From Moorella sp. Hama-1 (GTDB lineage Bacteria > Bacillota > DSM-521 > Neomoorellales > Neomoorellaceae): a DNA stretch of 64,000 nucleotides. A program made the translations under genes and the position numbers. Numbering within the stretch: the first letter of the stretch is position 1; every line of letters starts with the position of its first letter. Location of the stretch: positions 678,501 through 742,500 of the forward strand of contig NZ_AP024620.1 in the NCBI RefSeq assembly GCF_023734095.1. Direction: 5' to 3'. This document shows, piece by piece, positions 1 to 64,000 of the stretch. The notes under the pieces are model-generated. The model saw only the letters and a program-made list of their open reading frames with translations. It was not told where the DNA came from and made no database searches.

Positions 1-405
1 GAGACCTTGATATCCTATTTTTACCACAAGGCCTGTGAGAGTTGCCGGGATGAGAAAGAGGTTGCGGCCGACGATTTTCGTTACGAGGGCCCCAAACCCC
101 GGAGCAAGGAGGCAGCCATTGTCATGCTAGCCGATAGCGTTGAGGCTGGCATTCGTTCCCTGCCCAAGCCCACCCCAGGCCGGATGGAGGGCTTTATTCG
201 CAAGATTATCCGGGAAAAGCTGGAAGATAACCAGCTGGAGGCCAGCGACCTTACCTTCCGGGAACTGGCGGTCATTGCTGAGGCCTTCATGCGGGTCTTA
301 AACGGTATTTTCCACACCCGGGTGGAATATCCGGACGTGGTCCTCAAGGAGATGGAAAGGAGAAAGGGCCGTAATGGAATGCTCCATAAACAATCAGCAG
401 GATGA
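1..405 (+). CDS. C-terminal part of 7TM HD-domain phosphohydrolase (PgpH/YqfF-like), cut by window edge
   Basis: The reading frame is open from base 1 and ends at 405, so only the C-terminal ~134 residues are present. The segment with PRSKEAAIVMLADSVEAG followed by a helical tail resembles the end of the cytoplasmic HD domain of PgpH-type proteins, which are membrane-anchored cyclic-di-AMP phosphodiesterases. The metal-binding HD motif and the membrane segments would lie upstream of the window. In Firmicutes this gene normally precedes ybeY, as here, and its end overlaps the ybeY start by 32 bases, suggesting translational coupling. Family assignment is by recognition of the C-terminal motif and context; substrate is inferred from the family. 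Confidence 0.8.
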   Translation, partial: ETLISYFYHKACESCRDEKEVAADDFRYEGPKPRSKEAAIVMLADSVEAGIRSLPKPTPGRMEGFIRKIIREKLEDNQLEASDLTFRELAVIAEAFMRVLNGIFHTRVEYPDVVLKEMERRKGRNGMLHKQSAG

Positions 406-844
406 TTACCCCCTGGATGAGGAACTCCTGGCCACCCTCGAGGGGGTTCTGGCGGCCGCCGCAGCCGCGGAAGGGGTGACGGGGAACGCCGAGGTGGCCC
501 TGACCCTGGTGGATGATGCGGCCATCCAGGAACTCAATCACAACTACCGCGGGGTAGACGCCCCCACGGACGTCCTCGCCTTTGCCCTGGAGGAGGCGGG
601 CGCTGATGAGCCTGCTTATGAGGATCCCGGGGTGGACAGGCTCCTGGGGGACATTGTTATCTCCGTGCCTACCGCCGCCCGCCAGGCCGCGGAATACGGC
701 CATTCCCTGACCCGGGAACTGGCCTTCCTGGCTGTACACGGCTTCCTGCATTTGTTGGGCTATGATCACGGGACGGCAGATGCAGCAGCCGCCATGGAAG
801 AACGCCAGGAGGCCATCCTGGCTGAGGCCGGGCTGAGTCGCTAA
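374..844 (+). CDS. ybeY: rRNA maturation factor / endoribonuclease YbeY
   Basis: A 156-residue protein with the UPF0054 signature HGFLHLLGYDH near residues 122-132; its three histidines (H-x3-H-x5-H) bind the catalytic zinc. The upstream segment ELNHNYRGVDAPTDVLAF is also typical of YbeY. The family acts in 16S rRNA 3' processing and 70S ribosome quality control in the cytoplasm. Length is normal for the family. The gene overlaps the preceding PgpH-like gene and is followed after one base by dgkA, an arrangement conserved in many Firmicutes (pgpH-ybeY-dgkA-cdd-era). Confidence 0.95.
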   Translation: MECSINNQQDDYPLDEELLATLEGVLAAAAAAEGVTGNAEVALTLVDDAAIQELNHNYRGVDAPTDVLAFALEEAGADEPAYEDPGVDRLLGDIVISVPTAARQAAEYGHSLTRELAFLAVHGFLHLLGYDHGTADAAAAMEERQEAILAEAGLSR

Positions 845-845
845 A

Positions 846-1187
846 ATGCTTAGGAAGCTTGGTGCTGCCCTGGCCGGTATCCATTATTGCCTGCGGACCC
901 AGATCAATATGGTGATCCACCTGCTGGCCATGGGCGCGGTAATCCTGGCCGGCATAATTTTCCGGGTGCAGCCCTGGGAGTGGGTGGCCCTGACCATCAC
1001 CATCACCATGGTTCTGGCGGCCGAGGCTCTAAATACAGCCGTAGAAGTAACGGTGAATCTCTACACCAAGCAGTATCACCCCCTGGCGCGGGTGGCCAAG
1101 GATGTGGCCGCCGGGGCCGTTTTAATCACCGCCCTGGGCGCCCTGTTCGTGGCCTATTTTATCTTTGGACCGCACCTGGGCTTTTAA
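846..1187 (+). CDS. dgkA: Diacylglycerol/undecaprenol kinase family membrane protein
   Basis: A 113-residue small integral membrane protein with three hydrophobic segments and the DgkA motif EALNTAVE around residues 60-67, followed by KDVAAGAVL. In Gram-positive bacteria this family mainly phosphorylates undecaprenol to recycle the lipid carrier for cell wall synthesis. It begins one base after the ybeY stop codon, indicating co-transcription. The ATG start has little Shine-Dalgarno character, so translation is probably coupled to ybeY. Substrate preference (undecaprenol versus diacylglycerol) is inferred from the family, not visible in the sequence. Confidence 0.92.
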   Translation: MLRKLGAALAGIHYCLRTQINMVIHLLAMGAVILAGIIFRVQPWEWVALTITITMVLAAEALNTAVEVTVNLYTKQYHPLARVAKDVAAGAVLITALGALFVAYFIFGPHLGF

Positions 1188-1207
1188 GGGGTCTATCTTG
1201 ACGCATT

Positions 1208-1477
1208 TTGCCGTTACTGTCCGGCAACGTCTTTATCCCCACCACCCCCAACCCCACCTCCGGTTTTCTGCTCCTGGTGCCCCGGGAGGAGGTTATCCCC
1301 ATGGAGATGCCCGTCGAAGATGGCCTAAAACTGATTATCTCCGCCGGGGTGGTCGGCCCCGGGGGCAAAACGGCCGCCGGTGGCGGGGCAGGTTGGGGCC
1401 AGTTGCTAAAGGGCCTGACCGCCGATGGTCCGATAAAGGGTTTTATCCGGCGGGCCAGAAGGGACACCATGGAGTAA
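1208..1477 (+). pseudogene. C-terminal remnant of a DUF502 membrane protein
   Basis: The frame encodes VFIPTTPNPTSGFLLLVPRE, then VIPMEMPVEDGLKLIISAGV, which is the conserved C-terminal block of DUF502 proteins. Full-length members have about 200 residues with two N-terminal membrane segments. Here the sequence upstream of residue 8 does not match and no membrane segment precedes it, so only the end of the gene survives. After the conserved block the frame runs on without recognisable similarity and overlaps the 3' end of the convergent Nudix gene. It may still be translated from the ATG, but it is best read as a decayed fragment. Confidence 0.7.
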
Positions 1478-1894
1478 ACCCCAGTCTCCCAGGAGTTCCT
1501 TTAACCCGCCCGTCAGCGGGTAAGAGGCTATGGCCGCCAGGGGAACCCAGTCAGCGGCGGCAGCATCATCGGCCGGCCGCAGGTCGCCCCATCGGTAGTC
1601 GGCCCAGAAGTCGATGAGGACATAGTGATATTGTATCCGGCCGCTGCTGTCGGTATAAATGCTGTCCAGGACGGCAATGGGTGGGCCGGCGGCAATGGTG
1701 ATGCCGCACTCCTCGTAAACCTCCCGTTCAATGGCCCGGGTCAGGGTTTCCCCGGTTTCCTGGGCGCCGCCGGGCAGGCTCCAGAGCCCCAGCGCCGGCG
1801 GCTTGCTCCGGCGTACCAGCAACAATTTTTCTTCCCTGACAACTACCGCCCCCACGCCTACAAAGGGGTGAGCGGGGTAGCATCGTTCCGTCAT
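1406..1894 (-). CDS. Nudix hydrolase
   Basis: A 162-residue protein carrying a complete Nudix box at about residues 43-65: G-x5-E-x7-REVYEECGI, which coordinates the catalytic magnesium. The N-terminal VGVGAVVVREEKLLLVRR is the usual first strand of ADP-ribose or NTP pyrophosphatases of this fold. The ATG at 1894 was chosen because MTERCYPAHPFVGVG gives a normal family N-terminus; longer in-frame starts up to 2032 would add a low-complexity leader. The gene is alone on the minus strand between two plus-strand genes and converges with the DUF502 remnant. The substrate cannot be told from sequence. Confidence 0.88.
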   Translation of the reverse strand: MTERCYPAHPFVGVGAVVVREEKLLLVRRSKPPALGLWSLPGGAQETGETLTRAIEREVYEECGITIAAGPPIAVLDSIYTDSSGRIQYHYVLIDFWADYRWGDLRPADDAAAADWVPLAAIASYPLTGGLKELLGDWGLLHGVPSGPPDKTLYRTIGGQAL

Positions 1895-2059
1895 AGTTGC
1901 GCCCTGCCTTTCACTTGAGCTTTCCGAGGGTGAGGTCGGGGTCTGTTCCAGCCTCCCTCCACTAACCTTTTTCCCCAGTTTAACATTCCCTGGCCGGACT
2001 GCCAAGAAAACTTTGCCTATTGCCCTTACCAATGGTAAAATTATAGCGGGGGTGGCACC

Positions 2060-2467
2060 ATGGATTATAACCCGCAGGATTTGCTGGCCGCGGCTGCGGC
2101 CGCCAGGGTTAAGGCCTACGCGCCCTACTCCCGGTTCAAAGTTGGCGCCGCCCTCATGGCGGCCGGGGGCCGGGTCTATAGCGGCGGCAATATTGAAAAC
2201 GCCTCCTACAGTTTGACTGTTTGTGCTGAACGGGTAGCCCTGTTCCAGGCCGTAGCCGCCGGGGAAAGGGAGTTCATCGCCCTGGCCGTCGTCGGCGGTG
2301 ACCTGCCCGCCTGTTTTCCCTGCGGCGCCTGTCGCCAGGTCCTGGCCGAGTTTGCCCCGGACCTGGAGGTAATCACCGGCCGGCCCGGCGGCCCCCTCCA
2401 GCGACGGCTTTTAAGGGAACTGCTGCCGGATAGCTTTAAGCTGAATACGAGTGACATATCACGCTAA
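2060..2467 (+). CDS. cdd: Cytidine deaminase
   Basis: A 135-residue homotetrameric-type cytidine deaminase that converts cytidine or deoxycytidine to uridine for pyrimidine salvage. The zinc-binding and proton-shuttle residues are visible in NIENASYSLTVCAERVAL (CAE motif) and PCGACRQ. The N-terminal YAPYSRFKVGAAL is the family's conserved opening. Length is normal. It is followed directly by era, as in many Firmicutes. Confidence 0.95.
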   Translation: MDYNPQDLLAAAAAARVKAYAPYSRFKVGAALMAAGGRVYSGGNIENASYSLTVCAERVALFQAVAAGEREFIALAVVGGDLPACFPCGACRQVLAEFAPDLEVITGRPGGPLQRRLLRELLPDSFKLNTSDISR

Positions 2468-2483
2468 AAGAGGTGCCTGTTTT

Positions 2484-3389
2484 TTGGCCGGGGAATTTCG
2501 TTCCGGATTTGCCGGGCTTATCGGCCGGCCCAATGCCGGTAAGTCTACCCTCCTCAACCGGCTGGTAGGCCGGAAGGTAGCCATCATGTCCGATAAGCCC
2601 CAGACGACCAGAAATAAGATCCTGGGGGTCCTGACCACCGGGGCCTACCAGATTGTTTTTCTGGATACCCCGGGCATCCATAAGCCCCACCACCAGCTGG
2701 GGGAGTATATGGTAACCGTGGCCCGCAACACCCTGGCCGAAGTCGATGTCGTCCTTTACGTCGTCGACGCGGCGGAAGAGCCCGGTGCGGGCGAGGAGTA
2801 TATCATCGCCCAGTTGCAGGAAGTGGGGGTACCGGTAGTCCTGCTCCTCAATAAAATGGACCTGGTGGCCAGCCCTACCCTCGTCCAGCGAGAGGAGTTC
2901 TTTCGCGCCCGCCTGGAGCTGGCGGCCGTACGGGCGGTATCGGCCCTGGACGGCACCAACCTGGACACCCTGCCGGAACTCATCGTTACCTACCTGCCCC
3001 CGGGGCCCCAGTACTACCCGCCGGAGATGGTCACGGATCAACCGGAGAAGTTCGTCATGGCCGAGTTCATCCGGGAGCAGGTGCTGCAGGCCACCAGGGA
3101 AGAGGTACCCCACGCTGTAGCCGTGGTGGTGGAAGAGATAGCCGAGCGGCCTAATAGTTATCTATACGTCGACGCTGTAATCTATGTGGAACGGGATTCC
3201 CAGAAGGGGATTATCATCGGTGCCGGCGGGCAGCGTCTGAAGGAGATCGGCGGCCAGGCCCGCCGGGAGATTGAGTCCCTCCTGGGCAGTAAAATTTTTT
3301 TAAATTTACGGGTGCGAGTCAAGAAAAACTGGCGCCGGCAGGAATTAACCCTGCGCCAGCTGGGCTATGACCGCCGCTCCATCCAGTAG
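2484..3389 (+). CDS. era: GTPase Era
   Basis: A 301-residue ribosome-assembly GTPase. The N-terminal domain shows G1 GRPNAGKSTLLN, G3 DTPG and G4 NKMD motifs. The C-terminal half is a KH domain with GIIIGAGGQRLKEIG, which binds the 3' end of 16S rRNA. The TTG at 2484 was preferred because an AGAGGTG Shine-Dalgarno lies 8 bases upstream and the protein then has the usual length; a GTG at 2451 would give 11 more residues and overlap cdd. The gene sits in the ybeY-dgkA-cdd-era-recO block of ribosome and repair genes. Confidence 0.95.
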   Translation: MAGEFRSGFAGLIGRPNAGKSTLLNRLVGRKVAIMSDKPQTTRNKILGVLTTGAYQIVFLDTPGIHKPHHQLGEYMVTVARNTLAEVDVVLYVVDAAEEPGAGEEYIIAQLQEVGVPVVLLLNKMDLVASPTLVQREEFFRARLELAAVRAVSALDGTNLDTLPELIVTYLPPGPQYYPPEMVTDQPEKFVMAEFIREQVLQATREEVPHAVAVVVEEIAERPNSYLYVDAVIYVERDSQKGIIIGAGGQRLKEIGGQARREIESLLGSKIFLNLRVRVKKNWRRQELTLRQLGYDRRSIQ

Positions 3390-3466
3390 AACACCAGTAT
3401 AGGGCTTTGCTTTTGGGACCAGCCTATCTAGTACCCGGTAGGAGAAACGCGGAAAGGATGACACCC

Positions 3467-3622
3467 ATGGAAACAAGCGAAGCCTGGTGGCATTTATTTG
3501 CCCTCACTGGAAGTATCGAAGCCTACCTCCTTTACCGCGACAGCTTGAAGGGGGGCGGTTTTGCTCCGGCTCCCGATCAGTTGGCTGCCGTCAGTGACCA
3601 GCCAGGCATCAGTGACAAATAA
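3467..3622 (+). CDS. YqzL-like small protein
   Basis: A 51-residue protein with the pattern AWWHLFALTGSIEAYLLYRD, resembling YqzL of Bacillus (W-x2-F-x2-TG-x3-YLL), a tiny protein encoded between era and recO. Its function is unknown. The ATG at 3467 has AAGGA 8 bases upstream; the ATG at 3458 is less well placed. The C-terminal 25 residues are proline-rich and look unstructured. Confidence 0.7.
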   Translation: METSEAWWHLFALTGSIEAYLLYRDSLKGGGFAPAPDQLAAVSDQPGISDK

Positions 3623-3706
3623 GACTAGTTATTGGTTATGTGTGCCCCTTGCCCGCCTGGAGCAGCCGGTTTCGTCCTGGTTATGAGTATAAGAAGGTGA
3701 AGACCA

Positions 3707-4489
3707 ATGCCGGGACTCTTTCAGGCCGAAGGAATTGTTTTAAAGAGTCGTGACTACCAGGAAACAGCCCAGTTGCTGACCATCCTCACCCGTACCCACG
3801 GTAAGATCGAGGCCATCGTCAAAGGGGTGCGTAAACCCTACAGCAGCCTGCGCAGCGGTACCCAGCAGCTCTGCCGGTCCCGCTTTTTATTTTACGCCGG
3901 CAAGAACCTGGCCACCGTCACCCAGTGCGAGGTCCAGGAGATCTTCGCCCCCCTGCGTCAGGATTTAAAACGTATTGCCCGGGCCTATTACCTGGTGGAG
4001 ATAGCCGACAGCGTCGTCATGCCCGGCCAGGTCAACCAGGCCATGTACCTGCTCCTGCAGCAGGGCCTGGAGAACTTGGGGGAACTGGAACTGGAGCCGG
4101 ACCTGGTCTGCCGGGCCTTTGAAGCCCGGACCTTGAAGATCCTGGGGCTGGAGCCGTGCCTGGACGCCTGCGTCTCCTGCCAGGGGGAGTTAAAGGGCAG
4201 CGGCCGGGTGGCCATAGCCCCGGCCGCCGGCGGTGCCCTCTGCCCGGCCTGCCAGGGCCACCAGGGCCGGGAATTCCTGGTATCCCGGGGGAGCCTCAAG
4301 ACCTGGCAGCAGTTAAACCGCCTGAACTGGAAGTTTTTAAAAAGATTGCAGGTTAGCCTGCCCTTGATGCGGGAACTGGGGGAAGTTATGCCGGCTTTTT
4401 TGGAATACTATTTAGATAGAAGACTACGATCCCGTGCCTTTATCAACGAATTAGGGGGTGATCCCATTGACGGACCTGGAAAAAATTGA
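3707..4489 (+). CDS. recO: DNA repair protein RecO
   Basis: A 260-residue recombination mediator that helps load RecA at gaps coated with SSB. The N-terminal OB-fold begins with FQAEGIVLKSRDYQE, and the central zinc-binding site is visible as CLDACVSCQG and CPACQGH around residues 150-185. Length and order (era-yqzL-recO-glyQS) are typical for Firmicutes. The 3' end overlaps the following DUF4342 gene, implying coupling. Confidence 0.93.
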   Translation: MPGLFQAEGIVLKSRDYQETAQLLTILTRTHGKIEAIVKGVRKPYSSLRSGTQQLCRSRFLFYAGKNLATVTQCEVQEIFAPLRQDLKRIARAYYLVEIADSVVMPGQVNQAMYLLLQQGLENLGELELEPDLVCRAFEARTLKILGLEPCLDACVSCQGELKGSGRVAIAPAAGGALCPACQGHQGREFLVSRGSLKTWQQLNRLNWKFLKRLQVSLPLMRELGEVMPAFLEYYLDRRLRSRAFINELGGDPIDGPGKN

Positions 4490-4901
4490 TCAGCTGCGCC
4501 AACGCCTGGGACTCAGCTACCGGGAAGCGAAGGAAGCCCTGGATCGCTCCGGGGGCGACCTGCTGGCAGCCCTGATCCAGTATGAAGAGGGCGTCCGGGA
4601 GGAAACCCAGAGTACCTTGGGAAACTGGGGTACCAAACTCATGGAGCGCCTGCGGGACATCCTGCACCAGGGCAACGTGACCCGCATCAAGGTCAAGAAG
4701 GACGGTAAAACGGTGGCCGAGATCCCGGCCACGGCCGGAGCCCTGGGGATCCTGGGGGTCCTGGCCAGCAGCGAGCTGGCTGTCCTGGCGGGTTTGAGTA
4801 CCGTAGCGGCCCTTTTCAACCGTTATACCATGGAGGTGGAGAGACCCGACGGCCGGGTAGAGGAGCACGCCCTGGTCCCGGAGGAGCAAGTTGACAAATA
4901 G
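4467..4901 (+). CDS. DUF4342 protein with UBA-like N-terminus
   Basis: A 144-residue protein. Its N-terminal ~40 residues (LSYREAKEALDRSGGDLLAA) match the UBA-like fold seen in EF-Ts and nascent-chain binding proteins. The remainder, with VKKDGKTVAEIPATAG and a hydrophobic stretch around residues 90-115, matches DUF4342. The role is unknown. TTG at 4467 is favoured over GTG at 4458 because AGGGGGTGAT lies just upstream of it. The gene overlaps recO and ends before a terminator. Confidence 0.8.
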   Translation: MTDLEKIDQLRQRLGLSYREAKEALDRSGGDLLAALIQYEEGVREETQSTLGNWGTKLMERLRDILHQGNVTRIKVKKDGKTVAEIPATAGALGILGVLASSELAVLAGLSTVAALFNRYTMEVERPDGRVEEHALVPEEQVDK

Positions 4902-4973
4902 CGCCTCCTTTGCTAAATTATTATCATTGAGGCTGGCCAGGGGCCGGCCGGTATCTTTTGTAACGGCGAGCGA

Positions 4974-5006
4974 GCTCCCGTCCCTGGCAGGGCGGGAGCC
5001 TCTTTT
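4974..5006 (+). terminator. Rho-independent terminator after the recO operon
   Basis: GCTCCCG at 4974-4980 pairs with CGGGAGC at 4993-4999, extended inward by CCCT/AGGG, and is followed by CTCTTTT. It lies 70 bases after the DUF4342 gene and directly before glyQ, so it separates the two transcription units or attenuates read-through into glyQ. Confidence 0.75.
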
Positions 5007-5027
5007 ATGAGAAGGGAGAAGGAGTAC

Positions 5028-6011
5028 TTGAACTTCCAGGAACTCATCATGACCCTGCAGCAGTACTGGGCCGCCCGGGGCTGCGTTATCCAGCAGCCCT
5101 ATGACCTGGAAAAGGGAGCCGGCACCATGAACCCGGCTACTTTTTTGCGCGCCCTGGGGCCGGAGCCCTGGCGGGTAGCCTACGTCGAACCCTCCCGCCG
5201 GCCGACGGACGGCCGCTACGGTGAGAACCCCAACCGCCTCCAGCACTACTACCAGTACCAGGTAATCCTGAAACCATCCCCGGACAACGTTCAGGACCTC
5301 TATCTCCAGAGCCTGGAGGCCATAGGCATCAATCCCCTGGAACACGACATTCGCTTTGTCGAAGACAACTGGGAGTCCCCCACCCTGGGGGCCTGGGGCC
5401 TGGGCTGGGAGGTCTGGCTGGACGGCATGGAAATCACCCAGTTTACATACTTCCAGCAGTGCGGCGGCTTTGACTGCCATCCCGTCAGCGCCGAGATCAC
5501 CTACGGTTTAGAACGCCTGGCCATGTATATTCAGCAAGTTAACAGTGTCTATGACATCGAGTGGGTTGATGGCATCACCTACGGTGACATCCACCACCAG
5601 ACGGAGGTCGACTACTCCCACTACAATTTTACCGTGGCCGACACCTCTATGCTGGCCGGCCTCTTTAACGCCTACGAGGCCGAGGCCATGCGGGTGGTAG
5701 AAAAGGGGCTGGTCCAGCCGGCCTACGACTATGTCCTCAAGTGTTCCCACACCTTCAACCTCCTGGATGCCCGCGGGGCCATCAGCGTCACCGAGCGGAC
5801 GGCCTACATCGGCCGGGTGCGCCACCTGGCCCGCCTCTGTGCCGCCGCCTACCTGGAACAAAGGGAGAGACTGGGCTATCCCCTGTTAAAGGATCAGCCG
5901 GTAGTAACCGGCACGGCAACAGGCCCCGGACCGGCTGCCGTAAACACCGGGCCGGCGGCCATGGTGGCCGGCCGGGATGGTAAAGACGCTTACGATATAA
6001 AGGAGGGATAG
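5028..6011 (+). CDS. glyQ: Glycyl-tRNA synthetase alpha subunit
   Basis: The catalytic alpha chain of the heterotetrameric bacterial glycyl-tRNA synthetase. It begins with the family's [20 protein letters not shown] and carries the class II motifs, including the [20 protein letters not shown] block. It is about 30 residues longer than usual because of a glycine-, alanine- and proline-rich C-terminal tail after residue ~287. TTG at 5028 was chosen because AAGGGAG lies 9 bases upstream; an ATG at 5007 lies in the terminator and lacks a good site. glyS starts 2 bases after its stop codon. Confidence 0.95.
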
Positions 6012-6013
6012 CC

Positions 6014-8098
6014 ATGGCCCGCGATCTGGTTTTCGAGATTGGCACCGAAGAGATCCCGGCTCGCTTTATGAACCCGGCCCTGGAGCAAATGGCCGCCGAG
6101 GCCGGCCGGTTCCTGCAGGAGAACCGCCTGTCCTGCCAGAAAGTCGCCGCCTACGGTACGCCCCGGCGCCTGGCCCTTTATCTAACCGCCCTGGCCGAAG
6201 AACAGGAGGAGCTGGTGCAGGAGATCAAGGGGCCACCGGTTAAGGCGGCCTTCACCGGCGACGGCCAACCGACAAAGGCGGCCTTAGGTTTTGCCCGGAG
6301 CGCGGGGGTAAGCGTCGAGGAGCTGGTTACCCGTCCGTATAACGGCGGCGAATACGTTTTTGCCGTTAAGCGGGAAGCGGGCCGGCCGGCCCTGGCCGTC
6401 CTGCCGGAACTCCTCCTGGCGGTGGTCAACGCCTTAAATTTCCCCAAACCTATGCGCTGGGGTTCCCTGGAGATGCGTTTCGCCCGGCCCATCCGCTGGC
6501 TCCTGGCCCTCTTTGGCAACCAGATCATCCCCCTGGAACTGGCCGGCCTGACTGCCGGTAACCAGACTTACGGCCACCGCTTCCTGGCCCCCGGTCCCCA
6601 CCTGGTAACCGCGGCCGGCGATTACTTCCGGGTTTTAGAGGAGAATTACGTCCTGGTGGACCAGCATCGCCGCCGGCAGCTGATCTGGGAACAGATTACC
6701 AGCCTGGCGGCCCGGGAAGGGGGCCGGGTGGAGAGGGATCCGGAGCTCCTGGAGGAAATTACCTACCTGCTGGAGTACCCCACAGCCCTGGCCGGACATT
6801 TCAACCCCGAGTACTTGAAGCTACCACGTGAAGTAGTGATCACGCCCATGCGCGATCACCAGCGCTACTTCCCCGTCTGGAACGATTCGGGCGAGCTTTT
6901 ACCCCGGTTTATCACCGTCCACAACGGCACCGCCAGCCACCTGGACAACATCAGCCGGGGCAACGAAAGGGTGCTGGCGGCCCGGCTGGCCGACGCCGCC
7001 TTCTTCTATCAAGAAGACCGGCAGACGCCCCTGGCAGCCAGGGTGGCCCAATTAGAGGAGATCGTCTTCCAGGAGAGCCTGGGGAGTATGCTGGATAAAA
7101 CCAGGCGCCTGCAGCGCCTGGCGGTAACCCTGGCCCGCACCTTGGACTTGCCCGCCGAACTGGCCCCCCTGGTAGAGCGTACGGCAATACTCGCCAAGGC
7201 CGACCTGGTTACGTCCATGGTCTATGAATTCCCTGAACTCCAGGGCATCATGGGTTCCTACTACGCTGCCCATGACGGCGAAAAGCCCGAGGTCTGCCAG
7301 GGTATCCGCCAGCACTACTGGCCCCGTTTCGCCGGCGACCGGCTGCCGGACTCCCTTACCGGCATGGTCACCGGCCTGGCCGACCGCCTGGACACCCTGG
7401 TGGGCTGCTTCGGCGCCGGCCTGATCCCCACGGGTTCCCAGGACCCCTACGCCCTGCGGCGCCAGGCCACGGGGGTGGTGACCATGGCCGTGGAGCTGGA
7501 TCTGAAATTCTCCCTCTCAGAGACCATCGCCGCCGCTTACGAAGGCTACACTGCCGGGGGTATCCACCTGGACCAGCCCCTGGCTGCCGTCCAGGAGCAG
7601 CTCACTACCTTTTGCCGGCAGCGGTTGGAACACCTCCTGGCGGAAAAGGGCTATCGTTTTGACGTGATCCAGGCCTGCCTGGCCGCCGGCAGCGACGACC
7701 TGGCCGATGCCTACCACCGTACCAGGGATTTGAGCGCCTTCCGTGAAGAAGAGGGTTTTGCCGCCCTGCAGACGGCCTTCACCCGGGCCTTTAACCTGGC
7801 CCGCCAGGCCGGGGAGCGGTACCAGCTGCGCCCGGAGGCCCTGCAGGAAAAGGCGGAAAGGGATCTCAGCCAAGCCCTGGCCGCAGCCCGGCAGCAGGCC
7901 GAGCCCCGCCTCCAAGCGGGGGACTATCTGGGGGCGTTAAAGACCATGGCTGACCTGCGGGAACCCATTGATACCTTTTTTGCTAACGTCCTGGTCATGG
8001 ACCCTGATATGAGCGTACGTTATAACCGCCTGGCCCTCCTCCAGGAGGTTGTCAACCTGGTTTTCCAGGTTGCCGACTTCTCCCGCCTGGTTTCTTAA
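6014..8098 (+). CDS. glyS: Glycyl-tRNA synthetase beta subunit
   Basis: A 694-residue beta chain, the tRNA-binding partner of GlyQ. The N-terminal LVFEIGTEEIPARFMNPAL and the internal HGxxF/HxRYFP-type segment (MRDHQRYFPVWN) are diagnostic. The C-terminal ~100 residues form the anticodon-binding domain seen in arginyl-tRNA synthetases. Length is normal. It is co-transcribed with glyQ. Confidence 0.96.
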   Translation: MARDLVFEIGTEEIPARFMNPALEQMAAEAGRFLQENRLSCQKVAAYGTPRRLALYLTALAEEQEELVQEIKGPPVKAAFTGDGQPTKAALGFARSAGVSVEELVTRPYNGGEYVFAVKREAGRPALAVLPELLLAVVNALNFPKPMRWGSLEMRFARPIRWLLALFGNQIIPLELAGLTAGNQTYGHRFLAPGPHLVTAAGDYFRVLEENYVLVDQHRRRQLIWEQITSLAAREGGRVERDPELLEEITYLLEYPTALAGHFNPEYLKLPREVVITPMRDHQRYFPVWNDSGELLPRFITVHNGTASHLDNISRGNERVLAARLADAAFFYQEDRQTPLAARVAQLEEIVFQESLGSMLDKTRRLQRLAVTLARTLDLPAELAPLVERTAILAKADLVTSMVYEFPELQGIMGSYYAAHDGEKPEVCQGIRQHYWPRFAGDRLPDSLTGMVTGLADRLDTLVGCFGAGLIPTGSQDPYALRRQATGVVTMAVELDLKFSLSETIAAAYEGYTAGGIHLDQPLAAVQEQLTTFCRQRLEHLLAEKGYRFDVIQACLAAGSDDLADAYHRTRDLSAFREEEGFAALQTAFTRAFNLARQAGERYQLRPEALQEKAERDLSQALAAARQQAEPRLQAGDYLGALKTMADLREPIDTFFANVLVMDPDMSVRYNRLALLQEVVNLVFQVADFSRLVS

Positions 8099-8138
8099 AA
8101 AATTTTGGTTTCCAGGGAGGAAAAAGGCGGCGCATGTG

Positions 8139-8160
8139 GTATACATTACAAAGTATACAT
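8139..8160 (+). promoter_or_regulatory. Direct repeat GTATACAT x2, candidate operator upstream of ccpN
   Basis: GTATACAT occurs at 8139-8146 and 8153-8160, a 14-base period, in the leader of the ccpN-ppsR-ppdK unit. Each copy contains the palindrome GTATAC. CcpN-type regulators bind AT-rich sites of this kind and control gluconeogenic genes, so autoregulation is plausible, but binding is an inference. Confidence 0.4.
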
Positions 8161-8239
8161 CGAGGCAGGGGCCCGGGAGGAATTATTTATGATACCTGGC
8201 TGGTACCAGCAGGGACAGGAAGATGACGGAAGCCAAAAG

Positions 8240-8310
8240 GCCTCAATCAGGAACTGGCGTAGCCAGTTCCAACCCCAGCTCCCACCTCCCAATTCGCACC
8301 TCCAACTTCC
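8240..8310 (+). repeat. Intergenic hairpin repeat, copy 1
   Basis: GGAACTGGC at 8250-8258 and GCCAGTTCC at 8262-8270 form a perfect 9-bp stem with a GTA loop, followed by a C-rich tract with repeated CTCCCACCTC motifs. A second copy with the same layout lies at 22411-22475, also just upstream of a start codon (jetA). The two copies differ by a compensated base pair in the stem. Confidence 0.65.
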
Positions 8311-8332
8311 ATTAATGGGGGAGGAATAGGGG

Positions 8333-8968
8333 GTGCAGCTTTCCCCGCGGCAGGAGCAGATAGTAGCCATTGTTAAGCGTTCCGGGCCCATCACCAGCCA
8401 GCAGATTGCGGCGGAACTCAATCTTACCCGGGCGGCCCTGCGCCCTGACCTGGCTATCCTGACCATGGCCGGTATCCTGGAGGCTCGCCCCCGGGTAGGG
8501 TACTTTTTAAGCGGCAAACCCACCCAGGCCCTGGTGGCTGAAGAGATCAAAAAGATAAGGGTAGGCGACATCAAGGGACTACCCCGGGTTATCCGGAGTG
8601 AGGCCTCGGTTTATGAGGCCATTGTCGCCATGTTTTTGGAGGACGTGGGTACCCTGATGGTGGTTGATGCGGAGGGGCACCTGGAGGGGGTCCTTTCCCG
8701 CAAAGACCTCCTCAAAGCGGCCATCGGCGGTGGCGACCTGCAGAAAATGCCGGTTTCAGTTATTATGACCAGAATGCCCAACATCATCTGCACTACGCCG
8801 GAGGAGCCGGTCCTGGCCGCAGCCCATAAGATTATCGAACACGAAGTGGACGCCCTGCCGGTAGTTCGCCCGGTGGCCGGGTCGCCTCCGAAGCTGGAGG
8901 TCGTTGGCCGCCTGACCAAGACTACCATTACCAGGCTCTTTGTGGAACTGGGGGAGGGCAACCACTGA
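8333..8968 (+). CDS. ccpN: CcpN-type transcriptional repressor (HTH + CBS pair)
   Basis: A 211-residue regulator. Residues 1-60 form a winged helix (SGPITSQQIAAELNLTRAAL), and residues ~80-205 form two CBS domains that sense adenine nucleotides. In Bacillus, CcpN represses gluconeogenic genes and an sRNA under glycolytic conditions. Here it lies upstream of ppsR and ppdK on the same strand, which matches a role in switching pyruvate-to-PEP conversion. The GTG start at 8333 has GGGGGAGGAATAGG upstream. It may regulate its own operon through the repeats in the leader. Confidence 0.88.
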   Translation: MQLSPRQEQIVAIVKRSGPITSQQIAAELNLTRAALRPDLAILTMAGILEARPRVGYFLSGKPTQALVAEEIKKIRVGDIKGLPRVIRSEASVYEAIVAMFLEDVGTLMVVDAEGHLEGVLSRKDLLKAAIGGGDLQKMPVSVIMTRMPNIICTTPEEPVLAAAHKIIEHEVDALPVVRPVAGSPPKLEVVGRLTKTTITRLFVELGEGNH

Positions 8969-9050
8969 TTACCTGGATCACCACAGGAACCCCTCATGAC
9001 AGCATAACGCCATTTACATCATATTTTGGAGGGAGGGTTTACCCATCGGC

Positions 9051-9857
9051 GTGATCTACGTGATCTCAGACTCCCTGGGGGAGACGGCCGAATACGTCGC
9101 CCGGGCAGCGGCCAGCCAGTTCGACGGCGGCGGGTTGGATATTCGCCGGGTACCCTACGTTACAGACCCTGATCACCTGGAGGAGGTTATCAACGAAGTC
9201 GCCCAGGAAAAAGGGATCATCGCCTTTACCCTGGTGCTGCCGGATTTGAAAGAGAAGCTCCTGGAATTAGCAGCAGCCCGGGGTCTGGCGGCAGTAGACC
9301 TTTTGGGGCCCCTGATGGATGCCATTGCCCGGGCGACGGGGGGGAAGCCCCGGCTGGAACCGGGCCTCATCCGCCGGACCGACGAAGATTACTTCCATAA
9401 GATGGAGGCCATTGATTTCGCTGTTAAATACGACAACGGCAAGGATATCCGGGGCCTGCATCACGCCGACCTGGTCCTCATCGGGGTGTCTCGAACCTCC
9501 AAAACGCCGGTGTGTATGTACCTGGCCCACAAGCGCCTGCGGGCGGCCAATCTAGCCCTGGTGCCGGAGGTGCCCCTGCCGGGGGAATTGCTTGACCTGC
9601 CGCCGGAAAAGATAATAGGGCTGACCATTGACGCCGGGCAACTCTACCAGATCCGCCAGGAGCGCCTACGCACCCTGGGCCTGCCGGGACCGGCCGGCTA
9701 TGCCACCCGGGAGCGCATTGAAGAAGAACTGGCTTATGCCCGCGCCGTCATGGACCGGCTGGGCTGCCCGGTAATCGACGTTACCAATAAGGCCGTTGAA
9801 GAGACGGCCGGTAAAATACTGCAAATCTACTATCGGAGGGAAAGACATGGCAAGTAA
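9051..9857 (+). CDS. ppsR: PPDK regulatory protein (bifunctional kinase/pyrophosphorylase, DUF299)
   Basis: A 268-residue protein that phosphorylates (using ADP) and dephosphorylates (using phosphate) a threonine of pyruvate phosphate dikinase, turning it off and on. The N-terminal [16 protein letters not shown] and the P-loop [15 protein letters not shown] at about residues 148-162 are family hallmarks. It overlaps ppdK by 11 bases, a strong sign that the neighbour is its target. The GTG at 9051 lies 13 bases from the GGAGGGAGGG site, rather far, so a non-standard start a few codons upstream is possible. Confidence 0.92.
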
Positions 9858-12519
9858 AAAGTACGTCTACCTGTTCAGTGAGGGCCGGGCCGACATGCGC
9901 CTGCTCCTCGGCGGCAAAGGGGCCAACCTGGCCGAGATGACCAACATCGGCCTGCCAGTGCCCCAGGGCCTTACCATCACCTGCGAGGCCTGCAATGAGT
10001 ACAACCGCTTGGGCCAGAAATTCCCTGCAGGGCTGGAGGAGGAAGTCGCCGCCCGCCTGCAGGACCTGGAGAGAATTAATGGCAAGAAATTGGGCGACCC
10101 GGAGAACCCCCTCCTGGTATCCGTCCGTTCCGGGGCACCGGTATCCATGCCTGGTATGATGGACACCATCTTAAATCTGGGCCTGAACGACAACTCCGTC
10201 AAGGGCTTGGCCGCCCAGACCAACGACGAGCGCTTCGCCCTGGACTGCTATCGCCGCTTCATCCAGATGTTCGGCAACGTCGTCCTGGGTATTGAACATA
10301 ACAACTTTGAAGCTGTTCTGGAGAAACATAAAGAGCGCCTGGGCGTCAAATTTGACCACGAGTTGACTCCGGAGGCCCTGCGGGAAGTCATCGCCGAGTA
10401 TAAAGACGTCGTCAAGAACAAGAGCGGGCAGGATTTCCCCCAGGATCCCAAAGAGCAGATGTACATGGCCATCAAGGCCGTCTTCGGGTCCTGGAATAAC
10501 CCCCGGGCCATTGTCTACCGCAAGATCAACAAGATCTCTGATGACCTGGGCACTGCCGTCAACGTCCAGACCATGGCCTTCGGGAACATGGGCCCCACCA
10601 GCGGCACCGGCGTGGCCTTCACCCGCAACCCATCCACCGGCGAGAAGGGCGTTTACGGCGAGTACCTCATCAACGCCCAGGGTGAAGACGTGGTGGCCGG
10701 CATCCGCACCCCCAAACCCATCAGCAGCCTGAAGGAAGAGATGCCGGAGGTCTACCGCCAGTTTGAAGACACCTGCCAGCTGCTGGAGAAACACTACCGC
10801 GATATGCAGGATATCGAGTTTACCATCGAAAAAGGTAAGCTCTTTATCCTCCAGACCCGTAACGGCAAACGCACGGCGGCCGCGGCCGTTAAGATCGCCG
10901 TGGATATGGTGAACGAAGGCCTCATTACCAAAGAAGAAGCCGTCCTGCGGGTCGATGCCGATCAATTAGGCCAGCTCATGCACCGCCGTATCGACCCCAG
11001 CGCCAAGTTGGAGGTCGTAGCCAAAGGCCTGCCGGCATCCCCGGGTGCCGCCTCCGGCCAGGTAGTCTTTGATGCCGACCAGGCCGAAAAGATGGGCCTG
11101 GATGGGCAGAAGGTCGTGCTGGTGCGCACCGAGACTACTCCCGACGATATCCATGGTATTGTCCAGGCCCAGGGCGTCCTCACGGCCCGGGGCGGCATGA
11201 CCAGCCACGCAGCGGTGGTGGCCCGGGGTATGGGCAAACCGGCCGTGACCGGCTGCGATGCCATTAAAATCGACGTCGAGGGCAAACGCTTCTTTATTGG
11301 CGACCTGGTGGTCAAAGAAGGCGACATCATCTCCATCGACGGCTCTACCGGCAACGTCATGCTGGGTGAAGTGCCCCTCATCGATCCCCAGCTCGCAGGA
11401 GAATTTGAAACCATCCTGGAATGGGCTGACTCCTTCCGGCGGCTCAAGGTCCGTGCCAATGCCGATACGCCGGAAGACGCCAGGCGCTCCCGGGAATTCG
11501 GCGCCGAGGGCATCGGCCTCACCCGTACCGAGCATATGTTTATGCAGGTCGACCGCCTGCCTGTTGTCCAGCAGATGATTCTCGCCAAGACCAAAGAAGA
11601 ACGCCAGGCTGCCCTGGATAAGCTCCTGCCGATGCAGCAGGGCGACTTTTACGGTATCTTGAAGGCCATGGAGGGCCTGCCGGTGACCATCCGGCTCCTC
11701 GACCCGCCCCTGCATGAGTTCCTGCCTAATATTGAAGAGCTCCTGGTCGACGTCACCCGCCTGCAGGTCACCGGGGGCGACCCCAAAGAACTGGAAGAAA
11801 AACAGGCCCTCCTGCGGGAAGTCCGGGCGCGCCACGAATTCAACCCCATGCTCGGGCACCGCGGCTGCCGTTTAGGCATAACCTACCCTGAGATCTATGC
11901 CATGCAGGTGCGAGCCATCTTCCAGGCAGTGGCCCAACTGGTGAAAGAGGGCGTCAAGGTCCTGCCGGAAGTAGAGATTCCCCTGGTCATCCACGTCCAC
12001 GAGTTACAGCGCCTCCATGCCATGGTCGATGAGGTAGCCGCAGCTGTGAAGCAGGAAACCGGCGTCGACTTCACCTACAAAGTCGGCACCATGATCGAGA
12101 TGCCGCGGGCCTGTGCAACGGCCGACGAGATTGCTAAAGAGGCCGAGTTCTTCTCCTTCGGCACCAATGACCTGACCCAGACCACCTTCGGCTTCAGCCG
12201 CGACGACGCCGAAGGCAAATTCCTGCACCAGTATGTGGATGAGAAGATCCTGAAAGAAGATCCCTTCATCGTCCTCGACCGCGACGGCGTGGGCAAATTC
12301 ATGAAGATGGCCGTAGAACTTGGCCGCGGCAGCAAGCCGCAGTTGGAAATCGGCATCTGCGGCGAGCATGGCGGCGAACCCAGCTCGGTGGAGTTCTGCC
12401 ACCTGCTCGGCCTCAACTACGTCAGCTGCTCGCCCTTCCGGGTGCCGGTGGCTAGACTCGCCGCCGCCCAGGCCGCTTTGAAGGAAAGGAAAGCCGCCGA
12501 CGCGCGTAAAGGGGAATAA
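9847..12519 (+). CDS. ppdK: Pyruvate, phosphate dikinase
   Basis: An 890-residue enzyme that interconverts pyruvate, ATP and phosphate with PEP, AMP and pyrophosphate. The N-terminal nucleotide-binding domain starts [20 protein letters not shown]. The swivelling phosphohistidine domain carries [20 protein letters not shown], with the catalytic histidine and, two residues earlier, the threonine modified by PpsR. The C-terminal PEP-binding TIM barrel contains GTMIEMPRA and [13 protein letters not shown]. The ATG at 9847 has GGAGGG 6 bases upstream and overlaps ppsR. In acetogens this enzyme supplies PEP for biosynthesis from pyruvate made by CO2 fixation (pathway inference). Confidence 0.97.
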
Positions 12520-12681
12520 CACCTGGCCCTTCGATCTCCCTCGCAGATAAAAGTGCAAAGCTGGAGGGATATCCATGCCGCCAGGGTACACCATGCGTTT
12601 CTTAAGTTGATCCGCTAGGGCAACATGACCCCCGCTAATAATACTGCTGCCAGTAGCAGGAATGGCCATTCTTGCCCATAT

Positions 12682-12728
12682 AGCTGCCCCCGGATTGGTC
12701 TTAACGACCGCACCGGGGCAGCTTTTTT
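12682..12728 (+). terminator. Rho-independent terminator of the ppdK operon
   Basis: AGCTGCCCC near 12682-12690 pairs with GGGGCAGCT at 12714-12722, and CGG with CCG inside it, with an internal GGTC/GACC hairpin. A run of six T follows. It ends the ccpN-ppsR-ppdK unit. Confidence 0.85.
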
Positions 12729-12844
12729 GTTGGTCTCTAGTTTAACCGGGTTTACCCCTCGTTAACACAACCATAAATTTTTATAAAAAAAATTAACCAA
12801 CCAGCAGGAGATGTGCGATGTTTGGCGAATATGTTAAAACACAA

Positions 12845-12862
12845 GAACAAAAACGAACAAAA
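12845..12862 (+). promoter_or_regulatory. Candidate DeoR-family operator repeats
   Basis: GAACAAAA is repeated at 12845-12852 and 12855-12862, exactly one helical turn apart, 20 bases before the deoR-type start. A close match, GAACAAAG, recurs at 13679-13686 at the aldolase start. DeoR-family repressors commonly bind such short A-rich direct repeats, so autoregulation of the cassette is inferred. Confidence 0.45.
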
Positions 12863-12882
12863 CAGATCAGTGTGGAGGCCAT

Positions 12883-13647
12883 ATGATTCCAGTCCAGCGG
12901 CGTAAGATCATTATCGATAAAATTAGCTCAGGAACACCTTTAAGCGTCACCGACCTCAGCCGGGAACTGGGCGTGTCACCCATGACCATCCGCCGGGATC
13001 TCAGCAACCTGGAAAAGGATGGTCTGCTGGCACGCACCCACGGTGGCGCTGTGCCGGTGGGCGGGGGTAGCGAAGAGGAGCCATCTTTTACAGATAAAAT
13101 AAACCAGTACCCCGCCGAAAAGCTGGCTATAGCTCGTAAAGCGGCAGAACTGGTAAAGGATGGGGATACTATCCTGCTTAACGCCGGGACCACAATTATG
13201 GCCCTGGTTCAATTATTGAAAGAGCGACAGAATCTAACAGTAGTCACCAACACTGTAAACGTCGCTATGGAATTGGCCCAGAGTGAAGGTGTTAACCTGA
13301 TCCTTACGGGCGGCAGTATGCGGACCAAATCTTATGCCATGGTGGGTGCTTTAACTGAAAGGGTCCTGCGGGAGATTCACGTCCAGAAGGCCTTCCTGGG
13401 CGTCAACGGGATCAGCATCGAACATGGCCTGACGACACCCAACATGACCGAAGCCCATACCAACAGCCTGATGGTCCAGGCGGCAGACGAAGTTATTGTC
13501 CTGGCCGACCATTCCAAAATCGGGCGGGTTACCTTATCGCGGTTTGCGCCTATTACCGCTGTAACCATCCTTGTTACCGATAAAGATACGCCCCGGGATT
13601 TTATAAAAGAGTTAGCCAAACTGGGTATTGAAACAATTGTTGTTTAA
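12883..13647 (+). CDS. DeoR-family transcriptional regulator of the sugar cassette
   Basis: A 254-residue regulator. Residues 1-60 form the DeoR winged helix (LSVTDLSRELGVSPMTIRRD), and the rest is the sugar-phosphate sensor domain with the NAGTTIMALVQLL and VTNTVNVAMEL segments and a C-terminal VLADHSKIGR motif. Such repressors respond to phosphorylated sugar intermediates. It is the first gene of a same-strand cluster with aldolase, kinases, ABC importer and isomerase, and overlaps or abuts the aldolase gene. The inducer is probably a cassette intermediate; that is inference. Confidence 0.93.
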   Translation: MIPVQRRKIIIDKISSGTPLSVTDLSRELGVSPMTIRRDLSNLEKDGLLARTHGGAVPVGGGSEEEPSFTDKINQYPAEKLAIARKAAELVKDGDTILLNAGTTIMALVQLLKERQNLTVVTNTVNVAMELAQSEGVNLILTGGSMRTKSYAMVGALTERVLREIHVQKAFLGVNGISIEHGLTTPNMTEAHTNSLMVQAADEVIVLADHSKIGRVTLSRFAPITAVTILVTDKDTPRDFIKELAKLGIETIVV

Positions 13648-13685
13648 TGATCAATTTTTGGCGCCGAAGGGAGAAAACGAACAAA

Positions 13686-14540
13686 GTGGAACTAGTAAAC
13701 CCCTGCCGCATGTTACAGGATGCCCGGAAGGGCGGTTATGCCATTGGTGCTTTTAATGTCCATAACCTGGAGACCCTGCGGGCTGTGGCCGAAGCGGCCC
13801 GGGAGGCCGGAGCGCCGGTAATTATCCAGGCTACCCCGGGCACGGTGAAATATGCCGGGGCTGACTTCCTGATGGCTATGGCTCAAACCGCCGCCAGGAG
13901 AGTCAATGTACCAATAGCCCTACATCTGGACCACTCCAGTGACCTGGATACGATTAAAGCCTGTATAGCGGCAGGTTTTACGTCGGTAATGTTTGACGGT
14001 TCCAAACTACCCTGGGAAGAGAATATCGCCCTTACCCGCCAGGTGGTAGCCATGGCTCGGGAAAAAGGCGTGGCTGTAGAGGCGGAGTTAGGACGCATCG
14101 GCGGCCGGGAGGAAGAACTCCAGGTTGCCAGTAAAGAAGCCAGCTATACGGATCCGGGCGAAGCCGTCGCTTTTGTTGCCGCCACGGGTATTGACTCCCT
14201 GGCTATCGCTATCGGCACCGCCCATGGTGTCTATAAGGGGGAACCGCAACTTGATTTGGATCGCCTGGCAGCCATCGCTGCGAGGGTCGAGATACCTCTG
14301 GTCTTGCACGGTGCTTCCGGGGTGCCCGATGAAGCCATAAAGCAATGTATACAAAGGGGCATTTGTAAAATTAATATAGCTACTGACCTGAAGCTGGCCA
14401 TGGCCGCCGCCCTGCGGGAAACCCTGGCCGCCAATCCAGAAGAGAATGACCCCCGCCGTTACCTCACGCCAGCCGTTAATCGCGTAAAGGAAGTTGCTCT
14501 GACGAAGATGTATCTCTTTGGGGCGGCCGGACGGGCCTAA
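13686..14540 (+). CDS. Class II ketose-bisphosphate aldolase (GatY/KbaY/Fba type)
   Basis: A 284-residue zinc-dependent aldolase that cleaves fructose- or tagatose-1,6-bisphosphate to dihydroxyacetone phosphate and glyceraldehyde 3-phosphate. ALHLDHSSD carries the catalytic aspartate and a zinc histidine; further zinc ligands are in GTAHGVYKG and VLHGASGVP. The GTG at 13686 makes the N-terminus match the family (ELVNPCRMLQDARKGGYAIG). An ATG at 13647 overlaps the regulator's stop and would add 13 residues. The stereochemistry of the substrate (fructose versus tagatose) cannot be read from the sequence. Confidence 0.92.
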   Translation: MELVNPCRMLQDARKGGYAIGAFNVHNLETLRAVAEAAREAGAPVIIQATPGTVKYAGADFLMAMAQTAARRVNVPIALHLDHSSDLDTIKACIAAGFTSVMFDGSKLPWEENIALTRQVVAMAREKGVAVEAELGRIGGREEELQVASKEASYTDPGEAVAFVAATGIDSLAIAIGTAHGVYKGEPQLDLDRLAAIAARVEIPLVLHGASGVPDEAIKQCIQRGICKINIATDLKLAMAAALRETLAANPEENDPRRYLTPAVNRVKEVALTKMYLFGAAGRA

Positions 14541-14665
14541 AAGCAGATCTAAATCCTTACCTCAACACCCTTTATTTGGCTTTAGCCGGGGGTATAAACC
14601 CGGCATCCGCGGGTGGGGGGAACTGAGAAAATTAGTGGCCTTATGGCGGTGAAGAATCAAGAGCA

Positions 14666-15595
14666 ATGATTACCTCTATTACCACCAATGTAGCTATTGA
14701 CAAAATGTATATTGTGGACAATTTCAAGATAAATAGTGTGTTCCGCGTCAAAAGCGTGGTTCCTCAGGCTGGCGGCAAAGGTCTTAATTTAGCCAGAGTA
14801 GTAAAAACCCTGGGTGAAGAAGTAGTGGCCACAGGATTTATAGGCGGTAACATCGGCAACTATATTAAGGAACTGCTTGCAATAGAGGGACTCCAGGGTG
14901 ATTTTGTTGAGATTGCTGGGGAATCCCGCACCTGCCTTAATATCCTGGACCCGGTGGGTAAAACCCAGACGGAACTATTGGAACCGGGACCGGAGGTTAC
15001 CCCGGCTGAAGCAGCTAGATTGATTGAAAAGGTTAAGGCTTTAGCCCGGCGCAGTAAGGTAGTAACAATGTCCGGTAGCCTGATTCTCGGTTTAAAGCCG
15101 GATTATTACGGCCAGCTTATCAAAATTGTAAATGAAGAAGGGGCTCTAGCTCTCCTGGATACCAGCGGCCAGGCCCTGGCGGAAGGGATAAAAGCGAGGC
15201 CCTATATGATCAAGCCGAACCAGCAGGAAGCCGAATCCCTGGTTGGACGACCTTTACGGGATGAGGCAAGTCAGAAAAAATTTTTAAAAGATCTATTAAA
15301 TAAAGGCATCAAAATAGCCATTATTTCCCTTGCAAGCGATGGTGCTTTGATAGGAACCGAAGATAGTTTCTTTAAAGTTATTCCTCCCGCAGTGAAAGCA
15401 GTAAATACCGTTGGCTGCGGCGATGCTTTTGTGGCCGGATTTGCTGTAGGTTTGGCTAGAGGCCAGGGGATCATTGAGGTCATCAGACTGGCCACGGCAA
15501 CCGCCACTGCCAGCGCTACCAGCTGGCGGACAGGCCAATGCTCACCTGGACTTATAGAAGAACTACAGGAAAAAGTCCAGGTGTGCAGGCTATAA
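14666..15595 (+). CDS. 1-phosphofructokinase/tagatose-6-phosphate kinase family (PfkB)
   Basis: A 309-residue PfkB-fold kinase of the hexose-phosphate subgroup (FruK/LacC). The first motif is QAGGKGLNLARVVKTLGEE, and the second carries the catalytic aspartate and anion hole in VNTVGCGDAFVAGFA. It probably phosphorylates a ketohexose phosphate to the bisphosphate used by the adjacent aldolase. It lies 125 bases after the aldolase, with only a weak ribosome-binding site. Base composition here is lower in GC than in the flanking housekeeping genes. Confidence 0.88.
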   Translation: MITSITTNVAIDKMYIVDNFKINSVFRVKSVVPQAGGKGLNLARVVKTLGEEVVATGFIGGNIGNYIKELLAIEGLQGDFVEIAGESRTCLNILDPVGKTQTELLEPGPEVTPAEAARLIEKVKALARRSKVVTMSGSLILGLKPDYYGQLIKIVNEEGALALLDTSGQALAEGIKARPYMIKPNQQEAESLVGRPLRDEASQKKFLKDLLNKGIKIAIISLASDGALIGTEDSFFKVIPPAVKAVNTVGCGDAFVAGFAVGLARGQGIIEVIRLATATATASATSWRTGQCSPGLIEELQEKVQVCRL

Positions 15596-15683
15596 AAAGG
15601 GTGTTCTTATAAGGGGGTGATTAAAACCATCATAAAAATAAAGTCGCCCATAATCAAAGGATAAACTAAGGAGGAAGGAAAAG

Positions 15684-16658
15684 GTGTTGAAAAAATTAGC
15701 CCCCCAAAAATTGGCTGTCATTATCACCCTGTTAGTGCTTACTGTGGCAACTTTACTGCTGGGTGGATGCGGTAACAAGCAGGCCGCCAGTACTGGCAGC
15801 AATAATACGCCAACATCAGGAAGCCAGGGCAAAGAAAAGGTCATTGGTGTGAGCCTTTTGACCCGCGAACACGTTTTTTATAACGAAATTGAGAAGGCAA
15901 TTCAGGATAAATCAAACGGGTATAAATTCAAAGCTGTTATTATGGACGCCAGCCAGGATAGCAATAAGCAAATGTCCCAGGTCCAAGACTTCATAACCCA
16001 GAAAGTCGATGCCATAGTTCTGGCCCCAACTACCTCTGCTGGTATAGCACCGGCAGTAGACCTGGCTCAAAAAGCAGGCATACCAGTATTTACAGTTGAT
16101 ATTAAAGCCGATGGCGAAGTAAAATCACACGTAGCAACCGATAACTATGCCGGCGGCAAACTGGCAGCGAAATATGCAGCCGATAAAGTCCTAAAGGGTA
16201 AGGGAAAGGTCGCCATTATCACCTACTCGGAAGTTCAGAGCTGTGTTGATAGGGAGAAGGGTTTCAAAGACGGTCTAGCCGATTACCCGAACATTAAAGT
16301 TGTTGACGTAGAAAACTATTCCGGTAGCGCGGAAAAAGCCGCTAATCTGACCCAGGATATGCTTTTAAAATATCCTGATCTAGATCTAATCTTTGCCGTG
16401 GGTGATCCCGCTGCCACCGGCGCGGTTTCAACCATTAAAGCTGCTGGCCGCAGTGTAAAGGTTATCGGTTTTGATGGCAACCCTGAAGCAATCCAGGAAA
16501 TTAAAAAGGGTGGGTTATGGGTCGCCGACGTTGCCCAGCACCCCGACCAGATTGGTGGCAAAGTCATTGATCTAATCAATGACTACTTCAACGGTAAATC
16601 CGTACCGCCGCAATTGTTGATACCGCCGACGATTATTGATGCCAGTAACGCCAAATAA
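15684..16658 (+). CDS. Sugar ABC transporter substrate-binding lipoprotein (RbsB-like)
   Basis: A 324-residue periplasmic-binding-type protein. It starts with a lipoprotein signal: a charged N-terminus, a hydrophobic stretch and the lipobox LLGGC near residues 24-28, followed by a serine/threonine linker. The mature domain resembles ribose- and allose-type binding proteins (VIGVSLLTREHVFYNEIE; DAIVLAPTTSAGIAPAVDLA). It is anchored outside the membrane and delivers a sugar to the permease encoded downstream. GTG at 15684 follows AAGGAGGAAGGAAAAG. The ligand is not determinable here. Confidence 0.93.
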   Translation: MLKKLAPQKLAVIITLLVLTVATLLLGGCGNKQAASTGSNNTPTSGSQGKEKVIGVSLLTREHVFYNEIEKAIQDKSNGYKFKAVIMDASQDSNKQMSQVQDFITQKVDAIVLAPTTSAGIAPAVDLAQKAGIPVFTVDIKADGEVKSHVATDNYAGGKLAAKYAADKVLKGKGKVAIITYSEVQSCVDREKGFKDGLADYPNIKVVDVENYSGSAEKAANLTQDMLLKYPDLDLIFAVGDPAATGAVSTIKAAGRSVKVIGFDGNPEAIQEIKKGGLWVADVAQHPDQIGGKVIDLINDYFNGKSVPPQLLIPPTIIDASNAK

Positions 16659-16669
16659 ATTTAAAAAGG

Positions 16670-16699
16670 GTGGGGAAGAAACTAAGTTTCTTCCCCCAC
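16670..16699 (+). promoter_or_regulatory. Intergenic hairpin between binding-protein and ATPase genes
   Basis: GTGGGGAAGAAACT at 16670-16683 pairs with AGTTTCTTCCCCCAC at 16685-16699, with one bulged C. No T-run follows. Hairpins in this position often protect the upstream mRNA or attenuate, so that the binding protein is made in excess of the ATPase and permease. Confidence 0.65.
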
Positions 16700-16754
16700 A
16701 AATTCCTTAAGCGGGAAGTTGATTTAAGAATTTGCCTGGAGAATAGGTGATATT

Positions 16755-18248
16755 ATGAAATCTCCTTTGTTGCAACTCCGGGGAATAACCAAATCCTTTT
16801 CAGGTATTAAGGTTCTTGACGATATTAACCTGGATATCTATCCCGGTGAGGTTCATGCCCTCCTGGGAGAAAATGGCGCCGGAAAGTCGACGTTAATAAA
16901 GATTATTTCCGGTGTCTATCAGAGGGATGCCGGAACTATTACCTATAAAGGCGTGCCGGTGGAATTTAAAAATCCCCGTGAGGCTTTAGATGCGGGCATC
17001 AGTGTTATTCATCAAGAACTGAGTCTGGTCCAGGATTTAAATATTGCCGAAAATATTTTTCTGGGGCGAGAACCTGTTAAATCTCGCACTTTTGTTGATA
17101 AAGAGAAGATGTATAACCAAACCAGAGCTATAGCCGAATCTCTGGGGCTCGAGTTGGTGCCTGGACGGCTGGTGCGTAATCTCAACGTGGCTGAACAGCA
17201 AATGGTGGAGATAGCCAGAGCAGCGTCCTTTAGTGCCTCCCTGGTTATTATGGATGAGCCCACTTCATCTCTCTCTGACCGGGAAACGGAGATTCTATTC
17301 AAGATCATTGAGAAATTGAAGCAAGATAACGTAGCTATCATCTATATCTCCCACCGTCTTAAAGAGGTAGAACTGCTTGCCGACCGGGTTACTGTTCTGC
17401 GTGATGGCCGAGTCATAAAAACGTTGATTGGAGAAGAAAAGAATAAATACAACTGGGTATCCCTCATGGTTGGCCGGGAGATAAAGGAATTCAGCCGGGA
17501 GGCCAGGGAACCCGGAGAGGTAATTCTGCAGATTAAAGATTTAACTGATCCCCCCGGATACTTTAAGGTTAATTTTGAATTACGAAAAGGGGAAATACTG
17601 GGCATAGCCGGCTTGGTCGGTGCCGGGCGAACAGAGGTCTTACAGGGTATCTTCGGAGTTAAAAAACCCGTGCATGGATCAGTTTATCTTTACGGCAAAC
17701 CCGTTCATTTTAATTCACCAGCCGAGGCTATAAGTCATGGTATCGGTCTGGTGCCCGAAGACCGTCGGCTCCAGGGGGTTATCCTGGAACATTCGGTTAA
17801 GGATAATATTTCATTAGCTAACTTGTATAGAAAATCCAGGAAAGGGTTTATCGATTTTGGCTGGGAGAAAGAAGTAAGCGAAGAATATATCAAGAAGATG
17901 CATATTCGGACACCGTCAGCTAGAGCAATTGTTAAAAATTTAAGTGGAGGTAACCAGCAAAAGGTAGCTCTGGCCAGGTGGCTGGTTGCCAACTCCAAAA
18001 TTTTATTTTTAGATGAACCGACACGTGGTATTGATGTCAATGCTAAAGCTGAGATCTATAATCTGATGAATGACTTTACCCGGTCGGGTGGCAGCATTAT
18101 TATGGTTTCCTCTGAACTTCCCGAGATCCTGGGAATGAGTGATAGAATTGTCGTTATGCATGAGGGCCGGGTAACCGGCATTCTCCATCGCCAGGAGGCC
18201 AGTGAGGAAAAGATTATGGAGCTGGCTTATGGTAGGTTGGCAGGATGA
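16755..18248 (+). CDS. Sugar ABC transporter ATPase with two nucleotide-binding domains (RbsA-like)
   Basis: A 497-residue fused ATPase of the carbohydrate uptake class 2 type. The first half has a full Walker A, GENGAGKSTLIK (residues ~36-47), and MDEPTSSLSD as Walker B. The second half has the degenerate Walker A GLVGAGRTEVL and the signature LSGGNQQKVALARWL with FLDEPTRGIDV. It powers import by the adjacent RbsC-like permease. The ATG at 16755 is preceded by an AGGTGAT site. Confidence 0.95.
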   Translation: MKSPLLQLRGITKSFSGIKVLDDINLDIYPGEVHALLGENGAGKSTLIKIISGVYQRDAGTITYKGVPVEFKNPREALDAGISVIHQELSLVQDLNIAENIFLGREPVKSRTFVDKEKMYNQTRAIAESLGLELVPGRLVRNLNVAEQQMVEIARAASFSASLVIMDEPTSSLSDRETEILFKIIEKLKQDNVAIIYISHRLKEVELLADRVTVLRDGRVIKTLIGEEKNKYNWVSLMVGREIKEFSREAREPGEVILQIKDLTDPPGYFKVNFELRKGEILGIAGLVGAGRTEVLQGIFGVKKPVHGSVYLYGKPVHFNSPAEAISHGIGLVPEDRRLQGVILEHSVKDNISLANLYRKSRKGFIDFGWEKEVSEEYIKKMHIRTPSARAIVKNLSGGNQQKVALARWLVANSKILFLDEPTRGIDVNAKAEIYNLMNDFTRSGGSIIMVSSELPEILGMSDRIVVMHEGRVTGILHRQEASEEKIMELAYGRLAG

Positions 18249-18272
18249 GTTGTAAGGAAGGGGCATTGCGAA

Positions 18273-19274
18273 ATGAGGAGTAACATAGCTAGCGATACCC
18301 TGGCCAATGGCAGGGTTAAGGCTGCTGGTTTTAGTAGTTTATTAAAAGAATATAGCTTTGTTTTGGTGTTTATTGTCCTTTGCATTTTAGTTTCTATAAT
18401 GGTTCCCAACTTTTTACTGCCACAAAATCTGTTAAACGTTTTGATTCAGGTTTCTATCAACGCCCTGCTGGCTATAGGTATGACCTTTGTTATTATCTCG
18501 GCCGGTATCGATCTCTCGGTAGGTTCAGTTGCCGCCCTGGCCGGTATTGTAAGTACGGCCCTCGTTAAACTATATCCCAATAACGTAGCGATGATGTATG
18601 TATTAATCGTTTTTAGCATCCTTGCAGTTGGTGTATTATGTGGCGGTATTTCTGGATTTGTCATATCCAAACTTAATATCGAGCCCTTTATAGTTACTTT
18701 AGCCATGATGAGTATTGCCAGGGGCTTTGCCTTTGTTTATACTCAGAGCCGTCCAATATTCGGCCTTCCTTCAGCCTTTAGCTGGATTGGCCAGGGCTAT
18801 ATTGGCCCTATTCCGGTTATTGTTGTGATTATGCTCATCTGTTTGTTGCTCGCTCATATTATCCTGTCGAAAACCTGTTTTGGCCGTTATGTATACGCCA
18901 TTGGTAGTAATGAAGAAGTAGCCAGGTTATGCGGCATAAACGTTGCGCGGGTAAAGTTTATGATTTATGTAATCAGTGGCGTTCTCTCTGCCCTGGGTGG
19001 TGTGGCCCTGGCCTCTCGCCTGGCCTCCGGGCAACCCGCTGCAGCCAGTGGTTATGAACTAAACGCCATTGCTGCCGTAGTTTTGGGTGGGACAAGTCTT
19101 TCTGGCGGTAAGGGTAGTATTGGGAAAACTATTATCGGTATTATGACCATCGGGGTTATAAATAATGGCTTGAGCCTGATGCGGATATCCTCATACTGGC
19201 AGTCTATCACCATGGGCTTAATTATTATGGTTGCGGTTATTATTGATAAGCTAAACACCAGGAAAAAGGTATAA
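18273..19274 (+). CDS. Sugar ABC transporter permease (RbsC-like)
   Basis: A 333-residue integral membrane protein with 8-10 hydrophobic segments. It contains the family blocks ISAGIDLSVGSVAALAGIV and ELNAIAAVVLGGTSLSGGKG, the latter being the ATPase-contact loop of RbsC-type permeases. The N-terminal ~30 residues are cytoplasmic. It follows the ATPase by 24 bases and completes the importer. Confidence 0.95.
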   Translation: MRSNIASDTLANGRVKAAGFSSLLKEYSFVLVFIVLCILVSIMVPNFLLPQNLLNVLIQVSINALLAIGMTFVIISAGIDLSVGSVAALAGIVSTALVKLYPNNVAMMYVLIVFSILAVGVLCGGISGFVISKLNIEPFIVTLAMMSIARGFAFVYTQSRPIFGLPSAFSWIGQGYIGPIPVIVVIMLICLLLAHIILSKTCFGRYVYAIGSNEEVARLCGINVARVKFMIYVISGVLSALGGVALASRLASGQPAAASGYELNAIAAVVLGGTSLSGGKGSIGKTIIGIMTIGVINNGLSLMRISSYWQSITMGLIIMVAVIIDKLNTRKKV

Positions 19275-19299
19275 CAGCCAAATTGCAGGGGTGAAGGCC

Positions 19300-20235
19300 A
19301 TGGCAAAGGTGATAACAATCGGGGAGATCCTGGTCGAGATTATGGCCAAGCACGAGGGCCAGGAATTTACCCGGCCCGGGGAATTTTTAGGGCCGTATCC
19401 CAGCGGTGCGCCGGCTATTTTTATTGACCAGGTAGCCAGGATGGGTATTGATTGTGGTATTATTGCCCGGGTGGGGGAGGATGACTTTGGCCGGCTAAAT
19501 ATAGACCGCCTCCACAACGACGGCGTCGACACCGACCATATTTATATTACTCCGGGTTATACAACAGGTACGGCTTTTGTCACCTATTATCCGAATGGGG
19601 AACGGAAATTTATCTTTCACTTTACCCACGCAGCAGCCGGACAACTGGCGCCCGCCGATATAGACGAAAATTATATTAAAGCAGCCAGGTACTTGCATAT
19701 TATGGGCTGTTCCCTAGCAGCCAGTACCAGCCTGAGGCAGGCCATTGGGAAGGCTATTAAAGTTGCCCGAGCAAATGGAGTTATCGTAAGTTTTGATCCT
19801 AATCTCAGACCGGAATTGTTAAGCCATGAGGGAATCAGAGGGGTTTATAACGATATCCTATCATCCGCCAATATAATCTTGACCGGTAAAAAAGAGCTGG
19901 TAGCCCTGACGGGTGAGGAAGAAACAGATGCGGCGGTGGCCTACCTCCAAGCTAAAGGAATGGAAATGATAATTATTAAAGAGGGCTCCCTCGGTGCACG
20001 CCTATACCATCAAGGTGATTGTTACCAGGTACCGCCCGTTAGGGTTCAGGAAGTAGATCCAACGGGAGCTGGAGATTGCTTTGATGGCGCCTTTATTGCC
20101 TGCCTGGCTGAAGGGGCTGATTTTAGAGAGGCCCTGGCAATTGCGAATATAGCCGGTGCCTTGAGTGTAACCAGGAAGGGACCGATGGAAGGGGCAGCCT
20201 TTAAAAAAGATATTTTAGCCCTCCGCCATAGGTAG
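19300..20235 (+). CDS. PfkB-family sugar kinase (KdgK/fructokinase-like)
   Basis: A 311-residue ribokinase-fold kinase. The N-terminal VITIGEILVEIMAKHEG and the C-terminal DPTGAGDCFDGAFIACLAEG (catalytic Asp and anion hole) define the family. It is the second PfkB kinase of the cassette and is closer to kinases of free sugars or sugar acids, so it probably phosphorylates the imported sugar. ATG at 19300 has AGGGGTGAA in the right position; a GTG at 19291 is in frame but overlaps that site. Confidence 0.88.
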   Translation: MAKVITIGEILVEIMAKHEGQEFTRPGEFLGPYPSGAPAIFIDQVARMGIDCGIIARVGEDDFGRLNIDRLHNDGVDTDHIYITPGYTTGTAFVTYYPNGERKFIFHFTHAAAGQLAPADIDENYIKAARYLHIMGCSLAASTSLRQAIGKAIKVARANGVIVSFDPNLRPELLSHEGIRGVYNDILSSANIILTGKKELVALTGEEETDAAVAYLQAKGMEMIIIKEGSLGARLYHQGDCYQVPPVRVQEVDPTGAGDCFDGAFIACLAEGADFREALAIANIAGALSVTRKGPMEGAAFKKDILALRHR

Positions 20236-20277
20236 CTACCAGCAAGGTGGCAGCAATTTTACAAAGGGGAAGAGCCT

Positions 20278-21360
20278 GTGTATATTGACTTGGACGATTT
20301 GCAAGCCCTAACTCGTTTGGATAGTGCCCACTCCCTGGAGGATACAGTAAATTATTCCCGCCAGTTCAAGAAGGCCTGGCAACTGGCCCGGCAATGGACG
20401 GGAGAATTTTCGCGGCAGGAAATCAAGCGAGTTCTTATCCTGGGAACGGGGGGTGGCTCGGCCGCCGCGGCGGCCTTACTCGGCGCATATTTGTTTGATG
20501 AGTTGGCGGCACCCCTAACCCTAAACCAGGGTTATACCATCCCGGCAGGTATTGATTGCCATACATTGGCCATAGTCATTAGCTACTCTGGAATGACCCG
20601 GGAGATCCTCGCCGCTTATGAGAAGGTTAAAGCTACCGGGGCGCAAATCGCCATAATTACGGCCGGTGGGGAGCTTCTGGACAAGGCTAGGAGAGATGGC
20701 CACCGCCTGCTGGTGATACCGGGAGGGAAAATGCCCCGGCTGGCTTTGGGTTATATCTTCCTGTCGTTGCTGGGGCTATTACAACACCTGGGTCTTATCA
20801 GTAGCCAGGAGGCGGCGGTGCAGGAAACTATTAAATTGCTGGCTGACCTGGCTGAAGAATATGCACCCGGTGTCAATAACGCTAATAACCTGGCTAAAAC
20901 CATGGCCCTGGAGATGATGGGGCATATCCCCGTTATCTACGGTACCCTGCCTTTTACCGACGCCGTGGCCCGGCGCTGGAAAAACCAGTTTGGTGAAAAC
21001 AGCAAGCTGATGGCCTTTTGTAATTCTTTTCCTGCCCTGCACCATGATGAGGCCAATGGGTGGGATGCCTCCCCGGACCACCTCGAGCATTTTTACTTTA
21101 CGTTTTTAGAAGATGCGGAGGACGGTCAGGAAAACTCCCGGCGTATGGACATATCATATGATATACTCAGCCGGAGGGCGGTCGCGGTCAGGAAAGTTTC
21201 TTCCCGGGGTTCCTCCAGGCTGGCTCGACTTTTTTCCCTGGTATACCTTGGAGATTTCATTACCCTTTACCTGGCTTTAGCCAGGGGAATAGATCCGACA
21301 CCGGTGGGGGTAATTGATGAAATCAAACGCCTAATGATGGTGGCGAATCCGAAGCGATGA
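20278..21360 (+). CDS. SIS-domain aldose-ketose isomerase (PGI/PMI type)
   Basis: A 360-residue protein with two SIS domains resembling bifunctional phosphoglucose/phosphomannose isomerases. The first SIS domain has VLILGTGGGSAAAAALLGAY and the conserved VISYSGMTREIL. The second contains KNQFGENSKLMAF followed by FPALHHDEANGWD, the block that carries active-site Glu and His residues in this family. It would convert an aldohexose 6-phosphate to the ketose form, fitting between the two kinases. A deglycase role on an Amadori sugar phosphate is an alternative. GTG at 20278 follows AAAGGGGAAGAG. Confidence 0.8.
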   Translation: MYIDLDDLQALTRLDSAHSLEDTVNYSRQFKKAWQLARQWTGEFSRQEIKRVLILGTGGGSAAAAALLGAYLFDELAAPLTLNQGYTIPAGIDCHTLAIVISYSGMTREILAAYEKVKATGAQIAIITAGGELLDKARRDGHRLLVIPGGKMPRLALGYIFLSLLGLLQHLGLISSQEAAVQETIKLLADLAEEYAPGVNNANNLAKTMALEMMGHIPVIYGTLPFTDAVARRWKNQFGENSKLMAFCNSFPALHHDEANGWDASPDHLEHFYFTFLEDAEDGQENSRRMDISYDILSRRAVAVRKVSSRGSSRLARLFSLVYLGDFITLYLALARGIDPTPVGVIDEIKRLMMVANPKR

Positions 21361-21386
21361 TTATTGATGATTATTATTTATATCGC

Positions 21387-21419
21387 AGGGGCTACTGAAT
21401 AAAAGCGGCCCCTTTTTTA
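21387..21419 (+). terminator. Rho-independent terminator of the sugar cassette
   Basis: AGGGGC at 21387-21392 pairs with GCCCCT at 21408-21413, followed by six T. It lies 27 bases after the isomerase stop codon. Confidence 0.75.
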
Positions 21420-21515
21420 TCGTCATAGGGCCTTCTGCTACGCATTTACTAAAAACCGGGCTTTAATTGCTAGTCGTAGATCGTCAATCTATTATTAAGT
21501 GTATGGAGAAAGTTC

Positions 21516-21537
21516 AAGCCGCCCCTCCGGGCGGCTT
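21516..21537 (-). terminator. Hairpin at the end of wrbA
   Basis: AAGCCGCCC at 21516-21524 and GGGCGGCTT at 21529-21537 form a perfect 9-bp stem with a CTCC loop, 8 bases beyond the stop codon of the minus-strand wrbA-like gene. The T-tract on that side is weak. Confidence 0.6.
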
Positions 21538-21544
21538 ACTGCTG

Positions 21545-22174
21545 TTATCCCTTTAATTTTTGGGCCACGGTGGCGATGCGTTTACCCAGGGCTTTGGCGA
21601 CGGCCAGGTCCTGCTCCGCAGGCGGCTGGTCGTGGTTGGGTCCCGAGGTGGATGACGCGCCGTAAGGGGTGCCCCAGTCAGCCAGGCTATAGTCCTCGTA
21701 AGTCCGGCCAACGATAATCATACCGTGGTGGAGGAGGGGCAAGAGCAGGGAGATCAGGGTACCTTCGTTGCCGCCGTGGAGGCTGCCTGAGGTGCAGAAA
21801 ACACCGCCTACTTTGCCGGCCAGCTGGCCCTTGACCCATAGAGGAACGGTGGCATCGATGAATTGTTTCAGCTGGGCGGCAGCGTTGCCGAAGTGGCTGG
21901 GACTGCCGAAGACGACACCATCTACGTCCAGCAGGTCATCCAGGTTGGCCAGGGGGATGTCCCGCATTTCTCCCTGGGCTTTCTGATAAGCTGGCGACTT
22001 TTCCAGCTGCTGCAGGGTTTCCCGGGGTATGGTCTCGGGTACCCGTTTGAGAATGGCCGCACAACCGGGGACTTCCTCGACCCCGGCCGCCACGGCCCGG
22101 GCCAGTTTGGCCGTATTACCGTAGAGGCTGTAGAAAACGATCAGGATTTTCGTTGCGCCAACCAGAGAAATCAC
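21545..22174 (-). CDS. wrbA: WrbA-type NAD(P)H:quinone oxidoreductase
   Basis: A 209-residue flavodoxin-fold protein. ILIVFYSLYGNTAKLARAVA is the FMN phosphate-binding loop, and GVVFGSPSHFGNAAAQLKQF and FCTSGSLHGGNEGTLISLL are WrbA hallmarks. The enzyme reduces quinones by two electrons and protects against oxidative stress. The strong AAGGAGG site lies about 18 bases before the GTG at 22174; a CTG at 22182 would be better spaced, so a rare start codon is possible. It is transcribed divergently from jetA. Confidence 0.92.
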   Translation of the reverse strand: MISLVGATKILIVFYSLYGNTAKLARAVAAGVEEVPGCAAILKRVPETIPRETLQQLEKSPAYQKAQGEMRDIPLANLDDLLDVDGVVFGSPSHFGNAAAQLKQFIDATVPLWVKGQLAGKVGGVFCTSGSLHGGNEGTLISLLLPLLHHGMIIVGRTYEDYSLADWGTPYGASSTSGPNHDQPPAEQDLAVAKALGKRIATVAQKLKG

Positions 22175-22500
22175 CCCGCTCAGGATTAATTTCCTCCTTA
22201 TTGTTAACTTAAACCCTACGGGCTATTCGCAACTCGGCCGCCCGGAAGGTCAACCTGGGAGGAATTCTAATTTTTCCTCACCCCAGGCAGGAATCCCGAC
22301 ATCCTTCGGCGAAACTTTCTCCAAAAGCCAAAACGAAAGAGTCACCCATGGTGGCGAGCCGCACATGGCGGTATGTCGCCGCCAGCAAACGGGAGAAATG
22401 AGAGGCAGGGCTTTAATCTGAAACTGGCGTAGCCAGTTTCGACAAGCCTCCCACCTCTCACCTCCAACCTCACACATCTCAATTCGAAAGAGGGATCCCC
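22175..22500. other. Divergent intergenic region between wrbA and jetA
   Basis: About 325 bases that must hold both promoters. It contains a GC-rich block with possible hairpins at 22340-22385 (GGCGG/CCGCC pairs) and the second copy of the hairpin repeat at 22411-22475. No coding sequence is supported on either strand, and no known riboswitch was recognised. Confidence 0.5.
22411..22475 (+). repeat. Intergenic hairpin repeat, copy 2
   Basis: GAAACTGGC at 22420-22428 and GCCAGTTTC at 22432-22440 form a perfect stem with a GTA loop, followed by CTCCCACCTCTCACCTCCAA. Layout and position before a start codon match copy 1 at 8240-8310. The G-C to A-T change in the second stem pair is compensated on both sides. 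Confidence 0.65.
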
Positions 22501-24030
22501 TTGGCCGTGGAACAGGTTTCTTCCCTGCTGAAAGCTATACCGGAGACCAGCTACCTGACGGCCCAGAATGTGGGCCGTTATCGCTGTATCATGCGTTTCT
22601 TTTACCTCCAGCACCAGCGCCTGCGCTACTGGCTTCGGCCTGAGGATGTCTACCAGGGGGTCAGGGCCATGGGGTTGCTGCCGGATTATACCCTGGAGCT
22701 GTGCCAGCAGGACCTGAACCAGCTGGTAGAGTGGCAGGACCTGGTGCCCCGGCATGACGGCGGCCGGGCCTGCACCGTGGAGGAGTACCTGCGCAAGCGC
22801 TTTCGCTACCAGATGACTCCTTACGCCGTAGAAATCGAGCGCCTGGTCCTGGGCCTGGAAAAGGTCCGCGGCTACGGTGGCTCCCTGGAGCCATCCCTCT
22901 TTGAAACCATCGCGATCGCCCTGCGGGAACTCGAGGAGCGGCAGGGTGTTTTCCCGGCCGGCGAGGCCGGTAGCCTCTGGGAGGAACTCTACGGCACCTT
23001 TGTGCGCCTGACGGAAAACGCCTCCGACTATATCGCCAGCCTGCAGAGCGCCAAAGCCGAGGAACTGATGGCCACCGAGGCCTTCTTAGCCTATAAAGAC
23101 GCCGTTACCGGCTACCTGCAGAGCTTCGTCCAGGGACTGCAGCGCCATGCCTTTAAGATCGAAGGCTTAATCCCGGCCCTGGCGCCGCAGGTGGTGGCCG
23201 CCTTTCTGGACGCGGTGACGGCCGATATCGGCCGGCGGCCCCAACTGGACGAGCCCTTTGACGCTACGGCCGTCAGGGAACGCCTGGAGGCCGAATGGCA
23301 GAGCCTGGTGCGCTGGTTTGTCGGTACTCCGACGGAGACCAGTGACGTCCTTTTCCTGGAGCAGGCTACCAAGGACACCATTGCCCGCCTGGTGCGCAAC
23401 GCCCTGCAGATCCAGGAAAAGAGGCGCTCCGGCGTCAGCCGGCGCCGGGAACTGGATTACCTGGGCCGCTGGTTCTTCAGCCTGGATACTATTGAAGAAG
23501 CCCACTGCCTGGCGGCCTATGCCTTCGGCCTCTACCGCACCCGCCATTTCCAGGGTAGCGACACCGGCGAAACTGACAACCCCGATGTCTCCATGTGGGA
23601 GGTAGGCCCCAATCGCCAGCACCTACGTTCCCGCAGCCGCCGGCGGTTGCATGAGGGCGGCCCGGAACCGGTTATCTCCCGGCGGGCCAAACAGGAGGCC
23701 ATGCGGGCCGGCTACCTGGAAGAGCAGCGTCGGGAGCAGGAGATGCTCCTGGCCTTCCTGCGCCAGGGTGCGGTCACCATCTCCCGCCTGGGAGAAGTGA
23801 CCCCGGCCCTGCGGCAGCAGCTCCTTTACTGGATCAGCCGCTGCCAGGCCAGCCGCAGCCGCAGCATCCTGACCCCCGAGGGCATCCGCATCGCCCTCCA
23901 CCTCCCGCGTCACGGCCAGCGGGCCCTCCTGCGGGCGGAGGACGGTACCCTGGACATGCCCGACTACACCTTGCTTTTCACGGCTACCCGGGGGGAAGAG
24001 GAAACCCGGCTGCGGCGCGGGGCATTGTAA
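22501..24030 (+). CDS. jetA: Wadjet subunit JetA (DUF2397/TIGR02677-like kleisin)
   Basis: A 509-residue protein matching the DUF2397 family in length and position. The N-terminal ~90 residues (TAQNVGRYRCIMRFFYLQ; LRPEDVYQGVRA) form a winged helix, followed by a long helical middle. The C-terminal part contains a second winged helix (LLAFLRQGAVTISRLGEV). In Wadjet systems JetA is the MukF-like kleisin that bridges the SMC heads and joins JetB. TTG at 22501 has AAGAGGGAT 6 bases upstream. It is the first gene of the jetABCD cluster. Domain naming is from memory of the family. Confidence 0.88.
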   Translation: MAVEQVSSLLKAIPETSYLTAQNVGRYRCIMRFFYLQHQRLRYWLRPEDVYQGVRAMGLLPDYTLELCQQDLNQLVEWQDLVPRHDGGRACTVEEYLRKRFRYQMTPYAVEIERLVLGLEKVRGYGGSLEPSLFETIAIALRELEERQGVFPAGEAGSLWEELYGTFVRLTENASDYIASLQSAKAEELMATEAFLAYKDAVTGYLQSFVQGLQRHAFKIEGLIPALAPQVVAAFLDAVTADIGRRPQLDEPFDATAVRERLEAEWQSLVRWFVGTPTETSDVLFLEQATKDTIARLVRNALQIQEKRRSGVSRRRELDYLGRWFFSLDTIEEAHCLAAYAFGLYRTRHFQGSDTGETDNPDVSMWEVGPNRQHLRSRSRRRLHEGGPEPVISRRAKQEAMRAGYLEEQRREQEMLLAFLRQGAVTISRLGEVTPALRQQLLYWISRCQASRSRSILTPEGIRIALHLPRHGQRALLRAEDGTLDMPDYTLLFTATRGEEETRLRRGAL

Positions 24031-24257
24031 ACGGAAAAGAGTTCAACCCTTATACGTGAGGGAGCTAAGGGAAAGAGAAATGCAAGGTGACAAAGAAATG
24101 CTATGTATGCTTGTGGCTGCCAGTTAGCAAAGAAGATTCCATGTAGATCCCCTTTTCCGCCAAGCAGTACCGACAGATGATACAGATGGTAAGGTGCTGG
24201 TTTCAGAAAAGAGAAAGCCCGCAACCCTTCGGTCTACGGAAAGGAGCCCTTCATTTA

Positions 24258-25457
24258 ATGGAAAAGAACTCCCCCCGCTGGGAAATGGAAAAGCGGGAGT
24301 GCGCCCAGGCCCTCCTGAACCGCCCCTGGGTGACCAAAGAGGCCGACCCCGACCTCTTCCGCGCCATCCGCAGCCACTATGAGGAGTTGCGGGACTGGTT
24401 CCGGGAGCACTGCGGCTTTACCCTGCTGGTTAACCGCCACTTCGCTAAGTTGGAGAAGGTTCCCGGCCGGGCGCAGCCCTGGATGGGGTTCAGCGAGTTT
24501 AATGACCCGCGGGATTATGCTCTCTTTACCTATGGCCTGTGGTACCTTGAAGGCAAGGGGGACGGGGAACAGTTCCTATTAACGGAAATGGTGACGGCCA
24601 TCCGGGAACACCTCCTGGGCAGCGGCGTGGAGCTGGACTGGACCCTTTATGATCACCGCCTATCTATGGTTCGGGCTTTGAAACGCCTGCAGGAGATGGG
24701 CATCCTCCAGGCAGTGGACGGGGACGAGATGGAGTGGGTGCGTTCCGGGGGCGACCAGAACGTCCTCTACGAGAGTTCGCCCCTGGGGCGTTACGTCCTG
24801 CGCCGGTTTCCCCGTGACCTGACTACCTACACCCGCATGGAAGAGCTGGGGGAGGGCCTTTACGCCGATACCCCGGAAGGGCAACTGCTCCGGCGCAAGC
24901 ACCATATCTACCGCCGCCTGGTCCAGGAACCAGTGGTCTACGACCGGGAATGGAGCCCGGAGGAGCTGCACTACGTTTTGACCCAGCGTCGTTCCCTCCT
25001 GGAGCAGATGGCAAACATGCTCGGCCTAGAAGGTCGGCGCTACCGGGAGGGTTTGATTTTTTTCTACCCCGAGGCCACTGGCGAGATGCAGCTCTTTCCC
25101 ACGGCGCGGACCCTTTCCGACATCGCCCTGCTCCTGGCCGGCGAGGTCAGGAGGCTTCTAGGCCAGGAGAACAGCCACCTTTATGTAGACGAGCAGGGGC
25201 GCCTGCACCTCACCCGGGCCGACCTGGAAGGCCTGGTCCTGGGCCTGCGGGAGCGCTATAAAGAGTACTGGAGCCAGCAATACCGCCGTACTCGCAGCGG
25301 CGAACTGGCGGCAGATTTGCTGGCCCACCTGGAAGAATGGGGCCTGGCCGGGCATGGCCCTGGCGATGAAATCTGGCTGGAGCCAGCCCTGGCCCGGTGG
25401 AGCGGCAACTATGAGGACCCATACATGGGAGGCGACGCCTCTACCAGCGAACAATGA
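24258..25457 (+). CDS. jetB: Wadjet subunit JetB (DUF2398/TIGR02678-like)
   Basis: A 399-residue protein resembling DUF2398, the MukE-like winged-helix partner of the kleisin. Recognisable segments are WFREHCGFTLLVNRHFAKLE, then PRDYALFTYGLWYLEGKGDG (residues ~40-105), and a C-terminal helical region. ATG at 24258 was chosen because the conserved region starts soon after it and AAGGAG lies 11 bases upstream; 27 more residues are possible from 24177. The gap of 227 bases to jetA is unusual, since such genes normally overlap. Confidence 0.87.
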   Translation: MEKNSPRWEMEKRECAQALLNRPWVTKEADPDLFRAIRSHYEELRDWFREHCGFTLLVNRHFAKLEKVPGRAQPWMGFSEFNDPRDYALFTYGLWYLEGKGDGEQFLLTEMVTAIREHLLGSGVELDWTLYDHRLSMVRALKRLQEMGILQAVDGDEMEWVRSGGDQNVLYESSPLGRYVLRRFPRDLTTYTRMEELGEGLYADTPEGQLLRRKHHIYRRLVQEPVVYDREWSPEELHYVLTQRRSLLEQMANMLGLEGRRYREGLIFFYPEATGEMQLFPTARTLSDIALLLAGEVRRLLGQENSHLYVDEQGRLHLTRADLEGLVLGLRERYKEYWSQQYRRTRSGELAADLLAHLEEWGLAGHGPGDEIWLEPALARWSGNYEDPYMGGDASTSEQ

Positions 25458-25772
25458 AAATGCTTGTTAGGTGGGGGGCTTGAGGGTACAGGTTTCAGGC
25501 TCCGTGGTTCTCGGCGAGCAAACTTAGCGCTCAGCCTTCCTCGGCGGCGGGGGTGGCTGGACTTTATCCCTTTGAGCAATCATGACGGGGCGTGCTACTT
25601 CTCGTTCCTGAAGCCACGTTACGATCCCCATCCCGTTCACCGCCGCCTCGCTGCGGCTTCGCTGAGTTTGCTTGCACCTCGAACCAAGTCGCCCTCCGCC
25701 TGTACCCTCAAGCCTCGTAGCGGTTACTGCAATTTTTGCTACAACTCTATTTCCCGAAGGGAGTTTACGCTT
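25458..25772 (+). other. jetB-jetC spacer occupied by an inverted-repeat element
   Basis: This 315-base gap inside the Wadjet operon is mostly filled by the inverted-repeat element at 25477-25714. The frame of jetC stays open through the gap, but the encoded peptide has no resemblance to JetC and the SD site GAAGGGAG lies at 25756-25763, so the gap is taken as non-coding. Confidence 0.65.
25477..25714. repeat. MITE-like inverted repeat between jetB and jetC
   Basis: The left arm (25477-25549) read on the minus strand resembles the right arm (25641-25714) over about 73 bases. Both contain a CGCCGCC block, a CTGAG-AGTTTGCT-type core and end in TGTACCCTCAAGCC. The arms flank about 90 bases that begin GTGGCT and end AGCCAC. 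A single-arm copy is at 31699-31772, just past jetD. No transposase is encoded, so it is either a non-autonomous element or a structured intergenic repeat. Confidence 0.6.
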
Positions 25773-28700
25773 ATGTGGCGCCTGGAAAGGGCCGGCATCC
25801 TGAATTTCTGGTACTACGACGAAGCCGAGTTTGAACTGGTGGACGGCCGCCTGGTCTTGCGCGGCGCCAACGGTTCCGGTAAGTCGGTGACCATGCAGAG
25901 CTTTCTGCCCCTGGTGCTGGACGGCGACAAGCGTCCCTGGCGCCTGGACCCCTTCGGCTCCCGGGACCGGCGCATCGAGTATTACCTGCTCCTGGAGCCC
26001 GACAGCGGCATCACCGAGCGGACGGCCTACCTGTGGCTGGAGTTCTATCACCAGGAACAGGAGCGCTACCTGACGGTGGGCATCGGCCTGCGGGCGCGGC
26101 GCAACCAGAACGGCGTCAACTTCTGGGGCTTCGCCATTACCGACAACCGCCGCCCGGGGCGGAATATCTTCTTCTACAAACGGGATTTCAGCAGCGGCCG
26201 GGAGGAACATATCCCCCTGACCCGCGCCGAACTGGAAGAAGCCATCGGCGCCGGGGGCGAGGTCGTCCGGGAGCAGGGCGAGTACCAGCAGCTGGTCAAC
26301 CGCCTCCTCTTCGGCTACAGCGAGCCCCAGGCCTACCAGGAACTCCTGGACCTTCTCATTCAACTGCGCAGCCCCAAGCTATCCAAGGACTTCAAACCCT
26401 CGACGGTCTATGAAATCCTCCAGGCGGCCCTGCCGCCCCTGCTGGACGATGAATTGCGGCCCCTGGCCGAGGTCCTGGAGGAAATGGACGCCATCGGCGA
26501 TCGCCTGGCGGAACTGGAAATCCACACCCGTGAGGTCGAGGGCTTGCAGCGGAGCTACCATAACTATAATGCCCTGCGCCTCTATACAGCCTCCCGTGAG
26601 CTGCTGGCGGCCCGCCGACACCAGCAGGAGCAGCAGCATATGGTCCAGGCTGAGGCAGAGACCATCACCGGGTTGGAAGAAACCCTGGTGGCAATAGCCG
26701 GCGAGCTCCAGGCCAGGGAAGCAGAACAGCAACAGATTCAGGCTGAGGTTAAAGTCCTGTCCGAACACGAGGCCTGGCAAAAGCAGAGTGAGTTAAACCG
26801 CTTGCGCCAGGAGGCCGGGCGGCTGGAAGCGGATTGCCAGCGGGCCGCTACCCGCAGCCGGGAGTGGCGGGAACGGGCCGACCGGGCGACGAGGGAAAAG
26901 GAAGCCCTGGCTGCGGAACTGGAAACGAACCGGGCCAGCCAGTACCAGATTCTAACGGAAATGGGCCCCCGGGCCGACGAAGCCGCCTTCAGCTACCATC
27001 CCATCTATGCCGGCTCCTGGGAAAAAGCCCCGCCGCTAACCGAACCCTCCTGGCAGTCGTGGCTGGCCGACCTCCGCCAGCAGGAGGAGCACCTGGGCCG
27101 GGCCCTGGAACTCGCCCGGCGCCTTACCCAGCTGGGGGAACGCCGCCGCCTGGCCGAGGTGGAGTTGAGCCGGGCCCGGGAGGAACGTGACGGCTGCGAG
27201 GCTGCCGAACACCGGGCGGAAGCCGCCTGCGCCGCCGCCCAGGAAGCCCTCCAGGAGAGCATCTTTGCCTGGCGGCGGCAGCTTCAGGTCCTTCCCCTCA
27301 CGGAGAATACCCTGCAAGCCGTCCTGGCGGCTTTAACCCGGTATCCGGAGGTCGACTATGAAGACTGCCGGGCGCCGGTCCAGGATAGTTACCATCAGGC
27401 CCGGGAGGCTCTGATGGCCCGCCGGGTGGAGTGGCAGCGCCAATTGCAGGAACACCAGGCGCAAAAGGAGGCCCTGGTGGCCGAATTAAAGGAGTGGCAA
27501 ACCCGGAAGGAACCCCAGCCTCCGGCCGGGGAGGCACGCCAGCGGGCACGCCAGCGCCGCGGCAACGGCAGCGGGGCGCCCCTTTACGCGGCCTGCGAAT
27601 TCCGGCCTGAAGTGGAACCGGCCCTCCAGGCGCGACTGGAGGCCACCCTGGAGGCCGCCGGTCTCCTTGACGCCTGGCTGAGCCCCGGTGGCCTGATTGG
27701 CGTGGCTGAGGACGAGGAAGAGGTCTGGCTGGAAGCCGCTCCCCTGGCCCTGGGTCCCACCCTGGCCGATTTCCTCTACCCGACGCCCCCGACTGGTAGC
27801 GGCCTGACGGAGGACCAGGTGGCCGCCGTCCTGGCGACCATTGCCGTCGATACGGACTACGCGGCCGGAGGGGCAGTTCTTCCAGAAACCGGTCGCTTCC
27901 AGCTGGGTCCCCTGGCCGGCCAGGTCCCGGGTAAGCCCCGGGCGGAATACATCGGCCTGGAAACCCGGCGCCAGACCCGCCTGGCGGCCATCGCCCGCCT
28001 GGAAGGGTTAATCCAGGAGGAAGAAGAGGTACTGGCCCGCTGCCGGGAGGAACTCCGGCGCCTGGAAGAAGAAGAGACTACCCTGCGGCAGGAACTGGCG
28101 GCCTTCCCCGGCGGGGAGGAACTGCGTCACGCCTGGCAGCAATGGGAGAAGGCTCACCTGGCCCTGGAGCAGGCCGCAGCCGTAGTGGCGAGTTGCAGCA
28201 CCCGGCTGGGGGAGATCGCCCGGGAGCAGCAGCAGGTAACGGCCGATCTGCACCAGCTACTGGCCGGTTCTCCCCTGCCGCCGCGGGAGGCCGGCCTGGA
28301 GGCAGCCATGGCCGCTTTGCGCCATTACCGGGAATTGGTCCTGGAATTAAAGGCCGCCTGGCAGCAGGGTCAGAGTTTACTGGCCCGGGCGGAGCGAGCG
28401 ACCAGCGACCTGGAAGAAGCCCGGGCCCGCCTCGCCCGGGAGGAACAGGAAGAAGCAAGTTTACGCGCCCGCCTGGCCGAGTATCAGGCCCAGGTGGCCG
28501 CAGTGGAGAAAATCCTGGCCGACATGGGCCTGGCTGATATTGACCGGCGTCTGAAAGAATTGACCGCCCACCTGGAAGAGTTGAACCGGACCCTTAAATC
28601 CCTGACGGAGAAGCACCAACAGCATGATAAGGACCTGGCCGTAGCCCGGACGCGGCTGGAGGGCTTGACGTCCGAACTGGACCGGCGCCGGGAGGCTACC

Positions 28701-29957
28701 CGGGCAGCCCGGCAAAACTGGGACGACGAGTGGCAGCGCCGGTTGCTAGCTGAATGGGAGGAAGTGGCCGACCCGGCCAGCGACGCCGAACTGGAACAAG
28801 TCCTACAGCAAATCGTACGGCGTTACCGGGAACGCTGGGACAAGGCCAACCTGCAGGCGGTTACCAACAGCCTGATGGATGCCTTCCACAGCGCCCGTCA
28901 GGCCCTCCTGGATTACGTGCCGGAATTACTCAGCGACGAGGAGAGCGAGCGGTTGCTGGTGGTCTTCTGTCGCGACCGGGACCATCCCCTGACTCCGGCC
29001 CTGCTCTTAAAAGAGCTGGAACAGGCCCGGGCCGAGCAGCAGCTCCTTTTAAGCCAGAAAGACCGTGAACTCTACGAGGAGATCCTCTTCCACGACGTGG
29101 GCAAGACCATCAGCCAGAAGATTAACCGCGCCGAGCGCTGGGTGCGGGAGATGAACCGGCTCATGCAGGCGCGCCAGACCTCCAGCGGCCTGCGCCTGTC
29201 CTTAAAATGGGAGCCGCGCCCGGCTCAGAACGAGCGGGAGATGGATACGGCGGAACTAATAAAGCTGCTGCGCTTCGACCGTCACCTGTTGCGGGACGAG
29301 CAGATTGACCGGGTCATTGAACACTTTCGCTCCAGGATTAACTGGGCCCGCCAGGAGGCGGAGAGCCAGGATACCCTGCGCCAGCGGATCAAGCAGGTCC
29401 TGGATTACCGGGAGTGGTTCCGGTTTACCCTGTACTACGAAAAGGGCGACCAGCCGCGGCGGGAGTTGACGGACAGCCGCTTCAACGTCCTGAGCGGCGG
29501 TGAAAAGGCCATGGCTATGTACATCCCCCTCTTTGCCGCCACCTATTCCCGCTATAGTGACGCCCGGGCCGACGCCCCGCGGCTGATCTCCCTGGACGAG
29601 GCCTTTGCCGGGGTGGATGAAGAAAACCTCCAGGATATGTTCGGCCTCCTGACGGAAATGGGCTTTAACTATATGATGACCAGCCAGGTCCTCTGGGGGT
29701 GCTATGCCAGCGTACCCGGCCTGGCTATCTACGAACTCTACCGGCCCCGGGGCGCCACCTGCGTCACCATCTTTCACTACCGCTGGGACGGTTACCAGCG
29801 GCACCTGGTCGAAAAGGGGAACGGCGAGGACGCCGGCGCTGACCTCCAGGAGGCCCTCGCCGAGGTGGCCGCCGGGGAAGATAGCGATAGTACCGGTACC
29901 GCCGCCGGCGCCAAGGCTGTGGTTTTTGGTAGCGTCCCTGGTAGCGATTTTAATTGA
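25773..29957 (+). CDS. jetC: Wadjet SMC ATPase JetC (TIGR02680-like, MukB-related)
   Basis: A 1394-residue SMC-like protein. Walker A GANGSGKS is at residues 31-38. Long coiled coils rich in E, R, Q and L cover roughly residues 210-620 and 740-1000, broken by a hinge-like region with less coiled-coil character. The C-terminal head has the signature LSGGEKAMAM near residue 1240 and the Walker B LISLDEAFAGVDEENL near 1270. JetC extrudes DNA loops and with JetD recognises small circular plasmids. The ATG at 25773 with GAAGGGAG upstream gives a correct N-terminus (MWRLERAGILNFWYYDEAEF). Confidence 0.93.
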   Translation: MWRLERAGILNFWYYDEAEFELVDGRLVLRGANGSGKSVTMQSFLPLVLDGDKRPWRLDPFGSRDRRIEYYLLLEPDSGITERTAYLWLEFYHQEQERYLTVGIGLRARRNQNGVNFWGFAITDNRRPGRNIFFYKRDFSSGREEHIPLTRAELEEAIGAGGEVVREQGEYQQLVNRLLFGYSEPQAYQELLDLLIQLRSPKLSKDFKPSTVYEILQAALPPLLDDELRPLAEVLEEMDAIGDRLAELEIHTREVEGLQRSYHNYNALRLYTASRELLAARRHQQEQQHMVQAEAETITGLEETLVAIAGELQAREAEQQQIQAEVKVLSEHEAWQKQSELNRLRQEAGRLEADCQRAATRSREWRERADRATREKEALAAELETNRASQYQILTEMGPRADEAAFSYHPIYAGSWEKAPPLTEPSWQSWLADLRQQEEHLGRALELARRLTQLGERRRLAEVELSRAREERDGCEAAEHRAEAACAAAQEALQESIFAWRRQLQVLPLTENTLQAVLAALTRYPEVDYEDCRAPVQDSYHQAREALMARRVEWQRQLQEHQAQKEALVAELKEWQTRKEPQPPAGEARQRARQRRGNGSGAPLYAACEFRPEVEPALQARLEATLEAAGLLDAWLSPGGLIGVAEDEEEVWLEAAPLALGPTLADFLYPTPPTGSGLTEDQVAAVLATIAVDTDYAAGGAVLPETGRFQLGPLAGQVPGKPRAEYIGLETRRQTRLAAIARLEGLIQEEEEVLARCREELRRLEEEETTLRQELAAFPGGEELRHAWQQWEKAHLALEQAAAVVASCSTRLGEIAREQQQVTADLHQLLAGSPLPPREAGLEAAMAALRHYRELVLELKAAWQQGQSLLARAERATSDLEEARARLAREEQEEASLRARLAEYQAQVAAVEKILADMGLADIDRRLKELTAHLEELNRTLKSLTEKHQQHDKDLAVARTRLEGLTSELDRRREATRAARQNWDDEWQRRLLAEWEEVADPASDAELEQVLQQIVRRYRERWDKANLQAVTNSLMDAFHSARQALLDYVPELLSDEESERLLVVFCRDRDHPLTPALLLKELEQARAEQQLLLSQKDRELYEEILFHDVGKTISQKINRAERWVREMNRLMQARQTSSGLRLSLKWEPRPAQNEREMDTAELIKLLRFDRHLLRDEQIDRVIEHFRSRINWARQEAESQDTLRQRIKQVLDYREWFRFTLYYEKGDQPRRELTDSRFNVLSGGEKAMAMYIPLFAATYSRYSDARADAPRLISLDEAFAGVDEENLQDMFGLLTEMGFNYMMTSQVLWGCYASVPGLAIYELYRPRGATCVTIFHYRWDGYQRHLVEKGNGEDAGADLQEALAEVAAGEDSDSTGTAAGAKAVVFGSVPGSDFN

Positions 29958-30086
29958 GAGACTCAGATAGCTGTCCCATGCATCGGCACCCCACTTAGCG
30001 TCGGGGTTGTAGCCTATCTATTTGATTATGAAAGTAATTGAGCCTGAGCTAAAAATAGCACCAGGGGATTGGTCCCTGGAGGTTAT

Positions 30087-31445
30087 ATGATAGATCGTGA
30101 AAATGAAATGGCCACCAAAGCAATTCAAGCTGTAAATGAAAGCCAGACGCTGGAGCCTTCTGGGAGAAAGGCCCCTGCAGATCTGCTTGCTTACCTGCAG
30201 CAACCGGGGTTCAAGCGCTTCTGGGACGCAGTACGGGCCAGGTATATCGCCCTGGGCCGGGTGGGGGGCCGCATCCAGCTGACCGACCTGACTCCTGCGG
30301 AACAGGAAACCCTGGGGGGCTTTCTGGGACGGGACCTAGCCGGCCACGACCGCCTTCGGGTAAGTCTGGCCACGATTGAAGCCGTCCTCCTGGCCAGCCG
30401 CTGGCAGGTTGACCTGCCCGCCTGTTTGGCAGCCTATTACGGCACTACCATCAACACCCGGCCGGCGATGACCGCCGCCCGGGAGCGGGCCTGGGAGGAT
30501 TTTTGTTCCCGGGCCATGGCCCTGGCCGGGAAGGAGGTCAGCCGGCGGTGGCTGGCCGGCCTATTGAACAGCCAGACCGCCGGTTACCGCACCCTGGTCG
30601 GCCTTTACCAGGAGGACGCGGGGAAGACCCTGTCCCTGCTGGCCACCTGTTGCCGGGCCCTGGAGGAAATTGCCCAGGGCCTGCCTAACCAACCTGTGCC
30701 TGTCTTTGCGGCCCGGCTGACGGGCGACCCCCATGCCCTGGACCAGGACCAGCCCCTGGGCCGGCTTTTCTGGACCGCCCTCCTGTTCTTCCTGGAAGTA
30801 CAGGATCTTGACGGCAGCGCCGGGCAGCGGCGTGAGCTCTTACGGCAGGTAGGCCTCCAGGATGACGACCTCTCCTCCAACGTCCTGGTGGCGGGCTTGA
30901 GGGTCAACGCCGGGGACCCCCTGGCCCCCCTCCTGGCGGCGGCCGGCAATAACCCCCTTATTTTACCGCTACGCTACTTGAACCGGCCGGTGGTCTGGAA
31001 ACCTGGCCCCGTCTATGTTATGGAAAACCCGGCGGTCTTCAGCGTTCTGCTGGCGGCTGCTGGCCCGGACTGGGCGCCGGCCCTGGTCTGCCCGGCGGGG
31101 CAGCCCAGCGTGGCTGCCTGGACCCTTTTGGACCAGCTGGTGGCCGCCGGCTGCCGGCTTTATTATAGCGGCGATTTCGACCCGGAGGGTCTGGGCATTG
31201 GCCTGGCCTGCCAGCGCCGATACGGGGTCGCTTTTAACCCCTGGTTTTTTGATACGGCGGCCTACCGCCTGGCTCCACGGGGGCTTCCCCTGACAGCCCG
31301 GCAGCGCCGTCAACTTTCCGGTATGGAAATCCCCTGGGACAAAGGACTGGTGGCGACCATGCTGGAACGGGGCCTGGCCGTTTACCAGGAGACCCTGGTT
31401 CCGGCTATGGTCAACTTCATGAACCGGGGCCCGGAACAGCAGTAG
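30087..31445 (+). CDS. jetD: Wadjet nuclease subunit JetD (DUF2399/TIGR02679-like, TOPRIM)
   Basis: A 452-residue protein. The C-terminal third contains VYVMENPAVFSVLL and YYSGDFDPEGLGIGLA (near residue 361), which are the Glu and the DxD elements of a TOPRIM fold like that of topoisomerase VI A subunits. The N-terminal part is helical and DNA-binding-like. JetD cuts plasmids trapped by the SMC complex. The ATG at 30087 follows GGAGGT closely; a TTG at 30069 is in frame. The 129-base gap from jetC is longer than usual. The set matches the DUF2397-2398-SMC-2399 type, which I take as type II Wadjet (type label from memory). Confidence 0.9.
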   Translation: MIDRENEMATKAIQAVNESQTLEPSGRKAPADLLAYLQQPGFKRFWDAVRARYIALGRVGGRIQLTDLTPAEQETLGGFLGRDLAGHDRLRVSLATIEAVLLASRWQVDLPACLAAYYGTTINTRPAMTAARERAWEDFCSRAMALAGKEVSRRWLAGLLNSQTAGYRTLVGLYQEDAGKTLSLLATCCRALEEIAQGLPNQPVPVFAARLTGDPHALDQDQPLGRLFWTALLFFLEVQDLDGSAGQRRELLRQVGLQDDDLSSNVLVAGLRVNAGDPLAPLLAAAGNNPLILPLRYLNRPVVWKPGPVYVMENPAVFSVLLAAAGPDWAPALVCPAGQPSVAAWTLLDQLVAAGCRLYYSGDFDPEGLGIGLACQRRYGVAFNPWFFDTAAYRLAPRGLPLTARQRRQLSGMEIPWDKGLVATMLERGLAVYQETLVPAMVNFMNRGPEQQ

Positions 31446-31450
31446 CCGGC

Positions 31451-31645
31451 CTAAGATAGCTGGCTGCTGCTGTTTTCTTCTTCGTCCCGGACGATCAGGC
31501 TCCTGCTGTCCACCGGGGCACCGAAGGCCGCCGGATAAGCGGAAGAGCCGGTCAGGGCCCGGTAGGGGAAGCGGGCCGGGATAACCCGGAGGTTCGGGCG
31601 GACCCGGAAGGGCTCCGCCAGGCTAAAAGTGTGGTGTTGGATTTT
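31451..31645 (-). pseudogene. Unrecognised gene-end fragment on the minus strand
   Basis: A stop-bounded frame of 64 codons with codon-like composition reads FRVRPNLRVIPARFPYRAL, then AAFGAPVDSRSLIVRDEEE near its end. It has no start codon after the upstream TGA at 31646-31648. It looks like the C-terminal end of a lost protein. I do not recognise the family, and chance openness in GC-rich DNA cannot be excluded. Confidence 0.3.
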
Positions 31646-31698
31646 TCACGCCCCCTTTCGATGGTCTGTCCATAAACTCCCCCGAAAATTAGCTTCAC

Positions 31699-31772
31699 CG
31701 CCGCCTCCCTGCGGTTTCGCTGAGTTTGCTAACGCCTCGAACCAAGTCACCCTTCGCCTTTAACCTCCAGCC
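31699..31772 (+). repeat. Single-arm copy of the jetB-jetC inverted repeat
   Basis: The stretch shares CGCCGCCTC, CTGCGG, TTCGCTGAGTTTGCT, CCTCGAACCAAGTC and an AGCC end with 25641-25714, at roughly 80-85 per cent identity by eye. The matching left arm is absent. It lies about 250 bases after jetD. Confidence 0.6.
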
Positions 31773-31812
31773 CCGCCCAGCCTACCTTTTCCTCATAGAT
31801 CTCCTGAAGGCG

Positions 31813-32811
31813 TTAAACCAGCTGCCGCCAGCCCTGGCGGGTAAAGGTGACGTTGACTGGTGGGGCTCCGTCCCGGGGCTCGATTTCCCGGGTGATGGTA
31901 CCGTTAAAAATAAAGGCATCCAGGCAGGGGACGCTCTCAACAATCCCGGCAGCAGCTTCGAAATCGAGGGAAAAATCCCGTGGTTGCAGCATTACAGCCG
32001 GGTTAAAGGGTTCCAGGAGCTGGAGATCACTTTCATAGTCCAGATAAAGCTGCCACATGAGATCCTCCAGGTGTTCGGAAGGCGTCACGACCGGAAGACT
32101 GATCTCTTGCCGGGCCTCCCGGCGGGAGATCATATGGTTGTGGGCGTAGAGCCTCTCCGTCAGGTTTTGAATGATATCCTCCACCCGGTCTTGTTCCTCC
32201 GCCGGCAGGTGCATTTGCAGTAGTTTCCTTGCCAGGGAGCGGATGAGGGCGTAGTTACGGTGGACATTGCCCAGGGCCAGAGGATGAACCCTGTTGACCA
32301 GTTGATTAAAGATGGCGACCATACTGCCTTCGCCCTCCAGGCCGGCGATCTCCCGGGCCAGGGCCAGGAAAGCGGTAACGTCCTCGACGCTGACCGGCAG
32401 GCGGGCTGCCGGATTAGCCGGGTCTTCCGGGTTAAAGGCGTTAGCCACGCTGGGGTCGATAGGCCCCAGTTCCCCCAGACGGCCCATGACGACCTCGTCG
32501 GCCCCCAGGCAGAGGAGGGTGCCGGCGCTGGCGGCGCGAAAGGGCACCAGGACCCCCAGGTACGGGGTAAACTCACGCAACAGGTTGACCAGGCGCCAGG
32601 GAGTCAGGACATCACCACCGCGGGTATAAAGGAAAAGATCAATACGGGGCCGCGGCCCCAGGGCCAGGAGGTGGCGGTAGAAGACCCGGATGACATCCGG
32701 GGCCACCCGGGTGCCCAGGTTTTCCCGGTCACCGGTAAAATAGCAGATCACGGCAGATTGGCGTTCCTCTTCGATTTGCTGCAGCAAGGGCAGGCGTTCG
32801 GCCCTTCCCAT
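31813..32811 (-). CDS. SDH_sah-family ClpP-fold serine protease
   Basis: A 332-residue protein of the serine dehydrogenase proteinase (SDH_sah) family, which has a ClpP/crotonase fold. The block VPFRAASAGTLLCLGADEVV contains the nucleophile serine region, and MGRLGELGPIDPS follows, as in related signal-peptide-peptidase-like enzymes. The N-terminal YFTGDRENLGTRVAPD is typical. The ATG at 32811 has AGGGAGGT 5 bases upstream; 20 extra residues from 32871 are unlikely. Its substrate is unknown. It is convergent with jetD and apparently monocistronic. Confidence 0.87.
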   Translation of the reverse strand: MGRAERLPLLQQIEEERQSAVICYFTGDRENLGTRVAPDVIRVFYRHLLALGPRPRIDLFLYTRGGDVLTPWRLVNLLREFTPYLGVLVPFRAASAGTLLCLGADEVVMGRLGELGPIDPSVANAFNPEDPANPAARLPVSVEDVTAFLALAREIAGLEGEGSMVAIFNQLVNRVHPLALGNVHRNYALIRSLARKLLQMHLPAEEQDRVEDIIQNLTERLYAHNHMISRREARQEISLPVVTPSEHLEDLMWQLYLDYESDLQLLEPFNPAVMLQPRDFSLDFEAAAGIVESVPCLDAFIFNGTITREIEPRDGAPPVNVTFTRQGWRQLV

Positions 32812-32912
32812 GGTAGACCTCCCTTCCGGCCGGGTTATAGATAGTATTTCCCGCCTGGAGGGAAAAAACACAGTATTGCTTATTGATCATTATCCCTTTG
32901 AGCAGCTTACCA

Positions 32913-33371
32913 TCAGGAGTTGGTAAACTCCCCCTCGCTTATCACCCTGTACCCCTGCTCCCGCAGCAAAGCCGCCGTGACGCCTGCACCGGGACGGGTG
33001 GTGCCGCTGAAGGTGCCGTCGTAGATTAGCCCGCTGCCGCAGGAAGGGCTTTTTTCTTTGAGAACGATTAAATCCGCGTTTACCCCTCGCGCCTTCGCCA
33101 GGGTGGCCTGCGCCCCCCGCAAGAAAGCTGCCGTCACGTCACGGCCCTCACGATCCACCACCCGTGCCTTACCGGCCAGGACATCATGGCCGTCGCCGCC
33201 CCGGATCTCCGCCGGCGGCCGGGGAATAGCCAGCCCCCCCAGGGTTTCCGGGCAGACCGGTACGGCCCGGCCCTGGCGTACCAATTCGGCCAGGGCCGGC
33301 ACCAGGTTATGGCCGCCGCTGTATTTGCAGTTAACTCCGGCCAGGCAGGCGCTAACGAGGATTGTACCCAT
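32913..33371 (-). CDS. DUF523 family protein
   Basis: A 152-residue protein with the DUF523 signatures ILVSACLAGVNCKYSGG at the N-terminus, VCPETLGGLAIPRPPAEI at about residues 39-56, and LKEKSPSCGSGLIYDGTFSG near 105-124. The conserved cysteines (two near residues 9-15, one at 40 and one in SPSCG) suggest metal or Fe-S binding. The biochemical role is unknown. The ATG start faces a divergent gene at 33501. Confidence 0.9.
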   Translation of the reverse strand: MGTILVSACLAGVNCKYSGGHNLVPALAELVRQGRAVPVCPETLGGLAIPRPPAEIRGGDGHDVLAGKARVVDREGRDVTAAFLRGAQATLAKARGVNADLIVLKEKSPSCGSGLIYDGTFSGTTRPGAGVTAALLREQGYRVISEGEFTNS

Positions 33372-33500
33372 CTAAGTATCACCCCCTCTAATTTAAATCC
33401 TTTTTTACCGGCCAGTCAAATTTTCCGGCTTGCGCCGGGGGCAAACCATGGTAAAATAAGAAAAATGACCGTGTAACAGGTTATGGGGGAGGGAAGGGTT

Positions 33501-34235
33501 TTGCACTCCGCGCTAAACTGGCCTCCCGGGGCCACTAACATCCTCCGAGATTTGGAGGCTACAGTAGATACCGAAAAACTCCTGGCCCTGCAGGGCATGG
33601 AAAAAGGGCGCCGGCTGGACGCCCATATTACCGAAATGTACGATAACATCTGCCGGGAGGCCCGCACCCTGGCGGAACCCGCCTTTGCCTGGTCCTACCA
33701 TGAAGTGACGGTAATTAACGGCCACGAACTCCACCTGGCCGGGGGGCAAATTATTAGCAGTCGCTTTCTAGCCCAGAAGCTGGCCCCGGCCCAGGGGGTC
33801 ATCGTCATGGCCGCCACCATCGGCCCACGCCTGGAAATAAGAATCAAAGAGTACCAGGCCGCCGGCGATACCCTGGCCAGCTACCTCCTGGATCTGGCCG
33901 GCTCGGCCCTGGTGGAGGACGCCTACTACAGCGGCTTCCAGCAGGTAGAGATGGCGGCTGCGGCTGCTGGCCTGGAAGCCACCACGCCCTTCGGTCCCGG
34001 CCACTCTTACTGGGATAACCTGGCCGACCAGAAGGTCCTCTTCTCCCTGGTGGATGCCGCCGGCCTGGGGATCACTTTGACGCCGTCATACTTAATGCTG
34101 CCACGCAAGTCCGTTTCGGGTATCAGTGGCATTGGTAAGGGCTTTGCCACCGGCGAGTACCACTGCCAGTACTGCCACCTGCGCCGCTCCTGCCCTTTAA
34201 GCCGGGCCAAAGAGGCGGCAGCGCCGGCCGGGTAA
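33501..34235 (+). CDS. Protein with B12-dependent methionine synthase activation domain
   Basis: A 244-residue protein related to the C-terminal activation domain of MetH, which binds S-adenosylmethionine and reactivates oxidised cobalamin. The segments GVIVMAATIGPRLE, LLDLAGSALVEDAYYSGF and ITLTPSYLMLPRKSVSGISG match that domain. The C-terminus holds a cysteine cluster (HCQYCHLRRSCP) that may bind metal or Fe-S. In acetogens stand-alone versions may support corrinoid methyltransferases; that is inference. TTG at 33501 follows GGGAGGGAAGGG; an ATG at 33483 overlaps that site. Confidence 0.8.
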   Translation: MHSALNWPPGATNILRDLEATVDTEKLLALQGMEKGRRLDAHITEMYDNICREARTLAEPAFAWSYHEVTVINGHELHLAGGQIISSRFLAQKLAPAQGVIVMAATIGPRLEIRIKEYQAAGDTLASYLLDLAGSALVEDAYYSGFQQVEMAAAAAGLEATTPFGPGHSYWDNLADQKVLFSLVDAAGLGITLTPSYLMLPRKSVSGISGIGKGFATGEYHCQYCHLRRSCPLSRAKEAAAPAG

Positions 34236-34269
34236 GGCTTAACATCTCCTTCGGAAGGAGCCACCAGAC

Positions 34270-34584
34270 GTGCTTACTACCACCACCAACACCATCGAAG
34301 GTCGCCAGATTAAAGAGTACCTGGGAGTAGTCGCCGGCGAGGCCATCATGGGCGCCAACATCGTCCGCGACCTCTTCGCCAGTATTACCGACATCGTCGG
34401 CGGTCGTTCCGGGGCTTACGAGGAGAAACTGGCCCAGGCCCGGGAGGTCGCCCTGAAGGAAATGGCCGACAAAGCCCGGCGCCTGGGCGGGGACGCCGTC
34501 GTCGGCGTCGACCTGGACTACGAGGTCATCAGGGAAGGCATGCTCATGGTCACCGCCGCAGGCACTGCCGTCAGGCTTGATTAA
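34270..34584 (+). CDS. YbjQ/UPF0145 (DUF74) family protein
   Basis: A 104-residue protein of the UPF0145 heavy-metal-binding-domain family. It shows the conserved [20 protein letters not shown] opening, [20 protein letters not shown] in the middle, and a C-terminal [15 protein letters not shown]. Members form pentameric rings; their function is poorly known. The GTG start at 34270 has TCGGAAGGAG about 10 bases upstream. It stands between the MetH-like gene and rnhA on the same strand. Confidence 0.9.
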
Positions 34585-34655
34585 CCTGGCCGCGAGTATT
34601 GCAGCAAGCATCCTCTCCAGGGTGGGTACACAAAGCTGACTAACGAGGTCACATA

Positions 34656-35099
34656 ATGAAGCAAGTCACTATCTACACCGACGGTGCCTGTTCCGGTAAC
34701 CCGGGCCCCGGGGGATGGGGCGCCGTTCTCATTTACGGCGACAAACGCAAAGAGCTCTCCGGGGCTGAGCCGCGAACTACCAACCAGCGCATGGAGCTCA
34801 CAGCAGCCATAGAGGGCCTGAAGGCTCTGAAAGAACCCTGCCAGGTGCGCCTCCATAGCGACAGTGCCTACCTTATTAATGCCTTTCGCCAGGGATGGTT
34901 AAAGCGCTGGCAGAGGAACGGCTGGCAGACCATAAATAAGAAACCCGTGGAGAATCAGGACCTCTGGCAGGAACTCCTGCAACTGACCGCCCAACACCGG
35001 GTGGAGTGGGTAAAGGTGCGGGGCCATAGCGACAACGCCGAAAACAACCGCTGTGACGAGCTGGCCCGGGCGGCCATTACCCGGCCGCAAAAACATTAA
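34656..35099 (+). CDS. rnhA: Ribonuclease HI
   Basis: A 147-residue RNase HI that cuts the RNA strand of RNA-DNA hybrids. The four catalytic acids are visible: Asp in [17 protein letters not shown], Glu in [11 protein letters not shown], Asp in LHSDSAYL and Asp in NNRCDELAR. The basic handle [10 protein letters not shown] is present. Length is normal. The ATG at 34656 is preceded by GAGGTCACATA. Confidence 0.96.
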
Positions 35100-35168
35100 T
35101 TCTATAGCGCCCTGTATCCCGGCTACTTGCCGGGCACAGTATTACTATTACGAAAGGAGGTCTGCTTA

Positions 35169-35327
35169 ATGGGTAAATGGTCCTGCACGGCCTGCGGTTA
35201 TGTTTATGACCCCGCCGAGGGTGACCCCGAGGGCGGCATCGCCCCGGGGACGGCCTTCGAAGACCTGCCCGAGGACTGGGTTTGCCCCAACTGTGGTCTG
35301 GGCAAAGAAAACTTCGAACCCCTGTAG
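35169..35327 (+). CDS. Rubredoxin
   Basis: A 52-residue rubredoxin with the two iron-binding CxxC pairs, [14 protein letters not shown] near the N-terminus and [16 protein letters not shown] at the C-terminus. It carries single electrons at one Fe(Cys)4 site in the cytoplasm, typically to oxygen- or peroxide-reducing enzymes in anaerobes. AAAGGAGG lies 8 bases before the ATG. It is followed by a terminator. Confidence 0.97.
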
Positions 35328-35337
35328 GCAGTAAAGG

Positions 35338-35366
35338 GCGGCGCTACCCGGCGCCGCTTAAATTTT
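35338..35366 (+). terminator. Terminator after rubredoxin
   Basis: GCGGCGC at 35338-35344 pairs with GCGCCGC at 35351-35357, with a TACCCG loop, followed by TTAAATTTT. It lies 11 bases after the rubredoxin stop codon. Confidence 0.7.
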
Positions 35367-35667
35367 GCCCCCGGCACCTCTATTTACCACTTTTACATAA
35401 ATACTAGCAGGAAATGGGACATTTATGACGAAAAATTTAAGGTGATGTAATTCCGGTAAACCCCGGCGCCTGGTAACCGGGTCAAACTGTGATGCTCACG
35501 ACCCGGGTAAAGAGTATCCCCGTAAACCTGAGTACCTGGTAATCAAGCCGCCAGGGAACCGGTGTCGGGGTGCCGGGATTTTAGGAAAAAGTTCAGGGGA
35601 GGTCCCGGCCCCGGGGGATGGTCCCCTTTGGCGCCCGGGATTCCTCCTGGGAAAGGGGATTTCAGCT
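35367..35667 (+). other. Long GC-rich leader before the flavin reductase gene
   Basis: About 300 bases without a gene. It holds several potential hairpins: ACCGGGTC/GACCCGGG around 35476-35508, and two G/C-rich stems at 35598-35630 and 35633-35652 close to the start codon. The arrangement suggests a structured 5' leader, but I could not match it to a known riboswitch class. Confidence 0.4.
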
Positions 35668-36273
35668 ATGCTAATTGTAGGCATCAACGGTAGCCCTAAA
35701 AAGGAGGGCAACACCGCTTTTTTAGTACGGGAGGGACTGGCGGCGGCCGCCGCGACCGGGGCCGAGACGGCCCTGATCCAGGTAACTGAGGCCATGGCCG
35801 ACCAGAAGATACCCTACTGTACCCAATGCAGCAATCCCTGCCAGGGTGCCTGTTCCCGCCACAACCGCCTGGGGGAGGCCTATGACCTCCTGCGCCGGGC
35901 CGACGGCGTCCTCCTGGGCAGCCCCGTTTACTTCGGCAGCGTCTCAGCCCAGTTAAAGGCTTTCTGGGATAAAAGCCGCATCCTGCGCAAGGAAAAAGCC
36001 CTCTTGAACGTCGTCGGCGCCGGGGTGACCGTCGGCGGCGCCCGGTTTGGCGGCCAGGAGACTACCATCAAGGCCCTATTCGACATGATGCTCATCCAGG
36101 GCATGATGATCGTGGGTGATGGTTTTATCGAAGCCGACTGCGGCCACCAGGGCGGCTGCGGTCAGGCACCGGCCAGCGGCGATGAATTCGCCATCCAACG
36201 GGTGCGCCTCACGGGGCGGCGCCTGGCCGAGGTGGCGGCGGCCACTGCATCCCTGCGCCAGCACCGCGGTTAG
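35668..36273 (+). CDS. NADPH-dependent FMN reductase / iron-sulfur flavoprotein-like
   Basis: A 201-residue flavodoxin-fold protein. The N-terminal IVGINGSPKKEGNTAFLV is the FMN phosphate loop, and GVLLGSPVYFGSVSAQLKAF is the flavin-binding segment. A cysteine cluster, YCTQCSNPCQGAC, lies at about residues 51-63, which in related iron-sulfur flavoproteins binds a 4Fe-4S cluster. It is likely a redox carrier or reductase in the cytoplasm. It has a long structured leader and precedes dgt by 38 bases. Confidence 0.87.
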   Translation: MLIVGINGSPKKEGNTAFLVREGLAAAAATGAETALIQVTEAMADQKIPYCTQCSNPCQGACSRHNRLGEAYDLLRRADGVLLGSPVYFGSVSAQLKAFWDKSRILRKEKALLNVVGAGVTVGGARFGGQETTIKALFDMMLIQGMMIVGDGFIEADCGHQGGCGQAPASGDEFAIQRVRLTGRRLAEVAAATASLRQHRG

Positions 36274-36311
36274 ATCAGTGTTACGCCTTTTGCCAGAAGG
36301 AGGCCACCACT

Positions 36312-37298
36312 ATGCTCCTGCGGGAGGAAGCGGAAAAGCGGGAAGAAATCCTACTGAGTCCCCTGGCCAGTTTAAGCAGCCGCACCCGGGGCCGCCAGAA
36401 ACCGGAGGAGCCCTGTCCCATCCGCACCGAATACCAGCGCGACCGCGACCGGATCATCCACTGCAAGGCCTTCCGGCGCTTAAAGCATAAGACCCAGGTC
36501 TTTATCTCCCCCAGCGGGGACCACTACCGTACCCGCCTGACCCATACCCTGGAGGTGGCCCAGATCAGCCGGACCATCGCCCGGGCCCTGCGCCTCAATG
36601 AAGACCTGACGGAGGCCATCGCCCTGGGCCACGACCTGGGCCATACGCCCTTCGGCCATTCCGGAGAAGAGGCCCTGAACGAAGTCGTCCCCGGCGGCTT
36701 TAAACACAACCTCCAGAGCCTGCGGGTGGTGGAGGTCCTGGAAGGCGGCTCCGGCCTTAACCTCACCTGGGAGGTCCGGGACGGCATCGCCCATCATACC
36801 GGCCCGGAAAAACCCCAAACCCTGGAGGGCCGGATCATCTGCTTCGCCGACCGCATTGCCTATATCAACCATGATATCGACGACGCCCTGCGGGCCGGGA
36901 TCATCGACCAGAAGGAGTTGCCGGTATCCTGCCTGCGGGTCCTGGGGGACAGCCACCGCCAGCGCATCGATACCATGGTCACGGACATGATCTACTACAG
37001 CTGGCAAAAGGGTGAGATTGCCATGAGCCCTGAGGTCCAGCAGGCCACCGACACCTTGCGCAGTTTTCTCTTCGCAAATGTATATATAGGTTCCCGGGCG
37101 AAAATGGAAGAAGGTAAAGCCAAAAGGCTCCTGCAGCAACTCTATCATTATTATATAGAACACCCGGAGGAACTGCCGCCGGCGCGTTCCGGCGACGATC
37201 TGGCCCGGCGGGCCTGCGACTACATCGCCGGTATGACCGACAGCTATGCTCTGCTTCTCTATAACAGGCTCTTTGTTCCGACCGGCTTTCCCACATAA
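36312..37298 (+). CDS. dgt: dGTP triphosphohydrolase-like HD protein
   Basis: A 328-residue deoxyguanosinetriphosphate triphosphohydrolase-like protein that cleaves dNTPs to nucleoside and triphosphate. The HD metal site is seen in RLTHTLEVAQISRTIARAL and in ALGHDLGHTPFGHSGEEAL, with a further Asp in ADRIAYINHDIDDALR. It starts at an ATG with AAGGAGG upstream. Next to dnaG and rpoD is the usual place for this gene in Gram-positive genomes. Confidence 0.94.
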   Translation: MLLREEAEKREEILLSPLASLSSRTRGRQKPEEPCPIRTEYQRDRDRIIHCKAFRRLKHKTQVFISPSGDHYRTRLTHTLEVAQISRTIARALRLNEDLTEAIALGHDLGHTPFGHSGEEALNEVVPGGFKHNLQSLRVVEVLEGGSGLNLTWEVRDGIAHHTGPEKPQTLEGRIICFADRIAYINHDIDDALRAGIIDQKELPVSCLRVLGDSHRQRIDTMVTDMIYYSWQKGEIAMSPEVQQATDTLRSFLFANVYIGSRAKMEEGKAKRLLQQLYHYYIEHPEELPPARSGDDLARRACDYIAGMTDSYALLLYNRLFVPTGFPT

Positions 37299-37302
37299 AA
37301 AT

Positions 37303-37380
37303 GGGAAGGTGGCGGAATCTCTTCGCTCGTCAAGCTATCCGCTCACTGACGAAGCGGCGGCAGGATTCCTTCACCTTCCA
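37303..37380 (+). repeat. Long imperfect inverted repeat after dgt
   Basis: GGAAGGTG near 37304 pairs with CACCTTCC near 37372-37379, GGAATC with GATTCC further in, and TTCGCTCGTCA near 37322 with TGACGAAGCGG near 37347. The whole forms an extended cruciform or RNA hairpin 5 bases after the dgt stop codon. It may serve as a terminator-like 3' structure or be an intergenic repeat copy; no second copy is in this window. Confidence 0.6.
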
Positions 37381-37500
37381 TTAGTATTATAACCGCTGCC
37401 CTGTCACCCTATACAACCATTTACCAGGCCAGGAACTGCGTGAAAATGGTCCAGTTAGAGGCTAAGGGGCTCAGTTCGGCCCCGGCATCTTGTTTCCGGC

Positions 37501-37531
37501 AATAAAAAAAGGGAGTACCGGGCGGTACTCC
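37501..37531 (-). terminator. Minus-strand rho-independent terminator
   Basis: Read on the minus strand, GGAGTACC (37531-37524) pairs with GGTACTCC (37519-37512) around a GCCC loop and is followed by CTTTTTTTATT. It has the T-run only in this direction. It ends the candidate small RNA and possibly the 38-codon gene upstream. Confidence 0.8.
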
Positions 37532-37582
37532 TAAAAAAATTAAAAAAGGGAGGTTTAAAAAGGATGAAGGTATTGCCCTTCA
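37503..37582 (-). ncRNA. Candidate ~80-nt small RNA with CU-rich anti-SD segment
   Basis: A promoter (37617-37589) and a terminator (37531-37501) on the minus strand bracket about 80 bases with no ribosome-binding site. The RNA would contain AAACCTCCCTTTTTT, which is complementary to Shine-Dalgarno sequences, as in several trans-acting sRNAs of Firmicutes. The RNA is predicted only from these signals. Confidence 0.4.
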
Positions 37583-37588
37583 ACATAT

Positions 37589-37617
37589 AGTATAGCATAA
37601 GAATAGATAAAAGTCAG
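37589..37617 (-). promoter_or_regulatory. Sigma-A-type promoter on the minus strand
   Basis: CTGACT (37617-37612) and TATACT (37594-37589) are separated by exactly 17 bases. Transcription would start near 37582 and run toward the terminator at 37531-37501. Confidence 0.55.
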
Positions 37618-37700
37618 CCGGCCGGGTAAAAAACTTTATGACACCCTGTAAGCCGGTTGTCCGGGTGCCAGTGACCCAGACGGGGCGCCGGACCCAGAAT

Positions 37701-37817
37701 TCACTGCCTGGTTTTAAAATAGGGCTGGAAAATCGGCAGGATAACCCCCCGGTAAAAGACGTACAGGGTGCTGCCGCCAATGAGGGCAATGAGGATAAGA
37801 GCCAGGAATTTAGTCAT
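37701..37817 (-). CDS. 38-residue single-pass membrane peptide
   Basis: The frame encodes 38 residues beginning MTKFLALILIALIGGSTLY, a single hydrophobic helix, and ending in a short basic tail (PYFKTRQ). AGGAGGTGGCAAG directly upstream of the ATG is a near-perfect ribosome-binding site, which is the strongest evidence that it is translated. It is too short for standard gene callers. It could be a small membrane regulator or a type I toxin-like peptide; there is no evidence for either role. Confidence 0.55.
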   Translation of the reverse strand: MTKFLALILIALIGGSTLYVFYRGVILPIFQPYFKTRQ

Positions 37818-38001
37818 CTTGCCACCTCCTGTAAGCTAATTTTACCGCCTGCTAGGGTGCTATATGCAGCCAGGCGAAGGTATAATCTGGTAAAGCAGGA
37901 CAAATAATAGGAAAAAGCGAAAATCAGGGCTGGAAAAGAGGATATTTCGTTCTGATAGCGAATTGTATATGAGCATCGGGTTAGATATCGAGGTGGTGTC
38001 C

Positions 38002-39819
38002 GTGACAACCGCCTGCAATCAGGATGTGATCCATGAGGTCAAAGAGCGGGTAGATATAGTTGAAATTATTGGTGGCTACGTCCAATTAAAGAAACGGGGT
38101 CATTCCTATGTCGGCCTGTGCCCCTTTCATAATGAAAAGACCCCGTCCTTTACCGTCAGTCCCGAGAAACAGGTCTTTTATTGCTTCGGCTGTGGTGCCG
38201 GCGGTGATGTCCTGACTTTCCTCATGAAGCGGGAAGGCCTCAGTTTTCCTGAAGCCCTGGCGGCCCTGGCGGCCAGGGCGGGCGTCGAGCTGGCGGGGAA
38301 AGAGGAAACCCCGGCGGCCCGGCGACAGCGGGAACAGCGGGAACGCTTGTACCGGCTGGGGGCAGTAGCTGCCAGCTTTTATTATCGCATCCTGGCCCGG
38401 CACCCGGCCGGGGCCGCGGCCCGGAGTTACCTCCAGGGGCGGGGTATAAAAGGAGCCACGGCCCGGCAGTTTGAACTGGGTTACGCCCCGGACGCCACAG
38501 GCGCCCTGGTGACCTACCTACAACGCCAGGGTTTCACACCGGAAGAGATTACCCAGGCGGGTTTGAGCCTCAGCCGGCCGCCCCGGGGGCTGATGGACCG
38601 TTTCCGGGGGCGGCTCATGTTCCCCATTAAAGACAGCCGCAGCCGGGTTATCGGTTTTGGCGGCCGCGTCCTGGGGGAAGGCCAGCCCAAGTATCTCAAC
38701 TCCCCGGAGACGCCGCTATTTCATAAAGGCCACCACCTCTTCGGCCTGCACCTCTCCCTGCCGGGCATCCGCAGGGAAGGCCGGGCCATTCTGGTGGAAG
38801 GTTATATGGATATGATCGCCGCCTGGCAGTATGGCATTGATAATGTCGTAGCCTCCCTGGGTACGGCCCTGACTGCCGAGCAGTCCCGGGAACTAAAAAA
38901 ATACGCCCGGGAGGTAGTTATCGCCTATGACGCCGATACCGCCGGCCAGGCAGCCACCCTGCGGGGCCTGGATATCCTCAGCGCTGCCGGCCTCCAGGTC
39001 CGGGTGCTGCAGCTGCCAGAGGGCCAGGACCCGGACGAATTCCTGGCCGCCCGGGGGCCGGAGGCCTTCCGGGAACTGGTTTCCCGGAGCCTGGGTCTCA
39101 TGGAATTTCGCATTTATAAAGCAGTCCAGGAGCATGACCCGACCACGGCCACCGGCAGGAAGGCCGTCATGGAGCATCTCCTACCTTACCTGAGCCAGGT
39201 AAGGGATGCGGTGGAACAAGAGACTTACGCCCGGCTCCTCAATCGCTATACCGGGATTTCTGAGACAGCCATACTAAAGGATATACGCCATCAACCCGTA
39301 ACCGGGGTTAAGGTAGATAAAACCAGGTATACTAGGGATAGCCACACCAGGACTGCCGCCCCCCCCCACCAGGCGGAGTTCTTCCTCCTGCGGGCCTACC
39401 TGGCCAGCCCCACCCTGGCGGCCCGGATTGACGCCCAGCTGGGTCCGGACTGGGGCCGGGACCAGGTTACCCGGGGGCTGGTGGCCGCCGTCAGGGAGCA
39501 ACGCCAGGTAGTACCGGAACTGGCCGGTGCTGAGCTAATCGCCAAACTGGATCTACGGGCTGAACCACAACAGGAAGCCCTCCTGGCGCGGATGACCCTG
39601 GCCGAAGATCTGGGACCTGTAGAAGAGCGGGCGGTGAACAAGGCCATCCGCCTGCTGAAACTCCAGCAGCTGCAAAGGCAAACAAAATCATTATGGCTGG
39701 AACTGGCACGGGCCGAAGACACCGGTCAGCAAGAACAGGCCCGGGAACTCCAGGGAAGGATCTTTCACCTCCAGCAAACCATAAACTCGTTAAAACTAGG
39801 AAGGGGGGAGTCATGGTGA
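38002..39819 (+). CDS. dnaG: DNA primase
   Basis: A 605-residue primase that makes RNA primers at the replication fork. The N-terminal zinc ribbon is seen in [13 protein letters not shown] and [11 protein letters not shown]. The central TOPRIM domain carries [16 protein letters not shown] and [13 protein letters not shown]. The C-terminal ~150 residues form the DnaB-binding domain. GTG at 38002 follows GAGGTG by 6 bases; in-frame starts at 37963-37996 are possible but less well placed. Its stop overlaps the start of rpoD, so the two are coupled. Confidence 0.96.
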
Positions 39820-40907
39820 AAGAAGAACAGCGCAAACAGATGGTCAAAGAACTGATCGAAAAGGGCAAAAGCCAGGGAACTTTAACTTACGGCGACATTA
39901 TGGATGCCCTTCAGGGAATCGAACTCTCCCCCGAACAGATTGATGATATCTACGAGCAGTTGAACCACATGGGCATTGAAGTCGTGCCCGAAGCCGCCGA
40001 GCTGGAAGCCCTGGAGAAGGAAGACGGCGAAGCAGGGGAGGCAGATTCGGATCTTGATCTTTCTATTCCGGAGAATGTAGCCATCGATGACCCGGTGCGG
40101 ATGTACTTGAAGGAGATTGGCCGGGTGCCCCTGCTGACCCCGGAAGAGGAAATTGAACTGGCCAAGCGCATGGAGGCCGGCGATGAGGAAGCCAAGCGTC
40201 GCCTGGCCGAAGCCAATCTACGCCTGGTGGTGAGCATCGCCAAGCGCTACGTCGGCCGGGGCATGCTCTTCCTGGACCTCATCCAGGAGGGCAACTTGGG
40301 CCTGATCAAGGCCGTAGAAAAATTCAACTACCGCAAGGGATTTAAATTCAGCACCTATGCCACCTGGTGGATTCGCCAGGCCATTACCCGGGCCATCGCC
40401 GACCAGGCCCGAACCATCAGAATCCCGGTGCATATGGTCGAGACAATTAATAAATTAATCCGGGTGCAGCGCCAGTTGCTCCAGGAACTGGGCCGGGATC
40501 CCTCCCCCGAGGAAATCGCCCACGAGATGGATATCCCTGTGGAGCGGGTACGGGAGATCATGAAGATCGCCCAGGAACCAGTATCTTTAGAAACACCCAT
40601 CGGTGAAGAAGAAGATAGCCACCTGGGGGATTTTATCGAAGATGAAGACGCCCAGGCCCCGGCTGAGGCCGCCTCCTTTATGCTCCTGCGAGAGCAGCTG
40701 GAAGAAGTCCTCAATTCCCTCACCCCCAGGGAAAAACGGGTGCTGCGCCTGCGTTTCGGTCTCGACGACGGCCGCGCCCGGACCCTGGAGGAAGTAGGCC
40801 AGGAGTTCGGCGTCACCCGGGAACGGATCCGCCAGATCGAAGCCAAGGCCCTGCGCAAGCTCCGCCACCCCAGCCGCAGTAAAAAATTGAAGGATTATCT
40901 GGAGTAA
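39813..40907 (+). CDS. rpoD: RNA polymerase primary sigma factor
   Basis: A 364-residue housekeeping sigma factor (SigA). Region 1.1 is present in short form; region 1.2 reads [17 protein letters not shown]; regions 2.3-2.4 read [20 protein letters not shown]; region 4.2 is [19 protein letters not shown] with a C-terminal basic tail. Its lack of the long insert of proteobacterial RpoD is normal for Firmicutes. ATG at 39813 overlaps the dnaG stop and has AGGAAGGGGGGAG upstream. The promoters seen here (TTGACA-17-TATACT) fit recognition by this protein. Confidence 0.97.
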
Positions 40908-40951
40908 GGAGTATTGGCAAGTAAGGCCCGCGCAAATAGGGGAACTAGTTG

Positions 40952-40980
40952 TTGACCGGAGGGACATTCCGGAGTATAAT
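40952..40980 (+). promoter_or_regulatory. Promoter of the tRNA pair
   Basis: TTGACC at 40952-40957 and TATAAT at 40975-40980 are 17 bases apart, a near-consensus sigma-A promoter. The first tRNA starts at 40995. Confidence 0.85.
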
Positions 40981-40994
40981 ATGATAGGTGGTTT

Positions 40995-41069
40995 TCCTCG
41001 GTAGCTCAATGGTAGAGCGCCCGGCTGTTAACCGGGTGGTTGCAGGTTCGAGCCCTGCCCGGGGAGCCA
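40995..41069 (+). tRNA. tRNA-Asn (GTT)
   Basis: A 75-base cloverleaf with acceptor TCCTCGG/CCGGGGA, the D-arm TAGCTCAATGGTAGAGC, an anticodon arm centred on CTGTTAA (anticodon GTT), the T-arm GGTTCGAGCC and an encoded CCA end. It is 26 bases... from position 40995, directly behind a strong promoter, and 4 bases before the next tRNA. Confidence 0.95.
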
Positions 41070-41073
41070 GAAA

Positions 41074-41148
41074 GGGCCCATAGCTCAACGGTAGAGCTGC
41101 CGGCTCATAACCGGTTGGTTCCTGGTTCGAATCCGGGTGGGCCCACCA
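41074..41148 (+). tRNA. tRNA with CAT anticodon (Met elongator, or Ile2)
   Basis: A 75-base cloverleaf with acceptor GGGCCCA/TGGGCCC, anticodon loop CTCATAA, T-arm GGTTCGAAT and an encoded CCA. CAT can be elongator methionine or, after lysidine modification, the minor isoleucine tRNA. The GC-rich acceptor without the initiator mismatch excludes the initiator. Sequence alone does not settle Met versus Ile2. Confidence 0.9.
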
Positions 41149-41199
41149 ATATACGTCGGAGCAAGGTCAGAAGCTGGAGGTCAAAGAGGTGGCCATAGC

Positions 41200-41946
41200 T
41201 TGCTGACCTTTTTCATTATCATGACAGGCAAACTTGTTTTTACCCTGCCGGCCCGCTTGCGGGCCGTGGCCGCCCTTGTCCCGGCAGGCAGTGCCGTAGC
41301 CGATATTGGCAGCGACCACGCCTATCTGCCCCTGTACCTGGCCGGCAGCGGTCGCTGCTCCAGGGTCATTGCCGTTGAGGTGGCGCCGGGACCCTACCGT
41401 CGCACCCTGGCTGCCGTCCGGGGCGCCGGCCTGACTGACCGCATTGAGGTGCGCCGGGGCAATGGCCTGGCACCGCTGCAGCCGGGGGAGGTAGATACAG
41501 TGACCATGACCGGTCTGGGCGCCGTCACCCAGCAGGAGATCCTGGCTGCCGGGCCGGAGGTCCGGCAGCAGCTGCACCATCTGATCCTGCAGCCCCAGGG
41601 TAAAGCCGGACCCCTGCGCCGCTACCTGGCGGCCGGCGGCTGGCGCCTGCAGGACGAGGACCTGGTCCTAACGGGCGGTCATTATTACTTTATCATGGCC
41701 GCTGTCCCCGGTGAGAGCCCGGTGTACAGCGACCTGGAGTGGGAGTTAGGCCCCCTGCTGCTGCAAAAGCGGCATCCCCTGCTGGCTGGTTATATTCTGG
41801 ATAAAATGGAAAAACTAACGGCAGCCGTCGGTCAGCTGTCCCGGGCCCGGGGAGCGGTGGCCCTGGCCCGGCAAGGCGAGCTAGACCGGCAACTGGCCCG
41901 GCTACAGGAGGTAGCAACATGGCTGCAAAATGCGGTGAAATCATAG
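41200..41946 (+). CDS. trmK: tRNA (adenine-N1)-methyltransferase TrmK
   Basis: A 248-residue class I methyltransferase that makes m1A22 in tRNA. The SAM site is AVADIGSDHAYLPLYL near residues 30-45, and LILQPQGKAGPLRRYLAAGG follows later. The usual TMTGMGG-type motif is TMTGLGAVTQQEIL here, a slight variation. The TTG at 41200 has AGAGGTGG 7 bases upstream; the ATG at 41221 gives a better match to the family's N-terminus but lacks a ribosome-binding site. It overlaps the nif3-like gene, a conserved Firmicutes pairing after rpoD. Confidence 0.9.
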   Translation: MLTFFIIMTGKLVFTLPARLRAVAALVPAGSAVADIGSDHAYLPLYLAGSGRCSRVIAVEVAPGPYRRTLAAVRGAGLTDRIEVRRGNGLAPLQPGEVDTVTMTGLGAVTQQEILAAGPEVRQQLHHLILQPQGKAGPLRRYLAAGGWRLQDEDLVLTGGHYYFIMAAVPGESPVYSDLEWELGPLLLQKRHPLLAGYILDKMEKLTAAVGQLSRARGAVALARQGELDRQLARLQEVATWLQNAVKS

Positions 41947-43031
41947 CCTTCATGGAAGCCTTGGCCCCACCGGAATTAGCGGCCGAATGGGATAACGTCG
42001 GCTTGATGCTGGGAACGCCGGAGGCCGACGTCCGGCGCATACTGGTCTGCCTGGACGTAACCCCGCCGGTGGTGGATGAAGCGGCTGCCCGGGGGGTCAA
42101 CCTGATTATCAGCCATCATCCCCTCTTTTTCCGGCCGGTGAAGAACCTGCGCTTTGACGAACCCCAGGGAGAGATGGTCCGGCGTCTCCTCCAGGAGAAC
42201 CTCATGGTCTATTCCGCCCATACCAATTTAGACAGTGCTGACCTGGGGGTCAGTTACCACCTGGCGGCCAGGCTGGGGTTAGAGGATATCCGGGTCCTGG
42301 TCCCCACCCACCGGGAGAAGTACTACAAACTTGTCACCTTTGTCCCCGAAGACCACGAAAAGGTCGTCCGGGAAGCCCTCACCCGTGCTGGAGCGGGATG
42401 GATCGGCAACTACTCTGACTGCACCTTCAGGGTGGCCGGCACCGGTACCTTTCTACCCCTGGCGGGAACGCAGCCTTATACCGGCGAGGAAGGCAAACTG
42501 GCAGAGGTAAAGGAGTACCGCCTGGAGACCATTATTCCCACCGGCCGCCTGCCGGAAGTCCTCCAGGCCCTCTTGAAGGCCCATCCCTACGAGGAAGTGG
42601 CCTATGACGTCTATCCCCTGGCTAATGAAGGTCCGGCCCAGGGCATCGGCCGTACGGGCGTCCTGCCCCAGGCCCTGGCCCTGGAGGAGTTCAGCCTGCA
42701 GGTTAAAGAAACCCTGGGCGCCGGCCGGGTCAACGTGGTGGGCGATAAGGAGCGCAAGATTAAAAAAGTGGCCGTCTGCGGCGGCGCCGGCAGCGACGTC
42801 ATGAACGCCGCCCGGACTGCCGGGGCCGACGTCCTGGTAACCGGCGACCTTAAATACCACGAGGCCCGCACGGCCCAGGCCACGGGCCTGGCCGTTATCG
42901 ACGCCGGCCATTTCGCCACCGAAAGGTTAATTGTCCCCGTCCTAGTAACCTACCTTCAGGAGCAATTGCAGGAGCGTGAGGTGATGGTCCTGGCCTCCCA
43001 GCAGGAACAGGAACCCTGGTACCCATTATAA
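41919..43031 (+). CDS. Nif3-like dinuclear metal centre protein (YqfO type)
   Basis: A 370-residue Nif3/GTP cyclohydrolase I type 2-like protein. The metal ligands lie in LIISHHPLFF, AHTNLDSADLG and, at the C-terminus, GDLKYHEARTAQATGLAVID with AGHFATE. A PII-like inserted domain spans about residues 130-235, as in Bacillus YqfO. The protein forms hexameric rings; its substrate is uncertain. It overlaps trmK by 28 bases. Confidence 0.93.
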   Translation: MAAKCGEIIAFMEALAPPELAAEWDNVGLMLGTPEADVRRILVCLDVTPPVVDEAAARGVNLIISHHPLFFRPVKNLRFDEPQGEMVRRLLQENLMVYSAHTNLDSADLGVSYHLAARLGLEDIRVLVPTHREKYYKLVTFVPEDHEKVVREALTRAGAGWIGNYSDCTFRVAGTGTFLPLAGTQPYTGEEGKLAEVKEYRLETIIPTGRLPEVLQALLKAHPYEEVAYDVYPLANEGPAQGIGRTGVLPQALALEEFSLQVKETLGAGRVNVVGDKERKIKKVAVCGGAGSDVMNAARTAGADVLVTGDLKYHEARTAQATGLAVIDAGHFATERLIVPVLVTYLQEQLQEREVMVLASQQEQEPWYPL

Positions 43032-43044
43032 AGGGGGTATGAGC

Positions 43045-43746
43045 ATGGGCCTCAGTCAGCTGTGGGAGTTGCAAGAGATGCATCTCCGCCGCCAGGAATT
43101 ACAGCGCCAGTTGCAGACGTCCGCCCTGGCCAGGGAACTCAAAAAGGAAAAGGAACGCCTGGAAGCCTTGCGGGAAACGGTGCGCACCAGGATGCAGGAA
43201 CGAGAAGAACTCTTACAAGAGATCGCCGCCCGGGAAAAGGTTTGCCACGGTCTGCAGACCAGGAGGAAACACCTGGAAACCAGACTCTATAGCGGAACGA
43301 CCAATAACCCCAAGGAATTGAACAACCTTCAGCAGCAGATGGCAACCATTGCCGCCGATTTACAGGCCGAAGAAGAAAAAACCCTGGAAGCTACCTCCCG
43401 CCACGAGGAACTGGACAACTGGCTGGCGACCAGCACCGCCACCTTTCAGGCCGGTAGGCAAGCCTACCGGGAAAAACTGGCCGGCTACCGCACCTGGCTG
43501 GCAGGCCTGCAGCAGGAGATTGACGTCCTGGCAGCCAATGCCGCCCAGCTGGAGGGAGAAATCGAGCCCCAGCTCCGGGACCTGTACTGCCAGCTACGGC
43601 GTCGCCTGGGGGTCAGGGCCCTGGCCCGGGTGATCAAAGGCAGCTGCAGCGGCTGCAACCTGATGATTCCTTCTTTCACGCTACGGGAGATTCGCTCCGG
43701 CAAAACGGTCTACTGCGAAAGCTGCGGCCGCTTGCTGCTACCGTAG
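43045..43746 (+). CDS. Coiled-coil protein with C4 zinc ribbon
   Basis: A 233-residue protein. Residues ~5-170 form a long coiled coil rich in E, R, Q and L. The C-terminus is a four-cysteine zinc ribbon, CSGCNLMIPS and VYCESCGRLL. It matches the zf-RING_7/CT398-type family often encoded after nif3-like genes and before rnpB in clostridia. Function is not established. ATG at 43045 is preferred because AAGGGGGT lies 6 bases upstream. Confidence 0.88.
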   Translation: MGLSQLWELQEMHLRRQELQRQLQTSALARELKKEKERLEALRETVRTRMQEREELLQEIAAREKVCHGLQTRRKHLETRLYSGTTNNPKELNNLQQQMATIAADLQAEEEKTLEATSRHEELDNWLATSTATFQAGRQAYREKLAGYRTWLAGLQQEIDVLAANAAQLEGEIEPQLRDLYCQLRRRLGVRALARVIKGSCSGCNLMIPSFTLREIRSGKTVYCESCGRLLLP

Positions 43747-43764
43747 GTCCAAATTTAGGCGACA

Positions 43765-43830
43765 TACTTAGATCCGGGGTGACATTTTCTCAGTCCGCTT
43801 ACAGGGTGACAATATCACAGTCCGGTGACA
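43765..43830. repeat. Remnant of IS terminal repeats
   Basis: GGGGTGACATTTTCTCAGTC near 43777 is followed about 26 bases later by GGGTGACAATATCACAGTCC and then CGGTGACA. Repeated GGTGACA...CAGTCCGG blocks of this kind are seen at the ends of IS481/IS3-like elements, so this may be the scar of a lost insertion. It lies directly before the rnpB promoter. Confidence 0.4.
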
Positions 43831-43847
43831 AAAGTGCTCGCGGGCAG

Positions 43848-43876
43848 TTGACAGGGAGGGTATACGGTGTTATACT
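43848..43876 (+). promoter_or_regulatory. Promoter of rnpB
   Basis: TTGACA at 43848-43853 and TATACT at 43871-43876 are separated by 17 bases, an almost perfect sigma-A promoter 30 bases before the RNase P RNA. Confidence 0.85.
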
Positions 43877-43905
43877 GAATGTCCACAGAAAAAGTGGATA
43901 TAGTG

Positions 43906-44365
43906 CTTTTGAGTAAACCGGATGGTCGCGGGCGTAAAGGCGCGTTTGGCGCCTCAGCGCCTGAGGAAAGTCCGAGCTCCGCAGGGCAGGGTGCTGGATA
44001 ACGTCCAGTGGAGGCGACTCCAAGGATAGTGCCACAGAAACAGACCGCCCAGCACTCAACCTGACGAGTGAAAAAGTCCTATCTACCAACTGGCTCCTAA
44101 TCGGGATCAGGCAGGGGTTCCTGGTAGATGAAACTTCACCTGTCAGGTTGAGTGCTGGGCAAGGGTGGAAAGGCGAGGTAAGAGCTCACCAGCGGTTAGG
44201 CGACTAACCGGCTCGGTAAACCCCACCTGGAGCAAGACCGAATAGGGGGACAAGAGGGGTGGCCCGCCCCGTCCCCGGGTAAGGTCGCTGGAGGCGTCAG
44301 GCAACTGGCGTCCAAGATAGATGACCATCTAAGACAGAACTCGGCTTACAGGTTTGCTCAAAAGA
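43906..44365 (+). ncRNA. rnpB: RNase P RNA (ancestral type A)
   Basis: The universally conserved core is present: GAGGAAAGTCCGAGCTCC near 43970 (P4 5' strand) and ACAGAACTCGGCTTACAG near 44334 (P4 3' strand), with AGAGCTCACCAGCGG and GGTAAACCCCACC between. P1 pairs CTTTTGAGTAAACC (43906-43919) with GGTTTGCTCAAAAG (44352-44365), with one G-U. The RNA is the catalytic part of RNase P, which trims tRNA 5' ends. Its 3' part is supplied by the attL core of the adjoining island, so the gene was rebuilt on integration. Confidence 0.96.
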
Positions 44366-44370
44366 CCTTT
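44338..44370 (+). other. attL core (rnpB side)
   Basis: Thirty-three bases, starting AACTCGGCTTACAGGTTTGC and ending AAAGACCTTT, are identical to 63529-63561. The core includes the P4 3' strand and the P1 3' strand of RNase P RNA. Confidence 0.85.
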
Positions 44371-44383
44371 GGCTACACTTATA

Positions 44384-44445
44384 GGTTATCACCTCTTCTT
44401 ATGGGCCACATTTTAGGACCTGGAAGAGGTGATAACCTTTTTTAT
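44384..44445 (+). terminator. rnpB terminator (island-derived copy)
   Basis: GGTTATCACCTCTTC at 44384-44398 pairs perfectly with GAAGAGGTGATAACC at 44423-44437, followed by TTTTTTATTT. It ends rnpB in the present arrangement and has a diverged twin at 63575-63632. Confidence 0.92.
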
Positions 44446-44825
44446 TTAGCGGGGCCTGTGAAAAACCCTCTCAGATATCCATAATAGCAGGAGCGTGTCC
44501 GAATGCCAAATCCAGTTTGAGGGGGTAAGAGCCTTCTATTTGGCTGTAACCAGTACCAGTGGGACGGATTAGGCATTTTTTCTGCTAAAATAATAGCGGT
44601 GGGTTATTCTGGGTATACTATAAGTAAATTTATAGGTCGATAGGGAAAAAGATATGATTACTGGATACAAGGTTTGCCTGGCAGGACCATCATGGCATAA
44701 AGTAATTGATTTTGTGGGGCGCCCCCTGAAGGGGCGCCCTTATTTTTTGATGTTGAATCAGACTCAACATCCGGGGCCAAATTGGGGCTATTTTGAAGAC
44801 TTTACGTTGAATATAATTAACCATT
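44446..44825 (+). other. Left-end spacer of the island
   Basis: About 380 bases of AT-rich DNA. It has a TATACT box near 44614-44624 and a strong terminator at 44717-44748. An open frame at 44654-44836 runs through that terminator and resembles nothing, so no gene is called. The short transcript between these two signals could be a leader or small RNA. Confidence 0.5.
44717..44748 (+). terminator. Terminator or attenuator before the recombinase-like gene
   Basis: GGGCGCCCC at 44717-44725 pairs with GGGGCGCCC at 44731-44739, followed by TTATTTTTT. It lies 78 bases upstream of the gene at 44826, where it could attenuate its expression. Confidence 0.75.
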
Positions 44826-45419
44826 ATGACCGGTAATGTTCCAGAAGAGGTTATGAGTTTCGATGAGCTTTTAACGTTATTAATGCACTTTAAAAGAAAT
44901 TCATCCACCGGGGAGATCTTTATGTTTCCGGGAGGGGAAAAAGGCCACATAGCTAAGAGTACATGGAAAAACTGGATTAGTAGAATTAAAGATGCCTCCA
45001 GGTCTTCTGATTTTTACGGCTTAAAGGATTTCCAGTGGAAAGACCTGCGGAGTAGTGCAGCTAGGGATCCATACGCTGTCGCCAGGTTTTTAGGCGATAA
45101 AAGTTTTGATGTAGTACAAAAGTATATCCAGGTGCCGTGGGAACAGAAGCTCCGGTGGTTAAAGACACCGGAGGATATTAAGTGGCAGCAGGAACGAAAT
45201 AAAGGTGCCGGGGAAGGTAAAATAGAAAATGAAAAAGTAAAAGCAATTACACCAGGTGTAGTTCCTATGGCCCCGAATATTAACCTCGGGTTGTCAGTAG
45301 TTGTACAATTAAACGAGCTGGCGAGAAACCTGGAGAGAGGATATATTACACCAGAGGAGTTTACCTGGTTTAAAAGAAACCTGTACAACAATATAGCGGG
45401 CAACTATCAGCAACTGTGA
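44826..45419 (+). CDS. Divergent tyrosine-recombinase-like C-terminal domain protein
   Basis: A 197-residue protein near attL. The segment FQWKDLRSSAARDPYAVARF, then LGDKSFDVVQKYIQV, recalls the HxLR...GH...Y catalytic end of phage integrases. Lys replaces the usual first His and Asp replaces the second, while Arg and Tyr are kept. The N-terminal half, including the first catalytic Arg, is absent. The C-terminal QLNELARNLERGYITPEEF resembles a SHOCT motif. It may be a decayed integrase or a directionality or accessory factor. The assignment is tentative. Confidence 0.45.
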   Translation: MTGNVPEEVMSFDELLTLLMHFKRNSSTGEIFMFPGGEKGHIAKSTWKNWISRIKDASRSSDFYGLKDFQWKDLRSSAARDPYAVARFLGDKSFDVVQKYIQVPWEQKLRWLKTPEDIKWQQERNKGAGEGKIENEKVKAITPGVVPMAPNINLGLSVVVQLNELARNLERGYITPEEFTWFKRNLYNNIAGNYQQL

Positions 45420-45543
45420 TTTTATACCTGCATCAAGAGGTATGGATAATAGCTTCTTGATGACCCCTGCTTGAAAACGAATTGTAGCCCGGTATTCTTT
45501 ATTCTTTAAATTGCCCCCCTGCTCGACGATCCGGTTGTAGGTA

Positions 45544-45567
45544 GTTAACATGTTAACATATGTTAAC
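45544..45567. promoter_or_regulatory. Triple GTTAAC palindrome cluster
   Basis: GTTAAC occurs at 45544-45549, 45552-45557 and 45562-45567, so that GTTAACATGTTAAC and GTTAACATATGTTAAC are overlapping perfect palindromes. Such an array looks like a dimeric repressor operator. Confidence 0.45.
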
Positions 45568-45699
45568 ACCAGTAACGGCGGCAGGTGATTGTTAACAAAG
45601 AAATAGCAGGATTATATCCCTTCATGGCGAATTATGCCTTCAGAGTAAATTTTAGCACTGGCTATTGGTTACTTGGTCACTCTATAAGGAAGTGGTACT

Positions 45700-45807
45700 A
45701 TGCCGATACCAGAAAAACAGCTTGAAAAAATATGGGCTAGTGCGATTTCTACCCTAAGGCTACGTGCAATTCTGTACGAAACGTCTTGTCCGAAAGTCAA
45801 TCATTAA
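45700..45807 (+). CDS. Short open frame, possibly a truncated gene start
   Basis: Thirty-five codons starting MPIPEKQLEKIWASAISTLR behind AAGGAAGTGG. The N-terminus MPIPEKQLE is reminiscent of small nucleotidyltransferase-type proteins, but the frame then diverges and stops, so it may be the preserved beginning of a deleted gene. Coding status is uncertain. Confidence 0.3.
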   Translation: MPIPEKQLEKIWASAISTLRLRAILYETSCPKVNH

Positions 45808-45841
45808 GACAAAGGAATTTTGAGGTTTATTTATAGGGCTC

Positions 45842-45994
45842 CTATAAAAACAGTACAAACATATGTGGGGATAGCGATGTCGAATTATCATCCAACTTAA
45901 CTCTGTATTTATCCCAGATACCTTTGGGCTTCATCTTGCGGAATGTGATGTCGTTATAATCTTCATCAAGGCTAACCATTTCCAAAAATCGCAC
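45842..45994 (-). pseudogene. Short minus-strand fragment, family unknown
   Basis: Fifty codons from a GTG at 45994, including MVSLDEDYNDITFRKMKPKG and IWDKYRVKLDD. The composition is protein-like and a GCAAGG site precedes the start, but no family is recognised. It is either a small gene or the end of a lost cargo gene. Confidence 0.3.
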
Positions 45995-46104
45995 CTTGCA
46001 TAGGGTATAATTATATTAGCCAACCATTTATATACGTCAGAGAAATATGGTGGTAGAAAGGTTATCAGCTTTCTTTATTAACACTAAATCGGGGAGAAAT
46101 TAAA

Positions 46105-47121
46105 ATGGACGAAAAAGAGCTCAATGTTTGGGGTATCCATGCAGGAAAAACAGGTGATGCTGATACCATTTTTCTAAAAAAGAATTATATGGGTCTTGGT
46201 TGGGATGAGTTAGATGACCTCAGTACACTTAAGGCTGATAGAGAGGCTTTTAAAGCCAAAGTCGCTGAGTGTTATCCCGATAAAAAGCCCGGCGCAATAC
46301 CGAATATCGCCGGACAACTTTACCGGTTCGTACACGAAATGAAGGACAGCGACATTGTTGTTTATCCCTCAAAAATAAACCGGGAAGTGCATGTCGGGAA
46401 GGTAGCTGGTCCTTATAATTACAACCCCAATATCGGGAAGGGCTATCCTCACCTTCGCCCGGTAAAGTGGTTACGCTCTCTTCCGCGCACTAAATTTACC
46501 CAGGGAGCTCTTTACGAAATCGGTTCAGCAATGAGTTTTTTTCAGGTAAAGAATTATTCTGAAGAGTTTAAGGCCGCACTTGAAGGTAAGACTACACCGA
46601 CACCCCCTTCCAAGGATGACACTCTTTCAATTGTTACAAAAGATATTGAAGAAACTACCCGCGATTTTATCATCAAACAGCTTTCACAGGAGTTAAAAGG
46701 ACACCCTTTGGCTGAATTCGTAGCTCACGTTCTAGAAACGATGGGATATCGGACACGTATTTCACCGGAAGGGCCGGACGGCGGCATTGATATTATAGCT
46801 CATAAAGATGAGTTAGGTTTCGAGCCACCGATCATAAAAGTGCAGGTAAAGAGTAGTGAGGGGAGCATCGGCGACCCGGTGGTTTCCTCGCTTTATGGTA
46901 AAGTAGCGCCAGGTGAATTCGGACTTCTAGTGACGTTGGGCATCTTTACCACCCAGGCTCGTAACTTTGCGAGAAGTAAGAGCAACTTACGGCTTATTGA
47001 TGGAGACGAGCTGGTAAACCTGATCTTGCAGCACTACGAGCAGTTTGATTCACGCTATAAGGGACTTTTACCGCTAAAAAGGGTGTATGTACCACAGGTG
47101 TTAGAAGAAACAGATGAGTAA
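46105..47121 (+). CDS. Mrr-type restriction endonuclease
   Basis: A 338-residue protein. The C-terminal half is an Mrr_cat PD-(D/E)xK domain: FVAHVLETMGYRTRISPEGP, then DGGIDIIAHKD (residue ~225) with the catalytic Asp, and IKVQVKSSEG (residue ~245) with the QxK pair. The N-terminal ~150 residues (WGIHAGKTGDADTIFLKKNY) form a specificity-like domain of the kind that precedes Mrr in other proteins. Mrr enzymes cleave modified foreign DNA (type IV restriction). ATG at 46105 has GGGGAGA upstream. It is a stand-alone cargo gene of the island. Confidence 0.88.
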   Translation: MDEKELNVWGIHAGKTGDADTIFLKKNYMGLGWDELDDLSTLKADREAFKAKVAECYPDKKPGAIPNIAGQLYRFVHEMKDSDIVVYPSKINREVHVGKVAGPYNYNPNIGKGYPHLRPVKWLRSLPRTKFTQGALYEIGSAMSFFQVKNYSEEFKAALEGKTTPTPPSKDDTLSIVTKDIEETTRDFIIKQLSQELKGHPLAEFVAHVLETMGYRTRISPEGPDGGIDIIAHKDELGFEPPIIKVQVKSSEGSIGDPVVSSLYGKVAPGEFGLLVTLGIFTTQARNFARSKSNLRLIDGDELVNLILQHYEQFDSRYKGLLPLKRVYVPQVLEETDE

Positions 47122-47463
47122 ATAGAATTACAAGTATGATTTTCGAGTTGGTAAATACTTAGATTAAATCTGATAATAATAGAAGGCCTTGTAAGTGGAG
47201 GTTCAGGATAGCGGCGCAGGAGTGGGAGGGATGGGCGTGGGCGTAGCGATGGGTTATAATGGTCGAGTAGAAGTATGCCTCGCGGCATACCTCTACTCGA
47301 CCACTTTATGACGAGCTACTACGGTGCCCGCAGCATATTGATAAGGCTGTGGTTACCTTGGCTGTCCACCTTACGAACGGCAGCAACTGTATCGGCGGTA
47401 ATAAGATCCTCCTTGAGGAGGGCAGTATGCAGAGGAAATGACTAGACGCTGGAGGTGGGGGAT
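47122..47463. other. Spacer with a long perfect-looking hairpin
   Basis: About 340 bases without a gene. A TTATAAT box near 47254 is followed at once by the 44-base hairpin at 47260-47303. The remainder has no recognisable signal apart from a GGAGGT site for the next gene. Confidence 0.5.
47260..47303. repeat. 20-bp stem inverted repeat
   Basis: TGGTCGAGTAGAAGTATGCC (47260-47279) and GGCATACCTCTACTCGACCA (47284-47303) pair at 19 of 20 positions around a TCGC loop. There is no T-run, so it is not a typical terminator. It might be an IS end, a replication or recombination site, or a DNA hairpin. Confidence 0.65.
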
Positions 47464-47697
47464 GTGGCCGATATAATTGATTTACGGATAAAAATCCTTA
47501 ATAACCTAGAAGAACAAGTAGAAAGAGAACTGAGTTATCTTAAAACACCACCGGAAATACTTCAAAAGGAGCAGGACATTTTAAATGGCCGTGAGAGGGA
47601 CTTTGGCGTAGAAGCCAAAGTTTCAGAAAATGAACATTCTACATTTGGAAACCTATGGCTAAATGTCGGCTTTAGAGCCCACATTCCGCAACCATAA
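47464..47697 (+). CDS. Short hypothetical protein, possibly truncated by the adjoining IS
   Basis: About 77 residues: an N-terminal amphipathic helix (DIIDLRIKILNNLEEQVE) followed by an acidic helical region and the ending NVGFRAHIPQP. GTG at 47464 has GGAGGT 7 bases upstream. The family is not recognised. It stops at the presumed left edge of the IS1634-type insertion, so its natural C-terminus may be missing. Confidence 0.45.
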   Translation: MADIIDLRIKILNNLEEQVERELSYLKTPPEILQKEQDILNGRERDFGVEAKVSENEHSTFGNLWLNVGFRAHIPQP

Positions 47698-49676
47698 AAT
47701 GGATAGTTGCCAATAAATAACTATAACCTCTAGTGATGACAATGATGCCAAAAAGTGATGGTTAAAAGAAGATGATTTTTCCACTCCGTGTCGAACCTTA
47801 ATATTGGTAAGTTACAAAGGAAAGGCGGCACGGGGATGAATTTGCAGCCCTTTCTGGAATCCTTTGCCCAATTGCCCCCGAAACTACAGCAACGGTTAGC
47901 GGCGGAATTAAAAATTGATGTTGCTAAAGCGACTCCTGCTGGAGCAGTACTCATTGGCTTTTCTCTGACCCAAACATTTGGTGTAGGTGAAACCATTGAT
48001 TATCTGCTCGGAGAAGAACATCTCTCGGTGCAGCAGATGCAAGATGAGCTAGCTCAGGGAGTAACTCCTCGAATTAGTACCGGGACCGCTTGCGAAGTGC
48101 TCATTGCCGATATGCTGGGTTGTTACAAAAACCTAACCCGGCTTTATCACCTTGAAGAGGCCTGTGAAGCTTGGCGCGTCAGGGATATCCTGGGCCTGCC
48201 GCCGGAGAAATTGAATGACGACCGGCTGGGGAGGGCCCTGGATACTATCGGTGATAACCCCACATTAATGGGAGACATTCTCCAAGCCCTGGTCTTAAAG
48301 GCAGCAGAACGTTTTGGCATCCCCCTCAATCGTTTTTACAACGATACTACCGCCATTCCGGTATGGGGGGAGAGGCAAGGTAATGATAAGGTCCAATTTG
48401 GCCACGGCGGCTTGCCCGGTTTGCAACAGCTCATTCTGAACCTCACTATTCTGGCGGGACCATCGCTACCAGTGACGGCCGACACCGATCCGGGCAACGT
48501 CCAGGGAGGTCCGGTATTTGGCCGCACCCTGACAGCGGTCTCCAAGCTAACCCGGGGTGAATTTGAAATCATCGTCGACCGCGGTATTTTAAGCCACTAC
48601 AACATGCACCTGATGCTTACAGAAAAACGCGCCTTCTTTATCGGGCCGCTGAAAGAGGAACTCTGCCGTTCCTGGCTTTTAGACACCCTTCGGAGTGCAG
48701 GCGCAAACGCCTTTACTCCTATTGCCTACCGGTCCAAGGAAGAAGCCAGGAAGGGACAACCGTCCCATTATGAAGCCCTTGAGGCCACCTACTCCTTTCG
48801 CGTCGAATTAAATCGCCGCAAGCCCAGGGAGCCGAGGAAAAAGAAAGGCGAAAGGCGTTTTGCCGAATATACCATCCGGGCGGTGATTTACCGGGACAAC
48901 AAGAAAAAACAACGTGATGCCGAGCACAGGGCGAAAAATATAACCAAAGTGGAAGCCAGGCTCCAGGAACTACAGGGTAAACTCAACAAACGCAACCTTT
49001 GCACTGTTACCGCCTGCCAAAGCCAGGTTCGGGAGATCTTCCGGGGATTGCCCGAACTGCGGCAAGCTTACAAGGTAACCGTAGAAACTAACGTCCACGG
49101 CGCCGTCACCCTTACCTGGGAAAAGGATGAAGAGGTGCTCCAAGAAGCCGCCCTGACAGATGGCCTCTTCGTTCTCCTGACCAATCACCCTATTGAAGCA
49201 GTGGATGCCAACGAATTGCTAACCCGTTACCGGGGTCGCAACGACATTGAAATGAGCTACCGTTTCTTGAAAGGGGCCCTCGATCTGAACCAGATCTTTT
49301 TACGCAAGCCCAGCCGTGTTGACGCTTATTGTTACCTGAAAGTACTGGCCATGTTCGTCCTTAACCTGGCGCACTGGTTTTTAACTAAGGAAGGCCAAAA
49401 GAAAATGACACCTCAGAAGTTACAGGAGGTATTGGGCAACACCACTATCGTCGAACAGCGCCTGGAACCCTTCGGCATCCGCCACTGGGTCGGAACTAAT
49501 GTAACGGAACCTATCCGTATTCTTATTGAACTGTTTCATTTACCCGATCCGGTGGCCATTGTAGAAGCTATCAATGCTGCTATCGATTACTACCAGATCC
49601 TTAATCAATGGAGCCAAAAAGTGGGACGTAGCTGTTGAAAGTACTTGCTAAGTTTAGACCTGGAATAAATTCCTAA
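47698..49676 (+). mobile_element. IS1634-family insertion sequence (approximate limits)
   Basis: The region around the transposase gene 47836-49638. Terminal inverted repeats could not be identified by eye, so the limits are set at the neighbouring genes. Both neighbours look truncated toward the element, as expected for an insertion. Confidence 0.55.
47836..49638 (+). CDS. IS1634-family transposase (DUF4277 + DDE)
   Basis: A 600-residue transposase of the IS4 superfamily. The N-terminal DUF4277-like part (ETIDYLLGEEHLSVQQMQDE) is followed by the DDE core: RFYNDTTAIPVWG and FEIIVDRGILS carry acidic residues, and the C-terminal NDIEMSYRFLKGALDLNQIF includes the catalytic Glu in the Y-(2)-R-type signature. 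ATG at 47836 starts after AAAGGCGGCACGGGG; a GTG at 47788 is in frame. The gene appears complete, so the element may be active. Confidence 0.88.
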   Translation: MNLQPFLESFAQLPPKLQQRLAAELKIDVAKATPAGAVLIGFSLTQTFGVGETIDYLLGEEHLSVQQMQDELAQGVTPRISTGTACEVLIADMLGCYKNLTRLYHLEEACEAWRVRDILGLPPEKLNDDRLGRALDTIGDNPTLMGDILQALVLKAAERFGIPLNRFYNDTTAIPVWGERQGNDKVQFGHGGLPGLQQLILNLTILAGPSLPVTADTDPGNVQGGPVFGRTLTAVSKLTRGEFEIIVDRGILSHYNMHLMLTEKRAFFIGPLKEELCRSWLLDTLRSAGANAFTPIAYRSKEEARKGQPSHYEALEATYSFRVELNRRKPREPRKKKGERRFAEYTIRAVIYRDNKKKQRDAEHRAKNITKVEARLQELQGKLNKRNLCTVTACQSQVREIFRGLPELRQAYKVTVETNVHGAVTLTWEKDEEVLQEAALTDGLFVLLTNHPIEAVDANELLTRYRGRNDIEMSYRFLKGALDLNQIFLRKPSRVDAYCYLKVLAMFVLNLAHWFLTKEGQKKMTPQKLQEVLGNTTIVEQRLEPFGIRHWVGTNVTEPIRILIELFHLPDPVAIVEAINAAIDYYQILNQWSQKVGRSC

Positions 49677-49731
49677 TTTGGTGATCTTGCCCTGCGAAAT
49701 ATGGGTTAGAGAAAGGGAATTAAGACGAGCA

Positions 49732-50319
49732 ATGGGTATGACCTTACTTTACTATCACGTTGGCCCTATAGAACCTTACCTTAGAGTGGTAATAAGCCAA
49801 AAAGAATCCGTTGCAGATTATAGCGAGCAGTTCTGGATTAGCTATGGTGACTTTCAAATCAAGAGCTGTAGTTTTTTGGATAGTGTGGGGGCTTTTTTAG
49901 CATTTGCGTTCTTTGGTATTTTCGACGCGCCTTTGTATTTTAATCAGGTGATAGATTGCCTGGAGCTTAAATATACACATCAATCCAAGCGTATAATTTT
50001 GGATGGAGAACCATTTAGTTTGAAGGGTCGTAGAAGTTGGGATGTATTAAAAGATGCCAAGAAACGGTATCAGGAGGTTAGAAAGTGGAGGGACGAAGTT
50101 ATTCATGTTTTTTCTCCACTGATGTATTTAAGAATAGATGATGATTGGATGGAACGCGAAATGCGACAGATTCTTCGTACCCCTGAACTTAAAGCAGCCG
50201 AGGCCATTAAAGAGTGCAAGAATACCTACTGGTTGCTCAACTTGGCACGTATTGCAGCAGATGACTTAGCTTATGATTTTATAAGTAGCCATTCTTATCA
50301 TCGCGATTATTACTATTAA
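49732..50319 (+). CDS. HEPN-like protein (Rx4H motif)
   Basis: A protein of about 195 residues. It contains KWRDEVIH, which fits the Rx4H active site of HEPN ribonucleases, in a helical context with a preceding helix SWDVLKDAKKRYQE. It recalls Cthe_2314-type HEPN proteins. HEPN proteins often act as toxins or abortive-infection RNases. The frame is open upstream to 49678 next to the transposase gene, so the N-terminus may have been cut by the IS insertion. No nucleotidyltransferase antitoxin is adjacent. Function is inferred from the motif only. Confidence 0.5.
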   Translation: MGMTLLYYHVGPIEPYLRVVISQKESVADYSEQFWISYGDFQIKSCSFLDSVGAFLAFAFFGIFDAPLYFNQVIDCLELKYTHQSKRIILDGEPFSLKGRRSWDVLKDAKKRYQEVRKWRDEVIHVFSPLMYLRIDDDWMEREMRQILRTPELKAAEAIKECKNTYWLLNLARIAADDLAYDFISSHSYHRDYYY

Positions 50320-50971
50320 ACCCCATATTCCGCACCTCTGGATATAGTTGCCAATGTTTTCTTGGGCCTTAAAAAATTTAGATGTCCTCAAAAGAATAAC
50401 AACCGAACGTTTCAACCATTGCTGTTGTCTCCAGACTATAAAATAGCCCAAGAGATTACCTTGAGAGTTGAAACATTATACTTTGTTATAGGTGATGCCG
50501 TAAAAGTTTTTCAGGCTCTTTGTTGGTAAACAGATGTTGATAGCCAGTTATTTAGCAAAGATTGCAGGATTTGTCGTAAGAAAAACGAATAGTAATAAGG
50601 GTCAAGGCATTAGTGAGAAGAAAGATAATACAAGTCACTCAATATAACAAAAACAGGAAGGAAGCAGTAGACAATTTACCTTAAGGTTGAGAAAAATGCC
50701 GTCTAACGTGTTTACCGGGAGAAAAAATCAAAATCCACAGTAAAATGTCTAAGACCAGGGAATGGAATTTAGAAAAAAGAGGGCATTAATAACCTTACCA
50801 ACTATTTGGTAATAGTTGGCGGAGATAAGAAGTTTTTATGAAGAACTAGCTCGCCATTGTCCCGTTATAGATTTGGCTTTTGTTCGTCAAATTACGGTTT
50901 GGGCAGCACAGCCCCTGGTATCCAGCTTTCCGGTACCTATATAAAGCGTTGGCTTAATACAGAACTTCTAG
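50320..50971. other. AT-rich stretch without a supported gene
   Basis: About 650 bases between the HEPN-like gene and the hsdR fragment. The start (50322-50356) shows short blocks shared with 47680-47714 (ATTCCGCA, GGATA, GTTGCCAAT). No frame here has a ribosome-binding site and a protein-like sequence. Confidence 0.5.
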
Positions 50972-51220
50972 CTTCAGTTATTGGTGGGTGCAGAAACGCA
51001 ATCCGCCAAATATGCAGATGGGCTCCCGGAAGGCCTCTCTAACTACTGCTTGCCCCTACCCTTTGCCTACGAGTCTACCGGCGTAGTTACCCAGTTTACC
51101 AATGGGCTGGACCCTAAACCCAGGAGCTGAGAGGTATTTACATTTCACCTCCCTGAAGAATTGCTTCGTTTAGTTAATCTTAATTCTCAGTTGAGAGCTA
51201 ATTTGCGCAAAGCGAACTAA
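50972..51220 (+). pseudogene. Fragment of a type I restriction HsdR N-terminal region
   Basis: The frame encodes QSAKYADGLPEGLSNYCLPL followed by PFAYESTGVVTQFTNGLDPK, a TGA at 51128-51130, then EVFTFHLPEELLRLV. Family members read PRSREVFTFHRPE here, so the TGA replaces an arginine codon. Sequence before residue ~1 does not continue in any frame, and the helicase domains are gone. It is the relic of an HsdR of a different subfamily from the intact one at 56616, and it lies directly before hsdM. Confidence 0.7.
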
Positions 51221-51240
51221 AGTATAAAGAGGTGCATATA

Positions 51241-52800
51241 ATGCCGTCAATAAACAACGAAATAGAAAAAAAGCTCTGGAATGCTGCCGACCAGCTTAGA
51301 GCCAACTCAAAGCTAAAAGCTTCTGAGTATTCCGTGCCCGTTCTCGGACTTATCTTCCTTAGATTTGCAGACAACAGGTTCAGCATGGCCGAAAAAGAAC
51401 TGGCCAAAAAAACAAGGGTGGCAGGTTCCAGGCGTGCCATAGGCAAGGCCGACTATCAGGCCGGAGGGGTCATGTACCTGCCCGAACATGCCAGGTATTC
51501 TTATCTTCTGAAACTGCCTGAAGGTGAGAATATCGGGAAGACCGTCAACGAGGCTATGAAAGCCATAGAAGCGGAAAATGAAGACCTGAAAGACGTCCTG
51601 CCCAAAACCTATACCCGGCTGGACAATGATACACTGATAGCACTGCTCAAGATATTCTCCGAAATCCCCATGGACGTCGAAGGGGACGTTTTTGGCAATG
51701 TATATGAATACTTCCTTGGTGAGTTTGCCCGTTCCGAAGGGCAGCGCGGCGGCGAGTTCTACACGCCCACATCACTGGTTAAGCTCATTGTAGAGGTAAT
51801 CGAGCCGTACAAGGGCCGTATCCTGGACCCGGCCTGCGGGTCGGGCGGTATGTTCGTACAATCTGCCCGTTTTGTCCAGAACCACAAGAAAAACCCCAGC
51901 AGCGAGATATCTATCTACGGCCAGGAGAAGGTGGCCGAAACGGTACGGCTCTGCAAGATGAACCTGGCGGTGCACGGCCTTTCCGGAGACATCCGGCAGG
52001 CAAACACCTATTACGAAAATGTGCATAACTGCATAAACCGCTTTGACTTTGTCATGGCCAATCCCCCATTCAATGTGGACGGGGTGGACAAGGAGAAGAT
52101 TAAGGACGATCCCAGGTATCCCTTCGGCTTGCCTACTACTGATAACGCCAACTATATCTGGATTCAGGAGTTTTATAGCGCCCTGAATGATAAAGGTCGG
52201 GCCGGCTTCGTTATGGCCAACTCCGCCAGCGACGCCCGGGGTTCCGAGCTGGAGATACGAAGGAAGCTCATCCAGGACAGGGTTATAGATGTAATGATCG
52301 CCGTCGGGCCCAACTTCTTCTACACCGTTACCCTGCCCTGCACCCTATGGTTCTTTGACAAGGGCAAGCGACAGACTGAACGGGGAGATAAGGTGCTGTT
52401 TATTGACGCGCGGAATATCTACTGCCAGGTAGACCGGGCACACAGGGAGTTTACCCCGGAGCAGATTGAATTTATCGCCAACATCGTACGTCTGTACCGC
52501 GGCCAGCCGGTGGAAACCGTCAACGGGTCGGAGGAAATGCTCAAGGAGAAGTTCCCTGAAGGCAAGTATATGGATATCCCCGGCCTGTGCAAGGTGGCAA
52601 CCATTGATGAAATTGAAGCCCAGGGCTGGAGCCTCAACCCCGGCAGGTATGTGGGGGTGGCTGAAAAGGGTGAGGAAGACTTCGACTTCATGGAAAGGTT
52701 GCAGGAACTGAACGAAGAACTGGAGCGGCTGAATACTGAAGCGGCGGAGCTGGAAGAAAGGATAAGGGAGAATGTGAGGGAGTTATTGGAGGGTGTTTGA
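51241..52800 (+). CDS. hsdM: Type I restriction-modification system methyltransferase HsdM
   Basis: A 519-residue N6-adenine methyltransferase. Residues 1-150 form the helical N-terminal domain ([20 protein letters not shown]). Motif I is [10 protein letters not shown] near residue 195, and motif IV is NPPF near 273. It modifies the recognition sequence set by HsdS and is required for both methylation and restriction. ATG at 51241 has AAAGAGGTG upstream. Its stop overlaps the hsdS start. GC content is higher than in the neighbouring island genes, which suggests a separate origin. Confidence 0.95.
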
Positions 52801-53687
52801 TGAAAGGCTCGGGTAAGCTATATAAGATGAGTGAACTCTGCGATATTACTTCCAGTAAACGCATATATGCAGCTGATTATAAATCGGAAGGAGTGCCCTT
52901 TTATAGGGGCAAAGAAATTGTAGAAAAGCATCTAGGCAAACTAGATGTTTCGACGGAGTTATTTATTGATCGAGCTAAGTTTGAGCAAATACGGGTTAAA
53001 TTTGGAGCGCCTAAGGCTGGTGACCTACTGTTAACTTCGGTTGGGACCCTAGGAATACCATATGTTGTTAGGAAAGGAGAAGAGTTCTATTTCAAGGATG
53101 GAAACCTTACTTGGTTTAGGAACTTCCGTAACCTTGACAGTCTATTCTTGTATTATTGGTTAATGTCACCTCAAGGACGAGAACAGTTGAAAAAGTGCAT
53201 GATTGGGTCATCGCAACCTGCGTATACAATTACTTTGTTAAAGGAAATGGAGATTTGCCTACCAGATTTCCCCATCCAACACAAAATCGCCGCCATCCTC
53301 TCAGCTTACGACGACCTGATTGAGAACAACAACCGCCGCATCAAGATCCTGGAGGAAATGGCGCAGCTCATTTACCGGGAGTGGTTTGTGAAGCTCAGGT
53401 TCCCGGGCCACGAGAAGGTCAGGATGGTGGATTCGGAGCTGGGGCCGATACCCGAGGGTTGGTTTATTAGTAATATTGAAGATATATGTGAGCGTATAAA
53501 CTCAGGAGGAACGCCATCAAGACAAAAACCTGAATATTGGGAGCCTGCTAATATAAGATGGTTTAAGACTAAAGAATTGCGAGATAGTTACCTTTTCGAT
53601 TCTGAGGAACATATTTCCGAAGAGGGCTTAGAAAAATCAACAGCAAAGATTTTCCCTGAAAATAGTGTAGTTATGGCTTGTTTATGA
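52800..53687 (+). pseudogene. hsdS: hsdS specificity subunit, 5' part, interrupted by IS21
   Basis: The first 293 codons of a type I specificity subunit. The first target recognition domain runs to about residue 155, the conserved helical spacer (IQHKIAAILSAYDDLIENNN) follows, and LGPIPEGW starts the second target recognition domain. The frame is cut at 53678 by the IS21 element and runs into it for only three more codons. A truncated HsdS with one full recognition domain may still be made. Removing the element and one ATGGCT copy joins this part in frame to 56220-56615, giving about 425 residues. Confidence 0.92.
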
Positions 53688-53775
53688 TAGCCTAATAGTA
53701 TACCACCATAGTCATTGAAAAGTACCCCACCCTAAGATAAACTCACTGACGTAGGCCACTACGGAAGTGAGGTAA

Positions 53776-55362
53776 ATGGGGGATATGATTAACTTGCTGC
53801 AGAAACAGGAACTCATTTTAAAATACTACCGGGAAGGAGAATCCCAGCGGAGAATTTCCAAACAGACAGGCATCTCCCGAAAAACCATTCGCAAATACAT
53901 CAACCAGTACGAAAAGAGGAGGGCAGAATTACTTGACACCCAGGAAGGGGCAGATAATCGCGCCCTCATCGAGGCCATTATCGAAGCCCCCAAATACACG
54001 GTAGGAGAACGACCCAAACGCAAACTAACCGAGGAGATGGTCCAAAAGATCCAGGCCTACCTGGATGAAAACGAGGAGAAGAAAAAGAGAGGCCAAGGCA
54101 AGCAGCAGAAAAAGCCCATGGATATCTATGAAGCTCTCCGAGCAGAGGATTTCGACATCAGCTACAGCACGGTTTTACGTACGGTCCGCAGTTTAGTCCA
54201 GCAACCGCAGGAAGCCTTTATCAAAGCCGTTTACCAGCCGGGGGAGGTTTGTGAATTCGACTGGGGGGAAGTCAAGCTAACCATCGGTGGTAGACTGCAG
54301 GTTTTGCAAATGGCTGTCTTCACCTCGGCTTACGGCAATTACCGCTGGGCTTACCTTTTTACCAAGCAAGTCACCGAATGCTTCCAGGAGGCGCACGCCC
54401 TCTTTTTTGCCCACCTTGGCGGTGTGTACCAGAGAATGGTCTATGACAACATGAAGGTGGCCGTCAAACGCTTCGTGGGCACGGAAAAGGAACCGACCCA
54501 GGCCCTACTCCAACTATCCCTTTACTACGGTTTTGCCTTCCGCTTCTGCAATATCCGCAGCGGCAATGAGAAAGGCCATGTAGAGCGGAGCGTGGAAGTA
54601 GTGCGCCGTAAAGCCTTCGCCTTCCGTGACACCTTTGCCACTCTGGAAGAAGCCAATCGTTATCTTCTGGAGGCTTGCCAGCGAGGCAATCACAAAGAGC
54701 AGACGGCCTATGGCGGCCAGAGTGCGGTATGCCGCCTGGCCGAGGAACGAGCCTATCTGTTGCCCTCCCTACCCCCCTTTGACGCCGCTAGAACCCGCCA
54801 GGCCCGGGTCGACAAGTACGCCACCGTCGTCGTCGACCAGAACCATTATTCCGTCCCTGATGTCTATGTCGGCAAAGTGGTATTAGTGAAGGTCTACTCC
54901 GGATGCGTCCAGTGTTTTTATGAAGGCAGCCAAGTGGCCGAACATCCCCGCCTCACCGGCAGCCGCGAGTGGTCAATGCAGCTGGCCCATTACCTTACGA
55001 CCCTAAAGAAAAAGCCTGGTGCCCTGGCCGGAAGTCAGGCCCTGCAACAGGCAGACAAGAAACTCCAAAGTATTTACCACACCTATTATAGCAAACGGGA
55101 GAAAGAATTCATAGAGCTACTGCAGTATTTACAGGAAGACGGCAGTTTGAGCGAGGTGGAGAAGAGCATCCAGGAATTGAGCCAGATCCACCCGGAACAT
55201 GTAAGTACCGCCAAGATCAAGATCCTGTGTGCTAAAAGGAAGGAAACCCCGTATGCCCCTGCTATATCTTCGGAGGAAACCCGGGCCATTGCGGACGAAG
55301 CCCGGCGCCACTTGAAGCAGTACGGCGAACTGCTCCAAAAAGCGGAGGTGGCCAGCGCATGA
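53776..55362 (+). CDS. istA: IS21 transposase IstA
   Basis: A 528-residue transposase. The N-terminal helix-turn-helix is SQRRISKQTGISRKTIRKYI. The integrase core has VCEFDWGEVKLTI (first Asp), MVYDNMKVAVKRF (second Asp) and EKGHVERSVEVVRRKAF (Glu). Length is normal for the family. It overlaps istB by the ATGA motif and appears intact. Confidence 0.95.
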   Translation: MGDMINLLQKQELILKYYREGESQRRISKQTGISRKTIRKYINQYEKRRAELLDTQEGADNRALIEAIIEAPKYTVGERPKRKLTEEMVQKIQAYLDENEEKKKRGQGKQQKKPMDIYEALRAEDFDISYSTVLRTVRSLVQQPQEAFIKAVYQPGEVCEFDWGEVKLTIGGRLQVLQMAVFTSAYGNYRWAYLFTKQVTECFQEAHALFFAHLGGVYQRMVYDNMKVAVKRFVGTEKEPTQALLQLSLYYGFAFRFCNIRSGNEKGHVERSVEVVRRKAFAFRDTFATLEEANRYLLEACQRGNHKEQTAYGGQSAVCRLAEERAYLLPSLPPFDAARTRQARVDKYATVVVDQNHYSVPDVYVGKVVLVKVYSGCVQCFYEGSQVAEHPRLTGSREWSMQLAHYLTTLKKKPGALAGSQALQQADKKLQSIYHTYYSKREKEFIELLQYLQEDGSLSEVEKSIQELSQIHPEHVSTAKIKILCAKRKETPYAPAISSEETRAIADEARRHLKQYGELLQKAEVASA

Positions 55363-56138
55363 GTGTCACCCCTCGCCAAAAATGGCACCAACTTATCATG
55401 GCTGCGGCCAAAGAGCTTAAACTCCCCATGATCCGCCAGCACCTGGAGGAACAGGTGACGGAGGCGATGCAAAAAGACGCCAGTTACGAAGAATTCCTGG
55501 CTTTATTACTACAACAGGAGTGGGACGCCCGTAAGGAATCAGCCCGCTACAACCGGATCCGGCGGGCCGAATTTACCCACAAAAAGTACCTAGAGAGTCT
55601 TAGCGTTGGCGACCTGCCACCGGATGCGCAAAAAAAGTTAAAATTACTCAAGAGCCTGGCCTTTATCCAGGAAGGGAGAAATGTGATTTTAGCTGGTAAT
55701 GCAGGGACTGGCAAGACGCATATTGCCATTGGCCTAGGGATCCAGGCCTGCCTGGAAGGCTACAAGGTGTGGTTTACCACCGTGCCTTTACTGGTGAATC
55801 AAATCAAGGAGTGTCGGTCGGCCCAAACCCTACGCGCCTTCCAAAACCGGTTTGAAAAATATGATCTGGTCATCGCTGATGAGATGGGGTATATCTCCTT
55901 CGACAGAGAAGGGGCAGAATTGCTTTTCACCCATCTGTCCTTGCGGGCCGGACGCAAAGCCACTATTATCACCACCAACCTCTCCTTTGAGCGTTGGGGG
56001 GAAATATTTCAAGACCCGGTGATGACGGCCGCCATGATTGATCGTCTGACCCATCAGGCCTATATCGTGAATATGAACGGCAATTCCTATCGCATGAAGG
56101 AAACGAAGGAGTGGTTGGAGCAGCAAAAATTAAGTTAA
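55359..56138 (+). CDS. istB: IS21 helper ATPase IstB
   Basis: A 259-residue AAA+ ATPase related to DnaA and DnaC that assembles on target DNA and directs IstA. Walker A is GNAGTGKTHIAIGL at about residue 114, and Walker B is LVIADEMGY near 170. The ATG overlaps the istA stop, implying translational coupling. The gene appears complete, so this IS21 copy is probably functional. Confidence 0.95.
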   Translation: MSVTPRQKWHQLIMAAAKELKLPMIRQHLEEQVTEAMQKDASYEEFLALLLQQEWDARKESARYNRIRRAEFTHKKYLESLSVGDLPPDAQKKLKLLKSLAFIQEGRNVILAGNAGTGKTHIAIGLGIQACLEGYKVWFTTVPLLVNQIKECRSAQTLRAFQNRFEKYDLVIADEMGYISFDREGAELLFTHLSLRAGRKATIITTNLSFERWGEIFQDPVMTAAMIDRLTHQAYIVNMNGNSYRMKETKEWLEQQKLS

Positions 56139-56213
56139 ATAGCTTGTGCTTTTTGGTTCAATGTGGGGTACTTTTAAATGACGATCTGGGGGAATTTTGA
56201 GTTGACAAATACA

Positions 56214-56615
56214 ATGGCTATTTATGCAGCTCCTACGTTAGGAAGGCTCGGTATAATTACAAAAGATAGTTGTTTTAATCAGGCAATGTGTGGCTTTGTC
56301 GTTAAGTCAGATATTCTGTCTAGTGAATTCCTTTTTCTTAAGTTATATGAGTATAGGGATTATTTCAATACACTTGCACAGGGTGCTGCCCAACAAAACA
56401 TTAATGTAGAAAAGGTTCGAATGACAAAAGTTTTAGTTCCTAGTTTCGATGTTATGTGTTGTTTTACAACTTATGTAAAACCAATATTTGAACAGATACG
56501 AGTGCTAGAATTGAAAAACCTCATCCTCCGCCGCACCCGTGACCTGCTTTTGCCGAAGCTTATCTCCGGCGAGTTGGATGTGGAGGACTTGGATATTGCC
56601 GTAGGAGGTGACTAG
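56214..56615 (+). pseudogene. hsdS: hsdS specificity subunit, 3' part, after the IS21 insertion
   Basis: This part starts with the second ATGGCT copy and continues ATT TAT GCA in the original hsdS frame. It encodes the rest of the second target recognition domain (LGRLGIITKDSCFNQAMCGF) and the C-terminal conserved helix ILRRTRDLLLPKLISGELDV. It has no start codon of its own with a ribosome-binding site, although read-through from the IS is conceivable. It ends one base before hsdR. Confidence 0.9.
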
Positions 56616-59600
56616 ATGAGCCAGTACGGTGAAGATGCGCTGGTAGAACAACCGGCCATCGCCCTGTTTCAAGAGCTGGGCTGGGATACCGTCAACTGCT
56701 TTCACGAAACCCTGGGAGCAGCGGGGACCCTCGGCCGGGAGACCACTGCCGAGGTGGTGCTCACCCGGTATCTCCGTGATGCCATGGAAGAGCTTAACCC
56801 GGACGCGGATAGCGAGGCCATCGACCTGGCCATCGAGGAAATTGTTAAAGACCGTAGCAGCTTAAGCCCTATCCATGCCAACCGGGAAGTTTACAAGCTC
56901 CTGAAAGAAGGGGTCAAGGTTACATATAAGAACAGTGAGGGCGAGGAAACCGACGAGGTAGTTAAGGTTATCGACTGGAGCAACCCCGAAAACAACCATT
57001 TCCTCCTTGCATCCCAGCTCTGGATATCCGGCGAAATCTACAAGCGCCGCGCCGATCTTGTCGGCTTTGTCAACGGCATTCCTCTTGTCTTTATCGAACT
57101 CAAATCCGTCTTCAAAAGGCTGGAGGACGCCTATAACAAAAACCTTAAGGACTATAAAAGCACCATACCACAGATCTTCTGGTATAACGGCTTCATAATC
57201 CTCTCCAACGGCAGCCAGAGCCGCATCGGCAGCATGAGCGCTTCCTGGGAGCACTTTGCCGAATGGAAGAAGATCAACAGCGAGGGCGAGGAAGGAATTG
57301 TCTCTCTGGAAACCATCATCCGCGGCACCTGTGCCAAAGACAAACTCCTGGATATCATGGAGAACTTCATCCTGTTCAGCGACGCTGGCGGCTCTCTGGT
57401 TAAATTGATAGCCAAGAACCACCAGTATCTGGGAGTCAACAACGCCCTCGCAGCGGTGAAAAAGATACAGGAGAATAAAGGCCGCCTGGGAGTGTTCTGG
57501 CATACCCAGGGTTCCGGCAAGTCGTATTCCATGATCTTCTTCTGCCAGAAGATCCTGCGCAAGCTGTCCGGTAACTGGACTTTTGTCATCGTCACCGACC
57601 GGGCGGAACTGGATGACCAGATTTACAAGAACTTTGCTTCAGCTGGAGCGGTAATCGAGAAAAAGGTCCAGGCGGAAAGCTGCCAGCACTTAAAAGAGCT
57701 GCTGGCAGAGGATCACCGCATGGTGTTCACCCTCATCCAGAAGTTTCAGAGCGAAGGCGAGGGTAAGTACCCCAAGATAACCGACCGGCACGATATCATC
57801 GTGCTGGTGGATGAAGCCCACCGCAGCCAGTACGACACCCTTGCCGCCAATATGCGCGCTGCCATGCCCAATGCTTCCTTCATCGCCTTTACAGGAACCC
57901 CTCTTATGGTCGGCGAGGAAAAGACCAGGGAAGTGTTTGGCGATTACGTTTCCATCTACAACTTCCGCCAGTCTATCGAGGATCGAGCCACCGTCCCCCT
58001 TTATTATGAGAACCGCATTCCGGAACTGCAGCTAATCAATGAAAACCTCAACGATGACATCCAGGACATAATCGACAATGCTGATTTGAGCGAAGAAGCG
58101 GAGAAGAAGCTGGAACGGGAATTTGCCAGGGAGTATCATCTGATTACCCGGGACGACCGTTTGGAAACCATTGCCGAGGATATCGTCAAGCATTTCATGA
58201 ACCGCGGCGAGATGGGCAAGGCAATGGTAGTTAGTATTGACAGGTTTACTGCCGTCAAGATGTATGACAAGGTTCGGAAACACTGGCAGAAATATATGGA
58301 TGAACTGCAGAAGCAGCTTGCCAGATGCGTACCTGAAGAAGCTGCCGGAATAAGAAAGAAACTGAACTACATGAAGGAAACCGACATGGCTGTGGTTGTA
58401 TCTTCCAGCCAGAATGAGGTTGAAGCATTTCGGCAAAAGGGACTGGATATCCTGCCCCACCGCAGGCGTATGGCAACCGAGGACCTGGACACCAAGTTTA
58501 AAGACCCCAAGGACCCTTTAAGAATCGTCTTTGTCTGTGCCATGTGGCTAACGGGTTTTGACGCGCCGGCTGTTAACACGATTTATCTGGACAAACCCAT
58601 GAAGAACCATACCCTGATGCAGACCATCGCCCGGGCAAACCGAGTTTTCAAGGATAAGACCTGCGGTACCATTGTTGACTATATAGGCGTTTTCCGCGAC
58701 CTCCAAAAAGCCCTTGCTATCTATGCCACCCCCGCAGCAGGCGGGAAGGTGGACACGCCGGTTAAAGATAAGGCGGCGCTGCTTGAAGAGCTAAAGAAGG
58801 CTATAGCAGAAACGACTGCTTTTTGTACTGAAAAGGGTGTTGACGTAAAACGGCTTTTAAAGGCCAAGGATCTCGCACTTGTCCGCCTGTTGGACGACGC
58901 TGTTGAATGCCTGGTGGTGAACGATGAGACTAAGCAGAAGTTCCTGTTTCTGGCAGGGAACGTTGGCAAACTTTACAAGGCAATCTTGCCGGACCCAAAA
59001 GCGTTTGAATTTGCTGATCATAAGAACCTTTTCACCTGTATTGCTGACAAGATCCGGGCGCTAACGTCCCACGCCGACATTTCAGGAGTAATGGCTGATA
59101 TTGAGGAGGTACTTGACCAGTCTATTGCCGCTGAAGGATATATAATACACGAAGATCCTGCCGGTTACAGTACAAAAGTTGACCTAAGCCAGATTGATTT
59201 TGAGGCGTTGCAGAGGCACTTTGATAAATCCCGGAAACATATGGAAGCCGAGAAGCTGAAAGGAATGATCGGCGCCAAACTAAACATGCTTATACGCCTG
59301 AACAAAAGCAGGATTGATTTTGCCGAGAGGTTCCAGAAGATGATCGATGAATATAACAGCGGCGCTTCAAATATCGATATTCTGTTTCATAAGCTGCTGG
59401 CTTTTGCTAAAGAACTCACTGAGGAAGAAAAGCGTGGTATAGCAGAACAGCTCACCGAGGAAGAACTGGCGATGTTCGATATTCTCACCAAACCCGAACC
59501 AAAACTCACTGACAAAGAGAAGGCTCAGGTAAAGAAGGTAGTGAGAGAGCTTTTGGAAACCCTGAAGAGGGAGAAACTGGTTCTTGATTGGAGAAAACGC

Positions 59601-59768
59601 CAGCAAACCAGGGCAGCAGTGCTGATAACAATCCAGGATTACCTTGACAGAGAACTGTCAAGAGCATATACTCCGGATATATTCAAACAGAAGTGCGATC
59701 AAGTGTATCAGCATATTTATGATTGTTATTATGGGGCCGGTTATAGTATATACAGCAGGGCAGGATAG
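56616..59768 (+). CDS. hsdR: Type I restriction endonuclease HsdR
   Basis: A 1050-residue motor and nuclease subunit. The N-terminal nuclease has VGFVNGIPLVFIELKS near residue 160 (the ExK part of PD-(D/E)xK). The translocase has Walker A TQGSGKSYSMIFF near 298, VDEAHRSQYDTL as the DEAH box near 400 and later helicase motifs (MWLTGFDAPAVNTIYLDKPM). The C-terminal ~200 residues form the HsdM-contact region. It follows hsdS by one base. It is intact, but restriction depends on a working HsdS, which is interrupted here. Confidence 0.95.
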   Translation: MSQYGEDALVEQPAIALFQELGWDTVNCFHETLGAAGTLGRETTAEVVLTRYLRDAMEELNPDADSEAIDLAIEEIVKDRSSLSPIHANREVYKLLKEGVKVTYKNSEGEETDEVVKVIDWSNPENNHFLLASQLWISGEIYKRRADLVGFVNGIPLVFIELKSVFKRLEDAYNKNLKDYKSTIPQIFWYNGFIILSNGSQSRIGSMSASWEHFAEWKKINSEGEEGIVSLETIIRGTCAKDKLLDIMENFILFSDAGGSLVKLIAKNHQYLGVNNALAAVKKIQENKGRLGVFWHTQGSGKSYSMIFFCQKILRKLSGNWTFVIVTDRAELDDQIYKNFASAGAVIEKKVQAESCQHLKELLAEDHRMVFTLIQKFQSEGEGKYPKITDRHDIIVLVDEAHRSQYDTLAANMRAAMPNASFIAFTGTPLMVGEEKTREVFGDYVSIYNFRQSIEDRATVPLYYENRIPELQLINENLNDDIQDIIDNADLSEEAEKKLEREFAREYHLITRDDRLETIAEDIVKHFMNRGEMGKAMVVSIDRFTAVKMYDKVRKHWQKYMDELQKQLARCVPEEAAGIRKKLNYMKETDMAVVVSSSQNEVEAFRQKGLDILPHRRRMATEDLDTKFKDPKDPLRIVFVCAMWLTGFDAPAVNTIYLDKPMKNHTLMQTIARANRVFKDKTCGTIVDYIGVFRDLQKALAIYATPAAGGKVDTPVKDKAALLEELKKAIAETTAFCTEKGVDVKRLLKAKDLALVRLLDDAVECLVVNDETKQKFLFLAGNVGKLYKAILPDPKAFEFADHKNLFTCIADKIRALTSHADISGVMADIEEVLDQSIAAEGYIIHEDPAGYSTKVDLSQIDFEALQRHFDKSRKHMEAEKLKGMIGAKLNMLIRLNKSRIDFAERFQKMIDEYNSGASNIDILFHKLLAFAKELTEEEKRGIAEQLTEEELAMFDILTKPEPKLTDKEKAQVKKVVRELLETLKREKLVLDWRKRQQTRAAVLITIQDYLDRELSRAYTPDIFKQKCDQVYQHIYDCYYGAGYSIYSRAG

Positions 59769-60142
59769 AGTTCGATGTCCATACCCTACTGCGCCTCCCA
59801 CGGGGATTTTCTACGCCCCTGGCGTCAAAGCCAATGTTCTCTTCTTTGACGCCAGGCCAGCCCAAGAGAGCTGTGTCCATTGTGATGGTGTAAAAAAATT
59901 TGATGGTGTAAAAAAATTGGTGGTCTGAAGCAGGAGAGCCACCCTTCCCCCTGGTAACATAATCTTTCGGGAGGCCTATAGAGCGTGGAGTGTTTATGGC
60001 AATCGAAAAGTGGACCCACTGTGGCAATCAAAACGGGGACCACCCCGCGTTCCGGCGGACTGGTCGCTGGAGATCAGGGAGGTATAGACAGCAAAAGGAC
60101 CAACACTGTTTTTAGATATAACTGAAGCAAGAGGGACGGTTT
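59769..60142. other. Spacer after hsdR with tandem repeat and IS scars
   Basis: About 370 bases without a gene. It contains a 12-bp-stem hairpin (CTGGCGTCAAAG 59819-59830 with CTTTGACGCCAG 59844-59855), an exact 18-base tandem repeat at 59883-59918 and two TGGCAATC-A-AAA blocks near 59998 and 60021 that look like IS terminal repeats. Confidence 0.55.
59883..59918. repeat. 18-base tandem duplication
   Basis: TGATGGTGTAAAAAAATT is present twice in direct succession (59883-59900 and 59901-59918). It probably arose by slippage. Confidence 0.8.
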
Positions 60143-60430
60143 ATGTCCAAAATTGCTTTACTTTCATGTACCAGTAGGAAAAAAGCATATAAGTGCCAGG
60201 CAAAAGAATTGTACTTAGAAAGCCCGCGGTTTCGGCTAGCATATTCTTTAGCAAAGCTTGTTGCAGACAAGATTTTTATTCTCTCAGCAAAGTATGGGTT
60301 AGTATCGGAAGATAGGGTTATTGTTCCTTATAACGAAACATTGATAGAGAAAAGTACCCGGGAACGGCGTGAATGGGGAGATACGGTGCTAAACCAATTA
60401 AGCAAGGTTTCTGATTTGGAACAAGGATAA
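60143..60430 (+). CDS. DUF6884-like protein, possibly shortened
   Basis: A 95-residue protein starting KIALLSCTSRKKAYKCQAKE and containing IFILSAKYGLVSEDRVIVPY, which match DUF6884 (YaaA-related) proteins. Members are usually about 130-160 residues, so the C-terminal 30-50 residues are missing here: the frame stops after SDLEQG. The family occurs in phage and defence contexts, with no firm function. ATG at 60143 has AAGAGGGACGG upstream. Confidence 0.6.
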   Translation: MSKIALLSCTSRKKAYKCQAKELYLESPRFRLAYSLAKLVADKIFILSAKYGLVSEDRVIVPYNETLIEKSTRERREWGDTVLNQLSKVSDLEQG

Positions 60431-60431
60431 A

Positions 60432-60632
60432 TTGTTGCAGGAAGCAAAAAGACGAGGTGAAGACTATATTGATTTGGTTTCAGGGGATATTCATAATCAG
60501 TTGGGTATGAAAAACAGGATGCCCCAGGTGTGCAGAATTATGTATGAGAAAATGCAGGCAGGAGATAAAGTTATACATACTACCCCTAGCGGCATGAGTT
60601 CGACGATAAAAATCAGGTATTATCTAAAATAG
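60432..60632 (+). CDS. Small conserved-looking protein of unknown family
   Basis: A 66-residue frame starting from TTG at 60432 or 60435, just after the DUF6884 stop. The part DIHNQLGMKNRMPQVCRIMY and the ending HTTPSGMSSTIKIRYYL look like a conserved domain seen as a tail in other defence-island proteins, but I cannot name it. AAGGAT upstream is a weak ribosome-binding site. It might have been the C-terminal part of a larger protein. Confidence 0.5.
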   Translation: MLQEAKRRGEDYIDLVSGDIHNQLGMKNRMPQVCRIMYEKMQAGDKVIHTTPSGMSSTIKIRYYLK

Positions 60633-60642
60633 AGGTTGACCC

Positions 60643-61581
60643 ATGCCCCATAAATTTATACACATAGGGGTTTTTGAGATGAGTTCGCTGGCTGATCATA
60701 ACGGGACGAGTTTCTCACTTTTCGATCTTCAGCGCTACCGGCAGATGCGTTCCAGGAATGCTGACTTTGCCCGGGCGCTGGCCAGAACCAACCTGGCCAT
60801 CCGCTGCTGGCTGGGCAGGATAGGCGAAATGCCCGCTGATGTGGAGAAACTGAGAGGCGAACACCGCCGGGTAATGGCCTGGCTTCTGGCCAACCACCTG
60901 GTACAGGCTTATTACCGGCGGTGTGGCATAGATGCGCGCCCCTTCGCCATTGGCGGTATGTACGGATACGGGTTTGCCGTAGGTCCACAGAGCCCAGTTT
61001 GTCAGCGGCGGGATTTTTGGGAAACTGCCTGGGTAGCCTGCAGCTCCGTCCGGGTAGATCCATTAGACTACGATGGCCAACCTGGTGACGCCGCTAGGTC
61101 CTATGAAGTCGCAGAAGCTATCGCCCGGGGAGAAGACCCCCTGTGGGTTATCGACCGGGCATCTGTTGTGGCCCTGGGGCGGCGGTGGCCACCTACATGC
61201 CCGGAAGCCCAATGCCAGCACTGGAAGGACTCCGAGATTTATCTTACCGTCTATCAGGTTATCACCCTGCTGCTGGCGATGGGTTACTTGGCAGATGCCA
61301 TCCTGGGTACTTTTCTGGATCATTATTATGGCTTTAATCATGGTGCAACACCTGGCCATCTCTTGCGGATGACCACCAGAATGGTAACCGCATCAGGTTT
61401 CACCCCGGAGTGGTTTGAACTCGGGCCGAGCTACCATACTTCCAGGCCTTTTGGCTGGATCCATCGTTCCAGAGGCGACTTGGTTTTGCGCGGCGAGTCA
61501 CGACCCATTCCCTACGCCGACTGGTGCGGCGGCAGTGTAGACCGGGGCCTGGAGTTCCTATGCCGGCAAATGGCTGTGTAG
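60643..61581 (+). CDS. Hypothetical protein, 312 residues
   Basis: Not recognised. The protein has no obvious membrane segment or signal; it is rich in Trp, Tyr, Arg and Gly. Segments such as AIGGMYGYGFAVGPQSP and LGTFLDHYYGFNHGATPGHL are unusual, and several His and Cys residues (CPEAQCQHW, HYYGFNH) could bind a metal. Its GC content is higher than that of its immediate neighbours. AGAGGTTGACCC precedes the ATG at 60643; MSSLADHNG at 60679 is a possible alternative start. It stands in the island's right half with unknown genes on both sides. Confidence 0.6.
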   Translation: MPHKFIHIGVFEMSSLADHNGTSFSLFDLQRYRQMRSRNADFARALARTNLAIRCWLGRIGEMPADVEKLRGEHRRVMAWLLANHLVQAYYRRCGIDARPFAIGGMYGYGFAVGPQSPVCQRRDFWETAWVACSSVRVDPLDYDGQPGDAARSYEVAEAIARGEDPLWVIDRASVVALGRRWPPTCPEAQCQHWKDSEIYLTVYQVITLLLAMGYLADAILGTFLDHYYGFNHGATPGHLLRMTTRMVTASGFTPEWFELGPSYHTSRPFGWIHRSRGDLVLRGESRPIPYADWCGGSVDRGLEFLCRQMAV

Positions 61582-61738
61582 CACCTGTTATGTTACCGAA
61601 TACTTACGGCTATATTTTAACGGCCATATTCTAACCTTTTCCGGCCTGGAATAGGCAGTAATTTGCGAAGCCTGTCAAGGTTGCTATAGGCAGCCACAGG
61701 GAGGGAGTACAAAATTTTTTAGCTGGGAGGTGGAGCAA

Positions 61739-62209
61739 GTGAAGGATGAAGTCATAGAGATTATTGAAGCGAAATATATGGAGTATGCACGAATGGTAAT
61801 AGATAAAATTAAGGCTTTGGGTGATGAATGTCGCCTGAGTGGGGATGATAGCCCGTTAAAAAACGTTTGGGAAGAGTTCAAGTTCCAAGTACAGGAAGGG
61901 CAAAGTATATTTTTTGACTTATACGAGGAAATAATCAGGTCTTTTTGTAGGGACGTGATAGGCTCTCTTTCAGAGAGTGAAATCAGATTATTATGGTTAG
62001 AGTCTAACGCCTATTATAATTATGATGAAGATGAAGATGGGTTTCCTTGTGTTGAAGAACAGGCTATGGGCGTTGAAGATGAACTCTATTCGGTAGTATG
62101 GACTATAGCTGCCGATGAAGAGTTAGAATACCTCGACAATGAGGAGCCAGAATACCATGAATTAACGAATGAAGATATGGAGGCAGAGGATAAGCAGGAC
62201 ACAGGATAA
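61739..62209 (+). CDS. Acidic hypothetical protein
   Basis: About 156 residues, strongly acidic in its C-terminal third (YYNYDEDEDGFPCVEEQAMG, then a tail of E and D). The N-terminal part is helical (VIEIIEAKYMEYARMVIDKI). No family is recognised; the acidic, helical character recalls small immunity or DNA-mimic-like proteins, but that is speculation. GTG at 61739 has GGGAGGTGG in the right place; the GTG at 61730 overlaps that site. Confidence 0.6.
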   Translation: MKDEVIEIIEAKYMEYARMVIDKIKALGDECRLSGDDSPLKNVWEEFKFQVQEGQSIFFDLYEEIIRSFCRDVIGSLSESEIRLLWLESNAYYNYDEDEDGFPCVEEQAMGVEDELYSVVWTIAADEELEYLDNEEPEYHELTNEDMEAEDKQDTG

Positions 62210-62308
62210 TGATAAGGTGACCGTAGTACGGAAACCATCAAACCCGATTATTATTGCTTGCGGTAAGTATTCCTGGTATCATACTATAAGAAGAAGGGAG
62301 GTATTCCG

Positions 62309-62581
62309 ATGGAAGAACAATTCATCAAACCTACTGAACGCGGCCAGGTAACTATACCTAAAGAGATGCGGGAGAAACTCCAGATCAACTCAAATACCAG
62401 GCTACGGATTTATGTCGATGGTAATAAAGTCGTCCTGGAGCCGGTTTCACCTCTAGACCTTATTTTTAAAGAGCTTGAGGTTGAGGCCCGGGAAAAAGGG
62501 TTTACCAGGCAGGAACTGGATGAAGAAATAGCTACTGTACGCGAGCGCCTCATGAAAGAGCTTTACGGTGAAGGTCAATGA
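62309..62581 (+). CDS. AbrB/MazE-type antitoxin of a VapBC-like pair
   Basis: A 90-residue protein. Residues 1-50 form a swapped-hairpin AbrB DNA-binding domain: IKPTERGQVTIPKEMREKLQ. The C-terminal helices probably bind and neutralise the toxin. The ATG overlaps nothing upstream, has AAGGGAGGT as ribosome-binding site, and the stop overlaps the start of the PIN gene by 4 bases. Such antitoxins repress their own operon. Confidence 0.88.
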   Translation: MEEQFIKPTERGQVTIPKEMREKLQINSNTRLRIYVDGNKVVLEPVSPLDLIFKELEVEAREKGFTRQELDEEIATVRERLMKELYGEGQ

Positions 62582-62988
62582 GGGTAATGCTCGATACTAA
62601 CATCCTTATATCCGGGATGGTCTTCCGTGGGCCTGAACGCCGTTTACTGGACACTATTCATCACCAGCGGTTAACCCTGGTGATAAACAACTACATTGTG
62701 GAAGAAACGAAAGAAGTTTTGCAGCGCAAATTTCCCGCCCATGTCCAGGTCTTCGATAGGTTCTTATCCATACTTAATGTAGAATTTACATCTATGCCCC
62801 CTTCTGCATCTATAGCTAAAGTTCGGCCCATTATAAGGGACCCCAAAGATGCCGCAATTCTTGCGTCTGCTATTGAGGCCCAACCCGATATTTTTATCAG
62901 TGGTGATCTGGATCTGCATACACCGGAAGTAGGTTCTTTAATAAAAGTCTTAACAACCGCTGAGGCTTTAAAGCGTCTTAACCAATAA
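62578..62988 (+). CDS. PIN-domain toxin (VapC-like)
   Basis: A 136-residue PIN-domain ribonuclease. The acidic residues are in MLDTNILISG (Asp), VEETKEVL (Glu), RDPKDAAILASA (Asp) and FISGDLDL (Asp). It forms a toxin-antitoxin pair with the overlapping AbrB-type gene and likely helps keep the island in the population. Its 3' end overlaps by 21 bases the truncated end of the convergent integrase gene, so the pair may have been inserted at the cost of the integrase C-terminus. Confidence 0.88.
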   Translation: MRVMLDTNILISGMVFRGPERRLLDTIHHQRLTLVINNYIVEETKEVLQRKFPAHVQVFDRFLSILNVEFTSMPPSASIAKVRPIIRDPKDAAILASAIEAQPDIFISGDLDLHTPEVGSLIKVLTTAEALKRLNQ

Positions 62989-63552
62989 GGGATTTTTTTG
63001 TCGATAGGTGGTAAATATGTCCAACGGCCCCTGATCAACCATTTCACGCAGGTTAGGCCGGCTTTGCAGGTAATCCCAGAGGGCTTCCTTGAGCTCTGGG
63101 TGTATAGCCACGGTACGGTCTTTGTCACCTTTACCGTACTTTATAAGCAGAAGATTGTTTTTAAGATCAACATCCTCCCAGTTCAGCCGGATTATTTCCG
63201 AACGCCGCAAGCCGGCCAAGAGAAGGGTGAGGATTAAGGCCCGGTCGCGCTTGGCAAAATAGTGCCGGGCATTTTTAACTCTTTGCAGGACCGTTCTCAT
63301 TTCTGCATCATCCATGTAAACGGGAAGGGTGTTTTTGGCTACTTTGGGTGGTTCGATATGCTTCATCGGGTTGGTTTCAATCAATTCCTCCGCCAGGCAG
63401 AAACGAAAAAAGGACCTCAAGAAATTAAAACGCCTTTGACGAGTAGCAGGGGCGACTTTACAGGCGAAATACATAAGTTTCTCCTGGCAATCCGTAAGAA
63501 ACCAGAAGATCCAATTACTGTAATACCTAACTCGGCTTACAGGTTTGCTCAA
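62968..63552 (-). pseudogene. Truncated tyrosine integrase abutting attR
   Basis: A frame of 194 codons. RRFNFLRSFFRFCLAEELIE is the end of the SAM-like core-binding domain, ILTLLLAGLRRSEIIRLNWE holds the first catalytic Arg, and YGKGDKDRTVAIHPELK the catalytic Lys. The HxxR, H/W and Tyr motifs are missing because the frame ends at the VapC-like gene. At the 5' side the frame runs into the attR core and lacks the first ~50 residues of the usual core-binding domain. The gene is therefore broken at one and probably both ends. Confidence 0.8.
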
Positions 63553-63561
63553 AAGACCTTT
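63529..63561 (+). other. attR core
   Basis: Thirty-three bases identical to 44338-44370 in rnpB. Beyond the core the similarity continues at about 80 per cent through a second copy of the rnpB terminator, which is probably the original chromosomal one. Confidence 0.85.
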
Positions 63562-63574
63562 AGTTACACTTATG

Positions 63575-63632
63575 GGTTATCACCTCTTCTTATGGGTCCT
63601 ATATTAGGACCGGGAAGAGGTGATATTTTTTA
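63575..63632 (+). terminator. Orphan rnpB terminator (chromosomal copy)
   Basis: GGTTATCACCTCTTC at 63575-63589 pairs with GAAGAGGTGATA at 63614-63625, followed by six T. It matches the terminator at 44384-44445 but no longer follows a complete gene. Confidence 0.85.
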
Positions 63633-63744
63633 AAGCGGCTTTCTTCAAGACCTACTACGCATAGTAGCGAACAAGAGAAGTCTCGGACCTTATAACAGGT
63701 GGTTGAACCCATCAATTTCTATAGCACAAAATCTTAAATTAGGG

Positions 63745-63750
63745 TATAAT
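63745..63750 (+). promoter_or_regulatory. -10 box before the last gene
   Basis: TATAAT at 63745-63750 lies 31 bases before the ATG at 63782, with CCAGGAGAGGGG between them. No clear -35 box is seen. Confidence 0.45.
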
Positions 63751-63781
63751 ATTTTCCAGGAGAGGGGCGGGTTAACAGGCA

Positions 63782-64000
63782 ATGAAAACCACGCGTTATT
63801 TTGAGGAACAGGTCGTGCGTAAACGCCCATATATTAGGCTGGAGTGGTGTGTACAGGCTGTACGTGAACCCGAATATCGTAAAGTGCAGCCCGATGGGCG
63901 GATACGGCACTGGGTATTCATTCCTGAGATTGGTAAATATTTGCGCGTGGTAACCCTGGAAGACGGCCAGACAATCCATAACGCCTTTCCTGATCGCAAT
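63782..64000 (+). CDS. Small basic protein, C-terminus cut by the window edge
   Basis: Seventy-three codons are present, starting MKTTRYFEEQVVRKRPYIRL and later GRIRHWVFIPEIGKYLRVVT. This looks like a small conserved family often paired with a DUF2283-type partner gene and reminiscent of toxin-antitoxin modules. I cannot assign a function. A -10 box and a good ribosome-binding site precede it. It belongs to the chromosome beyond the island. Confidence 0.6.
   Translation, partial: MKTTRYFEEQVVRKRPYIRLEWCVQAVREPEYRKVQPDGRIRHWVFIPEIGKYLRVVTLEDGQTIHNAFPDRN

Follow-up and report, generated by a model that had tools for sequence, protein, structure and literature searches.

Type II Wadjet systems are already known, and the operon described here is an ordinary member of that group. 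The closest known kinds of repeat to the one that lies within it are Chunjie, BOX/RUP, and Correia/ERIC. Chunjie is a MITE from Geobacter uraniireducens: it is 235 bp long, it is present in 38 copies plus 57 partial ones, and it is found inserted in an operon (as cited in PMC10969869). Correia elements are cleaved by RNase III, and cleavage of transcripts is also described for ERIC elements (PMC10969869 and PMC3049150).

The window is a stretch of 64,000 nucleotides from Moorella sp. Hama-1, and it is part of a single-contig genome of 3.32 Mb. Within the window, jetA, jetB, jetC, and jetD lie on a single strand in the order of type II systems. The top matches of the four proteins are the type II families of PADLOC, JetA2 to JetD2 (E = 0 to 2e-102), and all four also match the corresponding families in Pfam/NCBIfam. 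The genes and the first spacer are:

22501 to 24030, plus strand: jetA, kleisin (DUF2397), TTG start; Pfam DUF2397 E = 5e-152, PADLOC JetA2 E = 4e-181
24031 to 24257, no strand assigned: jetA-jetB spacer, 227 bp, unique in the genome (only itself was found), origin unexplained
24258 to 25457, plus strand: jetB, KITE (DUF2398), ATG start; PADLOC JetB2 E = 5e-133
25773 to 29957, plus strand: jetC, SMC; PADLOC JetC2 E = 0, beginning at the ATG at 25773
30087 to 31445, plus strand: jetD, Toprim nuclease (DUF3323/DUF2399), ATG start; PADLOC JetD2 E = 2e-102

JetC is also similar to the JetC of PDB entry 9qe0 (E = 6e-205), and a comparison of the JetD sequence to solved structures gave no match. JetC contains the ATPase motifs (Walker A GANGSGKS, signature LSGGEK, and Walker B LISLDEA), and JetD contains the Toprim motif GDFDPEG. 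The initial annotation had called this a Wadjet system with all key motifs intact, and we agree: judging by its genes, this is apparently an intact, ordinary type II Wadjet anti-plasmid operon. We considered whether the open frame at 25464-25772 could be an N-terminal extension of JetC. We rejected this because the profiles begin at residue 105 of that frame, beside the ATG at 25773, and because the frame crosses the repeat that is described below. Elsewhere in the window there is a gene for class A RNase P RNA (43910-44364) and two neighboring tRNA genes (40995-41145).

The gene coordinates give gaps of 227 bp (jetA-jetB), 315 bp (jetB-jetC), and 129 bp (jetC-jetD), as first annotated. It had also been stated that such genes usually overlap or lie close, and that the operon should be compared to its homologs. 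In nine more distant Wadjet loci (L023-L030 and L034, from Desulfotruncus, Desulfocucumis, Dethiobacter, and others), the jetB-jetC gap is just -8 to +8 bp, and jetA and jetB overlap or are less than 100 bp apart. Since in all nine of these loci jetB and jetC either overlap or are at most 8 bp apart, the spacing in Moorella sp. Hama-1 is unusual. Similarly, jetC and jetD overlap or nearly so in two relatives, versus 129 bp here. In the closest Wadjet relative, Moorella sp. UBA4076 (L021), the jetB-jetC gap is 58 bp and lacks the core of the repeat, and the jetA-jetB gap (~420 bp) contains pieces of a second family of repeats.

In Moorella, the jet locus has a patchy distribution and shows decay: jetD is cut short in UBA4076, a remnant of a jetA-jetC fusion is found in another genome (L041 in G009), and jetA is broken in a third (L126 in G003). 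One incomplete metagenome-assembled genome (G008) has two different contigs with jetC and jetD (L022 and L031). Their jetC genes are 88% and 96-97% identical to the window's jetC, and these contigs are perhaps from two strains that were binned together.

The inverted repeat that had been noticed in the jetB-jetC gap is there, with arms at 25477-25510 and 25681-25714. It forms the core of a larger repeat, which we will call the first family, and a truncated copy of the core lies downstream of jetD:

25424 to 25471, minus strand: right-arm module of the first family (HMM E = 6e-7), whose identity is clear from ~25446, CCAGCGAACAATGAAAATG
25475 to 25714, plus strand: near-palindromic core of the first family, inverted relative to its arms (HMM E = 6e-77 on the plus strand and 5e-4 on the minus strand)
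25721 to 25763, minus strand: degenerate left-arm module (HMM match at 25721-25759, E = 9e-4 in the stretch searched)
31694 to 31771, plus strand: truncated core downstream of jetD (model positions 164-241; HMM E = 2e-17)

Upstream of ~25446, the right-arm module is shared with the coding sequence of jetB. In the sense of the coding strand, the degenerate left arm ends in GAAGGGAG, which is the Shine-Dalgarno sequence (SD) of jetC. A 253-nt stretch across the hairpin folds to -128.9 kcal/mol (z = -7.0 against dinucleotide shuffles), so its stability is far beyond chance.

This hairpin is one of many. At full length, the core recurs at 80-92% identity in at least 40 other places of the genome (the best 40 candidates were scored), and a conserved 23-mer from the core has 84 copies in the genome, while its reversed control has none. 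The same 23-mer has 0-15 copies in each of ten other Moorella genomes. Most copies of the repeat comprise a core of ~242 bp, a left arm of ~52 bp, and a right arm of ~64 bp. With its arms, the unit is ~370 bp, non-coding, and dispersed in at least 84 copies, and it is shorter than the 500 bp that bounds MITEs. Some copies are stacked or truncated. To measure placement, we used the fetched copies and 20 stretches of 20 kb at even intervals along the genome. All 58 copies examined, from this genome and its relatives, are intergenic, and 53 of the 58 are flanked by co-directional genes; 44 of these 53 share a single main orientation. Along the mRNA, the right arm comes first, followed by the core, the left arm, CTATTTTC-GGAGGAG, and the start codon. 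In other words, the 3' arm usually terminates in an SD right before a start codon, and for 30 of the 44 copies the distance from that codon to the edge of the core is 58-82 nt. (Genes were called with a simple caller, so single gene starts could be wrong.) Judging from these copies, the repeat in the jetB-jetC spacer probably belongs to a family of small, non-autonomous, interspersed repeats found in Moorella.

By inspection, the outer ends of the first-family repeat (CCCCTCATGGGG.. and ..CTATTTTC) show no complementarity, so it has no terminal inverted repeats there, and the palindromy is confined to the inner core. Because terminal inverted repeats are a defining feature of MITEs, we call the repeat MITE-like. 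Repeats that target the SD and lack terminal inverted repeats at their outer ends might be moved by something other than a standard DDE transposase. The genome had no match to the Y1 transposase family (PF01797), which was detected in control genomes, so we rejected mobilization of the RAYT/IS200 type and membership in the REP/BIME class. The genome does contain an intact group II intron, as well as a broken gene for a reverse transcriptase, but no module of the repeat lies within these loci, which argues against a group II intron as its source. Our searches of the Y1 and reverse transcriptase families gave no partner that might mobilize the repeat.

A second family of repeats is found upstream of jetA:

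22334 to 22341, plus strand: 5' copy of the direct repeat CGAAAGAG, identical to 22485-22492, a presumed target-site duplication
22342 to 22492, plus strand: second-family repeat upstream of jetA, ~140 bp (HMM match at 22356-22492, E = 2e-41)

This copy is flanked by CGAAAGAG as a perfect 8-bp direct repeat, and the 3' copy of CGAAAGAG (22485-22492), which the element includes, is the SD of jetA. At the same place, the genome G009 has GAAAGAG and no second-family repeat. We scored ~40 copies of this family in the genome, out of 115 candidates at first look. The second family shares with the first the CCCCTCATG 5' end and the SD-bearing 3' end, and its copies often lie directly behind a first-family arm (genome-wide, L104-L123). 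One half of the chromosome has second-family copies mostly on the plus strand and the other half mostly on the minus strand, and this bias probably follows gene orientation and the direction of replication.

Both families show signs of insertion at SDs. Between this genome and its relatives, we found filled and empty orthologous sites in both directions. For instance, where a relative has ..CCCTGACTAAAAGGAGGTACAGAGCTCTTATG, this genome has a composite of ~490 bp with AGGAGG at either side. As with the target-site duplications of MITEs, the matching between the two ends of a copy exceeds that of shuffled ends: it is 7.2 versus 5.9 for the first family (0 of 2000 shuffles) and 7.66 versus 6.96 for the second (4 of 1000 shuffles), with shuffles that control only partly for the shared ancestry of the copies. 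Rare variants are identical at both ends, namely CTCCTACG in L006, CTCCTTT in L017, and CTCCCCCG in L020 for the first family and TTCGCAGGAG in L118 for the second. The repeats sit at a gene's SD and seem to duplicate ~8 bp of it. Since an SD is then left beside the start codon, the downstream gene would still be translatable. We give roughly even chances to the broader proposal that these are two non-autonomous mobile families of Moorella that target the SD in one orientation, duplicate ~8 bp, and rebuild the downstream ribosome-binding site.

The placement of the first family before start codons, in one main orientation, is also what might be seen if it were a family of cis-acting regulatory RNAs (5' leader elements) whose position reflects function instead of mobility. 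Covariation in the hairpin fits with this: across 52 copies, 22 pairs of the core have changes on both sides, versus 10.9 expected from shuffles and 6-15 in slid controls, which supports a conserved hairpin. (We counted pairs on the window's own hairpin because the RNAalifold consensus was less regular than the single-sequence structure.) But a palindrome can also acquire covariation by copying between its own arms, and no covariance model in Rfam matched the repeat at the gathering score, so it does not belong to a known Rfam family. The differences in presence or absence at orthologous sites, the range within the genus from 84 copies to 0-15, the direct repeats at the ends, and the stacked and truncated copies also argue for mobility, and we consider an immobile regulatory RNA unlikely.

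Returning to jetB-jetC, comparison to the distant relatives indicates that the repeat occupies the very place where their jetB and jetC overlap. We infer that a repeat with a 242-bp core lodged at such an overlap and so separated the two genes. JetB ends in ..GGDASTSEQ-stop here and mostly in ..GGDE-stop in the nine relatives, with divergence directly after GGD. Past GGD, the frame of jetB enters sequence that matches the arm, ACCAGCGAACAATGA, which is read as T-S-E-Q-stop. From these alignments, the new stop codon and C-terminus of jetB and the SD left for jetC all appear to derive from the repeat. Going by its extent, the repeat accounts for most of the 315-bp gap, in line with the shorter gap of UBA4076, which lacks the core. 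As the explanation of the whole, it is likely that a genus-specific repeat widened the jetB-jetC gap of an ordinary type II Wadjet operon. There are caveats: the arms of this copy are degenerate, the left-arm match is weak, and this copy has no clear direct repeat at its ends. Also, given the arm-like sequence that remains in it, the spacer of UBA4076 may be a deletion derivative rather than an empty site. Nor does the repeat account for the 227-bp and 129-bp gaps. We rejected a repeat origin for the jetA-jetB gap, whose sequence is unique in the genome, and no repeat model matched the jetC-jetD gap (29958-30086).

The core is inverted relative to the arms in three copies (the window, L004, and L046), as if it were able to flip within them. 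This raises another scenario, that the core is a separate palindromic MITE, with its own 34-nt inverted ends, that entered, in one orientation or the other, a pre-existing repeat made of arms alone. That older repeat would then be the source of the arms and of the preference for SDs. The occurrence of arms beside the second family and the coreless, arm-like spacer of UBA4076 also fit. But the sole arm-only candidate that we viewed closely (L096) is a deletion derivative, since ~20 nt from the start of the core remain in it, and the alignment has no direct repeat at the borders of the core. We view a separate MITE as possible but rather unlikely.

The initial annotation proposed that internal promoters or RNA processing at the gaps set the ratios of the Jet subunits. 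A transcript through the jetB-jetC spacer would carry a very stable hairpin, and a long mRNA hairpin may be cut by RNase III. Because RNase III cuts Correia elements and transcripts with ERIC elements are cleaved, processing between jetB and jetC is possible, and by this analogy we consider it plausible. Any such processing would be a side effect at every copy of the repeat, in dozens of operons, and not specific to Wadjet; a Wadjet-specific regulatory role for the repeat is improbable. The stronger proposal, that the gaps and the hairpin are devices selected to set the ratios, draws on the same hairpin and on the cleavage of hairpin repeats in other transcripts (Correia and ERIC; PMC10969869 and PMC3049150). 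Against it, the genome has at least 84 such hairpins, this one included, with dozens between unrelated gene pairs, and the core is missing from the closest Wadjet relative. Also, predictions for the coding strand of the jet gaps gave neither a sigma-70-like promoter nor an intrinsic terminator. We consider it very improbable. The Wadjet system, its odd spacing, and the inverted repeat stand, and the reading of the gaps as ratio-setting devices is not supported. For Wadjet, the unusual distance between jetB and jetC most likely arose by accident from local repeats instead of by regulatory design.

If the targeting of SDs is correct, then operons could be colonized by these repeats without their genes being silenced; copies could pile up at one site, and genes that overlap could be split. 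A repeat that rebuilds the SD would explain how at least 80 hairpin insertions inside operons are tolerated, and it would be a concrete route to the separation of overlapping genes and to new C-termini. In Moorella, which is of interest to industry as an acetogen, such repeats could affect operon expression and genetic tools. In the literature that we searched, whose coverage was partial, we found no description of the Moorella repeat or of a placement that targets and rebuilds the SD.

Compared to other type II Wadjet systems, this locus has the same gene order, the same four protein families, and the same ATPase and Toprim motifs, but its genes are 129-315 bp apart instead of overlapping or adjacent. 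As for the repeat, it resembles Chunjie, by description only, in its size, copy number, intergenic placement, and insertion within an operon; it differs in lacking terminal inverted repeats at its outer ends and in being inserted at SDs. Like the BOX and RUP elements of Streptococcus pneumoniae, it is modular, small, structured, intergenic, and non-coding, with direct repeats upon insertion, but BOX and RUP have terminal inverted repeats, and the portion of PMC3049150 that was accessible did not describe a placement that rebuilds the SD. Correia and ERIC are likewise hairpin repeats within transcripts, for which cleavage by RNases is documented (PMC10969869 and PMC3049150), but they are found in other hosts.

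Follow-up and report, generated by a model that had tools for sequence, protein, structure and literature searches.

The genes dgt and dnaG are separated by a gap in the DNA analyzed here (the window, a stretch of 64,000 nucleotides of Moorella sp. Hama-1), and an earlier note, made from the letters alone, had proposed that the minus strand of this gap encodes a small RNA (sRNA). We wanted to know whether the signals on which this proposal was based are indeed present, whether they are conserved, and what an RNA made from them might do. A sequence scan located the proposed promoter exactly as described, at 37617-37589 of the minus strand: a -35 box CTGACT (37617-37612) and a -10 box TATACT (37594-37589) are separated by a 17-base spacer. 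In addition, a TG (37597-37596) is located one base ahead of the -10 hexamer, making this an extended -10 promoter. About 60 bases downstream starts an intrinsic terminator (37531-37504, minus strand) with the sequence GGAGTACC-GCCC-GGTACTCC-C(T)7, in which we recognized the strong terminator placed by the earlier note some 80 bases from the promoter; it consists of an 8-bp stem followed by seven Ts. Counted from the first bases past the -10 box, which sets the presumed 5' end, to the last T of the terminator, the predicted sRNA is about 80 nt long (37504..37583, minus strand). The proposal that no translation signal is enclosed also holds, in that no open reading frame (ORF) on the RNA's own strand can account for its conservation.

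The signals as such are not exceptional. Within 2 kb, two promoter-like sites were found versus 1.0 expected, and six terminator-like sites versus 2.7 expected. Since these numbers are near the chance level, promoter and terminator alone are weak evidence for an sRNA gene, and we judge the gene to be real because of its conservation and not because of the strength of its signals.

The fold predicted for the window's RNA has a minimum free energy of -21.9 kcal/mol (z-score -4.4), and none of 200 shuffled sequences folded equally well. It consists of a 5' hairpin with a 6-bp stem (UGAAGG-GCAAUA-CCUUCA, 37565..37582, minus strand), a pyrimidine-rich unpaired middle and the terminator. The segment UCCUUUUUAAACCUCCCUUUUUU is unpaired between the two stem-loops, and the ACCUCCC that the earlier note had predicted to be exposed is part of this middle. 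All family sequences retain the 5' hairpin, but most distant homologues do not have it; it hardly varies in the eight family sequences and its covariation is therefore uninformative.

Conservation and distribution of the predicted sRNA

A nucleotide search of 61 genomes detected the promoter-to-terminator element in six of the 11 genomes of the genus, including that of the window; within the family, two other genera also carry it. The mean pairwise identity of the eight family sequences is highest in the core (0.94, with 16 of its 21 columns invariant), followed by the 5' hairpin (0.83), the promoter (0.82), the terminator (0.63) and the A/U linker after the core (0.53). It is 0.13 for the 60 bases upstream and 0.49 for the 60 bases past the terminator, which run towards another element (see below). 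A terminator conserved while the remaining sequence is not would have spoken against an sRNA according to the earlier note; the opposite was observed.

A covariance model (R1) built from these eight sequences found the element in eight of 22 genomes of the order and, at E ≤0.01, in 21 of 398 genomes of the phylum, of which 14 look real; matches L053-L059 were taken as false because neither dgt nor dnaG is present there. A second model (R2), built from the R1 set plus seven distant sequences, gave matches in 34 of the 398 genomes at E 0.01, a number that includes four genomes for which the search gave no locus to inspect (G061, G037, G115 and G370); G011 has a second, weak match. Fifteen of the 34 score at least 79 bits, with one strong copy each. 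The conservation across relatives, which the earlier note had named as a check, extends over the genus, the family and other families. Adding G008, known from the order search, brings the strong homologues to 16. Six weaker R2 matches (33-51 bits; G062, G130, G136, G105, G066 and G054) lie beside dgt and/or dnaG, and for nine others (L116, L117 and L119-L125) neither gene is present in the fetched stretch.

The location is also conserved. All ten real-looking homologues whose neighborhood was inspected have dgt and/or dnaG in the expected orientation (dgt in nine, dnaG in nine), and among the further R2 matches seven of the 16 tested adjoin dgt and/or dnaG, the sRNA being antisense to both. 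Homologues adjoining one or both genes were found in many other families, and the sRNA itself was also detected in four of four genomes of one other class. In G023, dnaG adjoins the sRNA, but dgt and the second RNA described below are on another contig; in G015, the contig ends within the promoter-proximal part of the element.

The terminator stem was analyzed for covariation in an alignment of 15 sequences, whose structure was named after inspection of the sequences. All of the 120 cells are paired (100%), and seven of the eight pairs have changed on both sides. Double changes occur in 25 cells versus 6.4 in shuffled alignments, and at most six were obtained with slid controls. Judged by these comparisons, the predicted sRNA is conserved in its promoter, its core, a terminator with compensating changes, its single copy and its location. 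In four of 22 homologues (L046, L051, L052 and L110), a perfect inverted repeat, CTATACT-NN-AGTATAG, covers the -10 box and the start of the sRNA, an arrangement resembling an operator.

A core complementary to translation initiation regions

The most conserved segment of the predicted RNA is an anti-Shine-Dalgarno core, ACCUCCCUUUUUU (37542..37554, minus strand), which is unpaired in the fold; the core of the window's RNA reads AUCCUUUUUAAACC. Its CCTCCC is invariant in all 15 aligned sequences (alignment A5), as are the TGA of the -35 box, both parts of the extended -10 (TG and TATACT), CCUCCCUUU, and an A two bases ahead of CCUCCCUUU. In a wider set of 22 homologues, the extended -10 is present in all, CCTCCCTT in 16, and a CAU 8-13 bases ahead of CCTCCCTT in 14; a CAU ahead of a pyrimidine run is found in 19. 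The CCUCCC itself is changed in six diverged homologues.

The CAU (37564..37566, minus strand in the window) was not part of the earlier proposal and adds an anti-start-codon element to the anti-Shine-Dalgarno segment. The mostly unpaired middle has the consensus CAUYCUUNUURAACCUCCCUUU, the complement of an idealized initiation region (AAAGGGAGG, about ten bases, AUG); the complement of the core thus has the form AAAGGGAGG-N-ATG. By its sequence, the core with the CAU upstream is antisense to a whole initiation region, Shine-Dalgarno sequence and start codon included. The conserved segment complementary to both is unpaired, except that in the window's fold the C and A of the CAU close the 5' hairpin. 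Sequence signals and conservation together place it in a predicted short non-coding RNA with its own promoter and intrinsic terminator.

A GTDB-wide scan of 84,980 genomes for the exact core pattern returned 49 stretches, of which eight are the sRNA according to R1 and 41 are not at E below 1e-5. The scan located a homologue in Moorella thermoacetica (record NZ_MDDC01000001.1). In several of the other stretches, inspected by eye, the opposite strand presents a Shine-Dalgarno sequence and an ATG that precede a plausible gene start (in Pseudobutyrivibrio, for instance, lipoprotein-like ones). This is the outcome predicted for a sequence that is antisense to initiation regions.

Pairing of an unpaired C-rich segment with Shine-Dalgarno sequences is a property of the C-rich-motif sRNAs of Gram-positive bacteria, such as RsaE/RoxS and LhrC. 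The predicted sRNA shares such a segment but differs in layout and location, and has no match in Rfam. Indeed, screening the whole window with Rfam 15 at the gathering thresholds detected only RNase P and two tRNAs, and no family, RsaE/RoxS included, matched the sRNA. Extending the search of 37300-37980 to E 10 gave only matches at the chance level, the best for the sRNA being AniS (RF02274; 18.7 bits versus a gathering threshold of 50, E 1.4) and Listeria sbrA (RF01489; 16.0 bits versus 45, E 2.1), which likewise combine a hairpin, a U/C-rich middle and a terminator.

A closer parallel is formed by the CiaR-dependent csRNAs of Streptococcus. According to PMC3091779, these have two stem-loops and an unpaired middle with anti-Shine-Dalgarno and anti-AUG sequences, and a CAU is present in 53 of 61 csRNAs; their marks are a CiaR box, NTTAAG-N5-TTTAAG, and a nonamer, [A/C]UCCUAAA[A/C], after the first stem-loop. 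The predicted sRNA has the same plan, with two stem-loops, the unpaired anti-Shine-Dalgarno/anti-AUG middle and, in the 19 of 22 homologues mentioned above, CAU and pyrimidine run. In contrast, its promoter lacks a CiaR box (judged by eye) and its core lacks the nonamer; moreover, it is present in a single copy at a fixed place beside dgt and dnaG, and in other bacterial classes. Because the plan is shared while both marks are absent, we read the sRNA as a putative trans-acting translational repressor that would work like the streptococcal csRNAs, yet is not a csRNA. A literature search confined largely to papers outside subscription journals returned no description of an RNA at the dgt-dnaG locus; a search within PMC8632094, PMC6429828 and PMC7988955 gave no mention of dnaG, nor of dgt in the first two.

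A conserved ORF and a second, pseudoknotted RNA in the same gap

The gap contains two other elements. Upstream of the sRNA, on the same strand, lies an ORF of 38 codons preceded by a good ribosome-binding site (37701..37817, minus strand; MTKFLALILIALIGG...), which was not part of the earlier proposal. Some 80 bases separate its end from the sRNA promoter, and given this arrangement the sRNA terminator could also end the mRNA of the ORF. The hydrophobic small protein it encodes (MTKFLALILIALIGGSTLYVFYRGVILPIFQPYFKTRQ) is conserved between dgt and dnaG in many families and has no match in Pfam or NCBIfam. In five of the 11 genomes of the genus (G002, G003, G007, G009 and G010), no recognizable copy of the sRNA was found in the dgt-dnaG region, which indicates that the sRNA is dispensable; the ORF is retained in genomes of the genus without the sRNA. 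In G010 (L129), a remnant resembling the upstream part of the promoter, GTGACTTTATATATTTCTATG, runs into the sequence that follows the terminator in relatives, a junction resembling the scar of a deletion.

Between the sRNA and dgt, and separate from the sRNA, we found a second predicted RNA, which is pseudoknotted (37303..37380, minus strand). A probable -10 box TATAAT (37391-37386) precedes it and a T run (37301-37297) follows it; by eye, most members are likewise preceded by a TATAAT-like box and have a T run. It has the invariant sequence CUG...AUAGCYUGAC-N-GCGAAGA, each of the seven pairs of its helix P2 covaries, and the pseudoknot pairs GUCA with UGAC. In an alignment of 25 sequences, 90% of the cells are paired, and double changes occur in 53 cells versus 19 in shuffled alignments and at most 11 in slid controls, numbers that are biased in favor of this structure, since a single member supplied it and the trimming of the alignment was done by eye. 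A model of this RNA (R3) matched 61 of the 398 phylum genomes at E 0.001, with one match each, so that it is more widespread than the sRNA. It mostly lies beside dgt and dnaG; at L261, L266, L268 and L269, neither gene is within the fetched stretch. No match was obtained in Rfam 15. The second RNA is likely a new structured RNA family, and may be more novel than the sRNA. It is on the strand opposite the sRNA in G105 (G105:C17:419710-419932), unlike elsewhere, and at L258 (G139) it shares the strand of dgt and dnaG.

Proposed function and rival explanations

We consider it probable that the element is the gene of a trans-acting sRNA of about 80 nt, with its own extended -10 promoter and intrinsic terminator, which likely blocks the initiation of translation of several mRNAs. 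Transcription would start at the extended -10 promoter, of the housekeeping sigma type, and stop at the RNA's own intrinsic terminator. The unpaired middle would then most likely pair with a set of mRNAs at their ribosome-binding sites and start codons, and this pairing would prevent binding of the 30S subunit and so repress translation. We infer transcription, the 5' end, repression and the action in trans on several mRNAs from the sequence; the conservation described above supports the small-RNA interpretation of the earlier note.

The genes of the locus itself are mediocre partners. Among 57 initiation regions of the window ranked by duplex with the core, using a crude gene finder and one energy model and leaving accessibility aside, the 38-aa ORF ranks 26, dgt 27 and dnaG 43. 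This makes self-regulation of the locus unlikely and points to action in trans. The target search with the complement of the core that the earlier note had suggested yielded weak nine-base sites and no conserved long match: exact core complements before an ATG, analyzed in six genomes (ten bases) and five (nine bases), revealed no target with extended complementarity. Ten-base complements are rare in the six genomes, the sRNA locus apart; in the window's own genome, AAGGGAGGTT-N3-10-ATG occurs three times, namely at the sRNA locus and before frames of 20 and 19 codons. The nine-base pattern AAAGGGAGG-N4-12-ATG occurs 24 times there versus six for the control, as any good Shine-Dalgarno sequence would. 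It is carried by rplD, encoding ribosomal protein L4, in three of the five genomes (G000, G001 and G011), and by rplT and metK in two each; these are weak sites, on which we base no target claim, and were read from 40 fetched stretches and loci given by the search, part of the 69 nine-base matches, with gene names taken from translations.

That no specific target was found in these searches would also fit a general mimic of the anti-Shine-Dalgarno sequence, which would sequester many Shine-Dalgarno sequences and tune initiation globally instead of acting on chosen mRNAs. The 3' tail of 16S rRNA reads ...ACCUCCUUUCU, which the core resembles, and GGAGG is present in 21 of the 57 initiation regions of the window. 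However, the conserved CAU and the longer CUUCAUYCUU stretch demand more than Shine-Dalgarno pairing, and we regard this explanation as unlikely. The chances are poorer still that only the terminator, perhaps with the promoter, matters, either ending transcripts of the 38-aa ORF or serving as transcriptional punctuation between dnaG and dgt. This explanation is favored by a good terminator and by the nearby upstream position of the ORF, which shares the strand. Against it, the ORF persists without the element in several genomes of the genus, the core is better conserved than the terminator, and all 22 homologues examined have kept a promoter ahead of the core.

The 38-aa peptide also raises the possibility of a type I antitoxin RNA whose toxin would be this adjacent hydrophobic product. 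A small hydrophobic peptide encoded next to an RNA with an anti-Shine-Dalgarno segment would fit such a pair, and the peptide's Shine-Dalgarno sequence, AGGAGGU, could pair with ACCUCC. In such a system the toxin gene should not be kept alone and should pair strongly with the RNA, whereas the gene of the peptide persists where the sRNA is absent and its duplex with the core has the middling rank given above; this pairing we consider very improbable. Hardly any weight is left for a functional plus strand, on which dnaG would be preceded by a leader ORF, short and with a Shine-Dalgarno sequence of its own. In 13 of 15 homologues the complement does read GGGAGG-N-ATGAAG, but the encoded peptides have little sequence and no length in common (2 to >20 residues), the frame is shifted by a 2-base indel in G001 and G004, a stop follows after two codons in G012, and the conserved promoter and T-run terminator indicate the minus strand. 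As a peptide, the mini-ORF of the plus strand, MKVLPFNI in the window, is not conserved, and this reading was rejected.

A more far-reaching version of the proposed trans-acting repressor, which we put forward as a rather doubtful possibility, is that of an ancient sRNA of anaerobic Bacillota, retained next to the primase gene in different families and classes, that would act as a general antisense of initiation (Shine-Dalgarno sequence plus start codon) and set global initiation, perhaps with ribosomal-protein mRNAs first; with the adjacent pseudoknotted RNA it would form a module of non-coding RNAs opposite dgt-dnaG that has so far not been described.

Judging by the literature searched, little seems to have been described of the small RNAs of acetogens and related anaerobic Bacillota. 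A single-copy, syntenic sRNA that can be traced by a covariance model over many families is unusual for a trans-acting sRNA of Gram-positive bacteria, and these same properties would make the predicted sRNA a handle for finding targets by genome comparison.
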